Positions 1-64,000 of a DNA stretch of 64,000 nucleotides are shown here, in pieces. Where the stretch lies: the NCBI RefSeq assembly GCF_001577265.1, contig NZ_CP014517.1:4252153-4316152 (forward strand). The letters run 5' to 3'. The stretch's first letter is position 1; every line of letters begins with the position of its first letter. A program made the translations under genes and the position numbers. Source of the DNA: Variovorax sp. PAMC 28711 (GTDB taxonomy: Bacteria; Pseudomonadota; Gammaproteobacteria; Burkholderiales; Burkholderiaceae_C). The notes beneath the pieces were generated by a model. That model saw only the letters and a program-made list of their open reading frames with translations, did not search any database and was not told the DNA's origin.

Positions 1-446
1 ACATAGACATACCGCCCCATCACGCGCTGGAGTGAGGGGCTTTGCGGCCACACGCGCCGAAAGGCCGCCACATCGGCCCGCCACGCAGTGCCGGCCCCCT
101 GCACCAGCGCCTGCAGCGGCGCGCGCGCCACGCCGAGCGCCAGGTGTGCGCCCAGCATGCCTTCTCGCCCGATCATGCCGACCTCCAGGCCCGGGTGGTC
201 GTCGGTGTTGGTCACGAGCGAAATGAAGCTGTCCACCGGGAAATGCACATGTCGAAGTGTTTCGCCTGGCCGGCAGAGCACGTCGCCGAGCACGAGCTCG
301 ATCGGCTTGCAGATGGAAAGCAGTCTCACGCGCTCCTGGCGTGGGAGCATGTGGATCAAATGGTTCTGGTCATTGGGCAAGCGGGTCTCCTTGGGGAAAC
401 CTACCTTGGGGCCATTTCGCACCGCCGACTGTCTGCCAGCGCACAT
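1..446 (-). CDS. Crp/Fnr-type transcriptional regulator, N-terminal part (cut by window edge)
   Basis: The minus strand is open from an ATG at 446 to the left edge, giving 148 residues without a stop. Residues from about 35 match the cyclic-nucleotide-binding beta roll of Crp/Fnr regulators: a PRQERVRLL start, the GDVLCRPGE turn, VHFPVDSFISLV, and the GMIGREGMLG segment. The DNA-binding half lies outside the window. It is in the same orientation as the related regulator at 681-1397, so the two may be a tandem duplication. The ligand is not predictable: the CRP residues that bind cAMP are not evident. The start is the only ATG in frame ahead of the domain; a later internal start is possible. 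Confidence 0.8.
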   Translation of the reverse strand, partial: MCAGRQSAVRNGPKVGFPKETRLPNDQNHLIHMLPRQERVRLLSICKPIELVLGDVLCRPGETLRHVHFPVDSFISLVTNTDDHPGLEVGMIGREGMLGAHLALGVARAPLQALVQGAGTAWRADVAAFRRVWPQSPSLQRVMGRYVY

Positions 447-526
447 AGTGCGAATCGCGCGACATCGTCGACGCCATTCGCACCTTGGCGCTCGGGCGCT
501 GATAGTTTTCATCGGCTGTGGGGGAA

Positions 527-634
527 CTTCTAGCCAACCAGATGGACCGTCTCCACGCTTGCCCCGCGCAAGATCAGCTGACCGAGCGCGAATACCAGGT
601 GCTCTGCTTGACGACCCACAGCGACCTGACCTCC
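527..634 (+). pseudogene. Possible remnant of a NarL/LuxR-type response regulator
   Basis: A short plus-strand stretch reads LLANQMD, then about ten residues, then LTEREYQVLCL. This resembles the linker and first helix of the LuxR-type HTH in NarL-family regulators (LSxREYQVLCL), but the recognition helix that should follow is missing and the reading becomes unrelated. No receiver domain is visible upstream. It lies between two minus-strand Crp/Fnr genes. The reading rests on one short motif, so chance similarity is possible. Confidence 0.35.
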
Positions 635-680
635 AACGCGTTCAACAACCGGCTCATCCCCTGCGCTCGCGTCCCCGTGC

Positions 681-1397
681 TCAAACCGCCATCTCGTCGG
701 GCAGCAAGCGTTCGTACTCCGTTTTGACCACCGCGTAGCACTCGCAGCTGCGCTCCTCGATGCCGGGACGATCGAGCACCGTGATGTGCCCCCGGGCGTA
801 CTGGATCAAGCCGGCTTTCTGCAGCTTGAGCGCACTCTCGGTCACCCCCTCGCGCCGCACACCGAGCATGTTGGCGATCAGTTCCTGGGTCATGACCAGT
901 TCGTTGCCCTGCAGCCGGTCCAGGCTGAGCAGCAGCCAGCGGCACAGCTGCTGGTCGAGCGAGTGGTGGCGATTGCACACAGCCGTCTGCGCCATCTGCG
1001 TGATCAGGGCTTGCGTGTAGCGCAGCAGCAGATGAAGGACCGGGGCGCGTTTGAACTCCTCCTTCATCACCTCTGCGGCGAGGCGGAATGCACGGCCAGC
1101 GCTCTGCACCACGGCACGACTGGTGGTCGACTCACCCCCCATGAAGAGCGAGATGCCGACCACGCCCTCGTTGCCGACCACCGCAATCTCCGCCGATGCG
1201 CCGTTCTCCATCACGTAGAGCAGGGAGACGATCGACGTGGTGGGAAAGTACACGTGGCTTTGCACACTCCCCGACTCGTGCAGGACCTTGCCGAGCGGCA
1301 ACGAAACCATCTCGAGCTGGTCGCGCCAGCGCGACCACTCCGCCGCGGGCAGCGAGGAGAGCAGATGGTTCCGCATCGGATCGATCGAATTCGGCAT
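681..1397 (-). CDS. Crp/Fnr family transcriptional regulator
   Basis: 238 residues, close to the usual size of the family. The N-terminal half is a cyclic-nucleotide-binding-like beta roll (LPLGKVLHESG, VYFPTTSIVSLLYVM, AEIAVVGNEGVVG). A long dimerisation helix follows, then a winged HTH near residues 170-220 (MTQELIANMLGVRREGVTES). There are no clustered cysteines for an Fnr-type iron-sulfur cluster. The ATG at 1397 is chosen because the protein then begins just ahead of the domain and an AAGGAA-like ribosome site lies about 9 bases upstream; the frame stays open upstream to 1679 but reads as non-coding. A second, truncated paralogue lies downstream in tandem. Ligand and targets are unknown. 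Confidence 0.88.
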   Translation of the reverse strand: MPNSIDPMRNHLLSSLPAAEWSRWRDQLEMVSLPLGKVLHESGSVQSHVYFPTTSIVSLLYVMENGASAEIAVVGNEGVVGISLFMGGESTTSRAVVQSAGRAFRLAAEVMKEEFKRAPVLHLLLRYTQALITQMAQTAVCNRHHSLDQQLCRWLLLSLDRLQGNELVMTQELIANMLGVRREGVTESALKLQKAGLIQYARGHITVLDRPGIEERSCECYAVVKTEYERLLPDEMAV

Positions 1398-1463
1398 GGA
1401 GAGAGATTCCTTGGCATGGCTCGCTCGACCGACTGCGGTCGCGGGGCTCTGTTCGCTTTCGCA

Positions 1464-1492
1464 CTTATAGAGTGGTTGCGAAATGGAGTCCA
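1464..1492 (-). promoter_or_regulatory. Candidate sigma-70 promoter of the Crp/Fnr gene
   Basis: On the minus strand TGGACT (1487-1492) and TATAAG (1464-1469) are separated by 17 bases. The predicted start near 1457 leaves a 5' leader of about 60 bases before the ATG at 1397. Four of six positions match at -35 and five of six at -10. Confidence 0.4.
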
Positions 1493-1560
1493 GCGAAGGG
1501 TGGCGTTGTGTCCAATTTGACGCAGTCGCTGGGGAGGCGTGCAAATGAATCGCATCGCTA

Positions 1561-1576
1561 TGTGCGCTATCGCACA
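1561..1576. promoter_or_regulatory. Perfect palindrome, candidate Crp/Fnr operator
   Basis: TGTGCGCTATCGCACA is a perfect inverted repeat with 6-base arms around CTAT. It recalls the TGTGA-N6-TCACA design of CRP sites. It lies about 100 bases upstream of the predicted start of the Crp/Fnr gene, so autoregulation is possible. The rest of the 291-base gap from 1398 to 1688 shows no further gene. Confidence 0.35.
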
Positions 1577-1688
1577 GACCGAATGCACCAATCAGTCGAT
1601 GAAGCTCAGCAGCTTGGGCACGTCCGGGTTCGGCTTCGACGTCACCGACCGCCCCACGCCGCGCTCGGACAGGTCGCACCCCGACTGG

Positions 1689-3491
1689 CTATCGCCACGA
1701 CAAGATCATCGAGAAATAGCCGCCGATCAGCGCCAGAACGGTGGTGAGCGCGTAGCTCACCGGATAAGGGACGGCGGCAACGGAACTATCGGATTCCTCC
1801 ATGATGGCGTTCAGACCTGGCGTGCTGTTGCGCGCGCCCGTGGTGGCACCGGCGGAGATGATCGAATTGAGGCCGAAGAGCTTGATCCCGACCCAGAAGG
1901 CGACCAGCGGCGGCACGAGTGCGCCCGCGAGGCCGATGAGCGCGAGCCACAGAATGGTGTCTCCGCTGAGTGCGGAGATGACCTTGGGGCCGACATTGGC
2001 GGACAGCACCGCCACGAAGGCGTTCAAACCGAAATCCTGCAGGAAGCTGCGGGCACCTTCGTGCACTGGACCGCCGAACTCCGGATTGCGGCTGCGGAAA
2101 TAGCTGACGCATACGCCCGCCATGATGACGCCGGCCGACGTTCCAAGCGCAAAGGGTATGCCGGATACCGTGACCGTGAAGATACCCACCAGATAGCCCA
2201 CCAACATCGCGAGCGCGAGGTAGGGAACCTCGGACTTCATCGTCGGCAGGATGACGTGGCCGCCCAGCCCTTTCGCCGTTGTTCTGAGCGCTGCGTCCGG
2301 CCCGGTCAGGCGCAAGACGTCGCCGAAGCGGACATCGCTTTTCGGGCCCAGAGGCAGTTCGGTGCCGCCACGGAACAGGGCCTGCACCGTCACGCCGCCC
2401 GACATGATCTTTCCGAGCTCTGCAAGGTTCTTTCCCGCGTGACGGTGCGCCGAAACATGCACGTCGGCGACTTCCAGGACGACATTGCGAGCCAGCGGAT
2501 CATCGGATTCCGGACCGATCAGATCCCCGTCTTTCAGGATCGCGTCGTGAACATTCCCGCGCACCGTGACGATGTCGGCTTTTTTCAAAGTCGGGTCGTC
2601 GGCCAGGTCCAGCACGGCACCGTCGCGGACCACCTGGAGGATCGGCGCTTCGGGATAGTCCGTGCCCAGGCGAGACACGGTCCGCCCGATGAAGCCTTCA
2701 TGGGCGACGGTGAAAGCACGCATGACGTACGGGGAGAGGCCCATCGCCAACGCACCCGGCGCGCCGGGAACGGGGTCGTTCGCTCCGCCACTGAAGGCCG
2801 CCTCGGCCAGTTTGGCATCGGCCTTGGCATCGTGGCCGAAAATGCGCGGGAGGTAGCGGATCAGCAGGATGATGCCGACCGTTGAGAGGACATAGCTGAT
2901 GGCGTAGGCGGCAGCCATGTTCGCGCCGACCTCCTCGACGGTCATGCCTGCGGGCGGCTTGTAGGCCCCACTGGCCAGTGCACTCTGGCCCACGCCAAGG
3001 ACGGCCGTGATCGTGTAGCTGCCCGAGATCAGGCCGGTCGCATAGCCCGGCGCGAGACCTGCCAAGGCCGCTCCAAAGTAGCAGATGACCCAATTGAGGC
3101 TCCAGACGATGAGGCCGATCACGACAAAGGCCAGCCCGCCCTTTCGCAAGCCCGAAAAGAATTGCGGCCCCACCTTCAGCCCGAGGGCATACATGAAGAG
3201 CAGCAGCATGAACGACGACAGGATGCCGGGTATCGCGTAAGTGATGCCATAGGCGGCCTGGGCGATCATCGAGAGCACCACGCCGACCAGCAGCGTGCCC
3301 GCCGTGGATCCAAGCGAGATGGTCTTGAAGCTGAACTTTCCGATCAGCGTGCCGAGCGCCAGCGCGATCAGCACGAACGCGATGGGCTGGTTTCCCAGAA
3401 GTTGGAAGAAGCCGTGAAGCCCGGCCTCCGTGACGGGCCGCACGGTGTCGAACACCTGCCCGATCACGCCGTGCGTCGCAAGGTCACCCAT
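1689..3491 (-). CDS. AspT/YidE-type amino acid antiporter
   Basis: 600 residues, with the layout of the aspartate:alanine exchanger family. There is an N-terminal block of about five membrane helices (residues 30-215), a central cytoplasmic part with two TrkA-C-like modules (about 255-410, including ILQVVRDGAVLDL and ADIVTVRGN), and a C-terminal membrane block (about 425-598). Each membrane block contains a duplicated Asp-AI exchanger motif with conserved Gly and Ser/Thr (SGSYTITAVLGVGQ; GATTGARNSTPGL). The start overlaps the end of the glutamate decarboxylase gene by 8 bases, so the two are translated from one message. The context suggests glutamate/GABA exchange, the role usually played by the unrelated GadC. 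That substrate is inferred, not visible in the sequence. Confidence 0.85.
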   Translation of the reverse strand: MGDLATHGVIGQVFDTVRPVTEAGLHGFFQLLGNQPIAFVLIALALGTLIGKFSFKTISLGSTAGTLLVGVVLSMIAQAAYGITYAIPGILSSFMLLLFMYALGLKVGPQFFSGLRKGGLAFVVIGLIVWSLNWVICYFGAALAGLAPGYATGLISGSYTITAVLGVGQSALASGAYKPPAGMTVEEVGANMAAAYAISYVLSTVGIILLIRYLPRIFGHDAKADAKLAEAAFSGGANDPVPGAPGALAMGLSPYVMRAFTVAHEGFIGRTVSRLGTDYPEAPILQVVRDGAVLDLADDPTLKKADIVTVRGNVHDAILKDGDLIGPESDDPLARNVVLEVADVHVSAHRHAGKNLAELGKIMSGGVTVQALFRGGTELPLGPKSDVRFGDVLRLTGPDAALRTTAKGLGGHVILPTMKSEVPYLALAMLVGYLVGIFTVTVSGIPFALGTSAGVIMAGVCVSYFRSRNPEFGGPVHEGARSFLQDFGLNAFVAVLSANVGPKVISALSGDTILWLALIGLAGALVPPLVAFWVGIKLFGLNSIISAGATTGARNSTPGLNAIMEESDSSVAAVPYPVSYALTTVLALIGGYFSMILSWR

Positions 3492-4866
3492 GGTGGAATC
3501 CAGGTTTCGCAGTGGAGTTCGGGACTGGATTCTTCGTCAGGTCACGAAGCGCGCGCTTGATGTCGTCGAGAAGAAGCTGCGCGAGATCGCGGCTGACGCC
3601 GTGGCGGATCAGGATGCGTTGGACCACGGTGTCCTTGCGGTTCGCAGGAAGCGGATACGACGCGATCTGCCAGCCCCGCATCCGCACCCTCTCGGACAAG
3701 TCGTAAAGGGTGAAGCCGTGGTCGGCATCGGTCAGCCGATAGGCAACCGCGGGCAGTCCGCCGTGGCCGTCGTAGACCATCTCGAACGGCTCGAGCTTGG
3801 CCAGTTCGGCGCTCAACCACTGCGCCGTATCGGAACAGGCTTGCTGAACGGCCGTGTAGCCGTCCCACCCGAGGCGCAGAAAGTTGTAGTACTGCGCGAT
3901 GATCTGGCCACCCGGGCGCGAGAAGTTCAGCGCAAAGGTCGGCATGTTGCCGCCCAGGTAATCGACGTTGAAGATCAGCTCTTCGGCCAGGTCTTTCTTC
4001 GATGCCCAGATGACCCAGCCCACGCCGAGCGGCGCAAGGCCGTACTTGTGCCCAGAGGCGTTGATCGACCGGACCCGGTCGATCTGAAAGTCCCAGACGA
4101 GGTCGCGCTGGATGAACGGCGCGATGAATCCGCCAGAGGCGGCATCCACATGGATCGGGATGTCGAGCCCGAGGTCGCGCTGCATGGCATCGAGTTCGCG
4201 CGCCAAGGCCTCGACGGGCTCGTAAACGCCTGTGAAGGTGACGCCCAGCGTCGCGACGACGCCGATGGTGTTTTCGTCGCAGTGGCCGCGCAGGTCTTCG
4301 GGCCTGAGACCGAGCGCATCACCCTCGAGCGGTACCTCGCGGATCTCGACATCGAAATACCGGGCGAACTTGTGCCAACAGATCTGCACCGGGCCGGTCA
4401 CGATGTTGGGCTTGCTGAAATCCTTGCCTTCCGCTTCCCGACGCTTGCGCCACTTCCATTTGAATGCGAGGCCGCCGAGCATGGCCGCTTCGCTGGAACC
4501 GGTCGTCGAGCAGCCCACTGTCTCTCGCGATTGCTGGGCATGCCAGAGGTCGGCAAGGATGTGGACACATCGGCTTTCGAGCTCGGCCGTCTGCGGATAC
4601 TCGTCCTTGTCGATCATGTTCTTGTCGATCGCATCCGCCATCAGGTGCTTGACCTCGTCCTCTATCCAGGTCGTGCAAAAGGTCGCGAGGTTCTGACGGG
4701 CATTGCCGTCGAGCAGCAACTCGTCACGCACCAAGGCGTAGGCGGCGCGAGGCTCGGTGCGCCCTTGGGGCAGTCGGTATTTGGGAAGGCTGTCCTGCGA
4801 AGCCTTGGTCGCATAGATATCGCGCAGGCTGGATTGGTCGTCGAGGTCGACGTGATGAATTGGCAT
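3484..4866 (-). CDS. gadB: Glutamate decarboxylase (PLP-dependent)
   Basis: 460 residues, close to E. coli GadB. It decarboxylates glutamate to GABA with consumption of a proton. The cofactor site is intact: TTGSSEAA for phosphate binding near 121-128, HVDAASGGF with Asp241, and the PLP lysine Lys274 in ASGHKYGL. The C-terminus ends in FHHG. In E. coli GadB a C-terminal histidine closes the active site at neutral pH, so the two histidines here may do the same (inference). The chosen ATG at 4866 matches the family N-terminus; the frame continues upstream to 5433 but there it runs through the remnant at 5119-5356. A modest AAAGAAAAG ribosome site precedes it. The gene overlaps the downstream antiporter. 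Confidence 0.95.
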   Translation of the reverse strand: MPIHHVDLDDQSSLRDIYATKASQDSLPKYRLPQGRTEPRAAYALVRDELLLDGNARQNLATFCTTWIEDEVKHLMADAIDKNMIDKDEYPQTAELESRCVHILADLWHAQQSRETVGCSTTGSSEAAMLGGLAFKWKWRKRREAEGKDFSKPNIVTGPVQICWHKFARYFDVEIREVPLEGDALGLRPEDLRGHCDENTIGVVATLGVTFTGVYEPVEALARELDAMQRDLGLDIPIHVDAASGGFIAPFIQRDLVWDFQIDRVRSINASGHKYGLAPLGVGWVIWASKKDLAEELIFNVDYLGGNMPTFALNFSRPGGQIIAQYYNFLRLGWDGYTAVQQACSDTAQWLSAELAKLEPFEMVYDGHGGLPAVAYRLTDADHGFTLYDLSERVRMRGWQIASYPLPANRKDTVVQRILIRHGVSRDLAQLLLDDIKRALRDLTKNPVPNSTAKPGFHHG

Positions 4867-5118
4867 GGTCTTTTCTTTGTTAAACGCTGACTGAGCGGGC
4901 CGAGATCCGGAAATGCATCGCGCTCTATCGCGAGGATGCACAGTGGCCTTGGGAATGCACGACGGGGGCGGTCTCAGCATCAGCAGCGAGGCCGCGCGAC
5001 GTGCTGCAACTTTGGGCTTGGGCAACCTGTGCGTCTGTGCGGTAACGCACGTTGGTTTCAAGCACTGCTGGCTTTGGCGTGTTGGACGGTATGTCCAAGG
5101 CAAAGGCAGTCGCCGATC

Positions 5119-5356
5119 GCAGGCCTCTTTGCTTTCGCGGATGCGGCGCAAGTCGATCCACGCCTGCGAGAACTGGTGCACGAACAGCGGGCCGGCGCAC
5201 AGGAAGTCAACGTCGTAAAGGTTCGCCCACGGGCAGGTCTCGGTCCACCTCGAAGCCGGCCGCCATGAGCCTGTGCGTCTCCCAGTCCAACCCCAGGACG
5301 CACAGCACGATGGCCTCGTTGTAGCCCTGCCAGCCGTAGTTGGAGAAGCCGCATTC
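5119..5356 (-). pseudogene. Frameshifted remnant of a glucoamylase-domain protein
   Basis: Two adjoining minus-strand frames together resemble part of the glycoamylase-like domain family (PF10091). The first (about 5234-5356) reads CGFSNYGWQGYNEAIVL, and the second (about 5119-5229) reads WANLYDVDFLCAGPLFVHQF followed by SQAWIDLRRI. A frameshift near 5230 separates them, and neither frame has a family-length flank. The intact family has several hundred residues. The rest of the 4867-5490 gap shows no other gene or clear signal. Loss of an ancestral envelope or glucan-related gene is the simplest reading. Confidence 0.65.
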
Positions 5357-5490
5357 AGGCAACGCTCCGCCGCGACAGGGATAAGACCGCGCGCGGCCGA
5401 CACGTGGGACGGCAGCGACCCGATCCGGCGCATTGCGGCCGGCAGTACGACAGTCGCGCTGCCCTGACGGCATCGCGCCTGCCAGGCGGG

Positions 5491-6369
5491 TCAGTCCGCC
5501 GGGGCCGGCGCCAGCAGCATCCGGACCATCGCTTTCAGGTCCGCCTGCAAACGGTCGAATCCAGGCTGCACAAGTGCGAGGCTAGTCTCGTCCATGTAAA
5601 GCCGCCGGTTGATCTCGACCTGAATGCTGTGCCGACCTTCCGCCGGCCGGCCATGCCGTCTCACCAGTTCCACGCCCTTGTACGGATGGTTGTATGACAC
5701 GCTGTAGCCGCGGCCACTCAGGAACGCACAGAGTTGGTGTGACAGGGCCGGATCGGCGGCGGTGCCGTCGCGGTCACCGATGACGAAGTCCGCATGCACC
5801 AGCCCCGGGAAATCGGTCGCGTGGCTGGCGGCGACGGCGGGCATCGAGTGGCAGTTCAGATGCACGCTGCGCCCATGGCGGGCGTGGGCCGCGTCGATCG
5901 CCGCGCCGACCGCTGCGTGGTACGGCGTCCAGCATCGTTCGATGCGGCTCTCGACCTCGGCCACGGACAGCAGCCGGTCGTAAATCGGCAAGCCTTCGTC
6001 CGTGTATTTCCAGACCAGGCCCTTGCCCAGACGCACCTTCGACAGCACCGCCGGATCGGTGGCGACCGGGTGCGGCCAAGGGGCATCGAGCAGCGTGCTG
6101 TCGACTTCGGTCAGGTCGCGGTTGGCATCGAGATAGCTGCGTGGAAACAGCGCCTCGGTCCAGGCCGCGCCCAGCGCCGGCGCGAAGGCATAGAGCTTCT
6201 CGACGTGCGTGTCTTCCGCGCGGCGCAGCGTGGCCCGCTCGCAGCACGAGCGGAAATCGTCGGGGTAGACGGTGCCGCTGTGCGGCGAGTCGAGCACCAG
6301 CCCGGTCGTGCCTGGATGACTGACGACCATGGCAGCGTCGTGATGAATCGGTTGCGGAGCGGAATGCAT
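5491..6369 (-). CDS. N-formylglutamate amidohydrolase family protein
   Basis: 292 residues of the FGase/HutG family of zinc-dependent amidohydrolases. Family features include the LVLDSPHSGTVYP opening, the EDTHVEKLY segment, SYLDANRDLTEVD, the HLNCHSMPA metal-site region and the VEINRRLYMDE block near the C-terminus. The enzyme hydrolyses N-formyl-L-glutamate or a related N-acyl amino acid. No hut genes for histidine breakdown are nearby, so its substrate may differ. It follows a Bug receptor by 26 bases in the same direction and is probably co-transcribed with it. The ATG at 6369 is chosen; MVVS at residue 14 is an alternative start. Confidence 0.88.
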   Translation of the reverse strand: MHSAPQPIHHDAAMVVSHPGTTGLVLDSPHSGTVYPDDFRSCCERATLRRAEDTHVEKLYAFAPALGAAWTEALFPRSYLDANRDLTEVDSTLLDAPWPHPVATDPAVLSKVRLGKGLVWKYTDEGLPIYDRLLSVAEVESRIERCWTPYHAAVGAAIDAAHARHGRSVHLNCHSMPAVAASHATDFPGLVHADFVIGDRDGTAADPALSHQLCAFLSGRGYSVSYNHPYKGVELVRRHGRPAEGRHSIQVEINRRLYMDETSLALVQPGFDRLQADLKAMVRMLLAPAPAD

Positions 6370-6395
6370 GCGAAGGGGGTGCGAAAGAGGGGCAC

Positions 6396-7364
6396 TCAGT
6401 CCAGCTGGATCTTTGCGAAGGCGGCAACCTTCTTCATCTTGGCGATCTCCGAAACGATCTGCGCAGAGAAAGCATCCGGACTGGTTCCCGACGGGTACAG
6501 CCCCTGGCCCGCCAGGCGTTGCGCGACGGCCGGCTCGGCGAGCGCCTGGGCCACCGCCTGCTGGATGCGCAGCACGACGGGTGCGGGCGTGCCGGCGGGC
6601 GCCACCAGACCGAACCACGACGGGTCGTTGATCGAGGCGTAGCCGAGCTCGGCGTAGGTCGGCACCTGCGGCAGCGATTCGAGGCGACTGCTCCACGACA
6701 CGGCCAGCGCCTTGAGCTTGCCGTTCTTCACGTAAGGAAGCGACGACGCGACCTGGTCGAAGTACACCGCGACCTGGCCGGCCAGCACGTCGTTGAGGGC
6801 CGGGCCGGCGCCACGGTAGGGGATGTGCACCATCGACGTGCCGGTCACGCTCTTGAACAGCTCGCCCCACATGTGGCCGATCGTGCCGTTGCCCGGCGTG
6901 GCATAGGACACCTTGCCGGGATTCGCCTTGAGGTACTTCACCAGTTCGGCGAAGGTGTTGACGCCGGGGAGCTGCTCGGGGTTGATCACCACCACGCCGG
7001 GCGCCTTGACCAGTTCCGTCACGCCGACCGTGTCCTTGATCGGGTCGTAGGGCAGCTTGGCGAACACGGCTGGATTCACCCCGTGCGTCGAGAGCGTGGC
7101 CACGGCCAGGGTCAGGCCGTCGGGCGCGCTGCGTGCCAGCTCTGCCATGCCGATGGAGCCGCCGGCGCCGGCGCGGTTGTCGATGACCACCGGCTGCTTG
7201 AGGATGCGCTGCAGCGGCTCCTGCAGCACGCGACCGGAGATGTCGGTGGCACCCCCCGGCGGGAAAGGAACGATGAGGCGGATGGGCTTGCCCTCTTGCG
7301 CCCAGGACATTCCAGGAAGGACAGAGGCCAGAATCAGTGCGGAAACGAGGTCACGACGGTGCAT
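6396..7364 (-). CDS. Bug/TctC-family periplasmic substrate-binding protein
   Basis: 322 residues with a cleavable signal peptide (MHRRDLVSALILASVLPGMSWA, cut after about residue 22). The mature protein has the Bug hallmarks: IRLIVPFPPGGATDISGRVL near the start, VVIDNRAGAGGSIG, and VHIPYRGAGPALNDVLAG. These proteins bind small carboxylates in the periplasm for tripartite tricarboxylate-type uptake, though most bug genes have no linked TctA/TctB, as here. The pairing with the amidohydrolase downstream suggests uptake of its substrate (inference). A LysR gene is divergent. Confidence 0.92.
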   Translation of the reverse strand: MHRRDLVSALILASVLPGMSWAQEGKPIRLIVPFPPGGATDISGRVLQEPLQRILKQPVVIDNRAGAGGSIGMAELARSAPDGLTLAVATLSTHGVNPAVFAKLPYDPIKDTVGVTELVKAPGVVVINPEQLPGVNTFAELVKYLKANPGKVSYATPGNGTIGHMWGELFKSVTGTSMVHIPYRGAGPALNDVLAGQVAVYFDQVASSLPYVKNGKLKALAVSWSSRLESLPQVPTYAELGYASINDPSWFGLVAPAGTPAPVVLRIQQAVAQALAEPAVAQRLAGQGLYPSGTSPDAFSAQIVSEIAKMKKVAAFAKIQLD

Positions 7365-7441
7365 TTGTAGCTTTCAGAGGTGTTGGGACAAAGATTACCC
7401 GGTGGGATCCACTTCATCTAGCAAATCCTGGTCCTGATAAC

Positions 7442-7456
7442 ATTCCAATCCGGAAT
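7442..7456. promoter_or_regulatory. Inverted repeat, candidate LysR-type operator
   Basis: ATTCCAATCCGGAAT has 5-base arms around 5 bases, in the space between the divergent bug gene and the lysR gene. LysR regulators commonly bind interrupted dyads of about this size in such positions. Confidence 0.4.
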
Positions 7457-7485
7457 CAACTCATCCGCTGCAGAAGGGGATCGCC

Positions 7486-8403
7486 ATCACGCTTCGTCGA
7501 CTGAATCCGCCGCTGCAATTGTTGCGCGCCTTCTCCACCGTGGTCCGTTTCGGCGGTGTTTCGCGGGCGGCCGAGTCGCTGCACCTGACACAAAGCGCGG
7601 TCAGCAAGCAGGTGCAGGAACTCGAGCGCTGGATCGGTGTGGTGCTGTTCGAACGAAGCCGCAAGCGACTGGCGCTCACGCCCGCCGGCGAGCGCTATGA
7701 AAAGGCGGTGCGCGCTCTGCTGGCGCAACTCGAAGCGGCCACGCTGGAACTCATCACCAGTGGCGGAGAAGGCGGCGCGCTGCACCTGTCGGCCCTGCCC
7801 ACCTTCGCCGCCAAATGGCTCATCCCGCGACTGCCGGCGTTCCAGCGGGTCGAGCCGCAGGTGACATTGCACTTCGTTCCGTTCGTGCATGGCTACGACT
7901 TCCAGCGGCCCGAGCTGGACTGCTCGATCCTGTTCGGCGACGGCCATTGGCCGGGCGCGCGCTCGCACTACCTCGCAGGCCGTGACGTGGCACTGATCGC
8001 GCCGCGGCCGGGCACCTCGGACGTCGCCATCCGGTCGGTCGATGACCTGGCGCATTGCACCCTGCTGCGCCACGTCACCGTGCCGGACGCTTGGTTGCGC
8101 TGGTGCGAGCAGCACGGCGTGAGCCAGCTCGACCCGCTGGCCGGCCCGCAGTTCGACCAGTTCCAGACCATGATCCGCGCCGTCACGGTCGGCATGGGCG
8201 TGGCGCTGGTGCCGCGCTGCCTGGTGCAGGACGAGATCGTGGCCGGTACGGTGCACGAACCGCTGGCCGATGGTGGCTACCGCAGCGAGCTGGGCTACTG
8301 GTTCTGCTACCCGGAAGGCCGGGCGCGGCTCGCGCCGCTGGTGCGTTTCCGCGACTGGCTGCTTCCGCAGACAGAGGACCTCGGCGCCGACCCTGCCGAC
8401 TAG
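7486..8403 (+). CDS. LysR family transcriptional regulator (GcvA-like)
   Basis: About 305 residues with an N-terminal winged HTH (LRAFSTVVRFGGVSRAAESL, LTQSAVSKQVQELE) and a periplasmic-binding-like effector domain (about 95-295). The start is unclear. The frame has no ATG or GTG ahead of the HTH. A strong AGAAGGGGA site at 7472-7480 points to ATC at 7486, or ACG at 7489, as an unusual start giving TLRRLNPPLQLLRAF, which matches the family N-terminus. TTG at 7519 would shorten the first helix and has no ribosome site. It probably controls the divergent bug-amidohydrolase pair. Its TAG stop overlaps the stop of the convergent bug gene. Confidence 0.88.
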   Translation: MTLRRLNPPLQLLRAFSTVVRFGGVSRAAESLHLTQSAVSKQVQELERWIGVVLFERSRKRLALTPAGERYEKAVRALLAQLEAATLELITSGGEGGALHLSALPTFAAKWLIPRLPAFQRVEPQVTLHFVPFVHGYDFQRPELDCSILFGDGHWPGARSHYLAGRDVALIAPRPGTSDVAIRSVDDLAHCTLLRHVTVPDAWLRWCEQHGVSQLDPLAGPQFDQFQTMIRAVTVGMGVALVPRCLVQDEIVAGTVHEPLADGGYRSELGYWFCYPEGRARLAPLVRFRDWLLPQTEDLGADPAD

Positions 8404-9392
8404 TCGATCTTGATGCCCGCCGCCTTCACCACATCCGCGTACTTCTTCAGGTCCGCCTGAATCTGCTTGCCGAACTCTTCCGACGTGTTGCCCACCGACG
8501 TGATGCCGAGCTTGGCCAGTCGCTCCTTGATGTCCGGCTCGTTCACCACGGCATGCAGTTCCTTCTGCACGCGGTCGACGATGGCCTTCGGCGTCTTGGC
8601 CGGTGCGAGGATGCCAATCCACGAACTGGCTTCGAAGCCCGGCACGGTCTCGGCGACGGTCGGCACGTTGGGCAGCGACGGCAGGCGCTGCGCGCTGGAA
8701 ATCGCGATCGCCTTCACCTGCCCTTTCTCGACGAAAGGCAGCGCGCCGGCCACTGCGGTGTAGAGCATGGGCAACTGGCCACCGACCACGTCGGTCATGG
8801 CCTGGCCGCCGCCCTTGTAGGGAATGTGAACGAAGTTCGCGCCAGTCTTCACCTTCAGCATTTCGGCGGCCACATGCGGTGTGCCTCCCGTGCCCGAACT
8901 GCCGTACGAGAGGCCGCCCGGATTGCTCTTCGAATACGCAACGAGTTCGGCCAAGGTCTTCGCGGGCACCGACGGGTGCGTGACGATGATGAGGACCGCG
9001 TCGCCGATCTTGCTGACGGGCACGAAATCTTTCACCGTGTCGAACGGCACCTTCGAGAACACGTGCGGGTTGATGACCATCGTGCCGTCGAAGCCGAGCA
9101 CCAGCGTGTAGCCATCGGGCGCGGCGGTCGCGACCATCTGGGTGCCGATGTTGCCGGAGGCGCCGGGCCGGTTGTCCACCACCACCTGCTGGCCGAGCCG
9201 CGCACCGAGGCGCTCGGCCACCACGCGTGCGCCGGTGTCGGTCACGCCGCCGGGCGTGAAAGGCACGACCAGGCGGATCGGCTTGTTGGGGTAGTCCTGT
9301 TGCGCATGCGCCGGGCCAAAGGCGACCGCGCTCGCGGCAGCGAATGCAAGCGCGAGCAGGCGGCGTCGCGGAAATGGGGTCGTGTTCGTCAT
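8400..9392 (-). CDS. Bug/TctC-family periplasmic substrate-binding protein
   Basis: 330 residues. A signal peptide with a twin-arginine-like PRRRLLALAF start ends at AHA near residue 30. The Bug motifs are present: IRLVVPFTPGGVTDTGARVV, VVVDNRPGASGNIG and VHIPYKGGGQAMTDVVGG. It is the last gene of the five-gene minus-strand operon that starts at 13428. The operon carries two different receptors, which suggests two related ligands or one broad substrate class. The stop codon shares the bases CTAG (8400-8403) with the convergent lysR stop. Confidence 0.92.
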   Translation of the reverse strand: MTNTTPFPRRRLLALAFAAASAVAFGPAHAQQDYPNKPIRLVVPFTPGGVTDTGARVVAERLGARLGQQVVVDNRPGASGNIGTQMVATAAPDGYTLVLGFDGTMVINPHVFSKVPFDTVKDFVPVSKIGDAVLIIVTHPSVPAKTLAELVAYSKSNPGGLSYGSSGTGGTPHVAAEMLKVKTGANFVHIPYKGGGQAMTDVVGGQLPMLYTAVAGALPFVEKGQVKAIAISSAQRLPSLPNVPTVAETVPGFEASSWIGILAPAKTPKAIVDRVQKELHAVVNEPDIKERLAKLGITSVGNTSEEFGKQIQADLKKYADVVKAAGIKID

Positions 9393-9424
9393 GTCTTGTC
9401 TCCGTTTTTGTTGATTGAAAGCGA

Positions 9425-10288
9425 TCAGCGCGACCAGCGCTTGTCGAAATCCCACACTTCCTGAAAGCCGATGAGGCCGCAGAACGCGTTGAAATCGAAC
9501 AGCGGCACCTCGGGCGTCTGGCTGATCCCGGTGGCCTTCAGGTTGCTCAATGCGCTCTCCATCGCGGCGGCGGCCGCAAGGCTGGTGAGCGAGGGGTAGA
9601 TGGCCAGCGCGAAGCCGATTTCTTCGAGCACCGTGGCGGGCAGGATCGGCGTCTTGCCGCCATCGGCCATGTTGGCCAGCATCGGCTTGTCGAACGCGGC
9701 GCAGGCGCGGCGCATCTCTTCTTCGGACTGCGGCGCCTCGAAGAACAGGATGTCGGCGCCGGCTTCGGCATAGGCCTCCAGCCGGCGCATCGCTTCGTCG
9801 ACGCCGAGCGAAGCGCGTGCATCGGTGCGCGCGATGATGAGGAAGTTGTCCTTGTCCTCGCGCGCCTCGACCGCCACCTTGATCTTCTCGACCATGTCCT
9901 GCATCGGCACGCAGCGCTTGTTGGGCGTGTGGCCGCACTTCTTCGGGAACTCCTGGTCTTCCAGCTGAATGGCCGTGACGCCCGCCGCCTCGTAGCCGCG
10001 CACCGTGTGGTGCACATTGAGCAGACCGCCGTAGCCGGTGTCGGCATCGGCGATGACGGCGCCATGGCTCGTGCGCACCAGCGTCGCCATGCGGTCGAGC
10101 ATCTGCGTGTAGGTGGCGATGCCCGCGTCGGGCAGGCCGAGGTTCGAGGCAGTGAGCCAAAAGCCCGTGCCGTAAACGATGTCGAAGCCGATCTTGTTCG
10201 CCACCGTGGCCGCGATCATGTCGTGCAGGCCGGGCACGACGATGAATTCGCCGCGGTCGAGCTTTTGCCGGAGGATGGGATTTGCCAT
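9425..10288 (-). CDS. Isocitrate lyase/PEP mutase superfamily enzyme
   Basis: 287 residues of the ICL/PEPM barrel family. The metal-binding DADTGYG motif is at 81-87 and the catalytic-loop KKCGH motif at 116-120. The cysteine is typical of the lyases (isocitrate, 2-methylisocitrate, 2,3-dimethylmalate) rather than the phosphonate mutases. It would split a branched hydroxy-dicarboxylate into two smaller acids. The length is well below that of true isocitrate lyases. It sits between two bug genes in an operon with a CoA transferase and an HMG-CoA-lyase-like enzyme. The exact substrate cannot be named from sequence. Confidence 0.85.
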   Translation of the reverse strand: MANPILRQKLDRGEFIVVPGLHDMIAATVANKIGFDIVYGTGFWLTASNLGLPDAGIATYTQMLDRMATLVRTSHGAVIADADTGYGGLLNVHHTVRGYEAAGVTAIQLEDQEFPKKCGHTPNKRCVPMQDMVEKIKVAVEAREDKDNFLIIARTDARASLGVDEAMRRLEAYAEAGADILFFEAPQSEEEMRRACAAFDKPMLANMADGGKTPILPATVLEEIGFALAIYPSLTSLAAAAAMESALSNLKATGISQTPEVPLFDFNAFCGLIGFQEVWDFDKRWSR

Positions 10289-10295
10289 GTGTTTT

Positions 10296-11285
10296 TTACT
10301 CCGCCGCGATGCCGCCGCGCTGCGCGACGAGCGACCACTTCTTGGTTTCACTCGCGAGAAAGCGCCGGAACTCGGCCGGCGGCGTGAGCGTCACGTCCGC
10401 GCCCTGGTCGTGCATCTGCTTTTGCACGGCCGGCTCGGTCGTGACCTTCTTCAGGTCCTGGTTGATTTGCGCGACGAGAGGCTCCGGCAGTCCGGCCGGG
10501 CCGAAGAGGCCGTACCAGCTCAGCGACTCGACACCGTTCAACCCCGCCTCCTTGAATGTCATCGCATCGGGGAACAACGCCATGCGTTTCGCGTCGGCCA
10601 CGCCGACCACGCGCAGTGCGCCCGAGCGCACATGCGGCAGCGCGGTCAGCACGCTGGTCACGCCCATCGGCAGATGGCCGCCGATGATGTCGACCATGAT
10701 GGGCGCGCCGCCCTTGTAAGGCACGCCGGTGAGCTTGAGGTTGCCGACCTGGCGAATCAGTTCGGCCGTCAGGCGTGTCTGACCTTCCGAGTAGCCACAG
10801 CCCAGTTCTTCCTTGCGCGCGGCGCCCAGCAGGTCGGCCAGCGACTTGTACGGACCGTTGGCTTGCACCACGAGCACCGAGGGCGAGGTGGCGATGTTGG
10901 TGATCGGCGTGAAGGCCTTGTCGGTGTCGTAGGGCATCGACTTCATGAGCACCGGGTTCACCGCGTGCGAGCCGACCACCAGCAACAGCGTGTGGCCATC
11001 GGGCTGCGCCCGCGCGACGAAGGACGAGCCGATCACGCCGTTGGCGCCGGTGCGGTTGTCCACCACCACCGACTGGCCCCACAGTTCCGACAGGCGCTGC
11101 GCCATCAGCCGCCCGACGATGTCGGTGCCCCCGCCGGCCGAGTAAGGCACCACGATCGTGACGGCCTTGCTCGGGTATTTGCCACCCTGGGCCGTGGCTT
11201 GGCTCGTGGCGCCGACGGCCGCCAGCGAGGCGAGGCCGGCGAGCATCTGGCGCCGGTTGGGATGAATGGGGAAGTTCGTGGTCAT
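10296..11285 (-). CDS. Bug/TctC-family periplasmic substrate-binding protein
   Basis: 329 residues. The N-terminal PNRRQMLAGLASLAAVGA segment is a Tat- or Sec-type signal ending near ATAQ. Mature motifs include VTIVVPYSAGGGTDIVGRLM, VVVDNRTGANGVIG and VPYKGGAPIMVDIIGG. The start codon overlaps the stop of the HMG-CoA-lyase-like gene by four bases (ATGA), so translation is coupled. Only 7 bases separate its stop from the next gene. Confidence 0.92.
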   Translation of the reverse strand: MTTNFPIHPNRRQMLAGLASLAAVGATSQATAQGGKYPSKAVTIVVPYSAGGGTDIVGRLMAQRLSELWGQSVVVDNRTGANGVIGSSFVARAQPDGHTLLLVVGSHAVNPVLMKSMPYDTDKAFTPITNIATSPSVLVVQANGPYKSLADLLGAARKEELGCGYSEGQTRLTAELIRQVGNLKLTGVPYKGGAPIMVDIIGGHLPMGVTSVLTALPHVRSGALRVVGVADAKRMALFPDAMTFKEAGLNGVESLSWYGLFGPAGLPEPLVAQINQDLKKVTTEPAVQKQMHDQGADVTLTPPAEFRRFLASETKKWSLVAQRGGIAAE

Positions 11286-12232
11286 GCAAGTCTCCGGTTG
11301 TTGTCTTGTTTGTCTTGTGTGTTTTTGTCGCGCTGGCGGCGCAGCCAGGTGATGGCGCGGCCGCCGAGCGACCGCTGCAGTTCTTCCTGTGCGAAATCCA
11401 CCGCTGCGAGCAAGCCGTCGAGCGAAATGCCGGTGCTGAAACCGCTGCGCTCGGCCATGAGCACGAGGTCTTCGGTGGCGACATTGCCGGCGGCGCCGGG
11501 CGCGAACGGGCAGCCGCCGATGCCGCCGACGCTCGAATCGAACCGGCGCACGCCGGCTTCCAACGCAGCCCAGGCGTTGGCCACGGCCATGCCGCGCGTG
11601 TCGTGCAGGTGCACCGCGACGCGCTCGATCGGCACCACGCCGCACAGCGCCGCGAAGCGCTCTTTCACCTGGGCCGGCGAAGCCGAGCCGATGGTGTCGG
11701 CGATGACGATTTCGTCGGCCGCCGCGGCGTGCATGCGCGCCGCAAGGCGCAGCACGTCGTCGAGCGGCGTCTCGCCTTCGAAAGGACAATCGAATGCCAC
11801 CGCGATGTAGGCCCGCGTGCGCAGGCCGAGCGCGCGGGCCGCCGCGAGGGTCTGCTCGCTCACCTCGGTCGCCTGCGCCAAGCCCATGTTGATGTTGCGG
11901 CGGTTCATGGTTTCGGTGGCCGAGAGCACCACCGCGACCTCCTTGGCGCCGGCGGTGTGCGCGCGCTCCAGGCCCTTGAGGTTGGGCACCAGCACCGACG
12001 TGCGCAGCGCAGGAAAGCGCACCTGCACCTGCGGCACGAGGTCGGCCGCGTCGGCCATCTGCGGCACGGCTTTCGGCGAGACGAAACTCGTCGCCTCGAT
12101 GCTCTTCAGGCCGGCCTCGACCAGCAACTCGATCAGCCGCAGCTTGCCCGCGGTGCCGACGTGAACTGCCTGGTTCTGCAGACCGTCTCGCGGCGCGACG
12201 TCGGTGATGTGGATCGCTTCCTTCGCGCTCAT
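11282..12232 (-). CDS. Hydroxymethylglutaryl-CoA lyase family enzyme
   Basis: 316 residues of the DRE-TIM metallolyase family. Motifs: DVAPRDGLQNQ (11-21) with the catalytic Arg-Asp, IEATSFVSPKAVPQMAD, HLHDTRGMA with metal-binding histidines, and the Cys loop GGIGGCPFAPGAAGN. The HMG-CoA lyase reaction gives acetyl-CoA and acetoacetate; relatives cleave citramalyl-CoA or other hydroxyacyl-CoAs. It directly follows the CoA transferase with a 4-base overlap, so the likely order is activation to the CoA ester followed by cleavage. The C-terminus is extended and polar (DKNTQDKQDNN). Confidence 0.88.
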   Translation of the reverse strand: MSAKEAIHITDVAPRDGLQNQAVHVGTAGKLRLIELLVEAGLKSIEATSFVSPKAVPQMADAADLVPQVQVRFPALRTSVLVPNLKGLERAHTAGAKEVAVVLSATETMNRRNINMGLAQATEVSEQTLAAARALGLRTRAYIAVAFDCPFEGETPLDDVLRLAARMHAAAADEIVIADTIGSASPAQVKERFAALCGVVPIERVAVHLHDTRGMAVANAWAALEAGVRRFDSSVGGIGGCPFAPGAAGNVATEDLVLMAERSGFSTGISLDGLLAAVDFAQEELQRSLGGRAITWLRRQRDKNTQDKQDNNRRLA

Positions 12233-13428
12233 GCGATGGCTCCTTCGGCGCGCAGCGCTTCGAGTTTTTCAGGCGAGTACCCGACCAGGTCGCCGAGCAC
12301 GGCACGCGTGTTTTCGCCGAGCGCCGGCGGGCAGGTGAACGCCCTGCCCTTGTCGGCCGCCGACAGCTTGATCGGGTTGCCCGGCATGCGCACGCGCTCG
12401 CCGGTCTTGAGCGGCACTTCGACCACCATGTCGCGCGACAGCACCTGCGCGTCGTTCAGCGCCTGCTCGAAGTTGTTGACCGGGCCGCACGGGATGCGCG
12501 CCTCGCGCAGCCGTTCGAGCCAGTAGGCGGTGGGTTGCTTTTGCATTTCCTCGCCGACCAGCGCATCGATCTCGGCCTTGGCCGCGAAGCGCACCGGCTG
12601 CTGCCGGTACTCGGGTTTGCGCAGCGCCGGCAGGTCGATGAATTCGACGAAGCGGTCGAAGAACGGGTCGCCGATGCACGCGATGATCACGTGGCCGTCG
12701 GCGGTCGGGTAGCTGTTGTAGGGCACGTGCACGAAGTGCCCGTTGCCGATGCCCTCGGGCACGTGGCCCGACAGCAAATGCATCGTCGCCATGTAGTTGA
12801 GCAGCGAGATCTGCGCGTCGAGCATCGAGATGTCGACATGCTGGCCGACGCCGGTCCGGTCGCGCTCGACCAGTGCGGCGAGCACGCCCATCGCGCCGAA
12901 CATGCCGCCGCCCAGGTCGCCGATCGGGATGCCGCTGCGCGTCGGCCCGGTCTCTGGCGTGCCGGTGATCGACATGCCACCACCCATCGCCTGCACCACC
13001 TGGTCGAAGGCCGGGCGTTGCGTATGCGGGCCGGTCTGGCCGAAGCCGGTGACCGAGCAGGTGACGATGCGCGGGTTCACTTTGGCGAGCGATGCGTGGT
13101 CGATGCCCAGTCGCTCGGTCACGCCGACGCTGAAGTTGTCGAACACGACGTCGGCCTTGCGCACGAGATCGAGAAACACGGCCTTGCCGGTCGCCGTCTT
13201 GAGGTCGACGCACACGCTTTCCTTGTTGCGGTTGAGCGTGAGGTAGTAGGCGCCCATGCCGTCGCGCGAGTAATGCGGGTCGTTCTCCAGCAAGCGCCGG
13301 GTGCCCTCGCCGCTGCCGGGCGGCTCGACCTTGATGGTGCGCGCGCCAAGGTCGGCCAGCAGCATGGTGCCGTAGGGACCCGACAGCATGTGCGTCAGGT
13401 CCAGCACGGTGATGTGTTCAAGTGCCAC
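12229..13428 (-). CDS. CaiB/BaiF (class III) CoA transferase
   Basis: 399 residues, the usual length. The family opening (HITVLDLTHMLSGPYGTMLL, then GARTIKVEPPG) is clear, and the catalytic aspartate is Asp171 in PIGDLGGG, which forms the acyl anhydride intermediate. GHVIIACIGDPFF and the C-terminal GNPIKLS block also match. It moves CoA onto a free carboxylic acid, probably the acid bound by the Bug proteins of the same operon. First gene of the operon: a sigma-54 promoter lies 40-55 bases upstream. Confidence 0.9.
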   Translation of the reverse strand: MALEHITVLDLTHMLSGPYGTMLLADLGARTIKVEPPGSGEGTRRLLENDPHYSRDGMGAYYLTLNRNKESVCVDLKTATGKAVFLDLVRKADVVFDNFSVGVTERLGIDHASLAKVNPRIVTCSVTGFGQTGPHTQRPAFDQVVQAMGGGMSITGTPETGPTRSGIPIGDLGGGMFGAMGVLAALVERDRTGVGQHVDISMLDAQISLLNYMATMHLLSGHVPEGIGNGHFVHVPYNSYPTADGHVIIACIGDPFFDRFVEFIDLPALRKPEYRQQPVRFAAKAEIDALVGEEMQKQPTAYWLERLREARIPCGPVNNFEQALNDAQVLSRDMVVEVPLKTGERVRMPGNPIKLSAADKGRAFTCPPALGENTRAVLGDLVGYSPEKLEALRAEGAIA

Positions 13429-13466
13429 GTTCTATGTCTCCGAAATGTTGGCGGTGCGGCTGCTAT

Positions 13467-13483
13467 TGCAGGGCGCGTGCCAA
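13467..13483 (-). promoter_or_regulatory. Sigma-54 (RpoN) promoter of the CoA transferase operon
   Basis: The minus strand reads TTGGCACGCGCCCTGCA. It matches the -24/-12 consensus TGGCACG-N4-TTGCA at all positions except the first T of the -12 element, with GG and GC at the required spacing. Transcription would start near 13456, about 28 bases before the ATG at 13428. The divergent gene encodes a sigma-54 activator, as such a promoter requires. Confidence 0.78.
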
Positions 13484-13566
13484 GGCAACTGGCTCCGCTA
13501 AGTGCTTGATTTCTAAAGAATTGACTGCGCGTCGGACGGTACAGCGCGTCGCGGTGCGACACTCGT

Positions 13567-13584
13567 GAAACATCGCCATGTTTC
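13567..13584. promoter_or_regulatory. Palindrome, candidate binding site of the PrpR-like activator
   Basis: GAAACATCGCCATGTTTC is a perfect inverted repeat with 7-base arms and a 4-base centre. It lies about 85 bases upstream of the -24 element, a usual place for an enhancer-type activator site. It also covers the first possible ATG of the activator gene (13578), so binding could repress that gene too. Confidence 0.6.
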
Positions 13585-15560
13585 AATGCGACATGCCCAA
13601 CGACCACGCCGCGCCAGTCCTCTTCCCGTCTTCAGCCCGCCGCAGCGACCTGCCACGCCTCTGCTTCATGAGCTACCGGCAGATCCGCGAGTTCGCGATG
13701 CCGGTGATCGCCGAATACACCGGCCGCGCTGACATCGAGGTGGTCGACGGCACCTTCGGCGGTGCGCTCGCCATCGCGCGCGATCGCATCGAGCGCGGCC
13801 AGGTCGACGCGTTCGTCAGCGCGGGCTCCAACGCGAGCATCCTGCGCGCGGGCCTGCAGGCGCCGGTCGCGACCATCCTGCTGAGCGGCTTCGATCTGCT
13901 GCAGGCACTCATCAAGGCGCGGCGTCTGTCCAGCCGCGTCGGCGTCGTGATGTACGGCCAGACCATTCCCGAACTGGACGAAGTGAAGGACCTGCTCAAC
14001 ATCGAGGTGACGCAGTACGCCTACCAGACGCCCGACGACGCGCGTCAGCGTTTCGAACTGCTGCGACGCGACGGCTTCGAGGTCATCGTCGGCTCCAGCC
14101 TGGTGGTGGAACTGGCCGAGCAGGCGGGTCTGCAAGGGCTGCTCGCGTATTCGCTGGCGAGCGTGCGCAAAGGCTTCGAAGACGCGATCGAACTGGCCCG
14201 CGTGGCGCGCCTCGAAGCCGGTCGCTACGAGCAACTCAACGGCGTGCTGCACAACCTGCAGGAAGCCGTGCTGGCCGTGAATCGAGACAACCGCGTGATC
14301 GCCGTCAACCCGCCCATGCAGCAACTGCTCGGCTCGCCGCACGCGCGGCTCCTCGGGCAGTCGCTGGAGGCAATCGAGCCCGAACTCTCGTTGCAGCCGA
14401 CGCTCGACAGCGGCCAGGTCGAACGCGCCGTGGTGCAGCGCTTCGCGCAGCGCGACTGGGTGGTGAACCGAACGCCGATCCGCGAGCACGGCGAAATCGT
14501 CGGCGCCGCGCTCACGCTGTACGACGCACGCGCGATCCAGGAGGCCGACACCAGCCTGCGCATCCAGCAGGGTCGCCGGCAGAGCGCGGCGCGCCATCGC
14601 TTCGCCAGCCTCATCGGCAACAGCCCCGCGTTCCTGCGCGCGGTGCAGACCGCGCGGCGCTTCGCGCGCACCGACCTCACGGTGCTGATCGCCGGCGAAA
14701 GCGGCGTCGGCAAGGAGCTTTTTGCGCAATCGATCCACAACGAAAGCGTGCGCGCGGGCCGGCCGTTCGTCGCGGTCAACTGCGCGGCGTTCCCGGAGTC
14801 GTTGCTCGAAAGCGAGCTGTTCGGCTACGAGGAAGGCGCCTTCACCGGGTCGCGCCGCGGCGGCAAGCGCGGCCTCTTCGAGACGGCGCACACGGGCACG
14901 CTCTTCCTCGATGAGATCGGCGACATGCCGCTGCAGTTGCAGACGCGCCTCTTGCGCGTGCTGCAGGAGCGGGAGATCACGCGACTCGGCGCCACCGCGG
15001 CCATTCCGGTCGATGTGCGCGTGATCGCCGCCACGCACCAGCCGCTCGACGAAATGATCGCGCAGCGGCGTTTTCGGCAAGACCTTTTCTACCGCCTCAA
15101 CACGCTGCGCCTGCCGCTGCCGCCGTTGCGCGAACGGCCCGAAGACATCGCGCCGCTGGCCGAGATGCAGGTCGGCCGCTGCCTGCAGCGGCTCGGCGCC
15201 GCGCTGGACCCGGTGCGCGCACTGGCGCCGCTGCTGCCGCGACTCGTCGCCTACGACTGGCCCGGCAACGTGCGCGAGCTGGAGAACCTGGGCGAGCGCA
15301 TCGCCGTGTTCCTGCTGCAGTTCGATCGGCTCGAAGACATCCGCTACGACGAACTGCGGCACGACCTGCCCGAACTGTTCGCCGATGCCGCGAGCGATGC
15401 GGCCGAGGACCACGACGGCGCATTGACCGAATCGCGCGTCGCCGCCGCACTGCAAGCCAGCAAGGGCAACCGGCAGGCTGCCGCGAAGCAACTCGGCATC
15501 AGCCGCTCGACGCTGTGGCGCTGGATGCGCGAACGCGGCGCCGGTGCTTCAGGCACCTGA
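13578..15560 (+). CDS. PrpR-type sigma-54-dependent transcriptional activator
   Basis: 660 residues. The N-terminal PrpR sensor domain (about 28-205) has the periplasmic-binding-like fold, followed by a PAS segment (220-315), an AAA+ domain (345-580) and a Fis-type HTH (about 622-656, AAAKQLGISRSTLWRWM). Walker A is GESGVGKE (373-380) and Walker B is TLFLDE (441-446). The sigma-54 contact loop reads GAFTGS (420-425) instead of GAFTGA. PrpR relatives respond to 2-methylcitrate-like acids, which fits the divergent operon. ATG at 13578 lies inside a palindrome; ATG at 13593 is an equally good start and neither has a strong ribosome site. Confidence 0.9.
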   Translation: MFQCDMPNDHAAPVLFPSSARRSDLPRLCFMSYRQIREFAMPVIAEYTGRADIEVVDGTFGGALAIARDRIERGQVDAFVSAGSNASILRAGLQAPVATILLSGFDLLQALIKARRLSSRVGVVMYGQTIPELDEVKDLLNIEVTQYAYQTPDDARQRFELLRRDGFEVIVGSSLVVELAEQAGLQGLLAYSLASVRKGFEDAIELARVARLEAGRYEQLNGVLHNLQEAVLAVNRDNRVIAVNPPMQQLLGSPHARLLGQSLEAIEPELSLQPTLDSGQVERAVVQRFAQRDWVVNRTPIREHGEIVGAALTLYDARAIQEADTSLRIQQGRRQSAARHRFASLIGNSPAFLRAVQTARRFARTDLTVLIAGESGVGKELFAQSIHNESVRAGRPFVAVNCAAFPESLLESELFGYEEGAFTGSRRGGKRGLFETAHTGTLFLDEIGDMPLQLQTRLLRVLQEREITRLGATAAIPVDVRVIAATHQPLDEMIAQRRFRQDLFYRLNTLRLPLPPLRERPEDIAPLAEMQVGRCLQRLGAALDPVRALAPLLPRLVAYDWPGNVRELENLGERIAVFLLQFDRLEDIRYDELRHDLPELFADAASDAAEDHDGALTESRVAAALQASKGNRQAAAKQLGISRSTLWRWMRERGAGASGT

Positions 15561-15587
15561 CGCCGCGTTCGGCTCACGGGCGAGCGT

Positions 15588-17063
15588 TCAGCCCACGTTC
15601 ACCGGCACGAAGATCTTGTCGCCGCCGCGCTGGATCAGCAACGCCACCGACTTGCCGGCCTTCGCCGCCACTTCGCGCACCTGCTCGATGCTCCTCACCG
15701 GCGTGCCGTTGATCGCCAGCAGCACATCGCCTGCCTGCACGCCCGCGCTCGCTGCCGGGCCGGCCGCGTCTTCGATCAGCAGACCGTTCTCGACCGAAGC
15801 CTGGCGTTTCTCCGCCGGCTCCAGCGGCCGCAGCGCGAGGCCGAGCTTGCCCTTTCCCACGGCTTCGTCGCTCTTGGCCACCTTGGCCGCCTTGTCGCTC
15901 GCATCGCCGAGCTTCGCGCTCAGTTCGGTGCGCTCGCCCTGGCGCCACACTTCGAGCGTGACGTTCTTGCCCGGCATCTGCTGACCGATCACGGCGGGCA
16001 GATCGCCCGACGACACGATCGCCACGCCGTCGACCTTGCGGATCACGTCACCCGCCTTCAGGCCGGCCTGGTCGCCCGGGCCGCCCTTCTCGATGTTCGA
16101 GACCAGCGCGCCTTCGGGCTTGTCGAGCTTGAACGAATCGGCGAATGCCTGGTTCACTTCCTGCACCGCGATGCCCAGCTTGGCGTGGCTCGCCTTGCCG
16201 GTCGCGACGATCTGGTCTTTCACCTGCAACGCCACGTCGATCGGGATCGCGAACGACACGCCTTGGTAGCCGCCGCTGCGCGTGTAGATCTGCGAGTTGA
16301 TGCCGACCACTTCGCCGCGCCCGTTCAAGAGCGGGCCACCGGAGTTGCCGGGGTTGATGGCGACGTCGGTCTGGATGAACGGCACGTAGCTGTCGTCAGG
16401 CAACGAACGGCCCTTGGCGCTCACCACGCCGGCCGTCACGGTGTTCTCGAAGCCGAAGGGCGAACCGATGGCCAGCACCCATTCGCCGACCTTCAGGTCC
16501 TTGATGTTTCCCATCTGCAGCGTGGGGAGGTTTTTCGCGTCGATCTTGAGCACGGCGACGTCGGTCTTGGGGTCGGCGCCCAGCACCTTGGCGCGGAATT
16601 CGCGGCGATCGGTCAGCTTGACGGTGACCTCCGTCGCGTCCTTCACGACGTGCGCATTGGTCATGATGATGCCGCTCGAATCGACGATGAAGCCCGAGCC
16701 CTGGCCACGGGTCGGCGTTTCGCGTTCAGGCTGCTGCTGGCGGCCGCGCGGGCCCATCTGGCCGCCGCCGAAGCGCTTGAAGAACTCGAACATCGGATCG
16801 TCCGGGTCCATCGCGGTCGCGCCTTCGGCGGCCTTGCTGCTGCCGACGACGCTGATGTTCACCACGGCCGGGCCGTCGCGCTGGGTGATGGTCGAAAAAT
16901 CGGGGGCGGCGATCAGCGGCGCCGCGGCCGTGCTGACCGCCGGTGCCGGCGCGCCGACCGCGTTGGCGCTGGTGTAGGCGCCGGCGGCGGCAGCGCCGAG
17001 GGCGCCGGCGGCGACGAGTGCGAGCACGAGGGCGCGCGGCGAGCTGAGACGGGAAGCGTTCAT
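15588..17063 (-). CDS. degP: DegP/HtrA-type periplasmic serine protease
   Basis: 491 residues. A signal or membrane anchor covers residues 10-30. The trypsin-like domain carries the triad His138 (TNAHVV), Asp168 (KTDVAVLK) and Ser241 (GNSGGPL). Two PDZ domains follow (about 285-375 and 400-490). It degrades or refolds misfolded envelope proteins. It lies 71 bases downstream of a sensor kinase gene and its regulator in the same orientation, so the two-component system probably controls it. The glutamine-rich LA loop (RGRQQQPERE) is typical of the Do family. Confidence 0.94.
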   Translation of the reverse strand: MNASRLSSPRALVLALVAAGALGAAAAGAYTSANAVGAPAPAVSTAAAPLIAAPDFSTITQRDGPAVVNISVVGSSKAAEGATAMDPDDPMFEFFKRFGGGQMGPRGRQQQPERETPTRGQGSGFIVDSSGIIMTNAHVVKDATEVTVKLTDRREFRAKVLGADPKTDVAVLKIDAKNLPTLQMGNIKDLKVGEWVLAIGSPFGFENTVTAGVVSAKGRSLPDDSYVPFIQTDVAINPGNSGGPLLNGRGEVVGINSQIYTRSGGYQGVSFAIPIDVALQVKDQIVATGKASHAKLGIAVQEVNQAFADSFKLDKPEGALVSNIEKGGPGDQAGLKAGDVIRKVDGVAIVSSGDLPAVIGQQMPGKNVTLEVWRQGERTELSAKLGDASDKAAKVAKSDEAVGKGKLGLALRPLEPAEKRQASVENGLLIEDAAGPAASAGVQAGDVLLAINGTPVRSIEQVREVAAKAGKSVALLIQRGGDKIFVPVNVG

Positions 17064-17134
17064 TTCAGGGGCCTTTCAAAAACGTTGACGACAACGCGAT
17101 GAAAGGACTGTCGCTGCGCCAGCTTAGGCGCGGC

Positions 17135-18496
17135 TTAAACGGGCGCCGGAAAGACCACTTGCACGCGCAGGCCGCCGAGGCTCGGCGAAGCGGCCAGCGA
17201 CACCGTGGCGCCGTGCAGATCAGCGATCGATTTCACGATCGCGAGACCGAGCCCGCTGCCGGCCACGTCGCTCGCCTGCGAATCGTCGGGGCGATAGAAG
17301 CGATCGAGCACGCGCGTGCGCTCGGCTTCGGGCAGGCCGGGCCCGTTGTCATCGACGCTCAGTTCGCACGCACCATCGCTGCGATGGCAGATGCCGATGT
17401 CGACGCGTCCGCCTTCGGGCGTGTACTTCACCGCGTTGTCGAGCAGGTTGCGCAACAGCATGCGCAGCGCCTCCGGTTGCCCGCTGACCACGGCACCGTC
17501 GTCGGCACGCGCAATGCCGATGTCGATGCGGCGCGCCTGCGCGTGCGCGATGGCGTCTGACACCGCGAGCCGCGCCACTTCGCCGAGCTCCACCAACACC
17601 GGCTTCGCGCCGCCCGCGACGCTCGCCTCGTGCCGCGCGAGCGCGAGCATTTGCTCGACCAGCCGGGTCGCGCGATCGATGCCGGCGGCGAGGCGACCGG
17701 TGGCGAGCTCGCGTGCCGCTTCGTCGGGTGCACGTTGCAGCGCCTGCACCTGCAGCTTGAGCGCGGTGAGCGGCGAACGCAGCTCGTGCGCGGCATCGGC
17801 CACGAAATGCTTCTGCGCATCGAAGGCGTGGCGCACTCGGTCGAACAGCAGGTTGAGTTCCTGCACCAGCGGGCGCACCTCGTCGGGCAGGCCGTCTTCG
17901 CTCACCGGCGAGAGCTCGTCGGCCTCGCGCGCCGCCACCTGCTGGCGCACGCGGGCCACGGGTGCGAGCGAGCGGCTCACGACCCACCAGACGATCAGCA
18001 TCAGCAATGGCGCCATGAGCGCGACCGGCCCGACGGTGCGCAGCGCGAGCGCGCCGGCCATTCGCTGGCGCACCGCGAGGTCTTGCGCGACCTGGATCAC
18101 AAGGCCGCGCGTCTGCACCGAAAACACGCGGTACGTCGTGCCGCGCGCCCGCACGTCGGCGAAGCCGAGCACTGCGAGTTGCGGCAGCGCAGCGTCTTCC
18201 GCTGACTCGAAGATGCGCACGCCTTCGGCGGTCCACACCTGCACGACGAAATCGAAGTTCTGCTCGCCACCGCGAAGACTTCCCAAGCCGCCGACCGCCG
18301 CACTCGGCGGCAGGCCGGCACGCAACGACAGCGCCATCTGCTGCATGTGGTAATCGAAGATCTCGTCGGCTTCTTTCAGCACGGTGCGGTAGGCGACCAG
18401 CGCCTGCACGCCCGCCGCCAGCACGATGGCAGCCAGCAAGAACCAGAGAAGCCGTGCCCGCAGCGAGCCCGTGAAAGACCAACCAGCGCGCGTCAT
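17135..18496 (-). CDS. Sensor histidine kinase (QseC/TctE-like)
   Basis: 453 residues. TM1 is near 15-36 and TM2 near 150-172, framing a periplasmic sensor of about 110 residues, then a HAMP-like linker. The phosphoacceptor is His237 in FVADAAHELRSPL. The kinase core has the N box (LLRNLLDNAVKYTP), G1 (DDNGPGLP), F (DRFYRP) and G2 (GSGLGLAIVKSI) motifs. Its start overlaps the response regulator stop by four bases. Downstream is the DegP gene, which points to an envelope signal. Confidence 0.93.
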   Translation of the reverse strand: MTRAGWSFTGSLRARLLWFLLAAIVLAAGVQALVAYRTVLKEADEIFDYHMQQMALSLRAGLPPSAAVGGLGSLRGGEQNFDFVVQVWTAEGVRIFESAEDAALPQLAVLGFADVRARGTTYRVFSVQTRGLVIQVAQDLAVRQRMAGALALRTVGPVALMAPLLMLIVWWVVSRSLAPVARVRQQVAAREADELSPVSEDGLPDEVRPLVQELNLLFDRVRHAFDAQKHFVADAAHELRSPLTALKLQVQALQRAPDEAARELATGRLAAGIDRATRLVEQMLALARHEASVAGGAKPVLVELGEVARLAVSDAIAHAQARRIDIGIARADDGAVVSGQPEALRMLLRNLLDNAVKYTPEGGRVDIGICHRSDGACELSVDDNGPGLPEAERTRVLDRFYRPDDSQASDVAGSGLGLAIVKSIADLHGATVSLAASPSLGGLRVQVVFPAPV

Positions 18497-19152
18497 AGCT
18501 TCGGGACCATGTAGCCGACGCCGCGCACGTTACGGATGAATTCCGCGCCGAGTTTCTTGCGAAGGCCGTGCACGTACACCTCGACCGCATTGCTGCTGAT
18601 CTCGTCCTTCCAGCTGTACAGCTTTTCTTCGAGCTGCGCGCGCGACAGCACCATGCCGGGCCGCGCGAGCAGCGGCTCGAGCACCGCCCATTCGCGCGCC
18701 GAGAGCACGACCGGCTGCCCGGCCACCATGACCTCGCGCGTCGCCGGATTGATCGAGACGCCCAGGTGCTCGTACACCGGCTCGGCGCGGCCCGAGGCGC
18801 GGCGCAGCAAGGCGCGGATGCGGGCCAGCAGTTCGTCGAGGTCGTAGGGCTTGAGCACGTAGTCGTCGGCGCCGGCGTCGAGCCCTTCGATGCGCTGCTG
18901 CACCGAATCGCGCGCTGTGGCGATCAGCACGGGCATGCGTTGCTTGCGCGCGCGCAGGTTGCGCAGCACCTCGAGCCCGTCGCGCCTGGGCACGCCCAGG
19001 TCGAGCAGCACGAGGTCGTACTGCTGGGCGCCGAGTGCGAATTCGGCGGCATCGCCGTCCTTCACCCAGTCGACCGCGTACTGCTCGGCCCGCAGCAGGT
19101 CGAGGACGGCCTCGCCGATCATCACGTCGTCTTCGAGCAACAGCAATCGCAT
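18493..19152 (-). CDS. OmpR/QseB-type response regulator
   Basis: 219 residues. The receiver domain (1-115) has the acidic pair EDD at the N-terminus, the phosphoacceptor in LVLLDLG (Asp51) and the conserved Lys in VLKPYDLDEL. A winged-helix domain fills residues 125-219 (SAREWAVLEPLLARPG and HGLRKKLG). It overlaps the kinase gene by four bases and is the first gene of the regulator-kinase-protease unit. Confidence 0.94.
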   Translation of the reverse strand: MRLLLLEDDVMIGEAVLDLLRAEQYAVDWVKDGDAAEFALGAQQYDLVLLDLGVPRRDGLEVLRNLRARKQRMPVLIATARDSVQQRIEGLDAGADDYVLKPYDLDELLARIRALLRRASGRAEPVYEHLGVSINPATREVMVAGQPVVLSAREWAVLEPLLARPGMVLSRAQLEEKLYSWKDEISSNAVEVYVHGLRKKLGAEFIRNVRGVGYMVPKL

Positions 19153-19167
19153 GGTGTTCTTCTTGGG

Positions 19168-19938
19168 TCAAAGGAGCGAGCGCACTTCGCGCGCCGCTTC
19201 GAACAGGATGGGAAGCATGTCGCGCCTCAGCGTCACCTGGGTGTGCGAGCCGCCCGACAGCACGACATTGAGCGCGGCCACCGTGTGGCCTTGCATGTCG
19301 CGCAGCGGCACCGCCAGCGCCTGCACGCCGAGCTCGTGTTCCTCGCTGGCGTAGCCACAGTCGTCCTTGCGCACGCGGGCCAGCACGGAACGCAGGGCGC
19401 GCGCCTGGGTGACGGTGTGCGGCGTCAGCCGCGGCAGGCTGCGGCCCTTGAGCCACTGCGTGAGCTGCGCCGCGTTCAGTCCGGCCAGCAGCACATGGCC
19501 GGTCGACGTGGCGTGCGCGGGCAGCCGCGCGCCGAGATGCAGTCCATAAGCCAGCACGCGGCTCGGGGCGCCGTAGCTGCCGCTGCGCGCGACGATGACC
19601 ACCTCTTCGCCGTCGAGCACCACGGCCGAAAACGATTCGCCCGTCTGCGCCGCGAGCCGGTTCAGTGTGGGCTGCAGCGCGCGCGGCAGCCGCGACGACG
19701 CGAGGTAGCTGCCCGAAAAGCGCAGCACCTTGGGCGCCATCCAGAAGTAGCTGCCGTCGGTCTCGAGGTAGCCCAGGTGCGTGAGGGTGAGCAGGTGCCG
19801 CCGTGCCGCAGCGCGGGTGAGGCCCGCGCGCTCGGCGGCCAGCGTGGCATTGAGCCGCTGGCGCTCGGTGTCGAAACTCTCGAGCACCGCCATGCCCTTG
19901 GCGATGCCTTCGATGAAGTCGGCTTTGGCGATGGTCAT
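19168..19938 (-). CDS. pobR: IclR-family regulator of the PcaU/PobR group
   Basis: 256 residues. The N-terminal winged HTH (IAKGMAVLESFDTERQRLN, GLTRAAARRHLLTL) is followed by an IclR effector domain (SYGAPSRVLAYGLHLGARLP, TSTGHVLLAG, HELGVQALAVPLRD). The wording of the HTH and effector domain is that of the PcaU/PobR group. Placed divergently to pobA, it most likely activates pobA in response to 4-hydroxybenzoate. Start ATG at 19938; GGAG lies just upstream on the coding strand only weakly. Confidence 0.87.
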   Translation of the reverse strand: MTIAKADFIEGIAKGMAVLESFDTERQRLNATLAAERAGLTRAAARRHLLTLTHLGYLETDGSYFWMAPKVLRFSGSYLASSRLPRALQPTLNRLAAQTGESFSAVVLDGEEVVIVARSGSYGAPSRVLAYGLHLGARLPAHATSTGHVLLAGLNAAQLTQWLKGRSLPRLTPHTVTQARALRSVLARVRKDDCGYASEEHELGVQALAVPLRDMQGHTVAALNVVLSGGSHTQVTLRRDMLPILFEAAREVRSLL

Positions 19939-19956
19939 TGGAGGAAAAAGAGTTGT

Positions 19957-21246
<1,290 letters not shown>

Positions 21247-21256
21247 GCGCTGCGCC

Positions 21257-23584
21257 TCAGGCCTCGTTCATCAGTGCCCAGAGGCGGTCGGCCGACAACG
21301 GCATGTCGAGCCGAGGCGCCCTGGCCGCGAGGCCGTTGCGCGCCAAGGCGTCCGCCACCGCGTTGACAATGGCCGGCGTCGCGCCGATGGTGCCGAGTTC
21401 GCCCACGCCCTTCACGCCGAGCAGGTTGTTCTTGCAGGGCGTGGACTCGTCCATTTCCATGGTGAACATCGCGCCGATGATGTCGGCACGCGGCGCGGCG
21501 TAGTCCATCAGGCTGCCGGTGACCGGCTGGCCGGTTTCGACGTCGTACACCACGCGTTCGTACAGCGCCTGGCCAATGCCCTGCACGGCGCCGCCTTCGA
21601 GCTGGCCGCGCACGATCATCGGATTGACGACACGCCCCACGTCGTTGACCGAGCTGTACGCGACCACGGCGACTTCCCCCGTGGGCGGGTCGATCTCGAT
21701 CTCGCAGATGTGGCAGCCGTTCGGCCAGCTCGGCCCGGCGGCGGTGGTCGTCGATTCCACGAAGATTTCATGCTCGGGCTGCTTCGCGGCGAGGGCGAAG
21801 ATGTCGAGCTTCAGGTCGGTGCCGGCCACGGTGAACACGCCGTTGGCATAGGTCACGTCGTCGGCTGCCGCTTCGAATTCTTTCGCGGCGAGCTGGCGCG
21901 CCTTGTCGATGGTCTTCTCGGAGCCGACGCGCACCGCCGGGCCGCCTGTAAACAGCGAGCGCGATCCGGCGCTGCCGAAGCCATCGCCGCGGTCGGTGTC
22001 GCCCAGCACGATGCGCACCTTCTCGATCGGCACGCCGAACGCGTCGACCGCCAGCTGAGCGAGCGAGGTCGCGATGCCCTGCCCCATCGCGTTCACGGCG
22101 GAGAACACTTCGATGACGCCATCGGCCAGCACGGAAACCGTCACGCGCTCTTCGAACACATTGCCACCGGTCCACTCGAGAAACGTGGCGATGCCGAGGC
22201 CGCGGTGCTTGCCTTGCTTCGCCGAAGCGGCCGCACGCGACTCGAAGCCGTCCCAATCCGCGAGCGCAAGCCCCTGGTCCATCACTTTCTCGAACTGACC
22301 CGTGTCGTAGGTCTGGCTCATCGGATTTGTGTACGGCATCTGTTCGGGGCGGATGAAGTTGCGCCGGCGGATCTCGATGCGGTCGATGCCGGTCTGGCGC
22401 GCGGCTTCGTCCATCAGGCGTTCCATCGTGTAAATCGCCTCGGGGCGTCCGGCGCCGCGGTACGCACCCGTGGGCGCGGTGTTGGTGAGCACTGCCTTGA
22501 AATGGAAGTCGATGGTCTGGATGTCGTAGACGCTGGTTTGCACCCATGGGCCGATCAGGAGCTGGATCGCGACGCCGGTGCCGGTGGCGTAGGCGCCCAC
22601 GTTGGCCAGGGTATGGATGCGCAGGCCAAGGATTTTTCCGTTGGCGGCGAGCGCCAGCTCGGCCTTCGCCTCGATGTCGCGACCATGCGCGCTGGAGACG
22701 AATTCTTCGCTGCGATCGGCCACCCACTTCACCGGCCGCTTCACATGAAGGGCCGCGTAGGCGACCGCGATGTCTTCCGGATAGGCGCCGGTCTTCATGC
22801 CGAAGCCGCCGCCCACGTCGCCCACCACCACGCGCACCTTGTCCTTGGCGAGACCGATGGCCGCGCAGACCGAGTCGCGCACGCCCGAAGGCATCTGCGT
22901 GCTCATGCGGACGGTGATTCGATCGGTGGCGCGGTCATAGTCGGCGAGCACCGAACGCGGCTCGATGGTGAGCGCCACCAGCCGCTGGTTGACGATGTCC
23001 AGCGCCACGACATGCTTCGCGGTGGCGAAGGCCGCGGCCGTGGCCTCGGCACTGCCGTGCCGCATTTCGGCCGCGATGTTGCCGGTCGCCTCGTCGCACA
23101 GCAAGGGCGCGCCGTCGGCGGTAGCGCCCGCCAGGTCGACCACCATCGGCAGGTCGTCGTAGTCGATGCGCACCGCCTCGGCCGCGTCGCGCGCCTGTTC
23201 GATCGTCTCGGCGACCACGGCCACCACCGGCTCGCCGACGAAGCGTGCACGTTCGTGCGCGAGCACCCGGCGCGGCGGCGTGGCGCAGGGGCTGCCGTCG
23301 GCCCGCTTGAAGCCCGCAGCGCCGGGCATCGGCTGGACGCCTGCCTCGGCCAGCTCGGCGCCGGTGAACACACGCAGCACGCCAGGCATGGCCGACGCGG
23401 CAGCGGTGTCGATCGCGCCGATGCGGGCATGCGGATACGGCGATCGAACGAAGACGAGGTGCGACTGGCCGGGCAGGCTGACGTCGTCGGTGTAACGGCC
23501 GGCGCCGGCCAGCAGCGCATCGTCTTCCAGGCGGCGAACGGCCTGGCCGCTGCCGAAACGGGTGGGGGTGGTTTCTGTGCTCAA
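21257..23584 (-). CDS. Molybdenum hydroxylase large subunit (xanthine dehydrogenase/CoxL-like)
   Basis: 775 residues. It has the aldehyde oxidase/xanthine dehydrogenase a/b hammerhead domain (about 15-125) and the molybdopterin-binding domain (about 145-770). Motifs are GGGFGMKTGAYPED, TGAYRGAGRPE and the catalytic glutamate in GVKGVGELGTIG. AYRGAGR places it with form II CoxL-like proteins; true CO dehydrogenases have AYRCSFR. The [2Fe-2S] and FAD subunits usually encoded next to it are absent, so it either uses subunits encoded elsewhere or is an orphan copy. It is convergent with pobA (10-base gap). Substrate unknown. Confidence 0.9.
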   Translation of the reverse strand: MSTETTPTRFGSGQAVRRLEDDALLAGAGRYTDDVSLPGQSHLVFVRSPYPHARIGAIDTAAASAMPGVLRVFTGAELAEAGVQPMPGAAGFKRADGSPCATPPRRVLAHERARFVGEPVVAVVAETIEQARDAAEAVRIDYDDLPMVVDLAGATADGAPLLCDEATGNIAAEMRHGSAEATAAAFATAKHVVALDIVNQRLVALTIEPRSVLADYDRATDRITVRMSTQMPSGVRDSVCAAIGLAKDKVRVVVGDVGGGFGMKTGAYPEDIAVAYAALHVKRPVKWVADRSEEFVSSAHGRDIEAKAELALAANGKILGLRIHTLANVGAYATGTGVAIQLLIGPWVQTSVYDIQTIDFHFKAVLTNTAPTGAYRGAGRPEAIYTMERLMDEAARQTGIDRIEIRRRNFIRPEQMPYTNPMSQTYDTGQFEKVMDQGLALADWDGFESRAAASAKQGKHRGLGIATFLEWTGGNVFEERVTVSVLADGVIEVFSAVNAMGQGIATSLAQLAVDAFGVPIEKVRIVLGDTDRGDGFGSAGSRSLFTGGPAVRVGSEKTIDKARQLAAKEFEAAADDVTYANGVFTVAGTDLKLDIFALAAKQPEHEIFVESTTTAAGPSWPNGCHICEIEIDPPTGEVAVVAYSSVNDVGRVVNPMIVRGQLEGGAVQGIGQALYERVVYDVETGQPVTGSLMDYAAPRADIIGAMFTMEMDESTPCKNNLLGVKGVGELGTIGATPAIVNAVADALARNGLAARAPRLDMPLSADRLWALMNEA

Positions 23585-23666
23585 GGTGTGTTCTCTCGGG
23601 GGGAAAACGCACTATAGGAGCTTCGGCGCTTTCTGGCTGGTGCCCGAAGCCGTGTATACCTGAGGC

Positions 23667-24419
23667 ATGCAACTTCCCTGGCTCGAACCCGGCGACCCGC
23701 TTCCCGACCCCGCCTCGGCATGGGGTGACGCCGACCCTGTGCCCGGCCTGCTCGCGGCTGGCGGCGCGCTCGATGTGGCCACGTTGCGGCAGGCCTACAG
23801 CCACTGTGTCTTTCCGTGGTTCAGCGACGGCCAGCCGATCCTCTGGTGGAGCCCGGACCCGCGCATGGTGCTCCAGGTGGCGCAGTTCAAGCTGCATCGA
23901 TCGCTGCGCAGGACGCTGACGCGCTTCGCCGCCACGGCGCGGTGCGAGATCCGGATCGATTACGCGTTCAAGGACGTGATCGCAGCCTGCGCGGAGGCGC
24001 CGCGCCTCGGGCAATCGGGCACCTGGATCGTTCCGGAGATGGTCGACGCTTACTGCGCGCTGCACCGCGCAGGCGATGCACACAGCGTCGAGACCTGGAT
24101 CGACGGCGAACTGGCCGGCGGGCTCTACTGCGTCGGGATCGGGCGTGCGGTGTTCGGCGAGTCGATGTTCGCGCGCCGCCCCGACGCTTCCAAGATCGCG
24201 CTGGCTGCACTGGTTTGCCTGTGCCGACGGGGCGGCGTCGAGATGATCGACTGCCAGCAGAAAACGTCTCACCTCGGCAGCCTGGGCGCGCACGAGTTGC
24301 CGCGTGCCAGATTCGTTTCGCACGTGGCGGAAACCCGAAACCTGCCTGTGCCCCGGTGGCAATTCGAACCCATATACTGGAACGAACTCCTGTCTGCGCG
24401 ACCCTCATCGACCACGTGA
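23667..24419 (+). CDS. aat: Leucyl/phenylalanyl-tRNA--protein transferase
   Basis: 250 residues. It attaches Leu or Phe to N-terminal Lys or Arg and so marks proteins for ClpS/ClpAP. Family features: [49 protein letters not shown], and the [15 protein letters not shown] block of the active site, then [15 protein letters not shown]. It overlaps bpt by four bases, so the two N-degron enzymes are made together. Confidence 0.96.
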
Positions 24420-25165
24420 CGCACCTCAAGGACCTCCCGCTCCATACGCTGCAGTTTTATGCGACAGCGCCCTATCCGTGCAGCTACCTGCCGGACCGGC
24501 AGGCGCGCTCGCAAGTCGCCACGCCGAGCCACCTGATCCACGCCGACACGTATTCGGGTCTGGTGCTCAACGGGTTCCGCCGCAGCGGGATGTTCACCTA
24601 TCGCCCCTATTGCGACGGCTGCACCGCCTGCATTCCGCTGCGCGTGAAGGTGAACGAATTCAAGCCCAAGCGCAGCCAGCGCCGCGCGCGCACTCAACAT
24701 GCCGATCTGCAGGCGCGGGTGCTCAAGCTGTGCTTCGTGCCGGAGCACTACCAACTCTATCTGCGCTACCAGACCGGCCGCCATTCGGGCGGCGGCATGG
24801 ACCACGACAGCATCGACCAGTACACCCAATTCCTGCTGCAGAGCCGCGTCAATTCGCGGCTGGTGGAGTTTCGCGAAACACTGGCCGACGGCAGCGCCGG
24901 CGCGCTCAAGATGGTGTCGATCCTCGACGTCCTGGACGATGGCATCTCAGCTGTTTACACCTTCTACGAGCCCGACGCAGGTGCGGCGTATGGCAACTAT
25001 GGCGTGCTCTGGCAGATCGAGCAGGCGCGCCAGCTGGGCTTGCCGCACGTGTACCTGGGCTACTGGATCGAAGGCAGCGCCAAGATGAACTACAAGGCGC
25101 GCTATGCGCCGCATGAAATGCTGATCGAGGGCTGTTGGCAGGCACCCGCTGATTTCACAAAGTAA
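24416..25165 (+). CDS. bpt: Aspartate/glutamate leucyltransferase (arginyltransferase family)
   Basis: 249 residues. Bpt transfers Leu to N-terminal Asp or Glu, making them primary N-degrons. Family features: the Cys-containing [16 protein letters not shown] opening, [18 protein letters not shown] with CxxC (CDGCTAC), and [18 protein letters not shown]. The start is the GTG at 24416, which overlaps the aat stop (GTGA) and gives the expected [15 protein letters not shown] start. Confidence 0.95.
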
Positions 25166-25195
25166 AATGGCGGCCGGTCCATACCGCAAGCTGCC

Positions 25196-25990
25196 ATGAG
25201 AAAACCCTCCGACGTTCCCGCCACGCCAGTGATCCAGGTCATCGAGCGCATGTTCTCGCTGATCGACGTCCTCGCCTCCCGCGAAGAAGCGATTTCGCTG
25301 AAAGAAATCAGTGAGAAAACCGGCCTTCATCCGTCGACCACCCACCGCATCCTGAACGACCTCGCGGTCGGCCGCTTCGTCGACCGGCCCGAGGCCGGCA
25401 GCTACCGCCTCGGCATGCGGCTGCTGGAACTGGGCAATCTGGTCAAGGGCCGGCTGAACGTCCGCGACGCGGCGCTCGCGCCGATGCGGGAGCTCCACAA
25501 ACTGACGCAGCAGCCGGTCAATCTCAGCATGCGGCAGGGCGACGAGATCGTGTACATCGAGCGCTCGTACAGCGAACGCTCGGGCATGCAGGTGGTGCGC
25601 GCGATCGGCGGGCGGGCGCCACTGCATCTGACCTCGACCGGCAAGCTCTTTCTGGCCGCGGACGATCCGCAGCGGGTGCGCGCCTACGCCACCCGCACCG
25701 GGCTGGCCGGCCACACGCGCAACAGCATCACACAGTTGCCGGCGCTCGAGCGCGAACTGTCGAAGGCGCGCCAATACGGCATGGCGCGCGACAACGAGGA
25801 ACTGGAACTGGGCGTGCGCTGCATGGCCGCCGGCATCTACGACGACCAGGGCAAGCTGGTTGCCGGCCTGTCGATCTCGGCACCGGCCGACCGACTGGAC
25901 GATGGCTGGTTGCCGAAGCTTCAAGCCACGGCCAACGAGATCTCGGGGGCGCTGGGCTACAGCGCGAGCAGCGCGACGCCGGCCGCCTGA
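25196..25990 (+). CDS. IclR family transcriptional regulator
   Basis: 264 residues. The winged HTH lies at about 12-75 (SLKEISEKTGLHPSTTHRIL) and the IclR effector domain at 90-255, with APLHLTSTGKLFLA and ELGVRCMAAGIYD. It starts 30 bases after bpt but no target gene is adjacent: the next gene is convergent. Effector unknown. Confidence 0.9.
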   Translation: MRKPSDVPATPVIQVIERMFSLIDVLASREEAISLKEISEKTGLHPSTTHRILNDLAVGRFVDRPEAGSYRLGMRLLELGNLVKGRLNVRDAALAPMRELHKLTQQPVNLSMRQGDEIVYIERSYSERSGMQVVRAIGGRAPLHLTSTGKLFLAADDPQRVRAYATRTGLAGHTRNSITQLPALERELSKARQYGMARDNEELELGVRCMAAGIYDDQGKLVAGLSISAPADRLDDGWLPKLQATANEISGALGYSASSATPAA

Positions 25991-26015
25991 CCGGCGGCGG
26001 CGAAACAGGCGCGGG

Positions 26016-27227
26016 TCAGTCGCCTGCGAGCGCAGTCGCGGCGATGTTCTGGCGCGCCGACGGCGCCATCATGTGGGTCGCTTCGACCCAACGACGCACG
26101 CGCTCCGCGTCACCGATGCGGCTGAGCTTGCCGGCCGAATCCAGGAACACCATGATCAGCTTGCGGCCGGCAATGCGGGTCTGCATCACCAGGCACTGAC
26201 CTGCTTCGTTGATGAAGCCGGTCTTTTGCACGCCGATGTCCCAGTCCGGATTCTTCACGAGGCGGTTGGTGGTGTTGAACTGCAGCGTGCGGTTGCCGAC
26301 TTCGACCTGGTAGTTGGGCGAAGTCGAGAGTTCACGCACGGTGGCATCGGCCGAAGCGGCGTTCACCAACAAAGCCAGATCCTGCGCGCTCGACTGGTTG
26401 TTGCTGGAGAGGCCGGTGGGCTCCACGTAGCGGGTGTCCTTCATGCCGAGCAACTTGGCCTTGGCGTTCATCACGCTCACGAAAGTGGCCAGACCACCCG
26501 GGTACGTGCGGCCGAGGGCGTGCGCCGCGCGGTTCTCGCTGGACATGAGCGCCAGGTGCAGCAGCTCGCCACGGGATAGCGTCGAGCCGACCATCAGGCG
26601 CGAGCGGCTGTGCTTTTCGGTATCGACGTCATCCTGAGTAATCGTGATGAGTTCTTCTGTTGGCAAACGCGCTTCGCTGACGATCAGGCCGGTCATCAGC
26701 TTGGTGAGCGATGCGATCGGCAGCACGGCGTGGTCGTTCTTGCTGAACAGCACTTCGCGCGTGTCCTGGTCGATCACCAGCACGGCGCTCGACTTCAGGT
26801 CGAGGGCGTCTTCAGTGTGATTCAGGCCGGCCAACTGGCCGTAAGACAGCACGGGCGGCGTTTCGACGCGAACGATAGAGCGACGCTGCACGGCGACAAC
26901 CGTCTTGCCGTTCTTTTGCCGGACCGTGGCGACGACGTTGCGGCCACCGCGCACCGTGCGGTCGGCCTTGTCGTTGGCGCGTGCAACCTTCTCCGCCTTG
27001 GCGCCGCGCTTGCCGGCCGCCGCTGCGCGCGGCGCCTGTGCCACGCTCTTCGCGCTCTTGCCGCGCGACTCGCTCACAGCCTGGCTCTTCTTGGCAGCCG
27101 GCGCCGCCTTTTTGGCGGCGTGGGCGCCGGGCAGCAAAAACGCCGTGGCGCAGAGCGCGACGGCGATCAATTTGAAGGCGGGCAGAAACCGCTGGCTGGA
27201 AACTCGGTGAAGACGGGCTTCAGGCAT
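26016..27227 (-). CDS. D-alanyl-D-alanine endopeptidase, PBP7-like
   Basis: 403 residues. A signal peptide ends at AHA near residue 37, followed by a long Lys/Ala-rich linker (38-115) unusual in its basicity. The S11 peptidase domain has SxxK at 173-176 (ASLTK), the SxN motif in MSSENRAAHAL, and KTG in VQKTGFINEAG. It cleaves peptidoglycan cross-links or trims peptides in the periplasm. The ATG at 27227 is chosen because it immediately precedes the signal sequence; the frame continues 63 bases upstream. The basic linker may help it bind the wall. Confidence 0.9.
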   Translation of the reverse strand: MPEARLHRVSSQRFLPAFKLIAVALCATAFLLPGAHAAKKAAPAAKKSQAVSESRGKSAKSVAQAPRAAAAGKRGAKAEKVARANDKADRTVRGGRNVVATVRQKNGKTVVAVQRRSIVRVETPPVLSYGQLAGLNHTEDALDLKSSAVLVIDQDTREVLFSKNDHAVLPIASLTKLMTGLIVSEARLPTEELITITQDDVDTEKHSRSRLMVGSTLSRGELLHLALMSSENRAAHALGRTYPGGLATFVSVMNAKAKLLGMKDTRYVEPTGLSSNNQSSAQDLALLVNAASADATVRELSTSPNYQVEVGNRTLQFNTTNRLVKNPDWDIGVQKTGFINEAGQCLVMQTRIAGRKLIMVFLDSAGKLSRIGDAERVRRWVEATHMMAPSARQNIAATALAGD

Positions 27228-27344
27228 TAAAAACTCTCCAGCGGTGTCAATGAAGGACCGCAGTGTATCGAAATCAAAAAAGACACGCAATATCAGTTAC
27301 TTGCGCATCCTTGTTCAATCGAACTCAAAGGAACGCCCGAAAAC

Positions 27345-28883
27345 CTAACCTTGTGCTGCCACTCTCTCAGCTTGGCTCTGTAACTTGTTGAGCGCACTCA
27401 AATAAGCTTTGGCGGAAGCCACCACGATATCGGGGTCCGCGCCCACGCCATTCACGATGCGACCGGCATTCTGGAGCCGTACTGTCACTTCACCCTGACT
27501 TTCGGTCGATCCGCTGATCGCATTCACTGAATAAAGCACCATTTCCGCCCCGCTTTTCACATGCGCCTCGATCGCCTTGAGCGACGCATCGACCGGCCCG
27601 TTGCCGTCGGATTCACCGGTGACCTCCTGGCCATGCACGGTGAAAACCACTTTAGACTGCGGCCGCTCACCGGTTTCGCTGTGCTGCGCCAGGGAAACAA
27701 AGCCAAACTGTTCGTTAACGTGGGACACCTCTTCCGCGCTGACCAGCGCGAGGATGTCTTCGTCAAAAATCTCGCTTTTGCGGTCGGCGAGCTCCTTGAA
27801 ACGCGAGAAGGCCGCGTTGATGTCGGCTTCGCTGACCATTGCCACGCCGAGCTCGATCAGACGCTGCTTGAACGCGTTGCGTCCGCTCAACTTACCGAGC
27901 ACGATCTTGTTGGCCGCCCAGCCCACGTCCTCGGCACGCATGATTTCATAGGTGTCGCGCGCCTTGAGCACGCCGTCCTGGTGGATGCCCGAGGCATGCG
28001 CAAAGGCATTGGCGCCGACCACGGCCTTGTTCGGCTGCACCACGAAACCCGTCGTCTGGCTCACCATGCGGCTCGCCGCGACGATGTACTGCGGATCGAT
28101 GTTCATCTCGAGCCCGAAATAGTCCTTGCGGGTACGGACGGCCATCACCACTTCCTCGAGCGAGCAGTTGCCTGCACGCTCGCCCAGGCCGTTGATGGTG
28201 CATTCGACCTGGCGCGCGCCGCCGATCTTCACGCCCGCCAGCGAATTCGCCACCGCCATGCCGAGGTCGTTGTGGCAATGCACCGACCAGATCGCCTTGT
28301 CGCTGTTGGGAACGCGCTCGCGCAGGGTCTTGATGAAGGTGCCGTACAGCTCCGGAATCGCGTAGCCCACGGTATCGGGCACGTTGATGGTGGTGGCGCC
28401 CTCGTCGATCACGGCTTCGATCACGCGGCACAGGAAATCCATGTCGCTGCGATAGCCGTCTTCGGGGCTGAATTCGACATCGCCGACCTGGTTGCGCGCG
28501 AAGCGCACCGCCAGCTTGGCCTGCTCGAACACCTGGTCGGGCGACATGCGCAGCTTCTTCTCCATGTGCAGGGGCGACGTCGCGATGAAGGTGTGGATGC
28601 GGCCACGCGCCGCCCCCTTCAGGGCCTCGGCCGCACGGGCGATGTCGCGGTCGTTGGCGCGCGAGAGACCGCACACCGTCGAATCCTTGATGGCATTCGC
28701 AATCGCCTTCACCGCCTCGAAGTCGCCGTTCGAGCTGGCCGGAAAGCCCGCTTCGATCACGTCGACCTTGAGCTTTTCCAGCAGCTTGGCGATGCGCATT
28801 TTTTCGTCGCGCGTCATCGATGCACCGGGCGATTGCTCGCCATCCCGCAAGGTGGTGTCGAAAATAATGAGTTTGTCGGTCAT
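27345..28883 (-). CDS. leuA: 2-isopropylmalate synthase, short form
   Basis: 512 residues. It condenses acetyl-CoA with 2-oxoisovalerate in the first step of leucine synthesis. The catalytic DRE-TIM domain has LRDGEQSPG, the [14 protein letters not shown] metal site and GLGERAGN; the C-terminal LeuA dimer domain (about 390-510) carries the leucine feedback site. It follows the long-form leuA by 42 bases in the same orientation, so both are probably read from the attenuated leu promoter. Confidence 0.94.
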
Positions 28884-28925
28884 CGTGGATCTCCTTGTTT
28901 TTTCGCGACCCTGCGCAGCAACGCG

Positions 28926-30629
28926 TCAGGCCGGCGTGATTGCGGATTGTGCGCTGAGCGCACCTTGCGCCCTGGCACGCTGCAACCCCGACACGATCGC
29001 TTTCAGGGAAGCCGAAATGATGTCAGCGTCGATGCCCACGCCAAAGAGGGTTTGCGATTCGTCGACGCGCATTTCGAGGTACGCCGCCGCTTTGGCGTCA
29101 GCGCCCGCACCGATCGCGTGCTGGTGGTAGTCGATCACGCGCACGGCGTGGCCCGTCGCGTCAGCGAGCGCGTGGATGAACGCGTCGATCGGGCCATTGC
29201 CGCGTCCTTCGATCGATCGAATCTCGTCTTCCCAGGGCAGGTCGCCGCGCAGCACCACCGACGCGTTGGCGCCCTCACCCTGCGCTTCGAGCACCCGACG
29301 CTGCAATGCGTGCACCGTTTTCAGACCGTATTCGCGTTCGAACAAGGCGTAGAGGTCGGCCGCAGTGAGTTCCTTGCCCGCCACGTCCATCACCCGCTGC
29401 ACCGACTGCATGAATTCCATCTGCAGGCGGCGCGGCATTTCGATGCCGTATTCGCTTTCGAGCAGGTAGGCCATGCCGCCCTTGCCCGATTGGCTGTTCA
29501 CGCGGATCACCGCTTCGTAGCTGCGGCCTACGTCCTTCGGATCGATCGGGAGGTACGGCATGTCCCAGATGTCGCCCGCCTTGCGCGCCGAAAACGCCTT
29601 CTTGATCGCATCCTGATGCGACCCGGAGAACGAGGTGTAGACGAGGTCGCCCACGTAGGGATGGCGCGGATGCACCGCGATCTGGTTGCAATGCTCCACC
29701 GTCACGCGGATCTCGTCGATGTTGGAAAAGTCGAGCTCCGGCGACACACCCTGCGTGTAGAGGTTGAGCGCCACGTTGACCAGGTCGAGGTTGCCGGTGC
29801 GTTCGCCATTGCCGAAGAGACAGCCTTCGATGCGGTCTGCGCCGGCCATCAATGCAAATTCGCCGGCAGCGGTTCCGGTGCCACGGTCGTTGTGCGGGTG
29901 CACCGACAAAACGATCGCATCGCGACGCTCGAGGTGACGGTGCATCCACTCGATCATGTCGGCAAAGATGTTCGGCGTGGAGTGCTCGACCGTCGATGGC
30001 AGGTTCACGATGCACTTGCGCTCGGGCGTCGGCGCCCAGATCGCCGTCACTGCATCGACCACGCGTTTGGAGAACGCGAGATCGGTGCCCGAGAACATTT
30101 CCGGCGAGTACTGGAAAGTCCATCGGGTGTCGGGCTGCTGCGCTGCGCACTGGATGAACATGCGCGCATGCGTGGTCGCGAGTTCGACGATCTGGTTTTC
30201 GTCCATGCCCAGTACCACCTTGCGCATGATCGGCGCCACGGCGTTGTAGAGATGAACGATCGCGCGCGGCGCACCCTCCAGCGACTCGAATGTGCGGGTG
30301 ATGAGATGGTCGCGTGCCTGCGTGAGCACCTGGATCGTCACGTCGTCCGGGATACGGTCTTCATCGATGAGCCGCCGCACGAAGTCGAACTCCACTTGCG
30401 AGGCCGACGGAAAACCGATTTCGATTTCCTTGAAGCCGATCGCCACCAGGGTTTCGAACATGCGCATCTTGCGTGCGATGTCCATCGGCTCGACAAGCGC
30501 CTGGTTGCCGTCGCGCAGATCGGTCGACAGCCAGATCGGGGCCTTGGTCAGCACGGCGTCGGGCCAGGTGCGGTCCTTGAGGCCGATCGGTGCGGATGCG
30601 CGGTACTTGGCTTGCGGTTGCTTCAACAT
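28926..30629 (-). CDS. leuA: 2-isopropylmalate synthase, long form (LeuA2)
   Basis: 567 residues, typical of the long LeuA class related to yeast and actinobacterial enzymes. Motifs: LSTDLRDGNQAL, VHPHNDRGTG for the metal site, LFGNGERTGN and a C-terminal regulatory domain (about 430-550). It catalyses the same reaction as the neighbouring short form. The start lies 28 bases beyond the attenuator hairpin, so it is the first structural gene under leucine attenuation. Confidence 0.94.
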   Translation of the reverse strand: MLKQPQAKYRASAPIGLKDRTWPDAVLTKAPIWLSTDLRDGNQALVEPMDIARKMRMFETLVAIGFKEIEIGFPSASQVEFDFVRRLIDEDRIPDDVTIQVLTQARDHLITRTFESLEGAPRAIVHLYNAVAPIMRKVVLGMDENQIVELATTHARMFIQCAAQQPDTRWTFQYSPEMFSGTDLAFSKRVVDAVTAIWAPTPERKCIVNLPSTVEHSTPNIFADMIEWMHRHLERRDAIVLSVHPHNDRGTGTAAGEFALMAGADRIEGCLFGNGERTGNLDLVNVALNLYTQGVSPELDFSNIDEIRVTVEHCNQIAVHPRHPYVGDLVYTSFSGSHQDAIKKAFSARKAGDIWDMPYLPIDPKDVGRSYEAVIRVNSQSGKGGMAYLLESEYGIEMPRRLQMEFMQSVQRVMDVAGKELTAADLYALFEREYGLKTVHALQRRVLEAQGEGANASVVLRGDLPWEDEIRSIEGRGNGPIDAFIHALADATGHAVRVIDYHQHAIGAGADAKAAAYLEMRVDESQTLFGVGIDADIISASLKAIVSGLQRARAQGALSAQSAITPA

Positions 30630-30656
30630 GTCGATTTCTCTGTGGTGGTGTGATCA

Positions 30657-30703
30657 CCAGCAACCCCAAACAAAACGGCCCGTTGCTGGTGCGAACGGGC
30701 CGT
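30657..30703 (-). terminator. Attenuator: intrinsic terminator upstream of leuA with alternative hairpin
   Basis: Reading the minus strand, ACGGCCCGTT (30694-30703) pairs perfectly with AACGGGCCGT (30675-30684) around a 9-base loop, and TTTTGTTT follows. That is an intrinsic terminator ahead of a biosynthetic operon. A second stem, CCAGCAAC (30682-30689) with GTTGCTGG (30657-30664), would break the terminator. ACGGGC in the leader ORF could also pair with the terminator's first arm. These are the mutually exclusive structures expected of attenuation. Confidence 0.75.
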
Positions 30704-30724
30704 GGTGAGGGATACGCGCGTGCG

Positions 30725-30778
30725 CTACCGACTCCGCCCGTGGGGCAGGATTAGTAGGGCCAGCGAAATCTTCTTCAT
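30725..30778 (-). CDS. leuA leader peptide
   Basis: A 17-residue ORF, MKKISLALLILPHGRSR, with four leucine codons within six codons, two of them CTA, which is rare in this GC-rich genome. It ends 22 bases before the first arm of an intrinsic terminator. This is the design of leucine-responsive attenuation: ribosomes that stall on the Leu codons when charged tRNA-Leu is scarce would free the antiterminator. No clear ribosome site is present; the predicted transcript start is only a few bases upstream, so it may be translated as a nearly leaderless message. Confidence 0.72.
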   Translation of the reverse strand: MKKISLALLILPHGRSR

Positions 30779-30788
30779 GAGGGGTGCG

Positions 30789-30817
30789 AATGTAGCACAG
30801 GGCCTGTCACTTGTGCA
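30789..30817 (-). promoter_or_regulatory. Candidate promoter of the leu operon
   Basis: TGCACA (30812-30817) and TACATT (30789-30794) on the minus strand are 17 bases apart, each matching four of six consensus bases. The site overlaps the end of pssA and places the transcript start at about 30782, directly before the leader peptide ATG. Confidence 0.4.
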
Positions 30818-31631
30818 GGCCCCGTTCGTCGGGCTCGTCGGTGGACATGCTGATCATGCTCACCTGCTGGCCCTTGGCCTTGCGCCACGCATAGACGATG
30901 TAGCCGCTCAGCCCATACGCCACGAACACGCCGAAAAGCACTGTCGGCGGGTGGATGTTGATGACCGCAATGCCCAGCGCGATCAGCACGATCGTGGCGA
31001 ACGGCACGCTCTTCTTCATCTGGATGTCCTTGAAGCTGTAGAACGGCGCGTTCGTCACCATCGTGAGCCCGGCGTACAAGGTGAAGGCGAACGTGATCCA
31101 GGTGATGTTCGTCCACGAGAGATACAGCACTTCGCCGCCGCGCTTGCCCCATTCGGTCATGAGCCAGATAAAGCCCGCGACAAGCGCAGCAGCCGCCGGC
31201 GACGGCAGGCCCTGGAACCAGCGCTTGTCGACCACGCCCGTATTCACGTTGAAGCGCGCGAGTCGCAATGCCGCGCACGCGCAGTAGACGAATGCCGCGA
31301 TCCAGCCCCAACGACCCAGACCCTTGAGCGACCACTCGTAGGCGATGAGCGCCGGCGCCGCCCCGAAGGACACCATGTCCGACAGCGAATCCATCTGCTC
31401 GCCGAACGCGCTCTGCGTGTTGGTCATGCGCGCGACGCGGCCGTCGAGACTGTCGAGAACCATTGCGGCGAACACGCCCAGCGCAGCCATGTCAAAGCGC
31501 GCGTTCATGGCCATCACGATGGAATAGAAGCCCCCGAACAGCGCTGCCAGCGTGAACAGGTTCGGCAGGATGTAGATGCCCTTCCGTCGTTTGCGCGGTT
31601 GTACCTCGTCGGGGAGCGTGTCGTCATGCAT
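30807..31631 (-). CDS. pssA: CDP-diacylglycerol--serine O-phosphatidyltransferase
   Basis: 274 residues of the CDP-alcohol phosphatidyltransferase family. The signature D-G-x2-A-R-x8-G-x3-D-x3-D is visible (DGRVARMTNTQSAFGEQMDS, then LSD). Several membrane helices surround it. It makes phosphatidylserine, the precursor of phosphatidylethanolamine. It lies between the ilvC terminator and the leu leader in the same direction, an order often seen in Burkholderiales. Confidence 0.94.
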   Translation of the reverse strand: MHDDTLPDEVQPRKRRKGIYILPNLFTLAALFGGFYSIVMAMNARFDMAALGVFAAMVLDSLDGRVARMTNTQSAFGEQMDSLSDMVSFGAAPALIAYEWSLKGLGRWGWIAAFVYCACAALRLARFNVNTGVVDKRWFQGLPSPAAAALVAGFIWLMTEWGKRGGEVLYLSWTNITWITFAFTLYAGLTMVTNAPFYSFKDIQMKKSVPFATIVLIALGIAVINIHPPTVLFGVFVAYGLSGYIVYAWRKAKGQQVSMISMSTDEPDERGLHK

Positions 31632-31663
31632 GAAGTGAGCCTTTGGAGGAGCGCAGTGTAGTC

Positions 31664-31694
31664 AATGAAAAAGGGCCACCGCGAACGGTGGCCC
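31664..31694 (-). terminator. Intrinsic terminator after ilvC
   Basis: The minus strand forms GGGCCACCG / CGGTGGCCC (31686-31694 with 31673-31681) around a 4-base loop, followed by TTTTTCATT. It ends the ilvI-ilvN-ilvC transcript and separates it from pssA. Confidence 0.85.
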
Positions 31695-31718
31695 CTTGGC
31701 GTCCCGGGGGACGACCGG

Positions 31719-32786
<1,068 letters not shown>

Positions 32787-33278
32787 TCAGACGCGCAGGA
32801 TGCGCTCGCCGCGGCCGATGCCACTGGCGCCGGTGCGCACGGTTTCGAGGATCGCGCTGCGCTCGATGGCCTCAAGGAACGCGTCGTTCTTGACGTGGTC
32901 GCCGGTGAGCTCGATGGTGTAGCTCTTGTCGGTCACGTCGATGATGCGACCGCGAAAGATCTCGGCCATGCGCATCATTTCTTCGCGCTCCTTGCCGACC
33001 GCGCGCACCTTGACCATCATGAGTTCGCGCTCGGTGTACGAGCCCTCGGTCAGGTCGACGACCTTGACCACTTCGATCAGGCGGTTCAGGTGCTTGGTGA
33101 TCTGTTCGATCACCTCGTCGGAACCTGCGGTGACGATCGTCATGCGCGACAGGCTCGCATCTTCGGTCGGTGCGACGGTCAGCGATTCGATGTTATAGCC
33201 GCGGGCCGAGAACAGGCCCACCACGCGGGACAGTGCGCCAGGCTCGTTTTCGAGCAGCACGGCAATGATGTGTTTCAT
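32787..33278 (-). CDS. ilvN: Acetolactate synthase small (regulatory) subunit
   Basis: 163 residues. An N-terminal ACT domain (IIAVLLENEPGALSRVVGLF, GYNIESLTVAPTED) binds valine, and the C-terminal ALS small-subunit domain (ELTGDHVKNDAFLEAI) contacts the catalytic subunit. It lies 105 bases downstream of ilvI and upstream of ilvC. The gap has a modest GC-rich dyad but no clear terminator. Confidence 0.96.
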   Translation of the reverse strand: MKHIIAVLLENEPGALSRVVGLFSARGYNIESLTVAPTEDASLSRMTIVTAGSDEVIEQITKHLNRLIEVVKVVDLTEGSYTERELMMVKVRAVGKEREEMMRMAEIFRGRIIDVTDKSYTIELTGDHVKNDAFLEAIERSAILETVRTGASGIGRGERILRV

Positions 33279-33383
33279 AAGCGAAGAACTCCTCTTTTCG
33301 CCGCCCTCCCCTGCGCACGGTAATGCGCGGGCTCGGCGGGCAATAGATTCGTCTTGAAAAAGTTGAGAAAAACGTCGCGCCGA

Positions 33384-35168
33384 TCAGAGATCGGCGGGAC
33401 CCAGCAGCATCTCGGTGATGCCAGCACCCGCCTTGACCATCGGGAACACGTTCTCGGTCGGGTCGGTTCGGAAGTCCATGAACACGGTGCGATCTTTCAG
33501 CTTGCGCGCCTCACGCAGCGCGGGCTCCACGTCTTGCGGACGTTCGATCAGCATGCCCACATGGCCATAGGCCTCGGCCAGCTTGACGAAATTCGGCAGC
33601 GCATCCATGTAGCTGTGGCTGTAGCGGCCGGAATACTCGATCTCCTGCCACTGCCGAACCATGCCGAGGTAACGGTTGTTGAGCGAGCAGATTTTGATCG
33701 GTGTGTTGTATTGCAGGCAGGTGGACAACTCCTGGATGCACATCTGCACCGAGCCCTCGCCCGTGATGGCGAACACCTCGGCCTGCGGCTTGGCCAGCTT
33801 GATCCCCATTGCATACGGAATGCCCACGCCCATGGTGCCGAGCCCACCGGAATTGATCCAGCGGCGCGGCTCGTCGAAGCGGTAGTACTGCGCCGCCCAC
33901 ATCTGGTGTTGGCCGACATCGGACGTGATGTATGTGTCGGCGTCCCGGGTCATGTTCCAGAGCGTCTCCACCACGAACTGCGGCTTGATCACATCGCCGT
34001 TGCCACGGTCGTACTTGAGGCAATCCTTGCTGCGCCACGCTTCGATCGTGGTCCACCAGCTGGACAGCGCACCAGCATCGGGCTGCGTGGTGCTTTCCTT
34101 GATCATGGAGATCAATTCGGTCAGCACATCCTTCACATCGCCGACGATCGGGATGTCGACTTTCACGCGCTTGGAGATGCTCGACGGATCGATGTCGACG
34201 TGAATGATCTTTCGTTCGTTCTGAGCAAAGTGCTTCGGATTGCCGATCACTCGGTCATCAAAGCGCGCGCCCAGGGCCAGCAACACATCGCAGTTTTGCA
34301 TCGTGTTGTTGGCTTCGACCGTGCCGTGCATCCCCAGCATGCCGAGAAACTTGCGATCACTTGCCGGATAGGCGCCCAGGCCCATCAGCGTGCTCGTGAC
34401 CGGGTAGCCGAGCATGTCGACCAGCGTGCGGAGTTCGTTGCACGCGTTGCCGAGCAACACGCCGCCGCCGGTGTAGATGTAGGGGCGCTTGGCGTTCAAC
34501 AGCAGTTGCAGCGCCTTACGAATCTGTCCGCCGTGGCCCCTGCGCACCGGGTTGTACGAGCGCATTTCCACCTTCTCCGGATAGCCTGCGTAGGTGGTTT
34601 TCTTAAACGACACGTCCTTCGGAATGTCGATCACCACCGGGCCCGGACGCCCGGTGCGGGCGATGTGGAAGGCCTTCTTGATCGTCATCGCCATGTCGCG
34701 CACATCCTTCACCAGGAAGTTGTGCTTGACGATGGGACGCGTGATGCCGACGGTGTCGCACTCCTGGAACGCGTCGGTACCGATCTGCGCGGTCGAGGTC
34801 TGGCCGCTGATAACGACCAGCGGGATCGAATCCATGTAGGCCGTCGCGATGCCGGTGACTGCATTGGTCAGGCCCGGGCCGGAGGTGACCAATGCCACGC
34901 CGACTTCGCCGGTTGCCCGTGCGAACCCGTCGGCTGCATGCACGGCCGCCTGTTCGTGACGCACCAGCACATGCTGGATGGTGTCTTGCTTGTAGAGCGC
35001 GTCGTAAATGTAGAGAACCGCCCCACCGGGATAGCCCCACAGATATTCGACACCTTCGGCCTGCAGTGCCTTGACCAGCACTTCAGCGCCCATGAGCTCT
35101 TGAGATTGATTGCCCATCCCGGAGGATGCGGCTGCTGCAGAAGCGAGTTCTGCTTTCGAGATTTCCAT
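33384..35168 (-). CDS. ilvI: Acetolactate synthase catalytic subunit
   Basis: 594 residues. This ThDP- and FAD-dependent enzyme starts valine, leucine and isoleucine synthesis. The three domains are clear: the pyrimidine-binding domain with the catalytic Glu (VLVRHEQAAVHAADG), the central FAD domain, and the ThDP domain with GEGSVQ ... SLNN. The usual GDG of the ThDP motif is GEG here. The chosen ATG (35168) follows AAAGG and gives about 25 residues ahead of the family start; MGAEVLV at residue 26 is an alternative. The 261 bases upstream, to 35429, hold a weak A/T-stem dyad (35183-35203) but no leucine/valine leader peptide that I can see. Confidence 0.96.
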   Translation of the reverse strand: MEISKAELASAAAASSGMGNQSQELMGAEVLVKALQAEGVEYLWGYPGGAVLYIYDALYKQDTIQHVLVRHEQAAVHAADGFARATGEVGVALVTSGPGLTNAVTGIATAYMDSIPLVVISGQTSTAQIGTDAFQECDTVGITRPIVKHNFLVKDVRDMAMTIKKAFHIARTGRPGPVVIDIPKDVSFKKTTYAGYPEKVEMRSYNPVRRGHGGQIRKALQLLLNAKRPYIYTGGGVLLGNACNELRTLVDMLGYPVTSTLMGLGAYPASDRKFLGMLGMHGTVEANNTMQNCDVLLALGARFDDRVIGNPKHFAQNERKIIHVDIDPSSISKRVKVDIPIVGDVKDVLTELISMIKESTTQPDAGALSSWWTTIEAWRSKDCLKYDRGNGDVIKPQFVVETLWNMTRDADTYITSDVGQHQMWAAQYYRFDEPRRWINSGGLGTMGVGIPYAMGIKLAKPQAEVFAITGEGSVQMCIQELSTCLQYNTPIKICSLNNRYLGMVRQWQEIEYSGRYSHSYMDALPNFVKLAEAYGHVGMLIERPQDVEPALREARKLKDRTVFMDFRTDPTENVFPMVKAGAGITEMLLGPADL

Positions 35169-35429
35169 GATGAACCTTTGGCGTTTTTTCGGGAACGAAA
35201 AACCTTGGGTGCTCCTTGCCAACCCTTGTGAGGCCGCGTCGGAACTTGAGGCCAAGGACATGAGCGGACTCGTAAACCGCCGGACCTGGACCCGTTTGCT
35301 TTTCGCCGTTTGACTTTTGACGGCAGCGCGAATTATGACATTGGCCGCGGAGGCATAATCCCCGGCGGCAAAAACACAAAGCAATCTCGAGACTGCATTC
35401 CCCACAGGCGCCTGTCGCGCCGGACCCGC

Positions 35430-35996
35430 TTGGCCACCGAAAAAGAACTCTCCGACTTCCTGAAAAGTGTCGAACGACGCGCCTTCAAACGCTCGATCTA
35501 TCACGTTCGTGACGAGGAAGCCGCGCTCGACATCGTGCAGGACAGCATGATGAAGCTGGCCGAGCATTACGGGGACAAGCCGCCGAACGAGTTGCCCATG
35601 CTCTTTCAACGAATCCTTTCGAACTGCACGCTCGACTGGTTTCGCCGGCAAAAGACACGGCGCGCACTTTTTTCCAACCTGAGCGACTTCGAAGCGCCCG
35701 ATGACGACGGCGAATTCGACCTGCTGGAGAACTTTGTTTCGCCGACGGACTCCAGGGAGACGGAGAGCGCCGAAGACACCACCCGGCGCGCACAGGTATT
35801 TCACCAGATTGAAGAAGAGATCGCGGCATTGCCGGGTCGTCAACGCGAGGCCTTTCTGATGCGTTACTGGGAAGAGATGGACGTCGCCGAAACCGCTGCA
35901 GCAATGGGCTGCTCCGAAGGCAGCGTCAAAACCCACTGTTCGCGCGCCGTCCATGCGTTGAGCAAGGCGCTCACGGCCAAGGGAATTTCGCTATGA
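35430..35996 (+). CDS. Sigma-70 family (ECF-type) RNA polymerase sigma factor
   Basis: About 188 residues. Region 2 is present (HVRDEEAALDIVQDSMMKL and LFQRILSNCTLDWFRRQ) and region 4 has the HTH (LPGRQREAFLMRYWEEMDVA, MGCSEGSVKTHCSRAVHAL). There is no ATG in the upstream frame. TTG at 35430 gives an ATEKELSDFL start that suits the domain; an earlier TTG at 35310 adds a poorly conserved stretch. It overlaps the next gene, a one-helix membrane protein, by four bases, which is the layout of a sigma/anti-sigma pair. Confidence 0.87.
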   Translation: MATEKELSDFLKSVERRAFKRSIYHVRDEEAALDIVQDSMMKLAEHYGDKPPNELPMLFQRILSNCTLDWFRRQKTRRALFSNLSDFEAPDDDGEFDLLENFVSPTDSRETESAEDTTRRAQVFHQIEEEIAALPGRQREAFLMRYWEEMDVAETAAAMGCSEGSVKTHCSRAVHALSKALTAKGISL

Positions 35997-36424
35997 ACAC
36001 TTCACTTCCAACCCCTTCCGCGGTCCTCGAAGACCGGTTCGCCCGTCGTCTCACGGCACGGCTCGAGCAGGGCAACGCCGAACTTTCCCACGACATCGGC
36101 GAGCGCCTGCGCGTGGCGCGTCAGCAAGCCGTCAGCCGCCGCAAGCTCGCGCCTCTGCTGCACGCCGCACCCGTTGTCGTCGCCGATGTCGGCGGCACCG
36201 CCACGCTCGGTGGCGGCTGGTGGACGCGCATTGGTTCGGTGGTGCCGCTGGTCGCCCTTGTGGCAGGTCTCATCACCATCAGCGTCATGCAGGATGACAA
36301 CCGCGCCAGTGAGTTGGCCGAAGTCGATTCGGCGCTGCTCACCGGCGACCTGCCGACGGCTGCCTACACCGATCCAGGTTTCGCGCAATTCCTGAAAAAC
36401 GACGACAAGGCGCCCACCCGCTGA
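35993..36424 (+). CDS. DUF3619 family membrane protein, possible anti-sigma factor
   Basis: 143 residues. An N-terminal cytoplasmic part (1-75, ending in RRKLAPLL) is followed by one membrane helix near 83-100 (IGSVVPLVALVAGLITISVM) and a short acidic periplasmic tail. It fits the DUF3619 family in my reading. Overlap with the sigma factor gene and the single-pass topology suggest an anti-sigma role, which is inferred only. Confidence 0.8.
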   Translation: MNTSLPTPSAVLEDRFARRLTARLEQGNAELSHDIGERLRVARQQAVSRRKLAPLLHAAPVVVADVGGTATLGGGWWTRIGSVVPLVALVAGLITISVMQDDNRASELAEVDSALLTGDLPTAAYTDPGFAQFLKNDDKAPTR

Positions 36425-36447
36425 CGCCAGACTGCCCACGTTCCTGC

Positions 36448-37164
36448 ATGCCATTTCGCCGTTCATCACGCGCTCTCGCGCCCATCTGCCCGCGCCCGCC
36501 TCTGTCGGGCGCATTTCTTTGGGCGGGCGCAGCGCTGGTCGGCGTCTGCTTCTTTGGCAGCATGGCCCATGCCCAGCGGCCCGGCGAAGGTGGCAGGGTC
36601 GCAACGCCAGCGGCGGTCACCTCTGCGCCCAAGGCAGTGGCACGGCCTGTCTGGACCGAACTCAACCTCTCGCAACAGTTGGCGCTGCAGCCGCTTTTGC
36701 CGGAGTGGGACAACCTGAGCACAGCGCACAAGCGCAAATGGCTCGCCGTGGTCCGCAACTACGCGAAGATGACGCCTGAAGAACAAACCGTCCTGCACAG
36801 CCGCATGACGGGTTGGGCGACGCTCACGCAGCAGCAGCGCGCGCAAGCCCGCCTGAACTTCGCCGACGTCAAGCAGCTGCCGGCCGACGAGCGCAAGGCC
36901 AAATGGGAGGCCTATCAGGCCCTTAGCGAAGACCAGCGGCGCGCGCTCGCCGAAAGCGCACCCGCACGACCCAGAGGCGCTGCGTTGCCGGCCAGGCCCG
37001 TTGCGGCGCAAAAGCTGTTTGCACCCGTACCCTCTCCAGTGACAGGTGCCAAGTACGCGCCGCGCATCCAGTTGGCGCCGCCGCCCGAGCCGCGCGTTAC
37101 GTCGCCTGCGACAATGCCCGCTGCGCCGGTCAAAGTCACCGAACCCTCCTCGACGGCGCCCTGA
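36448..37164 (+). CDS. DUF3106 family exported protein
   Basis: 238 residues. A long signal sequence ends at AHAQ (about 42). The middle (68-165) is a helical DUF3106-like module with the repeated WxxLxxxQQLALQPLLPEW and KWLAVVRNYAKMTPEEQ pattern. The C-terminal third is rich in Pro and Ala and probably disordered. It lies 23 bases after DUF3619 in the same direction and is likely part of the sigma-factor operon. Function unknown. Confidence 0.82.
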   Translation: MPFRRSSRALAPICPRPPLSGAFLWAGAALVGVCFFGSMAHAQRPGEGGRVATPAAVTSAPKAVARPVWTELNLSQQLALQPLLPEWDNLSTAHKRKWLAVVRNYAKMTPEEQTVLHSRMTGWATLTQQQRAQARLNFADVKQLPADERKAKWEAYQALSEDQRRALAESAPARPRGAALPARPVAAQKLFAPVPSPVTGAKYAPRIQLAPPPEPRVTSPATMPAAPVKVTEPSSTAP

Positions 37165-37176
37165 TCCACGCCGCCG

Positions 37177-37743
37177 ATGACCGCCAGTTCTTCCGAAAAA
37201 TCCAATCGAAATCAACCTCCAGCCCCCGCCCGCATCGCGCACGTGGTCACGGAAGCGACAACCCCCGGCCTCTGGCGCCGGATGGCTTGCTGGCTCTACG
37301 AAGGCATGTTGATGTTCGCCGTCGTCTTCATGGCCGGCTGGCTCTTCAGCACGCTCGGTCAGATGCGCAACGCGATGGACGACCGCCGCCACCTGCTGCA
37401 GGCCTTTCTGTTCGTGGTGTTCGGCGTGTACTTCGTCTGGTTCTGGATTCACGGCCAGACGCTCGCCATGAAGACCTGGAACATCCGCATCGTCGACACG
37501 GCCGGGCGGCCCATTACCCAGGGCAAGGCCTTGGGGCGCTACATCCTGAGCTGGGTCTGGTTTCTGCCGCCACTCGCCGCCATCGCGCCGTTCAAGCTGT
37601 CGGGCGGCGAATCGGCCGTGCTGATTTGCGGCTGGGTGATCGTCTGGGCCCTGCTGTCGCGCTTTCATCCGCAAAAGCAGTTCTGGCACGACGCCTGGGC
37701 CGGCACCCGGCTGGTCACCTCCAAACCCATGAGCCGCCAATGA
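37177..37743 (+). CDS. RDD family membrane protein
   Basis: 188 residues with an RDD domain of about three membrane helices: RRMACWLYEGMLMFAVVF, FLFVVFGVYFVWFW and the later FLPPLAAIAPF. The conserved segment HGQTLAMKTWNIRIVD is present. Function not established. It overlaps dgkA by four bases. Confidence 0.87.
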   Translation: MTASSSEKSNRNQPPAPARIAHVVTEATTPGLWRRMACWLYEGMLMFAVVFMAGWLFSTLGQMRNAMDDRRHLLQAFLFVVFGVYFVWFWIHGQTLAMKTWNIRIVDTAGRPITQGKALGRYILSWVWFLPPLAAIAPFKLSGGESAVLICGWVIVWALLSRFHPQKQFWHDAWAGTRLVTSKPMSRQ

Positions 37744-38138
37744 GCGCCCTGCCCGACCCGGTCGTCAATCCGCAAAAGAGCCGAAAGGGCTTCGAGCGCG
37801 TTTTCCATGCCACGTTGATCTCGCTGCAGGGCCTGCGGGCCGGCTGGGACGAGCCGGCCTTCCGCCAGGAAGCGATTCTGGCGATTGTGCTGCTGCCGCT
37901 GTCGCTCTGGCTGGGCCGCGGCTGGATCGAAGTGGCCGTGCTCGCGGGCACGGTCGTGCTCGTGATGATCGTCGAGCTGCTCAACACCGCCGTGGAGGCC
38001 GCGATCGACCGGATCGGCCCGGAATGGCACGACCTTTCCAAGCGGGCGAAAGACATGGGCAGCGCGGCCGTGCTGCTGTCGTTGCTCCTGTGTGCCGGCA
38101 CCTGGCTGGCGGCACTTTGGCAACGCTTCATGGCCTGA
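37740..38138 (+). CDS. dgkA: Diacylglycerol kinase
   Basis: 132 residues, the usual small trimeric DgkA. It phosphorylates diacylglycerol released during envelope glycan modification. The catalytic motif ELLNTAVEAAID (about 82-93), preceded by a membrane helix, is intact, and three helices are predicted. The ATG at 37740 overlaps the RDD stop codon. Confidence 0.93.
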   Translation: MSALPDPVVNPQKSRKGFERVFHATLISLQGLRAGWDEPAFRQEAILAIVLLPLSLWLGRGWIEVAVLAGTVVLVMIVELLNTAVEAAIDRIGPEWHDLSKRAKDMGSAAVLLSLLLCAGTWLAALWQRFMA

Positions 38139-38165
38139 GTCACGCAGGCTTGGCATGATCGGGGG

Positions 38166-40782
<2,617 letters not shown>

Positions 40783-40870
40783 GGTGAAGATGTTAGGCGG
40801 CGTGCGCCCGACGTGCAGGGCACAGGTCAGTCCGCAGCACGCTCCGTGCCCGGCTGTTACCCTCGTCGCG

Positions 40871-41803
40871 ATGTCTGCAGTCACCCCGTCGACGATGGTC
40901 TCACCCACAACCGAAGCCAGCCGCAAGGCCTGGGCGCTGCTCGTTTTCACCACGCTGATCTGGGGGGCGAATGCGGTCGCGGCGCGCCTGGCGGTCGGTG
41001 AGGTGTCGCCGATGGCGATGACGGGCGGACGCTGGGTCATCTGCTGCGTCGCGCTCTGGCTGACGGCACGCGGCCAGATCCGGCAGCACCGGCGTGCGCT
41101 GTTGCCGCACTGGCGACGCATCGTGCTGATGGGCACCTTCGGCTTCACCGGCTTCAACGCGCTCTTCTACACCGCGGCGCACCACACGACGGCCATCAAC
41201 ATCGCGATCATCCAGGGCACGATTCCTGTGCTCGTGCTGGTCGGCAGCCTCTTTTTCTTTCGCACGCGCATCGGTTGGCTGCAAGCCGTCGGCGTGGCGC
41301 TGACGCTCGCCGGCATCGCGGTGGTGGCCTCGCGTGGCGACCTGGCCGTGCTGGCGCAACTCGCGTTCAACATCGGCGACGTCTGGATTTTGATCGCCTG
41401 CGTGCTCTACGCCGGCTACACGATGGGCCTGCGCGGGCGGCCCGCCGTGCCGGGCATCGTGTTCTTCGCGGCGATGGCGGCCGTCGCCTGCCTCAGTTCG
41501 CTGCCACTGCTGGCCTGGGAGGTGGCGAGCGGGCAGTTCATCGTGCCGACCGCCACGGGCCTCGCGTTGATGGCTTTCGTCGGCCTGCTGCCGTCCTTCG
41601 TCACGCAGCTCACTTTCATCCGTGCGGTGGAACTCATCGGCCCCTCGCGCGCCGGCGTTTTCCTCAATCTGGTGCCGATCTTCGGACCGCTGCTCGCGGT
41701 GATCGTGCTGGGCGAACCGCTCTCGCCGTACCACGCGGTGGCGCTCGTGCTGGTGCTCGGCGGTATCGCGGTGGCAGAACATTTGGGTGCACGCCGACGC
41801 TGA
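40871..41803 (+). CDS. DMT superfamily (EamA) transporter
   Basis: 310 residues with ten membrane helices in two EamA repeats (about 18-150 and 165-305). The first starts LLVFTTLIWGANAVAARLAV, and the second ends with ELIGPSRAGVFLNLVPIFGP, LLAVIVLGEPLSPYHAVAL and VLGGIAVAE. It probably exports amino acids or metabolites. ATG at 40871 lies 88 bases from the divergent nadE start. Confidence 0.9.
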   Translation: MSAVTPSTMVSPTTEASRKAWALLVFTTLIWGANAVAARLAVGEVSPMAMTGGRWVICCVALWLTARGQIRQHRRALLPHWRRIVLMGTFGFTGFNALFYTAAHHTTAINIAIIQGTIPVLVLVGSLFFFRTRIGWLQAVGVALTLAGIAVVASRGDLAVLAQLAFNIGDVWILIACVLYAGYTMGLRGRPAVPGIVFFAAMAAVACLSSLPLLAWEVASGQFIVPTATGLALMAFVGLLPSFVTQLTFIRAVELIGPSRAGVFLNLVPIFGPLLAVIVLGEPLSPYHAVALVLVLGGIAVAEHLGARRR

Positions 41804-41853
41804 TTCGTTTTCGTTTCTAAACTGGTGCCTCGACAGCTCCCAGAATCCCGCGT

Positions 41854-43065
41854 TTGACCGATCTCGTTCTCCACATCCACACCGCGCCATCGGACATCGA
41901 TGCCGCCGCCTGGAACGACCTGCTCGCGCAGCAGGCGGCGCCCTCGCCTTTCATGCGGCACGAATACCTGGCCGCGATGCACGACAGCCAGAGCGCGACG
42001 CCCGAAAGCGGCTGGACCGCCGCCTTCGTGACCTTGAAGCGCGGCAAGCAACTCGTGGCGGCCTGCCCGGTCTACGTCAAGGACCATTCCTACGGCGAGT
42101 ACGTCTTCGACTTTGCCTGGGCCAATGCCTACGAACAGAACGGCCTCTCCTACTACCCGAAAGCCGTGGTCGCGGTGCCGTTCACGCCCGTGCCCGGCGC
42201 ACGCCTGCTGGCGCGCGACCCTGAGAGCCGGGCCTTGTTGGTGCACGGGCTCATCCAGTGGTGCAAGCAGGAATCGCTGTCCTCGCTGCATCTGCTGTTC
42301 GGTGCAGAAGACGACATCAAGGCCTGCGAAGACGCCGGTCTGATGCTCCGCCACACAGTCCAGTTCCACTGGACGCACGGCGGCTGGGCCGACTTCGAGG
42401 CGTTCCTTGCGAGCCTCTCGCACGACAAGCGCAAGAAGATCCGCCAGGAGCGCCGAAAGGTCGCCGATGCAGGTGTGACCTTCCGCTGGTCACGCGGCGC
42501 CGACATCACGCCGGCCGACTGGGATTTTTTCTACCTCTGCTACGCCCGCACCTACCGCGAGCACGGCAACGCGCCCTACCTCACGCGCGACTTCTTCCAG
42601 CGCGTGGCCGACACGCTGCCGCAAGCCTGGCTCCTGTTCGTCGCCGAGCGCGAGGGCAAGCCGATCGCGACGAGCTTGATCGCGCTCAGCGCCGACGAGC
42701 CGGGCGTGTCGTGCACCGCGGGGCCGAAAGTCGCGTACGGCCGCTATTGGGGCGCGCTGGAACGCGTCGATTGTCTGCATTTCGAGGCCTGCTATTACCG
42801 GCCGCTGCAGTGGTGCATCGACCACGGCGTGGAGCGCTTCGAAGGCGGCGCGCAGGGCGAACACAAGATGGCGCGCGCGCTGATGCCGGTCAAGACGACC
42901 AGCGCCCACTGGCTCGCCCACCCGTCCTTCGCGGACGCGGTCGAGCGCTTTCTGGAACGCGAAGACGCCGGCATCGACAACTACATGGCGCATCTGGATG
43001 AACGCAGCCCGTTCAAGGCCGGCCATATCGAAACCCATATGGTCGCCATACACAAAAAGGACTGA
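41854..43065 (+). CDS. FemAB/GNAT-like protein (PF04339, DUF482)
   Basis: 403 residues that span a double GNAT-like fold. Family segments: SPFMRHEYLAAMHDS, GEYVFDFAWANAYEQNGL, KKIRQERRKVADAG, and the C-terminal YYRPLQWCIDHGVERFEGGA with GEHKMARAL. The family is related to peptidoglycan aminoacyltransferases, but the reaction is not established. The start appears to be TTG at 41854. FHA-domain gene follows after 52 bases. Confidence 0.88.
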   Translation: MTDLVLHIHTAPSDIDAAAWNDLLAQQAAPSPFMRHEYLAAMHDSQSATPESGWTAAFVTLKRGKQLVAACPVYVKDHSYGEYVFDFAWANAYEQNGLSYYPKAVVAVPFTPVPGARLLARDPESRALLVHGLIQWCKQESLSSLHLLFGAEDDIKACEDAGLMLRHTVQFHWTHGGWADFEAFLASLSHDKRKKIRQERRKVADAGVTFRWSRGADITPADWDFFYLCYARTYREHGNAPYLTRDFFQRVADTLPQAWLLFVAEREGKPIATSLIALSADEPGVSCTAGPKVAYGRYWGALERVDCLHFEACYYRPLQWCIDHGVERFEGGAQGEHKMARALMPVKTTSAHWLAHPSFADAVERFLEREDAGIDNYMAHLDERSPFKAGHIETHMVAIHKKD

Positions 43066-43117
43066 CGCGGGCCGCGGCGCGATCTAGCATCCGCCGCGCA
43101 AACCGCCGGAGATTGCG

Positions 43118-43504
43118 ATGCCCCGACTTATCGTCCTGCAGCAAGCAGGCGCCGCCAGGCAGATTCACCTCAACGAGTTTCCCTTCGTAGTCGGGCGCGC
43201 CTCGACCTGCGAACTCGTGCTCGAGAGCGCAGAGGTGAGCCGCGCGCACGCCGTGTTCGAGAGCGCCGACGACGAAGTTCGCGTGCGCGACCTGAGAAGC
43301 AACAACGGCACCCGTGTGAACGGAGAACGCGTCGACAGCTGCATCCTGGCCGACGGCGACGAGGTGCAGGTCGGCAAGTGCGTGATCCGCTTCCTGGCAA
43401 GCGGCGGCGAGGTGAGCGACGCCGAAGTGCTGCGCCTCATCACCGTGCCGGGCAAACTCACCGACCTCGAGCTGCGGAAGCTCGCACCCACCGAAAAAAG
43501 CTGA
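43118..43504 (+). CDS. FHA domain protein
   Basis: 128 residues. Residues 15-90 form an FHA phosphothreonine-binding domain with GRASTCELVL, SRAHAVF, LRSNNGTRVNG and GDEVQVG. The rest (about 98-128) has no recognised domain. No Ser/Thr kinase or type VI gene is adjacent, so its partner is unknown. Confidence 0.9.
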   Translation: MPRLIVLQQAGAARQIHLNEFPFVVGRASTCELVLESAEVSRAHAVFESADDEVRVRDLRSNNGTRVNGERVDSCILADGDEVQVGKCVIRFLASGGEVSDAEVLRLITVPGKLTDLELRKLAPTEKS

Positions 43505-43507
43505 GCC

Positions 43508-43960
43508 TTACTTCGGCATCAGAACCGTGTCGATGGCGTGGATCACGCCATTGCTCGCCTTGACGTCGGCTGCCACGACCTTGGCACCGTTCACCGTCAC
43601 GCCGCCGGACGTGGCCAGCGTGAGGCTGCCACCTTCCACCGTCTTCACCATGCCGGGCTTGACGTCCTTGGCCATCACCGCGCCGGACACCACGTGGTAC
43701 GTCAGCACCTTGGTGAGCATGGCCTTGTCGGCGAGCAGCGCGTCGAGTTGCGCCTTGGGCACCTTGGCGAACGCAGCGTCGGTCGGAGCGAACACGGTGA
43801 AGGGGCCCGGACCTTTCAGCGTGTCGACCAGTCCGGCGGCCTGCACCGCGGTGACCAGCGTCTTGAAGTTTCCGGCCTTCACGGCGGTGTCGACGATGTC
43901 CTGCGCAAACGCAGTCACAGCACCGGTGGCAAGGGCAAGGGCGATCAAAGTCTTCTTCAT
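43508..43960 (-). CDS. Fasciclin domain secreted protein
   Basis: 150 residues: a signal peptide ([19 protein letters not shown]) and one FAS1 domain with the H1-like [12 protein letters not shown] and the H2-like [16 protein letters not shown]1 proteins act in adhesion or the envelope. ATG at 43960, with GGAG 7 bases upstream, is preferred over ATG at 43972. The 3-base gap to the convergent FHA gene is tight. Confidence 0.92.
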
Positions 43961-44015
43961 GATTGGCTCCAAAAAGTGAGGATTAAGTCACACCAAAAAA
44001 CTGGTGCGGTTTGAA

Positions 44016-44024
44016 TATATACCA
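44016..44024 (-). promoter_or_regulatory. Candidate extended -10 promoter of the fasciclin gene
   Basis: The minus strand reads TGGTATATA in an unusually A/T-rich stretch (43985-44085) for this genome. No good -35 element is 17 bases upstream. The leader contains CACCA and TGGTG around 6 bases, a weak dyad. Confidence 0.3.
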
Positions 44025-44091
44025 ATCAGTCTCCTAAATACTATCTGGTCTTTTTTATAACCATTTGGTATTTTCGGAGCGATCGCCCAGC

Positions 44092-44122
44092 AAAAAGCGC
44101 CTGCATCTTGCGATGCAGGCGC
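44092..44122 (-). terminator. Intrinsic terminator after ppa
   Basis: On the minus strand GCGCCTGCATC (44112-44122) pairs with GATGCAGGCGC (44097-44107) around a 4-base loop, an 11-bp perfect stem followed by TTTTTG. It lies 25 bases past the ppa stop. Confidence 0.88.
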
Positions 44123-44146
44123 CTCGGATTCAACCTCTCGCGAAGA

Positions 44147-44686
44147 TCAGGCCGCGCCGAGCGGCTTGTACGCGGCGATGCCGTCAAGCACTTCCTTTTT
44201 GGCGGCTTCGATGCCTTCCCAGCCGAGGATCTTGACCCACTTGCCTTCTTCCAGGTCCTTGTAGTGCTCGAAGAAATGGCTGATGGCCTTCAGGCGCATC
44301 GGGTTCACGTCGTCGATCGACTTCCAGTGGCTGTAGATCGGCAGCACCTTGGTGGTGGGCACGGCCAGCACCTTGCCGTCGACGCCCGCTTCGTCTTCCA
44401 TCATCAGGATGCCCAGCGGCCGGCATGGCACGACCACGCCCGGCAGCAGCGGATACGGCGCGATCACCAGTACATCGACCGGATCGCCGTCGCCGCTCAG
44501 TGTTTGCGGCACGTAGCCGTAGTTGGCGGGGTAGTACATCGCCGTCGTCATGAAACGGTCGACGAACAGCGCGCCGGATTCCTTGTCCACTTCGTACTTG
44601 ATCGGGTCCGAGTTCATCGGGATCTCGATCACCACATTGAAGGCGTCGGGAACGTTCTTGCCGGGGGAAACTTTGTCGAAGGACAT
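44147..44686 (-). CDS. ppa: Inorganic pyrophosphatase (soluble, family I)
   Basis: 179 residues, standard for bacterial family I. Active-site segments: [43 protein letters not shown] with the metal-binding aspartates, and [16 protein letters not shown]. It hydrolyses PPi in the cytoplasm and wastes the energy as heat. The ATG at 44686 is followed by the family start MSFDKVSPG. It is divergent from the membrane pyrophosphatase. Confidence 0.97.
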
Positions 44687-44748
44687 GTCTTTTGTTCGAG
44701 TGATGGAAAGGGACCGCGAAGGACTCGCGAGGATGCGGACAAACCCGA

Positions 44749-44778
44749 ATTTTACTTTCCGCGTCACTCACCAGTCAC
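44749..44778 (-). promoter_or_regulatory. Candidate promoter of ppa
   Basis: GTGACT (44773-44778) and TAAAAT (44749-44754) on the minus strand, spaced by 18 bases; the -10 matches five of six consensus positions. The start would be about 44742, with a 5' leader near 55 bases. Confidence 0.45.
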
Positions 44779-44964
44779 ACAGGGCGTGACTTTTGCCTGT
44801 AAATTGACTCCGTTGGCCAATCGGCTCGGCGCTTTCGGCGCAGAGCTTCGAGGAAGCAACGCGACGGATAACCCAGATCCCGTATGCGTTGCACGCAGAG
44901 TTCGCACGCAGGACAAGGGCTGTCCGTCTCCACAAGTCAGAAAAACTTCATGGAGATGCAAAGC

Positions 44965-47451
<2,487 letters not shown>

Positions 47452-47479
47452 CGCCGAAGGGCGGTATCCTGCCCGCCCC

Positions 47480-49381
47480 ATGCGCTACCTCTCCTCCCTT
47501 CTTCTCGGCATCCTGGCCATCGCACGTGCCGAGCTCACGCTGGTGCGGCGCTTTCCGCGCATCCTGCTCGCGATGGCCGCCATCGGCGCGGTGCCGGCGC
47601 TCTATGCGCTGATCTACCTCACCAGCGTCTGGGACCCAGCCGGCCACACGGCCGACCTGCCGGTGGCGATCGTCAACGAGGACAAGGGCGTGACCTATTT
47701 CGGCCGCACTGTGAACGTCGGCGTGGAACTCAACCGCACGTTGCTCGAGAAGCGGGCCTTCGGTTTCCGGCCGATGGCCGACGCCGAAGCGGCGCGAGCC
47801 GAGGTGCGACGCGGCACCCTCGCCTTCGCATTGCTGATCCCCGCCGATTTCAGCGCGAATGCCGTGCCGGGGACGCAGCGCGGCGCAGGCCAGCTCGTCG
47901 TCTACACATCCGAAGGCAACAACTACACCTCCGCCGGATTCGCGCGGCGCTTTGCCGGCGAACTGGGCCACCAGGTCAACGAGATGCTCAACGAGCAGCG
48001 CTGGGGACTGGTGCTCAACGCCGCCGCCGGCTCGCAGGAGCGCCTGACCCAGCTAAAGCAAGGCCTGCTGCAATTGCGCGACGGCAGCCAGATGTTGGCC
48101 AGCGGCTCCGCGCAGTACAGCGTCGCGGCGCGCGAAGTCGGCACCGGCTTCAAGCAGGTGAACGGCGGCATCCGCACCATCGACAGTAAATTGCCGGCGG
48201 ACGCCGACCTGCGCGCGCTGAAGTCTGGCGCGCAACAGGTCGCCGCCGGTCAACGGGAACTGGGCAGCGGCCTGGCGCAAATCGACGACGGCATCGGCCA
48301 ACTGGCCGGCGGTGCGATGCAACTGGGCGACGGCGCCCGGCGCATGCAAAAGGAATCGGCTGGCATTCCTTTCGTGGGCGACCGGCTCTCCACGGGCGCA
48401 TCGGAGTTGGCAGCGGGCGCCGACAAGCTGCGCGCCGGCCTTGGCCAGGCGCAAGCCGGAACCGCGCAGGCGATCGAAGGCAACCAGATGCTGATCGCTG
48501 GCGCGTCACAGGTCGAGAGCGGCGTCGGCCGGCTCACCGACGGTATGACCGCACTGTCGGCGGGCGTGCGCACCATGGCCGGCAAGCTGCCCGACGACCG
48601 CAAGCTCGACGAGTTCATGCAGGGGGGCGTACAACTGGCGCAGGGCGCCGATCGCCTCCTCACCGGCGTGCGCACCATCGAAGCCGCTCTGCCGACCTCG
48701 ATCACACGCATCGAGGGCAGCGCGCAAGGTCTGGCGGATTCGGTCGAGCCGAAGATCGAAGTGGTTGCACCGGTGGCCAACAACGGCAGCGCGTTCGTCC
48801 CGAACATGGTGTCGGTCGCGCTCTGGATCGGCGCGGTGATGGCGGGTTTCATCTTCAACATGCGCATCGTGCTGAGCGACCACCACCACTATCCGCGGTT
48901 GTCGAAGACGCTCGGCAAGATGACGATGCCCGCCGTGGTCATGCTGCTGCAATGCGCGCTGGTCCTGGCGACGCTGATCGGGGTGCTGCACGTCGAGGCG
49001 CCCCGCGTCGTGGCGCTCGGCGTGACGATGGTGCTCGCGTCGATCGTGTTCCTCGCGGTGCTGACGGCCATGCTCCACGTGTTCGGCGACTTCGGCCGCA
49101 TCCTCACCGTGCTGCTCCTCACGCTGCAGCTGTCGGCAGGTGGCGGCGTGCTGCCGGTCGAGCTTTCGGCGGGCTTCTTTCGCACGGTGCACGACTGGCT
49201 GCCCTTCAGCTGGGTGGTGCAGGCCTTCCGCGCCGTGATGTTCGGCGCCTTCGACAACGCCTGGGGCACGGCGTGCGGCATGGTCGTGCTGTCAGGCGCC
49301 GTGGCCGTCGCGCTCATGGCGCTGTTCGGCAAATGGAAGGCCGTGGGGATGGACGACTACAAGCCGACCATCGACGTCTGA
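47480..49381 (+). CDS. YhgE/Pip domain membrane protein (ABC-2-type permease-like)
   Basis: 633 residues. TM1 is near 20-42, followed by a large extracytoplasmic domain (45-440) with the YhgE start LPVAIVNEDKGVTYFG. The region 195-440 consists of long coiled repeats with Gly at fixed spacing (LGSGLAQIDDGIGQLAGGAM). Five or six helices lie at the C-terminus. Similar proteins act in phage adsorption or toxin secretion in Gram-positive bacteria; the role here is unknown. It follows hppA by 28 bases. Confidence 0.87.
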   Translation: MRYLSSLLLGILAIARAELTLVRRFPRILLAMAAIGAVPALYALIYLTSVWDPAGHTADLPVAIVNEDKGVTYFGRTVNVGVELNRTLLEKRAFGFRPMADAEAARAEVRRGTLAFALLIPADFSANAVPGTQRGAGQLVVYTSEGNNYTSAGFARRFAGELGHQVNEMLNEQRWGLVLNAAAGSQERLTQLKQGLLQLRDGSQMLASGSAQYSVAAREVGTGFKQVNGGIRTIDSKLPADADLRALKSGAQQVAAGQRELGSGLAQIDDGIGQLAGGAMQLGDGARRMQKESAGIPFVGDRLSTGASELAAGADKLRAGLGQAQAGTAQAIEGNQMLIAGASQVESGVGRLTDGMTALSAGVRTMAGKLPDDRKLDEFMQGGVQLAQGADRLLTGVRTIEAALPTSITRIEGSAQGLADSVEPKIEVVAPVANNGSAFVPNMVSVALWIGAVMAGFIFNMRIVLSDHHHYPRLSKTLGKMTMPAVVMLLQCALVLATLIGVLHVEAPRVVALGVTMVLASIVFLAVLTAMLHVFGDFGRILTVLLLTLQLSAGGGVLPVELSAGFFRTVHDWLPFSWVVQAFRAVMFGAFDNAWGTACGMVVLSGAVAVALMALFGKWKAVGMDDYKPTIDV

Positions 49382-49409
49382 TGGCGTCTACGCGCAGCGC
49401 GTGACGGCT

Positions 49410-49670
49410 TCAGTACCGAATACCGCGGTGGTATTCGTCGGAGATGCTGATCTCCTGCTGTGCTTGCTGCATCAGTTCAATGGCGCGTGCGGCGTGCCCT
49501 CCGAAGGTCGGGCCGTTGGCCTGTTGCGCGCCGCGGACGTGACCGATCGCTGCTTGCAGGAGCTGTTCGGCACTCTGGAAATTCGGGTGTGTCAACGCGT
49601 ACGATGCCGCGCAGCCCAGGACGAGCGCCGCGCTCACCACCCCTGCAAAAAACGACGAGAGGGGTTTCAT
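49410..49670 (-). CDS. Small exported protein of unknown function
   Basis: 86 residues. A signal or anchor segment covers 5-25 (FFAGVVSAALVLGCAASYAL), and a cysteine sits in LGCAAS, which is a possible but imperfect lipobox. The remainder is helical, with the pattern AEQLLQAAIGHVRGAQQANG and GHAARAIELMQQAQQEI. I do not recognise the family beyond similar helical proteins in Burkholderiales. It lies 6 bases downstream of the gene at 49677. Confidence 0.65.
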   Translation of the reverse strand: MKPLSSFFAGVVSAALVLGCAASYALTHPNFQSAEQLLQAAIGHVRGAQQANGPTFGGHAARAIELMQQAQQEISISDEYHRGIRY

Positions 49671-49676
49671 GGCAGT

Positions 49677-50255
49677 TCAGTTGCGGCCAAGTGCCACGGG
49701 TTGGGTGATCGGGATGTGCAGATCGGAATGCGGCCCGCCCGGCAGCGTGTCGAAATGCGAAGGCCCTTCGGGCAAGCGCGAGTGCTCGGCCTCGTGCAGC
49801 AACGCCACCCAGCGGCCGGCCGAGGAATCCGCCGGTTCGTCGTTGGTGAAGATACCGTTCCGGATGAAGAAGGTCTCGCCGCTCGGCCGTTCGACATGCA
49901 GCTCGATCAGGCGGCTGATCGGGAATGTGTACGTGACCAGCTTTTCCTTGGACTTGCTGTCCTTCGCGCCGCAGTTGAAGAATCCTTCGGCCGCGATCAC
50001 GATGCACGAGCCCTCAACCGGATTGGCCTCTTGCCCATCCCCGGCGCCGCAGCGCCAGATTGCGGCCGGCAGCCGGGCGCGCACCTTGTCGATGACGAGG
50101 TCGCGGGCTCGGTTGAGCCCGGTCAACGGGGGCACCAGCGAACGGAGCTGACGCAGTCGCTCTGCAAAATTGTCGTCAAGCGTGAACTCGACGTGATGCG
50201 CCGGTTCGCCGTTGCGCTTGACGACCTGCATGACAATTTGACGTGTGTTGCTCAC
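49677..50255 (-). CDS. Hypothetical protein
   Basis: 192 residues if it starts at the GTG at 50255, which has AAGGTGG 7 bases upstream. A TTG at 50297 would add 14 residues without a ribosome site. No signal peptide or membrane helix is evident. Segments such as EFTLDDNFAERLRQLRSLV, SCIVIAAEGFFNCGAKD and WVALLHEAEHSRLPEGPSHF are distinctive, but I do not recognise the family. The HEAEH string recalls a metal-site motif, but this is weak. It is followed closely by a small exported protein. Confidence 0.6.
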   Translation of the reverse strand: MSNTRQIVMQVVKRNGEPAHHVEFTLDDNFAERLRQLRSLVPPLTGLNRARDLVIDKVRARLPAAIWRCGAGDGQEANPVEGSCIVIAAEGFFNCGAKDSKSKEKLVTYTFPISRLIELHVERPSGETFFIRNGIFTNDEPADSSAGRWVALLHEAEHSRLPEGPSHFDTLPGGPHSDLHIPITQPVALGRN

Positions 50256-50348
50256 CGCATCCACCTTGAAAACAGAGTTACTTACCAACGGTATCAATTG
50301 TTATCAACTCTATCGAAGATTTCTGCTAAGCGGTAGACAGCCTTTAGT

Positions 50349-51923
50349 TCACAACAACGTCTCGGGAACGATGGGCGCGATGAGCGAGTTGTAGAAGCGT
50401 TTGAAGAAGCTCGATTCCGGCTCGGTGGTGAGCACCATCTCCTGCTCGCCGTCGGTGGTCAGCCATTCGAGCGTCCCGGCCGGTTGGGCCAGACGCAATC
50501 GGTAGGAGTTCTGCAGCTTGCTGATGTTGATGATGCGAAGCATCTCGCGCGCGAGTTGCGGGCTATCGATCACTACGCCCATTTCAGTGTTCTGGCTGGC
50601 GGAGCGCGGATCGAGGTTCATCGAGCCGACGAAGATCTTCCGCTGGTCGATGGCAGCGGTCTTGGAATGGAGCCGCCCCAGCGACTTGCCGAACATGCCG
50701 AAGCGCTTGCCGGCGGTGGTGCGCTCCGGGCTCAGTTCGTACACGTCGGCGCCGCTCAGCAGCAGGCGCTTCCGGTAGCGCACATAGCCGGTGTGCACCA
50801 GCGGCTCGTCGTTGGCGGCCAGCGAGTTGGTCAGCAGGGTGAGCTTCACCTGGCGCTTGCGCAGATCGTCGAAGGCGGCCATGCCCTTCTCGCCCGGCAC
50901 CAGATAGGGCGAGGTTAGCTCGACTTCGCTTTGCGCTTCGAGCAACAGGCCCCACACCTTCATCGTCACGCTGGTGGCGATGGCTTCGTCCTCGGTCATA
51001 TAGGCAGGCTTGCTCGGCGGGTCGGCGATCGCCAGCGCCTCGCCCCATAGGAGCCCGAGCCGGCCACCGTCGAGTTCTTCGCCGATGGGGCCGTAGCCCA
51101 GAATGTCCGATGGCGGCAATTCGATCTTCGGCGGCGGCGCGGCCATGCCGACCCAGTTGTCGAAGTCCACGCCGGTGAGCTGACGACCGTCGTCCGAACG
51201 CACGACCTCGTCGATCGGCCGCACCTGCTCACTGTTCCAGTAGGCATCGAAGATGGTTTCGAGTTGCGGGATCACCTTGCCGACGGCCAGCGCATCCATG
51301 TCGATGAAGTTCTGCGCCTCGCTCAGCACGAAATACTCGTCGGCAATGTTGCGACCGCCGACCACCGCCATCTTGCCGTCGGCGATGAACAGCTTGTTGT
51401 GCATGCGGTGATTGAGCCGCCCGATTTCCGAAGGCGAAGCCAGGAAGCGCGAAAGCAAACCGTTGCGCGCGCAGCAAAACGGGTTGTAGAGGCGCACGTC
51501 GACATTCGGCGTTTCCGACAAGGCCAGCAGCAATTGCTGGCTCTTGGCGGTGTAGAGGTCGTCGACCAACACGCGCACCTTCACGCCGCGCTGCGCCGCT
51601 TCGCGCAGCGAACGCAACAACAAGCGGCCGACGGCGTCGTTCTCGAGCTGGTAGTACTGAACCACCAGCGAGCGTTCGGCACGCTGCGCGAGCTGGATGC
51701 GCGCATCGAGCGAATAGACCCCGAGCGGCATGAGGCGAAAGCCCGAATGCTCGCCGGGCGGCGTCGACGCCTGCGCAATCTTCGCGAGCTTGGTCGATGG
51801 ATCTGCCGCCATGGCCTGGACCGCAGGGCGTTCGCGCGGCGGCGGCAAGGTGCCGCAGGCGCCGAGCATGGCAACCAAGGCGGCGGCAAACACCGCGCGC
51901 AAGGTCAGTTTCAGCGTCTTCAT
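50349..51923 (-). CDS. Phospholipase D-family lipoprotein (cardiolipin synthase-like)
   Basis: 524 residues. A lipobox LGAC with Cys23 marks it as a lipoprotein. Two HKD motifs are intact: the first at 175-182 (HNKLFIAD) and the second in LHSKTAAIDQRKIFVGSMN near residue 405. Each binds one half of the phosphodiester active site. Cardiolipin synthases are normally membrane-anchored by helices; the lipid anchor here would place the enzyme in the periplasm. The ATG at 51923 has GAGG upstream. Confidence 0.9.
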   Translation of the reverse strand: MKTLKLTLRAVFAAALVAMLGACGTLPPPRERPAVQAMAADPSTKLAKIAQASTPPGEHSGFRLMPLGVYSLDARIQLAQRAERSLVVQYYQLENDAVGRLLLRSLREAAQRGVKVRVLVDDLYTAKSQQLLLALSETPNVDVRLYNPFCCARNGLLSRFLASPSEIGRLNHRMHNKLFIADGKMAVVGGRNIADEYFVLSEAQNFIDMDALAVGKVIPQLETIFDAYWNSEQVRPIDEVVRSDDGRQLTGVDFDNWVGMAAPPPKIELPPSDILGYGPIGEELDGGRLGLLWGEALAIADPPSKPAYMTEDEAIATSVTMKVWGLLLEAQSEVELTSPYLVPGEKGMAAFDDLRKRQVKLTLLTNSLAANDEPLVHTGYVRYRKRLLLSGADVYELSPERTTAGKRFGMFGKSLGRLHSKTAAIDQRKIFVGSMNLDPRSASQNTEMGVVIDSPQLAREMLRIINISKLQNSYRLRLAQPAGTLEWLTTDGEQEMVLTTEPESSFFKRFYNSLIAPIVPETLL

Positions 51924-52036
51924 GGTTTTTTCCTCTGGGCTGTTTCGAGTACGCAGATGCGCGCGCACCGGTTTCAGCCGGTTGTCCGACAGCGCCTCAA
52001 CCTAGAATCGAAGCCACATCTGCCAGGAGCCACATC

Positions 52037-52585
52037 ATGGGCCACGCATCGCATTCGATCCTCTCACGCGCCGCCTTGGCGATGACGCTTTCGCTCTGCG
52101 GTTTTTCGGCGCAAGCCGCTCTCGACATCGGCGATGCTGCGCCCAAGTTCACGGCGAACGCTGCGCTGGGCGGCAAGACCTTCCGCTACTCGCTCGCCGA
52201 CGCTCTCGCCAAGGGGCCGGTGGTGGTGTATTTCTTTCCGGCGGCCGATTCGAGCGACTGCTCGCTCGAAGCCCACGCATTCGCCGAGGCCACTGACAAG
52301 TTCGCCGCGCTGGGCGCCACCGTCATCGGCATCTCGGCAGACGACATCGGCACGCTGACCCGGTTTTCAGTCAAGTCCTGCCAGAGTCGTTTCCCGGTGG
52401 CCTCCGACGAGTCGAAGGCCGTGATCCAGAGCTATGACGCCCTCATGCAAACACGGCCCGACTTCGCCAACCGGCTTTCGTATGTGATCGCGCCCGACGG
52501 CAAGGTGGCCTACTACTACCAGAACCTCAACCCCGACAAGCACGTCGAGCGCATGCTCAAGGCGGTCGAGGCGCTGCGCAAATAG
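52037..52585 (+). CDS. Exported peroxiredoxin (AhpC/TSA, BCP-like)
   Basis: 182 residues. A signal peptide ends at AQA near residue 27. The thioredoxin-fold domain carries the peroxidatic Cys75 in FPAADSSDCSLEAHAF, in the place of the BCP TPGC cysteine, and a second Cys115 (SVKSCQSRF) that may resolve it. It would reduce peroxides in the periplasm, which needs an unknown electron donor. Peroxiredoxins of this class are usually cytoplasmic. Confidence 0.88.
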   Translation: MGHASHSILSRAALAMTLSLCGFSAQAALDIGDAAPKFTANAALGGKTFRYSLADALAKGPVVVYFFPAADSSDCSLEAHAFAEATDKFAALGATVIGISADDIGTLTRFSVKSCQSRFPVASDESKAVIQSYDALMQTRPDFANRLSYVIAPDGKVAYYYQNLNPDKHVERMLKAVEALRK

Positions 52586-52591
52586 CCCGGG

Positions 52592-53569
52592 TCAACGCCC
52601 GATGGCGCGCGACAGCCGCTCGACGATGATCGATTCGGCCTCCGCCATGATGCGGTCGATCAGTTCCTTCACGGTCGGCACATCGTGGATCAGGCCCGCG
52701 ACCATGCCGCACGACCACGCACCCGCATCCATGTCGCCGTCTTTCATGATCTTGGGATAGACGCCGGCCACTTCTTCGAGGATGTCTTCGAACTTGAGGT
52801 TGGCGCCGAGCTCGCGTTCCTTCACGATGAGGCGGTCGACCGCATCGTTCTTCAGCACGCGCTCGGTGTTTCGCAGCGAGCGCATCACCAGGCGCGTGTC
52901 GAGTTCGCTCGCTTCGACGATGGCGCGCTTCACGTTCTCGTGCACCGGCGCTTCCTTCGTGGCGATGAAGCGCGTGCCCATGTTCATGCCTTCGGCGCCG
53001 AGCGCCATCGCCGCGACCAGCGAGCGGCCGTCGGCCATGCCGCCCGACGCCACGAACGGAATCTTGAGCGATTCGGCCGCGCGCGGCAGCAGGATGAAGT
53101 TCGGCACGTCGTCTTCGCCGGGATGGCCGCCGCACTCGAAGCCGTCGACGCTCACGGCGTCGCAACCGATCGACTCCGCCTTGAGCGAGTGCCGCACAGA
53201 GGTGCACTTGTGGATGACCTTGATGCCCGCCTCGTGCAGCATTGGCATCCACTTCTGCGGGTTGTTGCCGGCCGTCTCGACTGCTTTCACGCCGCCTTCG
53301 ATGATGGCCTTGATGTAGCCCGGGTAGTCGGGCGAACTCACCGTCGGCAAGAAGGTGAGGTTCACGCCGAACGGCTTGTCGGTCATCTCGCGGCAACGGG
53401 CAATCTCTTGCGCCAGCAGCTCGGGTGTGCGCTGCGTGAGGCCGGTGATGATGCCGAGCCCGCCGGCGTTCGACACGGCCGCCGCCAGCTCGGCAAAGCC
53501 GACGTAGTGCATGCCGCCCTGGATGATCGGGTGCTCGATGCCGAAGAGTTCGGTGATACGGGTCTTCAT
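52592..53569 (-). CDS. Nitronate monooxygenase/NAD(P)H-dependent flavin oxidoreductase family
   Basis: 325 residues, an FMN TIM barrel of the NMO/YrpB family. Segments: IEHPIIQGGMHYVGFAELAA, NAGGLGIITG, the FMN-binding SVDGFECGGHPGEDDV and ASGGMADGRSLVAAMALGAE and GTRF. It may oxidise nitronates or act as another oxidoreductase. It follows the enoyl-CoA hydratase-like gene by 34 bases and they are probably transcribed together. Confidence 0.9.
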   Translation of the reverse strand: MKTRITELFGIEHPIIQGGMHYVGFAELAAAVSNAGGLGIITGLTQRTPELLAQEIARCREMTDKPFGVNLTFLPTVSSPDYPGYIKAIIEGGVKAVETAGNNPQKWMPMLHEAGIKVIHKCTSVRHSLKAESIGCDAVSVDGFECGGHPGEDDVPNFILLPRAAESLKIPFVASGGMADGRSLVAAMALGAEGMNMGTRFIATKEAPVHENVKRAIVEASELDTRLVMRSLRNTERVLKNDAVDRLIVKERELGANLKFEDILEEVAGVYPKIMKDGDMDAGAWSCGMVAGLIHDVPTVKELIDRIMAEAESIIVERLSRAIGR

Positions 53570-53603
53570 GGGGTCTTGCCTGTCAGGTCGATGGGAATGG
53601 ATT

Positions 53604-54431
53604 TCAGCGGCCGCTGAACACCGGCTCGCGCTTTTCGACGAAGGCGCGACTGGCTTCGCGATGGTCTTCGGTCTGGCCGCAATGGATGTGGTGCGTCGCT
53701 TCGAGGTCGAGGCAATCATCCACCTCGCCGGCCATCGCACGATTGAGGTTTTCCTTCATATAGCGGTAGGCGACGGTCGGGCCGTTCGCCAGACGCAGCG
53801 CAATCTCGCGAGTGCGCTCGGCCAGCGCTTCGGGTGCACACACCCAGTTGGTCAGGCCGAGGGCGAGCGCCTCTTCGGCGCTCACGCGTTCCGACAGCAA
53901 ATACAACTGCCGCGCCTTGGCCGCGCCGACCAGCTGCGTCATGAAATAGGTGCCGCCGTAGTCACCCGAAAAACCGACGCGCGCGAAAGCGGTGGTCATG
54001 ATCGCGGCGCTCGACATGATGCGCAGGTCGCAGGCCAGCGCCAGCGACAGGCCGGCACCAGCCGCTGCGCCCGGTAGCGCAGCGATGGTCGGCTTGGGCA
54101 TCTTGAACAACCGTCCGGCCGTCTCGCGCTGGTTGATGCGCTGGACGTGGATGGCCTGGTCGATCGTCAATGCCCCCACGGTGCCGTCGCCCGAACTGGC
54201 CATGCCCTTGACGTCGCCGCCGGCACAAAACCCCTTGCCGGCCCCCGTGAGCACGATGCACTTGACTGCCGGGTCGACCTCGGCGGATGCCAGCTGCTTT
54301 TGCAGCGCCTGGTTCATCTCGCGCGACATCGCATTGCGCGCATCGGGGCGGTTGAGCGTGAGGGTGAGCACGCCCGTGTCGAGGGAGGCGAGAAGGTCGG
54401 GGGTGCCGGTGTCGATGGAGGTGGTGGTCAT
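53604..54431 (-). CDS. Enoyl-CoA hydratase/isomerase family protein (PaaG-like)
   Basis: 275 residues of the crotonase fold. The oxyanion-hole segments are GFCAGGDVKG and AALPGAAAGAGLSLAL. The second catalytic position reads VGFSGDYGG, with Asp where PaaG-type isomerases have Asp; the first Glu of classical hydratases is absent. It therefore resembles ring- or double-bond isomerases more than ECH1. The natural substrate is unclear. It lies 123 bases downstream of the unknown gene at 54555, in the same direction. Confidence 0.9.
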   Translation of the reverse strand: MTTTSIDTGTPDLLASLDTGVLTLTLNRPDARNAMSREMNQALQKQLASAEVDPAVKCIVLTGAGKGFCAGGDVKGMASSGDGTVGALTIDQAIHVQRINQRETAGRLFKMPKPTIAALPGAAAGAGLSLALACDLRIMSSAAIMTTAFARVGFSGDYGGTYFMTQLVGAAKARQLYLLSERVSAEEALALGLTNWVCAPEALAERTREIALRLANGPTVAYRYMKENLNRAMAGEVDDCLDLEATHHIHCGQTEDHREASRAFVEKREPVFSGR

Positions 54432-54554
54432 GTGTAGTCGTTGTGGTGATGCGATGCGGCTGGCGCCGCAACGAGCTTCGCAGGCCTGGCCGCCCAGCGG
54501 ATTCGATGCACTGATTCGCGCACATCAATCGCGTGCATGCCGACGCGGCGGGGT

Positions 54555-55478
54555 TCAGGCGGCCGCGGTCGGCCCGCTGGTCGTGTTGACCGCGACGCCT
54601 TCGGCCTGCGCCACCTGAAAACGCTGCAACAGGCTGTGCAGCATTTCAGTGGAGAGCCCGTGGATCACCAGCCGGTGGCCGGCGCGCAAGGTCGACAGCG
54701 GCACCAGCGGATGCTTGTTATTGACCAGCACCAGATGCTCCGGCGCCGCGAGCAGCGTGGCCGTGTAGATACCGATGGTCTCGTCCAGCTGCAGCGAGTT
54801 GGCCGCGCGCCAGAAGTCGTTGTCGGTCAGCATCAGCTGGTAGAGCGGCGTGAAGAGCTCGATGGCGCTCTGCAGGTCGAGGAAATTGAGCTTGCCGCGC
54901 GGCATGTCTTCGAGCTTCAGGTCCGGGTTGCGAATCATCGACAGATCGAGGTGCTGGGGCTTGCGCAGTTCGAGGCCCTGCTCCCGCAGCGCCTTGTTCA
55001 GGCGAATCACGAAGTTGAAGAGGTTCAGGTCGTGCTTCAGGAACATGTGGTCCTTCAGCGCGTCGATGTCGGCCGGCTCCAGCGGGCTCGTCGCCACCGG
55101 TGCCGGCGAATTGCGCCCGATGAAGGCAAGCACCTGCGAGCCCAGGTGGAAGTGCCGCAGGATCAGCCAGTTCGCCTCGGGCGACACGAAGCGCTTGAGC
55201 CCCCACGCGAGAAAGCGGTGCAGCAGCCCGGAGTGCGACCAGTTGCGCGGCACGAACACCTTCACCACCTGCAGCAGGATGATGAAAGCGCGCGCCAGTG
55301 GCCGGAAGAAAGGCAACAGGTACTGGCGCGAGGCCGAGCTCGAATCGGTGAGCCACGCGGTCTTCACGTCGTCGGGCAGCGGCGTGCTCTGGTCGAGATA
55401 GAGCGCGAGCCAGGGGCTCGGGTCGCGCTCATCCCAGGGCTTCGAAAGAAAGTCCGGGGGTGTGGGTGTCGTGCTCAT
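54555..55478 (-). CDS. Protein of unknown family, last gene of the ketosynthase/desaturase operon
   Basis: 307 residues from the ATG at 55478. One hydrophobic helix lies near 67-85 (FIILLQVVKVFV). The remaining protein is rich in long helices, with the distinctive FLAWGLKRFVSPEANWLILR, HMFLKHDLNLFNFVIRLN and PLYQLMLTDNDFWRAANSLQ. Several His, Asp and Glu residues are spread through it but I see no established active-site motif and do not recognise the family. It starts 10 bases after the KS-oxygenase fusion and belongs to the same transcript, so it probably acts in that pathway. Confidence 0.75.
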   Translation of the reverse strand: MSTTPTPPDFLSKPWDERDPSPWLALYLDQSTPLPDDVKTAWLTDSSSASRQYLLPFFRPLARAFIILLQVVKVFVPRNWSHSGLLHRFLAWGLKRFVSPEANWLILRHFHLGSQVLAFIGRNSPAPVATSPLEPADIDALKDHMFLKHDLNLFNFVIRLNKALREQGLELRKPQHLDLSMIRNPDLKLEDMPRGKLNFLDLQSAIELFTPLYQLMLTDNDFWRAANSLQLDETIGIYTATLLAAPEHLVLVNNKHPLVPLSTLRAGHRLVIHGLSTEMLHSLLQRFQVAQAEGVAVNTTSGPTAAA

Positions 55479-55488
55479 GGCGTGGTCT

Positions 55489-57390
55489 TCAACGGTCCTG
55501 CGTGACATGCTGGAACTGCATGAGGTACAGCGCGGCGGTGTGTTTGGCTGTGTCGATGATCTGCTGCGGCGCGCGGCCGGTGGTGTCGAGCGACATCACC
55601 ATTTCGACGGCCATCAGCCAGCGGCTCAAATGGTGCTCGTCGTTGTGGCCGTGGTACTCGAGGAAACGGAACACGTCGGGCGGCAACGACAACGATGCCT
55701 TCAGCAGTGGCAACAACGCGGGCACGATGCGCTGACCGGTGCCTTCGATGATGTAGATCGCGCCCAGCAAGCCGATCGGGTCGCGCGTGGCGGCCAAGCC
55801 GTGCAGGTAGGCGTTGAGCGCCTCGCCACCCGGGTTGCGCCGCAGCGCGGTGATCTCGCTCACCGTGCCGCCAGCCTTGCGGTAGTCGTCGAACAGGATC
55901 TGGAAATCGTTCTGCTCCTCGCCGGCATGTACGCCGATCAGCGCCGCGAGCGCGGCGTAGTCGCCGCTCAACGAAGCCGCGCCTTCGCGCATCCAAAGGC
56001 TGCCTTCGCGCACCTGTGGCACCCAGTGTTCCATCCAGTTCAGGTAGTCGGGCGGCGTGAAGCGGCGCTCGCGGATCTTGCGCACGAGCGGTGTGCGCCA
56101 GACCTGTGAGCGGTAGTCGTGCCAGATCGACGCGAGCTCGGTGAGCAGGTCGCGCAACGCGGCCGGTGCCTGTGCGGGGTCGTGCGGCGGCGCGATCACG
56201 TCCGCTTTCTGCGTCGCGATCTCGGCCTGGACCGTTGGCCGGGCCTCGGACTTCGAAGCGCCCTCGCCTTCCACCTCGAGCAGCATGTAGGCCGCCATGA
56301 AGCGACCCGACTCCGGCACGTAGCAAAAGATCTGTTCGCCCGGTTTCACGGTCCGCGTGTGCAAGAACTCGGCCAGCATGATCAGGATCGACGCCGCGCC
56401 GGTGTTGCCGCGCCACGCCAGGTTGCTCCACCAGCGTTCGCGCGGAATCGCGAGACCCGCCTTGCCCATCAGGTCTTCCACGACCGGGATGAATTTCTCG
56501 GACGAGTAGTGGCACAGAAAGTGGTCGACACGGGCCGGGTCGACCCAGCCGTCCTTGACCAGCGTCGCGTACTCGTGGATGCCGATGTCGAACAGATGCG
56601 GCAGCAGCCGGATGTCTTGCCGCAGCGAGAGTGCGCCCGCGGCTTCAGCTTCCTGCCAGGAGCCGTAGTCGAGGTGGCCCTTTTGCCGGTCTTCGGTGAG
56701 GCCCAGTTGCATGCAGACCGGATAGTCGCCGGAGAACGCGCGCTGGTGCACCCACTTCAGCCGCAGCTTGAGCCCCGGCTGGCCCGCGAGTGATGCGGCA
56801 TTCGACAGCAGCAACGCACCGGCACCATCGGACAGCATCCAGCGCAGGAAGTGCGAATCGAAGTCCGTTTCGTAGCCGCGCGCCGCGAAGCGCGAGCGCT
56901 TGAAAAGCCGCGATGGCAGCTCGCTCGCGACCGCCAGCGCGCTGGTGTGTGCGCCGAGCTCGATGCCCTGCGCCGCCGCCTGGATCGCCGACACGCCCGC
57001 GGCGCAAATGCCGTGCACCGACAACGTTTCCATCGGCGGCGCGGCGAGTTCGCCCTGCAACATGTTGGCGAAGCCGGGCATCAGCGTGTCGCCGCCCGAA
57101 GAGCCGGTCGCGAGCAGCGACACGCTCGCGAGATCGACGCCACCGCGCTGAAGGCAATCGCGCACGGCACCGGCTGCGAGTTGCGCGTTGTTGAACACCG
57201 TTTCGCCTTCGGCATCGATCGCGTAGTGGCGTTGGCGGATGCCGTTCTCGGCCAGGATGCGGCGCTTGATCCGCTGCGACATGCGATTGAGTGGCGCGAT
57301 GAACGCATCCATCTGCTCGTTCCCGATGGGTGCGCCCGGCATGAAGTAGCCGGCGCTCTGGAGGTAGACGCTTTTGAAAGGAACAGGCAT
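55489..57390 (-). CDS. Fusion: FabH/DarB-like ketosynthase plus heme-oxygenase-like (candidate diiron) domain
   Basis: 633 residues. Residues 1-375 are a ketosynthase III fold with Cys129 (GICAAGVSA), His294 (FLCHYSSEKF) and Asn329 (AWRGNTGAAS). The ILAENGIRQRHYAID and FNNAQL segments recall DarB-type ketosynthases that make dialkylresorcinols. Residues about 405-633 are a helical heme-oxygenase-like domain. It carries Glu549 (IIEGTGQ) and the H580-x3-D584-x2-H587 triad, in the same pattern as the metal ligands of CADD-type non-heme diiron oxidases. The first pair of ligands is less clear; His488, Glu491 and Glu492 are candidates. The likely chemistry is acyl condensation coupled to an oxidative step. 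Short gaps place it in an operon with a desaturase and hydroxylase. Confidence 0.85.
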   Translation of the reverse strand: MPVPFKSVYLQSAGYFMPGAPIGNEQMDAFIAPLNRMSQRIKRRILAENGIRQRHYAIDAEGETVFNNAQLAAGAVRDCLQRGGVDLASVSLLATGSSGGDTLMPGFANMLQGELAAPPMETLSVHGICAAGVSAIQAAAQGIELGAHTSALAVASELPSRLFKRSRFAARGYETDFDSHFLRWMLSDGAGALLLSNAASLAGQPGLKLRLKWVHQRAFSGDYPVCMQLGLTEDRQKGHLDYGSWQEAEAAGALSLRQDIRLLPHLFDIGIHEYATLVKDGWVDPARVDHFLCHYSSEKFIPVVEDLMGKAGLAIPRERWWSNLAWRGNTGAASILIMLAEFLHTRTVKPGEQIFCYVPESGRFMAAYMLLEVEGEGASKSEARPTVQAEIATQKADVIAPPHDPAQAPAALRDLLTELASIWHDYRSQVWRTPLVRKIRERRFTPPDYLNWMEHWVPQVREGSLWMREGAASLSGDYAALAALIGVHAGEEQNDFQILFDDYRKAGGTVSEITALRRNPGGEALNAYLHGLAATRDPIGLLGAIYIIEGTGQRIVPALLPLLKASLSLPPDVFRFLEYHGHNDEHHLSRWLMAVEMVMSLDTTGRAPQQIIDTAKHTAALYLMQFQHVTQDR

Positions 57391-57399
57391 GTCGTCGGT

Positions 57400-58311
57400 T
57401 CAGTGGGTGGTTGGCTTCACAGCCATGAGCGAGTGGCTGCGAAAGCGCGGCAGCACCGCGCCGAGCAGGTAGACGCGCAGCATGTACGGCACCAGGCCGC
57501 GTTCGTTGAGGGCGGGGTCGACGCGGTGGCGGTAGTGCGCGCGGTGCAGCCGGGTGAGTTCGGACCAGTGGGCATGCGGGTTCTCGTGGTGAGCGGTGTG
57601 GAGCCCGATGTTGAACAGGAGCGGGTTGACCAGACCCTCGAAGTTGCGCGCGTAGTTGAGCGTGCGCCCTTGCGTATCGCCAGACGCTCCCGGCGGATGC
57701 CCATCCGCATGTGCGTGCTGCAGGTAGTTGGTCGCGAGCAGCCAGTGCAGGCCGTGCAGCTGCGGCACGATCACGAAGACGAGCGCCTTCTTCCAGTCGA
57801 TGGCGAGCAGCACCACCCACGAGCCGAGCCACACGCCGTACTGCGCGACGCAGTAGCCGAAGGCACCGGAGCGTTGGCGTCGCAGCGCCTTCAACCAGTT
57901 GATGAAGAGCGGATAAAGAACCCAAGCGGCCTGCAGCGGATGCAGGAGGTAGCCGGTCAGATGATTGGTGTCGCCGCCCGCGAAGCGATAGGTGCGCGCA
58001 ACGTCTTTCGGTCCATGGCGATGCCGATGGTGGTTGGCGACGTGAGCCGGCCAGAAGACGAAAGTCGGATGGCCTTGAAGCAGCGTGATGCCGAAGTCCG
58101 TCACGCGATTGGCGGTGCGACCGCGCCACATGCGCAGGTGCGTGTGGTTGTGGTGAATCACGCCGATGCCGAGCGTGAGGAACAGCAGCAGCGCGTAGAG
58201 CGGCCATGAGAAACCATTGAACCATTGCCAAGCCGCGAGCGCGGGGAGCGCGGCGAGGTAGGCGAGGCTTTGCCAGTCGCGGAGGTTGCGCAATCGCGGT
58301 CGCTCGCGCAT
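57400..58311 (-). CDS. Fatty acid desaturase-like membrane enzyme
   Basis: 303 residues with four or five membrane helices. Three histidine boxes are intact: HNHTH (54-58), HVANHH (90-95) and HTAHH (238-242), which bind the diiron centre of integral membrane desaturases and hydroxylases. It probably acts on an acyl chain or acyl-protein. ATG at 58311 is chosen because it lies one base after the stop of the upstream gene; 9 bases separate its stop from the KS fusion. Confidence 0.9.
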   Translation of the reverse strand: MRERPRLRNLRDWQSLAYLAALPALAAWQWFNGFSWPLYALLLFLTLGIGVIHHNHTHLRMWRGRTANRVTDFGITLLQGHPTFVFWPAHVANHHRHRHGPKDVARTYRFAGGDTNHLTGYLLHPLQAAWVLYPLFINWLKALRRQRSGAFGYCVAQYGVWLGSWVVLLAIDWKKALVFVIVPQLHGLHWLLATNYLQHAHADGHPPGASGDTQGRTLNYARNFEGLVNPLLFNIGLHTAHHENPHAHWSELTRLHRAHYRHRVDPALNERGLVPYMLRVYLLGAVLPRFRSHSLMAVKPTTH

Positions 58312-58312
58312 G

Positions 58313-59077
58313 TCAGCTTTTTTGCCGCGCCCGGAACGCATTCAATTGCGCATCGGCTGCGTCACCCGCCAGCCGTGTCCTGAACAACCGGTCCATGAAG
58401 GTGAACTGGAAGCCGTAGTTGCCGCTGTGACACGCATGGTGCAGATGGTGGCGCCGGCTCGCGGCAAACCAATGGCCATACGACACGCGCGTGAAGAAGT
58501 CGTAGTTGGCATGCCCAACATTGTTGAAGAACAGGCTGAAGATCGGCACCGATGCGAGCGCCCAGAAGCTGAAGTCGTGCACCAGCATCGGCAGCAGGAT
58601 CACATTGCCCAGCATGGCCGCCTCGATCGGATGGAAGCTGTAGCTCGAGAACGGCGTGCTCACCATCGAGCGGTGATGCGGGCCGTGGAAGCGACGCAGC
58701 CAGCGCGTGTGCAGCAAGCGGTGGTTGATCCAGAAATGCACGTCGTTCCAAACCGCCAGCACCAGGATCTCGGCGGCGATACGCCAGCCCGACGGGTCTA
58801 CAGCGAGCCGGGCCCAACCCAGCTGCAGCAATCCCCACGGGAACACCATGCCAAGCCCGAAAATCAGGATCGACAGGCCCGACTGCGTGAACTCCTCGCG
58901 CAACTGCCCGGCGCGCAGCGGCCGGGGGTCGAGCACGCGCCCGATAGCGAGCGCAGGCAGCAGCTTGCGCGTGAGCCACCAGGTGATCGCACCGAAGCTG
59001 AGGTAGATGCTGCCGAAGAACAGCAGACCCCAGGCCATGGCCTGGATTGCGGAGAGGGACTGGAAAATTTGTGCCAC
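58313..59077 (-). CDS. Sterol desaturase/fatty acid hydroxylase superfamily protein
   Basis: 254 residues with about four membrane helices. Histidine motifs are HFWINH (114-119), HGPHH (131-135), SFHPIE with His149, and HHLHHACH (210-217). These form the diiron site that hydroxylates or desaturates lipids. It is the first gene of the four-gene minus-strand operon and is 61 bases from the divergent aldehyde dehydrogenase. Confidence 0.92.
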   Translation of the reverse strand: MAQIFQSLSAIQAMAWGLLFFGSIYLSFGAITWWLTRKLLPALAIGRVLDPRPLRAGQLREEFTQSGLSILIFGLGMVFPWGLLQLGWARLAVDPSGWRIAAEILVLAVWNDVHFWINHRLLHTRWLRRFHGPHHRSMVSTPFSSYSFHPIEAAMLGNVILLPMLVHDFSFWALASVPIFSLFFNNVGHANYDFFTRVSYGHWFAASRRHHLHHACHSGNYGFQFTFMDRLFRTRLAGDAADAQLNAFRARQKS

Positions 59078-59138
59078 AGCCGGAGTATCTCAGCACCGCT
59101 CGCGAGCGGATCCGCGACGCTTGCAGGAGAATTCCGCC

Positions 59139-60572
59139 ATGCAACTGAATTTCATCGCCAACGCCAACGTGCCGTCCGCCTCCGGCCGCACCCTCCCCGT
59201 CATCGATCCTTCCGATGGCCAGGTCTTCGACGAGCTGCAGCGCAGCAACGCCGACGACATCGATTCCGCGGTGCGCGCAGCGCGCGACTGCTTCGACAAC
59301 GTCTGGCACAAGGTGAGCGCGGCCGACCGCGGCCGGCTGCTCTACAAGCTTTCGCAGAAGATCGCCGAGCACACCGGCGAGCTCGCGCTGCTGGAGCAAC
59401 GCGATTGCGGCAAGCCCGTGAAGCAGGCGCGCGCCGATGCACTGGCGCTGGTGCGCTACTTCGAGTTCTACGCCGGCGCCTGCGACAAGCTGCACGGCGA
59501 AACCATTCCGTACCAAGACGGCTACAGCGTCTTCACCTGGCGCGAGCCGCACGGCGTCACCGGCCACGTCATTCCGTGGAACTACCCGATGCAGATCTTC
59601 GGGCGCAGCGTCGGCGGCGCGCTGGCGGCGGGCAATGCGTGTGTGGTCAAGCCGGCGGAAGACGCCTGCCTGTCGCTCATCCGCGTGGCACAACTGGCAG
59701 CCGAAGTCGGGTTCCCGGCGGGCGCACTGAACATCGTCACCGGCTACGGCCATGAGGTCGGCGATGCGCTCGCGCGGCATCCGGGCATCGACCACATCAG
59801 CTTCACCGGCAGCCCGTCGGTCGGCACGCTGATCCAGCAGGTCGCGGCGGAGCGACATTGCCCGGTCACGCTCGAGCTGGGCGGCAAGAGCCCGCAGATC
59901 ATCTTCGCGGACGCCGACCTCGGCGCCGCGATTCCGGTGCTCATCAACGCGATCGTGCAGAACGGCGGCCAGACCTGTTCGGCCGGCTCGCGCGTGCTGA
60001 TCGAGCGCGAGGTGTACGAGCTGGTGCTCGAGCGCCTCGGCCACGCCTTCGAGGCGCTGCGCGTCGGCCCGGCCGCGATGGACCTCGACGTCGGTCCGCT
60101 GATCCGCCAATCGCAGCAGCAGCGCGTGTGGGACTTCCTGAGCGATGCACAGCACGACGGCATCCCGATGGTGGCGCAAGGCATCGTCGTCGAGGAAGCG
60201 CCCGAGACCGGCTTCTACCAGGCGCCCACGCTGCTGCGCGACGTGCCGGTGATGCACCGCTTGGCGCAGGAAGAAGTCTTCGGCCCGGTGCTCGCCGCGA
60301 TGCAGTTCAGCGACGAAGACGAAGCCGTCTCGCTCGCCAACGCCACGCAGTTCGGCCTGGTCGCCGGCGTGTGGACGACCAACGGCGCGCGCCAGTTCCG
60401 CATGGCCAAGCGCGTGCGCGCCGGCCAGGTGTTCATCAACAACTACGGCGCGGGCGGCGGTGTCGAGCTGCCTTTCGGCGGCGTGAAGTCGTCGGGCTAC
60501 GGACGCGAAAAGGGCTTCGAGGCGCTGTACGGGTTCACCACGTTGAAGACCGTGGCGGTGCGACACGGTTAA
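59139..60572 (+). CDS. Aldehyde dehydrogenase family protein
   Basis: 477 residues. The NAD(P)+-dependent ALDH fold has IPWNYPMQI, FTGSPSVGTLI, the general base in LELGGKSPQI and the nucleophile Cys in GGQTCSAGSR. Substrate range cannot be read from these motifs; betaine-aldehyde and other aliphatic aldehydes are common for this subgroup. GCAGGAGA lies 8 bases before the ATG at 59139. The divergent arrangement with the lipid operon suggests it may oxidise an aldehyde from that pathway. Confidence 0.92.
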   Translation: MQLNFIANANVPSASGRTLPVIDPSDGQVFDELQRSNADDIDSAVRAARDCFDNVWHKVSAADRGRLLYKLSQKIAEHTGELALLEQRDCGKPVKQARADALALVRYFEFYAGACDKLHGETIPYQDGYSVFTWREPHGVTGHVIPWNYPMQIFGRSVGGALAAGNACVVKPAEDACLSLIRVAQLAAEVGFPAGALNIVTGYGHEVGDALARHPGIDHISFTGSPSVGTLIQQVAAERHCPVTLELGGKSPQIIFADADLGAAIPVLINAIVQNGGQTCSAGSRVLIEREVYELVLERLGHAFEALRVGPAAMDLDVGPLIRQSQQQRVWDFLSDAQHDGIPMVAQGIVVEEAPETGFYQAPTLLRDVPVMHRLAQEEVFGPVLAAMQFSDEDEAVSLANATQFGLVAGVWTTNGARQFRMAKRVRAGQVFINNYGAGGGVELPFGGVKSSGYGREKGFEALYGFTTLKTVAVRHG

Positions 60573-60580
60573 GCAGCCAA

Positions 60581-60598
60581 GATAAGAATCGCTATCAT
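60581..60598. promoter_or_regulatory. Fur-box-like site upstream of the DUF2325 gene
   Basis: GATAAGAATCGCTATCAT is similar to the Fur consensus (GATAATGATAATCATTATC) and to the second site at 62256-62274. It lies 30 bases ahead of the DUF2325 start. Confidence 0.55.
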
Positions 60599-60627
60599 CT
60601 GGCGGTCTTCCACTGAAAGGATTCCGC

Positions 60628-61182
60628 ATGATCGCTGCACCGTCGGATGTCGACCTGCTGCTGCGCGAACACCGCGCGCTGCTGGCGCAATACGGCGCGG
60701 TGCAACGGCGTTGTGCCGGCCTCTTGACCGAGCAACAGGCGCGCATCGTGCGCCTCGAATCCGACACGCTGCAGTTGCGCGCGTTGCTCATCGCCCGCGA
60801 CACGGCGCTCGCCTTCGCGCGTGAAGATCGCGCAGCGCTCGAACTCGCTGCCGTGCCGCTCGACGTGCACCAGAAGGCCGTGCTCTGCATCGGCAAGGAC
60901 GCGCCGAACGCGCGCGCCACGCGGCGCGTCATCGAGCGCGCGGGCGGCCAGTTCCTGCAGCACGACGGTGCGGATGCGGACGACAGCGAGGCACTCGAAG
61001 CGAGCCTGCGCGCTGCCGACCTCGTGATTTGCCAGACCGGCTGCGTGAGCCACGACGCGTACTGGCGCGTGCAGGACCATTGCAAGCGCACCGGCAAGCG
61101 CTGCGTGCTGGTCGATCAGCCGCAGCCGATCCGCTTCATGGCGCGCGCCGGACGCGAAGCCAGCGCGACCGGAGAGTCTTGA
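60628..61182 (+). CDS. DUF2325 domain protein
   Basis: 184 residues. A coiled N-terminal part (1-80) is followed by the DUF2325 domain (about 85-175) with AVLCIGKDAPN, GGQFLQHDGADAD, ADLVICQTGCVSHDAYW and CKRTGKRCVLV. Two or three cysteines could bind metal. A Fur-like site precedes it and a ZIP transporter gene is convergent, which suggests metal-linked expression. Confidence 0.85.
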   Translation: MIAAPSDVDLLLREHRALLAQYGAVQRRCAGLLTEQQARIVRLESDTLQLRALLIARDTALAFAREDRAALELAAVPLDVHQKAVLCIGKDAPNARATRRVIERAGGQFLQHDGADADDSEALEASLRAADLVICQTGCVSHDAYWRVQDHCKRTGKRCVLVDQPQPIRFMARAGREASATGES

Positions 61183-61192
61183 AGCGCAGCGC

Positions 61193-62101
61193 TCAGCCGA
61201 GCGCCGTGTCGAGCAACATCATCAGCACGAAGCCGACCATGAGGCCGCCGGTCGCGCACGCCTCGTGCCCCTTGCGGTGCGACTCCGGAATGATCTCGTG
61301 GCTGATGACGAACAGCATCGCGCCTGCCGCGAAACCCAGCCCCCACGGCAGCAGCGCGGCCGAGTAGCCGACAACGGCGGCGCCCAGCACAGCGCCCACC
61401 GGCTCGATCAACCCCGAGGCCATGCCGAGCGTCACCGCGAACGAGCGCTTATAGCCGGCCGCCAGCAACGCCACCGCGACGACCAGGCCTTCCGGCACGT
61501 CCTGGATGGCGATGCCCATGGCCAGAGCGTCGGCGCGCAGACCTTCGTTGCCCGCATAGCCGACACCGATTGCCAGCCCTTCGGGAAGGTTGTGCAAGGC
61601 GATCGCGATCACGAAGAGCCACGTGCGTCGCAGCTTCTGCGCCGAGTGGCCTTCGCGCCCCTTGATGAAATGCTCGTGCGGCAACACGCGCTCCATCAAC
61701 AGCAACGCCAGTCCACCGAGCAGGATCGCGATGCCGACGATGCCGCCGCCCACCCACGGGCCACCGCCGAACGCGGTGCCGGCCTTGGCAGCTGCGATGC
61801 CGGGGATCACGAGCGAAAACGCGCAGGCCGCCAGCATCACACCTGCGCCAAAACCGAAGAGCGTGTCCTGCACCCTGTCGGAGAGACGTTGCGCGAACAA
61901 CACCGGCAAGGTGCCAAGCGCCGTGGCCAATGCCGCGACGGAGCCGCCGATGAGTGCCTCCAGCACCACCGGATTGCCCTGCACGTCATGCCAGAACTGC
62001 GCCACGAGCACCAACACGCCCGCACCGACGATGCCCAGGCCCAGCCACTCGCGCAGGGCGCGGTTGCGCCTCGGTAGCGCGGTGGTTTGCAGGTCTTCCA
62101 T
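61193..62101 (-). CDS. ZIP family metal transporter
   Basis: 302 residues with about eight membrane helices. The metal-binding helices are intact: HNLPEGLAIG and IQDVPEGLVVAV, and a later EPVGAVLG. HEHFIKGREGHS forms a histidine-containing cytoplasmic loop. It would carry Zn2+, Fe2+ or other divalent ions inward. A Fur-like box lies about 155 bases upstream of its start. Confidence 0.9.
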   Translation of the reverse strand: MEDLQTTALPRRNRALREWLGLGIVGAGVLVLVAQFWHDVQGNPVVLEALIGGSVAALATALGTLPVLFAQRLSDRVQDTLFGFGAGVMLAACAFSLVIPGIAAAKAGTAFGGGPWVGGGIVGIAILLGGLALLLMERVLPHEHFIKGREGHSAQKLRRTWLFVIAIALHNLPEGLAIGVGYAGNEGLRADALAMGIAIQDVPEGLVVAVALLAAGYKRSFAVTLGMASGLIEPVGAVLGAAVVGYSAALLPWGLGFAAGAMLFVISHEIIPESHRKGHEACATGGLMVGFVLMMLLDTALG

Positions 62102-62255
62102 CGAACGGGTTTCCTTTGCCGCGGGACGCGGCGGGTCACCAGGGCGGTCGGCCCGGTTGTCACGGTTTTAAAACGTCGAACGATTCGCAGGGCGACGGAT
62201 TGACCCCTGGCCGTCGTAGGCGCCGATGCCAAACGAATGCCCGCCTCGGCCTGCA

Positions 62256-62274
62256 AATGATAATCGTTCTTATT
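62256..62274. promoter_or_regulatory. Fur-box-like site between zip and the SDR gene
   Basis: AATGATAATCGTTCTTATT reads AATAAGAACGATTATCATT on the minus strand. It shares ATAAGAA and TATCAT at the same spacing (13 of 17 bases) with the site at 60581-60598. It could control zip, the SDR gene, or both. Confidence 0.6.
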
Positions 62275-62284
62275 TAAGCGATCG

Positions 62285-62315
62285 AGTGTAGGGGGCTAAC
62301 GGCCTTGCCTACACT
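62285..62315. repeat. Inverted repeat upstream of the SDR gene
   Basis: AGTGTAGG (62285-62292) and CCTACACT (62308-62315) are perfect 8-base arms separated by 15 bases, 42 bases ahead of the SDR start. It may be an operator or a leader hairpin; no U-run follows. Confidence 0.45.
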
Positions 62316-62357
62316 GGCACCCCTCACTTTTTCACCACACTTCTGGAGACACACGCC

Positions 62358-63119
62358 ATGCGCGTCAAAGACAAATCGATCATCGTGACCGGCGCCGGCG
62401 GCGGCATCGGCGAAGGCATCGCCAAGCGGCTGGCCGCCGAAGGCGCGCAGGTCGTCGTGAACGACATCAACCCGGCCGCGGGGCAGCTGGTGGTCGACGC
62501 CATCCTGCGCGAGGGCGGCCGCGCTTCGTTCTTCGCAGCCGACGTCACGAAATCCGCCGATATGAAGGCGCTGGTGGCCGCCGCCGTCGAGCGCCATGGC
62601 AAGCTCGACGCGATGGTCAACAACGCGGGCTGGACGCACCGCAACCGCCCGGCCCTCGAAGTCAGCGAAGCAGAATTCGACCGCTGCTACGCGGTCAATG
62701 TGAAGAGCATCTACCTGGCGACGATGTTCGCGGTGCCGGCCTTCCAGGCCAACGGCGGCGGCAGCTTCATCAACATCGCCTCGACCGCGGGCGTGCGTCC
62801 GCGGCCCGGCCTCACCTGGTACAACGGCTCGAAGGGCGCGGTCATCACGACCAGCAAGTCGCTCGCCGCCGAGCTCGGCCCCGACAACATCCGCGTGAAC
62901 TGCATCAACCCGGTGTTCAACCCCGACACCGGCCTGGCGGCCGAATTCGCCGGCGGCCCGCTCACCGAAGAACGCAAGGCCAAGTTCCGCGCCACCATTC
63001 CGCTCGGCCGTTTCTCGACCGCGCTCGATGTCGCCAATGCGGCCCTGTATCTGGCGAGCGATGAGGCATCGTTCATCACGGGCGTGTGCATCGAGGTCGA
63101 CGGCGGCCGCTGCGTCTGA
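62358..63119 (+). CDS. SDR family oxidoreductase
   Basis: 253 residues. The classical short-chain dehydrogenase features are TGAGGGIG (11-18), NNAG, the catalytic Ser and Tyr-x3-Lys (LTWYNGSKGA) and a C-terminal VDGGRCV. It resembles 3-oxoacyl reductases and glucose dehydrogenase-like proteins. CTGGAG lies ahead of ATG 62358. The substrate is unknown. Confidence 0.92.
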   Translation: MRVKDKSIIVTGAGGGIGEGIAKRLAAEGAQVVVNDINPAAGQLVVDAILREGGRASFFAADVTKSADMKALVAAAVERHGKLDAMVNNAGWTHRNRPALEVSEAEFDRCYAVNVKSIYLATMFAVPAFQANGGGSFINIASTAGVRPRPGLTWYNGSKGAVITTSKSLAAELGPDNIRVNCINPVFNPDTGLAAEFAGGPLTEERKAKFRATIPLGRFSTALDVANAALYLASDEASFITGVCIEVDGGRCV

Positions 63120-63175
63120 GGGGAAAAAGGCGGCACAGACCGCCCTGACATTTCCAACAAGAAGGAGACAGAACC

Positions 63176-64000
63176 GTGAATTCCATGAACCGCATCGCGC
63201 GCCGCACCCTGCTCGGTGTCGCCCTGGCGCTGCCACTCCTGGCCTCAGCACAACTGCTGCCGGCCGCCAGCCCCGAGCGCGTCGGCCTGTCCGGCGAACG
63301 ATTGCAGATGCTCAGCGACGTGCTGAAAGCCGACGTCGCCGCCAACAAGATCCCCGGCGCGGTGCTGCTGGTGTCGCGTCAGGGCAAGGTCGCCTGGTTC
63401 GATGCCATCGGCAAGCTCGATACCGCCGCCGGCACGCCGATGGTCAAGGACGGCCTCTTTCGCATCTACTCGATGAGCAAGCCGATCACCACGGTGGCCG
63501 CGATGATGCTGGTCGAAGATGGGAAGCTGAAGCTCGACGACCCGATTGCGATGTACCTGCCCGAGTTCGCCAACATGACGGTCGGCGTAGAGAAACCGGG
63601 CGCTGACGGCAAGCCGGTGCTTGAGACCGTGCCGGCGCGCCGGCCGATCAGCGTGCAGGACCTGATGCGCCACACCTCCGGCCTCACCTACGGATTCTTC
63701 GGCCCGGGCCTGGTCAAACAGGCCTACAACGCCGCGAACCTCGGCGCGGGCGACCCGACACTGGCCGAGTTCTCGCAGCGCCTCGCCAAACTGCCGCTGG
63801 CCTACCAGCCCGGCACGACCTGGGACTACAGCCAGTCGACCGACATCCTCGGACGTGTGATCGAAGTGGCGTCGGGCCAGTCGCTCTACACCTTTGAAAA
63901 GGCCCGTCTGCTCGATCCGCTCGGAATGACCGACACCAGCTATTACGTGCCGGAACCGGTGCGGCAGCAGCGCATCGCGGAGCCACTGGCGACCGATCGC
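63176..64000 (+). CDS. Beta-lactamase-family serine hydrolase (cut by window edge)
   Basis: 275 residues are visible and the frame is open at the right edge. A signal peptide ends near ASA (residue 25). The class C-type fold shows SMSK as SxxK (about residue 100), GLFRIYSMSKPITT, LMRHTSGLTYG and DYSQSTDILG as the YxN-like motif (Tyr-Ser-Gln). GTG at 63176 has GGAG 8 bases upstream and is preferred over ATG at 63185. It probably hydrolyses esters or peptides rather than drugs. Confidence 0.9.
   Translation, partial: MNSMNRIARRTLLGVALALPLLASAQLLPAASPERVGLSGERLQMLSDVLKADVAANKIPGAVLLVSRQGKVAWFDAIGKLDTAAGTPMVKDGLFRIYSMSKPITTVAAMMLVEDGKLKLDDPIAMYLPEFANMTVGVEKPGADGKPVLETVPARRPISVQDLMRHTSGLTYGFFGPGLVKQAYNAANLGAGDPTLAEFSQRLAKLPLAYQPGTTWDYSQSTDILGRVIEVASGQSLYTFEKARLLDPLGMTDTSYYVPEPVRQQRIAEPLATDR

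Follow-up and report, generated by a model that had tools for sequence, protein, structure and literature searches.

The closest described counterparts of the locus studied here are the DarAB clusters for dialkylresorcinols, flexirubins and arcuflavins. In these clusters darA, coding for a "DAR-aromatase", adjoins darB, coding for a "DAR-cyclase", and the genes for a hypothetical and a BtrH-like protein follow (excerpt of PMC3949708); according to the same excerpt, V. paradoxus S110 was mined for DarAB. The intermediates of the dialkylresorcinol route are described as 2,5-dialkylcyclohexane-1,3-diones (excerpt of PMC4414361). Predicted resorcinol clusters are listed for Variovorax and Alcaligenes, with the genes unnamed in the excerpts concerned (PMC9872631, PMC10946135, PMC10213877). 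One Variovorax is listed with two resorcinol regions, one of them together with an aryl polyene and the other alone. Like the DarAB clusters, the locus codes for a ketosynthase (KS) that matches the StlD/DarB model and has an intact Cys-His-Asn triad, and a dedicated oxidative partner gene adjoins it. In contrast to them, it lacks DarA and instead has a heme-oxygenase-like domain of the HDO class, fused to the KS, and a DUF6999 protein. No DarG, DarH or ACP gene was recognised by eye among the flanking frames of the window, and the KS stays below both the DarB and the StlD/DarB cut-offs. The locus is a well-delimited variant rather than a system of a novel type: a DarB/StlD-like KS whose aromatase appears to have been exchanged for an HDO and DUF6999.

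The window, i.e., the whole 64 kb stretch that was analysed, is the final 64 kb of a single-contig genome of 4.3 Mb, and the named genomes closest to it by locus in the relatives scan are Variovorax. Four genes lie on its minus strand. The first encodes an FA_hydroxylase-type membrane protein (HYD; 58313..59077, 254 aa, GTG start; PF04116 76.3 bits, cut-off 31) and is followed by the genes for an FA_desaturase-type membrane protein (DES; 57400..58311, 303 aa; PF00487 73.5 bits, cut-off 29.7), the KS-HDO fusion (55489-57390; ACP_syn_III_C, PF08541, then Haem_oxygenas_2, PF14518), and the DUF6999 protein (54555..55478, 307 aa; ATG at 55478 in a frame that opens at 55508; PF22523 432.1 bits, cut-off 27). 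As read off the sequence, 1 base separates the stop of HYD from the start of DES, and the following gaps measure 9 and 10 bases. A divergent aldehyde dehydrogenase gene (ALDH; 59139..60572, plus strand; PF00171, Aldedh, 506 bits) is located 61 bases from HYD. These positions and distances agree with a preliminary description of the region, whose "unknown protein" can now be named as DUF6999. Judging from spacing and conservation, the four minus-strand genes likely form an operon. No promoter-like site was found at this operon and the sole terminator-like site lies within the KS-HDO fusion gene; neither an ACP nor a regulator is among the four genes.

A relatives scan by locus yielded 214 encoding relatives, of which the best 80 were fetched and are hence close kin. 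The complete set of HYD, DES, KS-HDO and DUF6999 is present on one strand, with its order kept, in 77 of these best 80. The three exceptions are a locus on a 3.3 kb contig (L017), one without HYD (L066), and one without HYD and DUF6999 (L069). This conservation of the four-gene order is beyond chance by far. The preliminary description had postulated a single operon of lipid type that encodes two membrane His-box enzymes, a KS fused to an HDO, and one further protein, and had named a loss of common gene order in relatives as grounds for abandoning the idea; the four genes stay together. The same comparison went against ALDH, which had been counted in the shared set. It lies at most 300 nt from HYD in 2 of the 77 loci; in 30 others an ALDH is found farther off in the locus, 28 times as a close match at 2.2-2.8 kb and twice as a weak paralogue. 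ALDH was rejected as a member of the system, because it adjoins HYD in just these two loci; it is a neighbour through shared gene order, not a partner. Of the five genes initially grouped together, a block of four is conserved and ALDH falls outside, and the core comprises only three.

This core emerged from wider genome sampling, which was added because the protein searches returned mostly close kin (at least 2795 relatives of the fusion and at least 4086 of DUF6999). DUF6999 is encoded in 9 of 398 genomes of a phylum sample and in 13 of 300 genomes of the window's order, called Burkholderiales after the named relatives. Two further samples centred on G223, which with its kin belongs to another class of the phylum and is termed an alphaproteobacterium by inference; 2 of 147 genomes of its order and 6 of 385 of its class are positive. 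Together the four samples contain 22 different DUF6999-positive genomes of patchy spread, two of them incomplete (84% and 74%), and Caulobacter vibrioides, a tractable species, is positive in the control set as well. A KS and an HDO are encoded directly beside DUF6999 in all 22 (21 by BLAST plus the window itself), where DUF6999 is present in every sampled core by construction, the cores having been located through it. KS and HDO are fused in all 14 DUF6999 genomes of the window's order and in L046, a record titled "Gammaproteobacteria bacterium". Separate genes in the same order occur in seven alphaproteobacteria, in one presumed gammaproteobacterium (G368, of the window's class in the GTDB sense but of another order), and on a Pseudoalteromonas plasmid; this split form provides an easy comparison for the fused one. 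The core thus consists of three genes, KS, HDO and DUF6999, not five, and the gene set and the assignment of its core are nearly certain. If the genes were adjacent by chance and had separate functions, DES, HYD and ALDH could well vary as they do. However, the adjacency of the core in 22 of 22 genomes of wide kinship, and the fusion of two of its three genes, contradict such an explanation for KS, HDO and DUF6999 and make it extremely improbable overall; for ALDH it may hold. The pairwise distances of the three proteins correlate (Spearman 0.62-0.76, 171 pairs from 19 loci), for which vertical descent alone would also suffice.

A search with the whole fusion against the 398 phylum genomes (E <= 1e-20, at most three candidates scored per genome) separated two kinds of loci. 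Matches that cover the HDO came from exactly the nine DUF6999 genomes, seven with the fused and two with the split form. Eleven other genomes matched over the KS alone, and so did an additional KS of G379. In each of the 11 KS-only loci the KS adjoins a conserved protein of approximately 305 residues, which received no name from the profile libraries searched. A small protein is encoded there as well, and link counts place a BtrH-like protein in 9 of the 11 stretches; in L147 the two are a member of the DarG family and DarH (NCBIfam). Because this gene order agrees with the excerpted description of the dar genes (PMC3949708), the ~305-residue protein was assigned, from its position beside the KS, as the putative DarA. 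A profile built from nine such proteins, eight of them rows from the KS-only genomes themselves, finds each of the 11 KS-only genomes, with every hit adjacent to the KS (8 of 11 by construction); G387, G054, G272 and G379 are the hits that were not built in. In 21 of the 22 DUF6999 genomes, including that of the window (G000), the profile found no DarA match, and none of the 22 loci has a DarA-like gene beside KS-HDO-DUF6999. The lone DarA-positive genome among them, G379, has DarA beside its second, DarB-type KS on another contig. Within the sampled Pseudomonadota, the neighbours of the two KS types are mutually exclusive. As a side aspect, G379 (L103; contig C19:298251-300318), which belongs to the same genus, has a KS-HDO-DUF6999 operon alongside a separate DarA-DarB-like pair, which means that both systems can coexist in one cell.

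HDO and DUF6999 are proposed as the replacement of DarA because they stand where DarA stands. This arrangement suggests that a non-heme iron oxidase has taken on the job of DarA. We tentatively regard the locus as a version of the DarB/StlD-type ring-lipid pathway that does without DarA, a reading that is plausible but falls somewhat short of probable, and it is with the same reserve that we suggest the HDO to take the place of DarA. The earlier judgement that the locus is not a textbook resorcinol cluster is borne out. The accompanying statement that a cyclase is lacking was misleading, since the KS is nearest to StlD and DarB, which themselves form rings; what is truly missing is DarA. Alternatively, the locus might be a normal dialkylresorcinol cluster that makes the usual compound, the ring of which is oxidised by an unlinked enzyme. 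antiSMASH likely labels such loci "resorcinol" owing to the DarB-like KS, and a "resorcinol" region with DarB as its core gene is reported for Achromobacter mucicolens (excerpt of PMC9045304); another strain of this species, L051, has the operon, and the two loci may be the same. Furthermore, the DarB-like KSs L130 and L131 on Bacteroidota plasmids have neither DarA nor an HDO nearby, and the loss of DarA therefore need not mean its replacement. However, the label implies a DarA-type aromatisation, which is at odds with the 21 DUF6999 genomes mentioned above, the KS-only genomes among the 398 lack HDO and DUF6999 at the thresholds used, and the KS scores under the DarB cut-off. An ordinary cluster is therefore an unlikely explanation. 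The published antiSMASH "resorcinol" regions in Achromobacter, Variovorax and Alcaligenes may include the operon, and the genome-mining label may hide the recurrent, apparently uncharacterised three-gene unit delimited here.

The KS domain forms residues 1-375 of the fusion (56266..57390, minus strand) and is StlD/DarB-like, with the intact triad Cys129-His294-Asn329. The closest solved KS is StlD (PDB 5gk0), both by sequence and by fold. StlD belongs to the stilbene pathway and, like DarB, joins two acyl chains into a ring. The deposited StlD stands alone as a KS, whereas the KS of the window is fused to an HDO and its relatives elsewhere are encoded beside one. The domain reaches 322.6 bits with the StlD/DarB model NF005293 (curated cut-off 450) and 252.3 bits with the DarB model (cut-off 550). 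Two split relatives (322.0 and 372.1 bits) and a Streptomyces KS (381.9 bits) also remain under 450, which is passed by the canonical DarB of L147 (579.5) and by Prevotella (492.1). In the KS tree the fused KSs form one group (100/100) and the HDO-linked KSs share one side of a branch with moderate support (86/74). The DarB-like KS from Streptomyces, whose neighbour is a DarA-like gene, is placed next to the HDO group. It is located on L095 (NZ_CP108315), a mobilizable linear Streptomyces plasmid, together with the DarA-like gene, acyl carrier proteins, a P450 and an FAD monooxygenase, possibly an alkylresorcinol-type cluster.

By analogy with its nearest family, the KS of the window probably joins acyl chains from fatty acid synthesis, and a condensation of two chains is the likelier outcome. 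Because the scores fall under the curated cut-offs, this KS may lack cyclisation. Alternatively, it might condense its substrates head to head without forming a ring, as OleA does, and the HDO would decarboxylate or cleave the beta-keto acid in a UndA-like manner to give a long-chain ketone, an alkene or a shortened acid. StlD is clearly nearest by sequence and fold, however, and such a route is rather unlikely, if a little less so than an ordinary dialkylresorcinol cluster.

The HDO domain spans approximately residues 410-633 (55489..56163 including the stop codon, minus strand) and exceeds the PF14518 cut-off of 28.9 with 33.0 bits; a split relative reaches 41.2 bits. It shares with UndA, SznF, CADD and BesC the PF14518 match, the Glu of the second core helix (E549) and the H-x3-D-x2-H pattern of the third (H580, D584, H587), which we take to correspond to the respective residue positions of UndA. 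In contrast to these enzymes it is joined to a ketosynthase, and its first core helix reads H488-x3-E492-x2-D495, with E-x2-D departing from the canonical E-x2-H and a further His, likewise invariant, four positions ahead of the Glu. The seven candidate metal ligands (H488, E492, D495, E549, H580, D584, H587) are invariant in 100 of 100 alignment rows (91 fused and 9 split, with at least two genomes present twice); their register was read from the sequence only, and the alignment to PDB 3dde is shifted by one position there. Characterised HDOs mostly have three His and three carboxylates (excerpt of PMC13108848). A rearranged metal site would be the natural reading of the ligand pattern, and with a first core that is not E-x2-H the HDO chemistry may differ or be lost. 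The predicted model of the fusion has middling confidence (pLDDT 73.9, pTM 0.56) and is helical in the HDO region, and the list from the fold search with the whole fusion was filled by KS matches. A second HDO in the same genome (L002; G000:C1:3431493-3435014), which is 24-25% identical to the HDO of the fusion, keeps E-x2-H as read by eye; its gene is flanked, also by eye, by those for an AMP-binding ligase and an SDR. A similar set of genes on the V. boronicumulans plasmid NZ_CP138497 (L132) comes after a "thermostable hemolysin" (PF12261) and before a TPR protein.

DUF6999 is predicted to be all-helical (mean pLDDT 83.2). No solved relative in the PDB was found by sequence or fold search, and the literature library searched contained no paper on this family. 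H119, H159, D160, D242, H283 and E288 are invariant in both alignments (11 and 47 rows), and H266 is invariant in the 47 rows and nearly so in the 11. These invariant His and acidic residues might indicate a metal-dependent function. The core provides a testable setting for DUF6999. In the proposed pathway, the KS would join two acyl chains, as DarB and StlD do, probably to a 2,5-dialkyl-cyclohexane-1,3-dione or its carboxylated precursor, which the non-heme iron-type HDO would oxidise or oxidatively decarboxylate in the step otherwise assigned to DarA, with DUF6999 performing a companion step. This would lead to an oxidised two-chain lipid associated with the membrane, and the conserved gene set may thus yield an undescribed oxidised lipid. 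An HDO that works on a tethered lipid or polyketide would broaden the chemistry of this growing enzyme family. A more far-reaching version, which we consider speculative and rather doubtful, sees in the fusion a ring-former and ring-oxidiser in a single polypeptide. Its KS would close a dialkyl ring, which the tethered HDO, with the His moved by about one turn and E-x2-D in the first core, would aromatise or hydroxylate. DUF6999 would represent a new metalloenzyme family, and the products would be phenolic or quinone-like membrane lipids of a class not seen so far, in Variovorax, Achromobacter and Bordetella and, via the split three-gene form, in distant Pseudomonadota.

HYD and DES would act as accessories of the fused lineage that tailor the product at its alkyl chains or its ring. 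The His boxes of HYD are strictly conserved in all 12 aligned rows. Of the 14 genomes of the window's order, 11 have both genes and all have at least one, the incomplete ones being L098 (DES only) and L127 and L129 (HYD only). BLAST detected neither gene in the sequence surrounding the alpha- and gammaproteobacterial cores. Both gamma loci instead encode a small His-rich membrane-type protein of 185-188 aa directly upstream of the split KS (L094:11439-11996, L097:11441-12007); it has conserved His residues but no significant Pfam match and occupies the place of the desaturase in the fused lineage.

The surroundings of the loci bear on a further alternative, a module for stress protection or lipid repair. 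Its HDO would attack peroxides or damaged acyl chains, while the KS would supply a carrier lipid and nothing else. DtpC, another member of the HDO class, protects Acinetobacter from oxidative stress linked to desiccation (excerpt of PMC13232832), and genes of lipid metabolism adjoin some loci. However, these flanking lipid genes vary by lineage, and no recurring stress gene was seen by eye in ten stretches, one of which, L120, has groES/groEL-like genes upstream. A protective module is thus quite improbable, and we retain the DarA-free ring-lipid pathway as the preferred reading. Among the flanking genes, one for a PLD-family protein lies immediately upstream of HYD in 29 of the 77 relatives (e.g., L010:3607-5286) and is absent beside the operon of the window; another occurs in a different lineage (L100:4478-5635). 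L096 has an adjoining LplT-PlsC-AMP-ligase-like fusion. In L098, a member of the window's order, dgkA for a diacylglycerol kinase (8171-8557; PF01219) overlaps the end of the DUF6999 gene by 4 bases, which is another hint at lipid metabolism.
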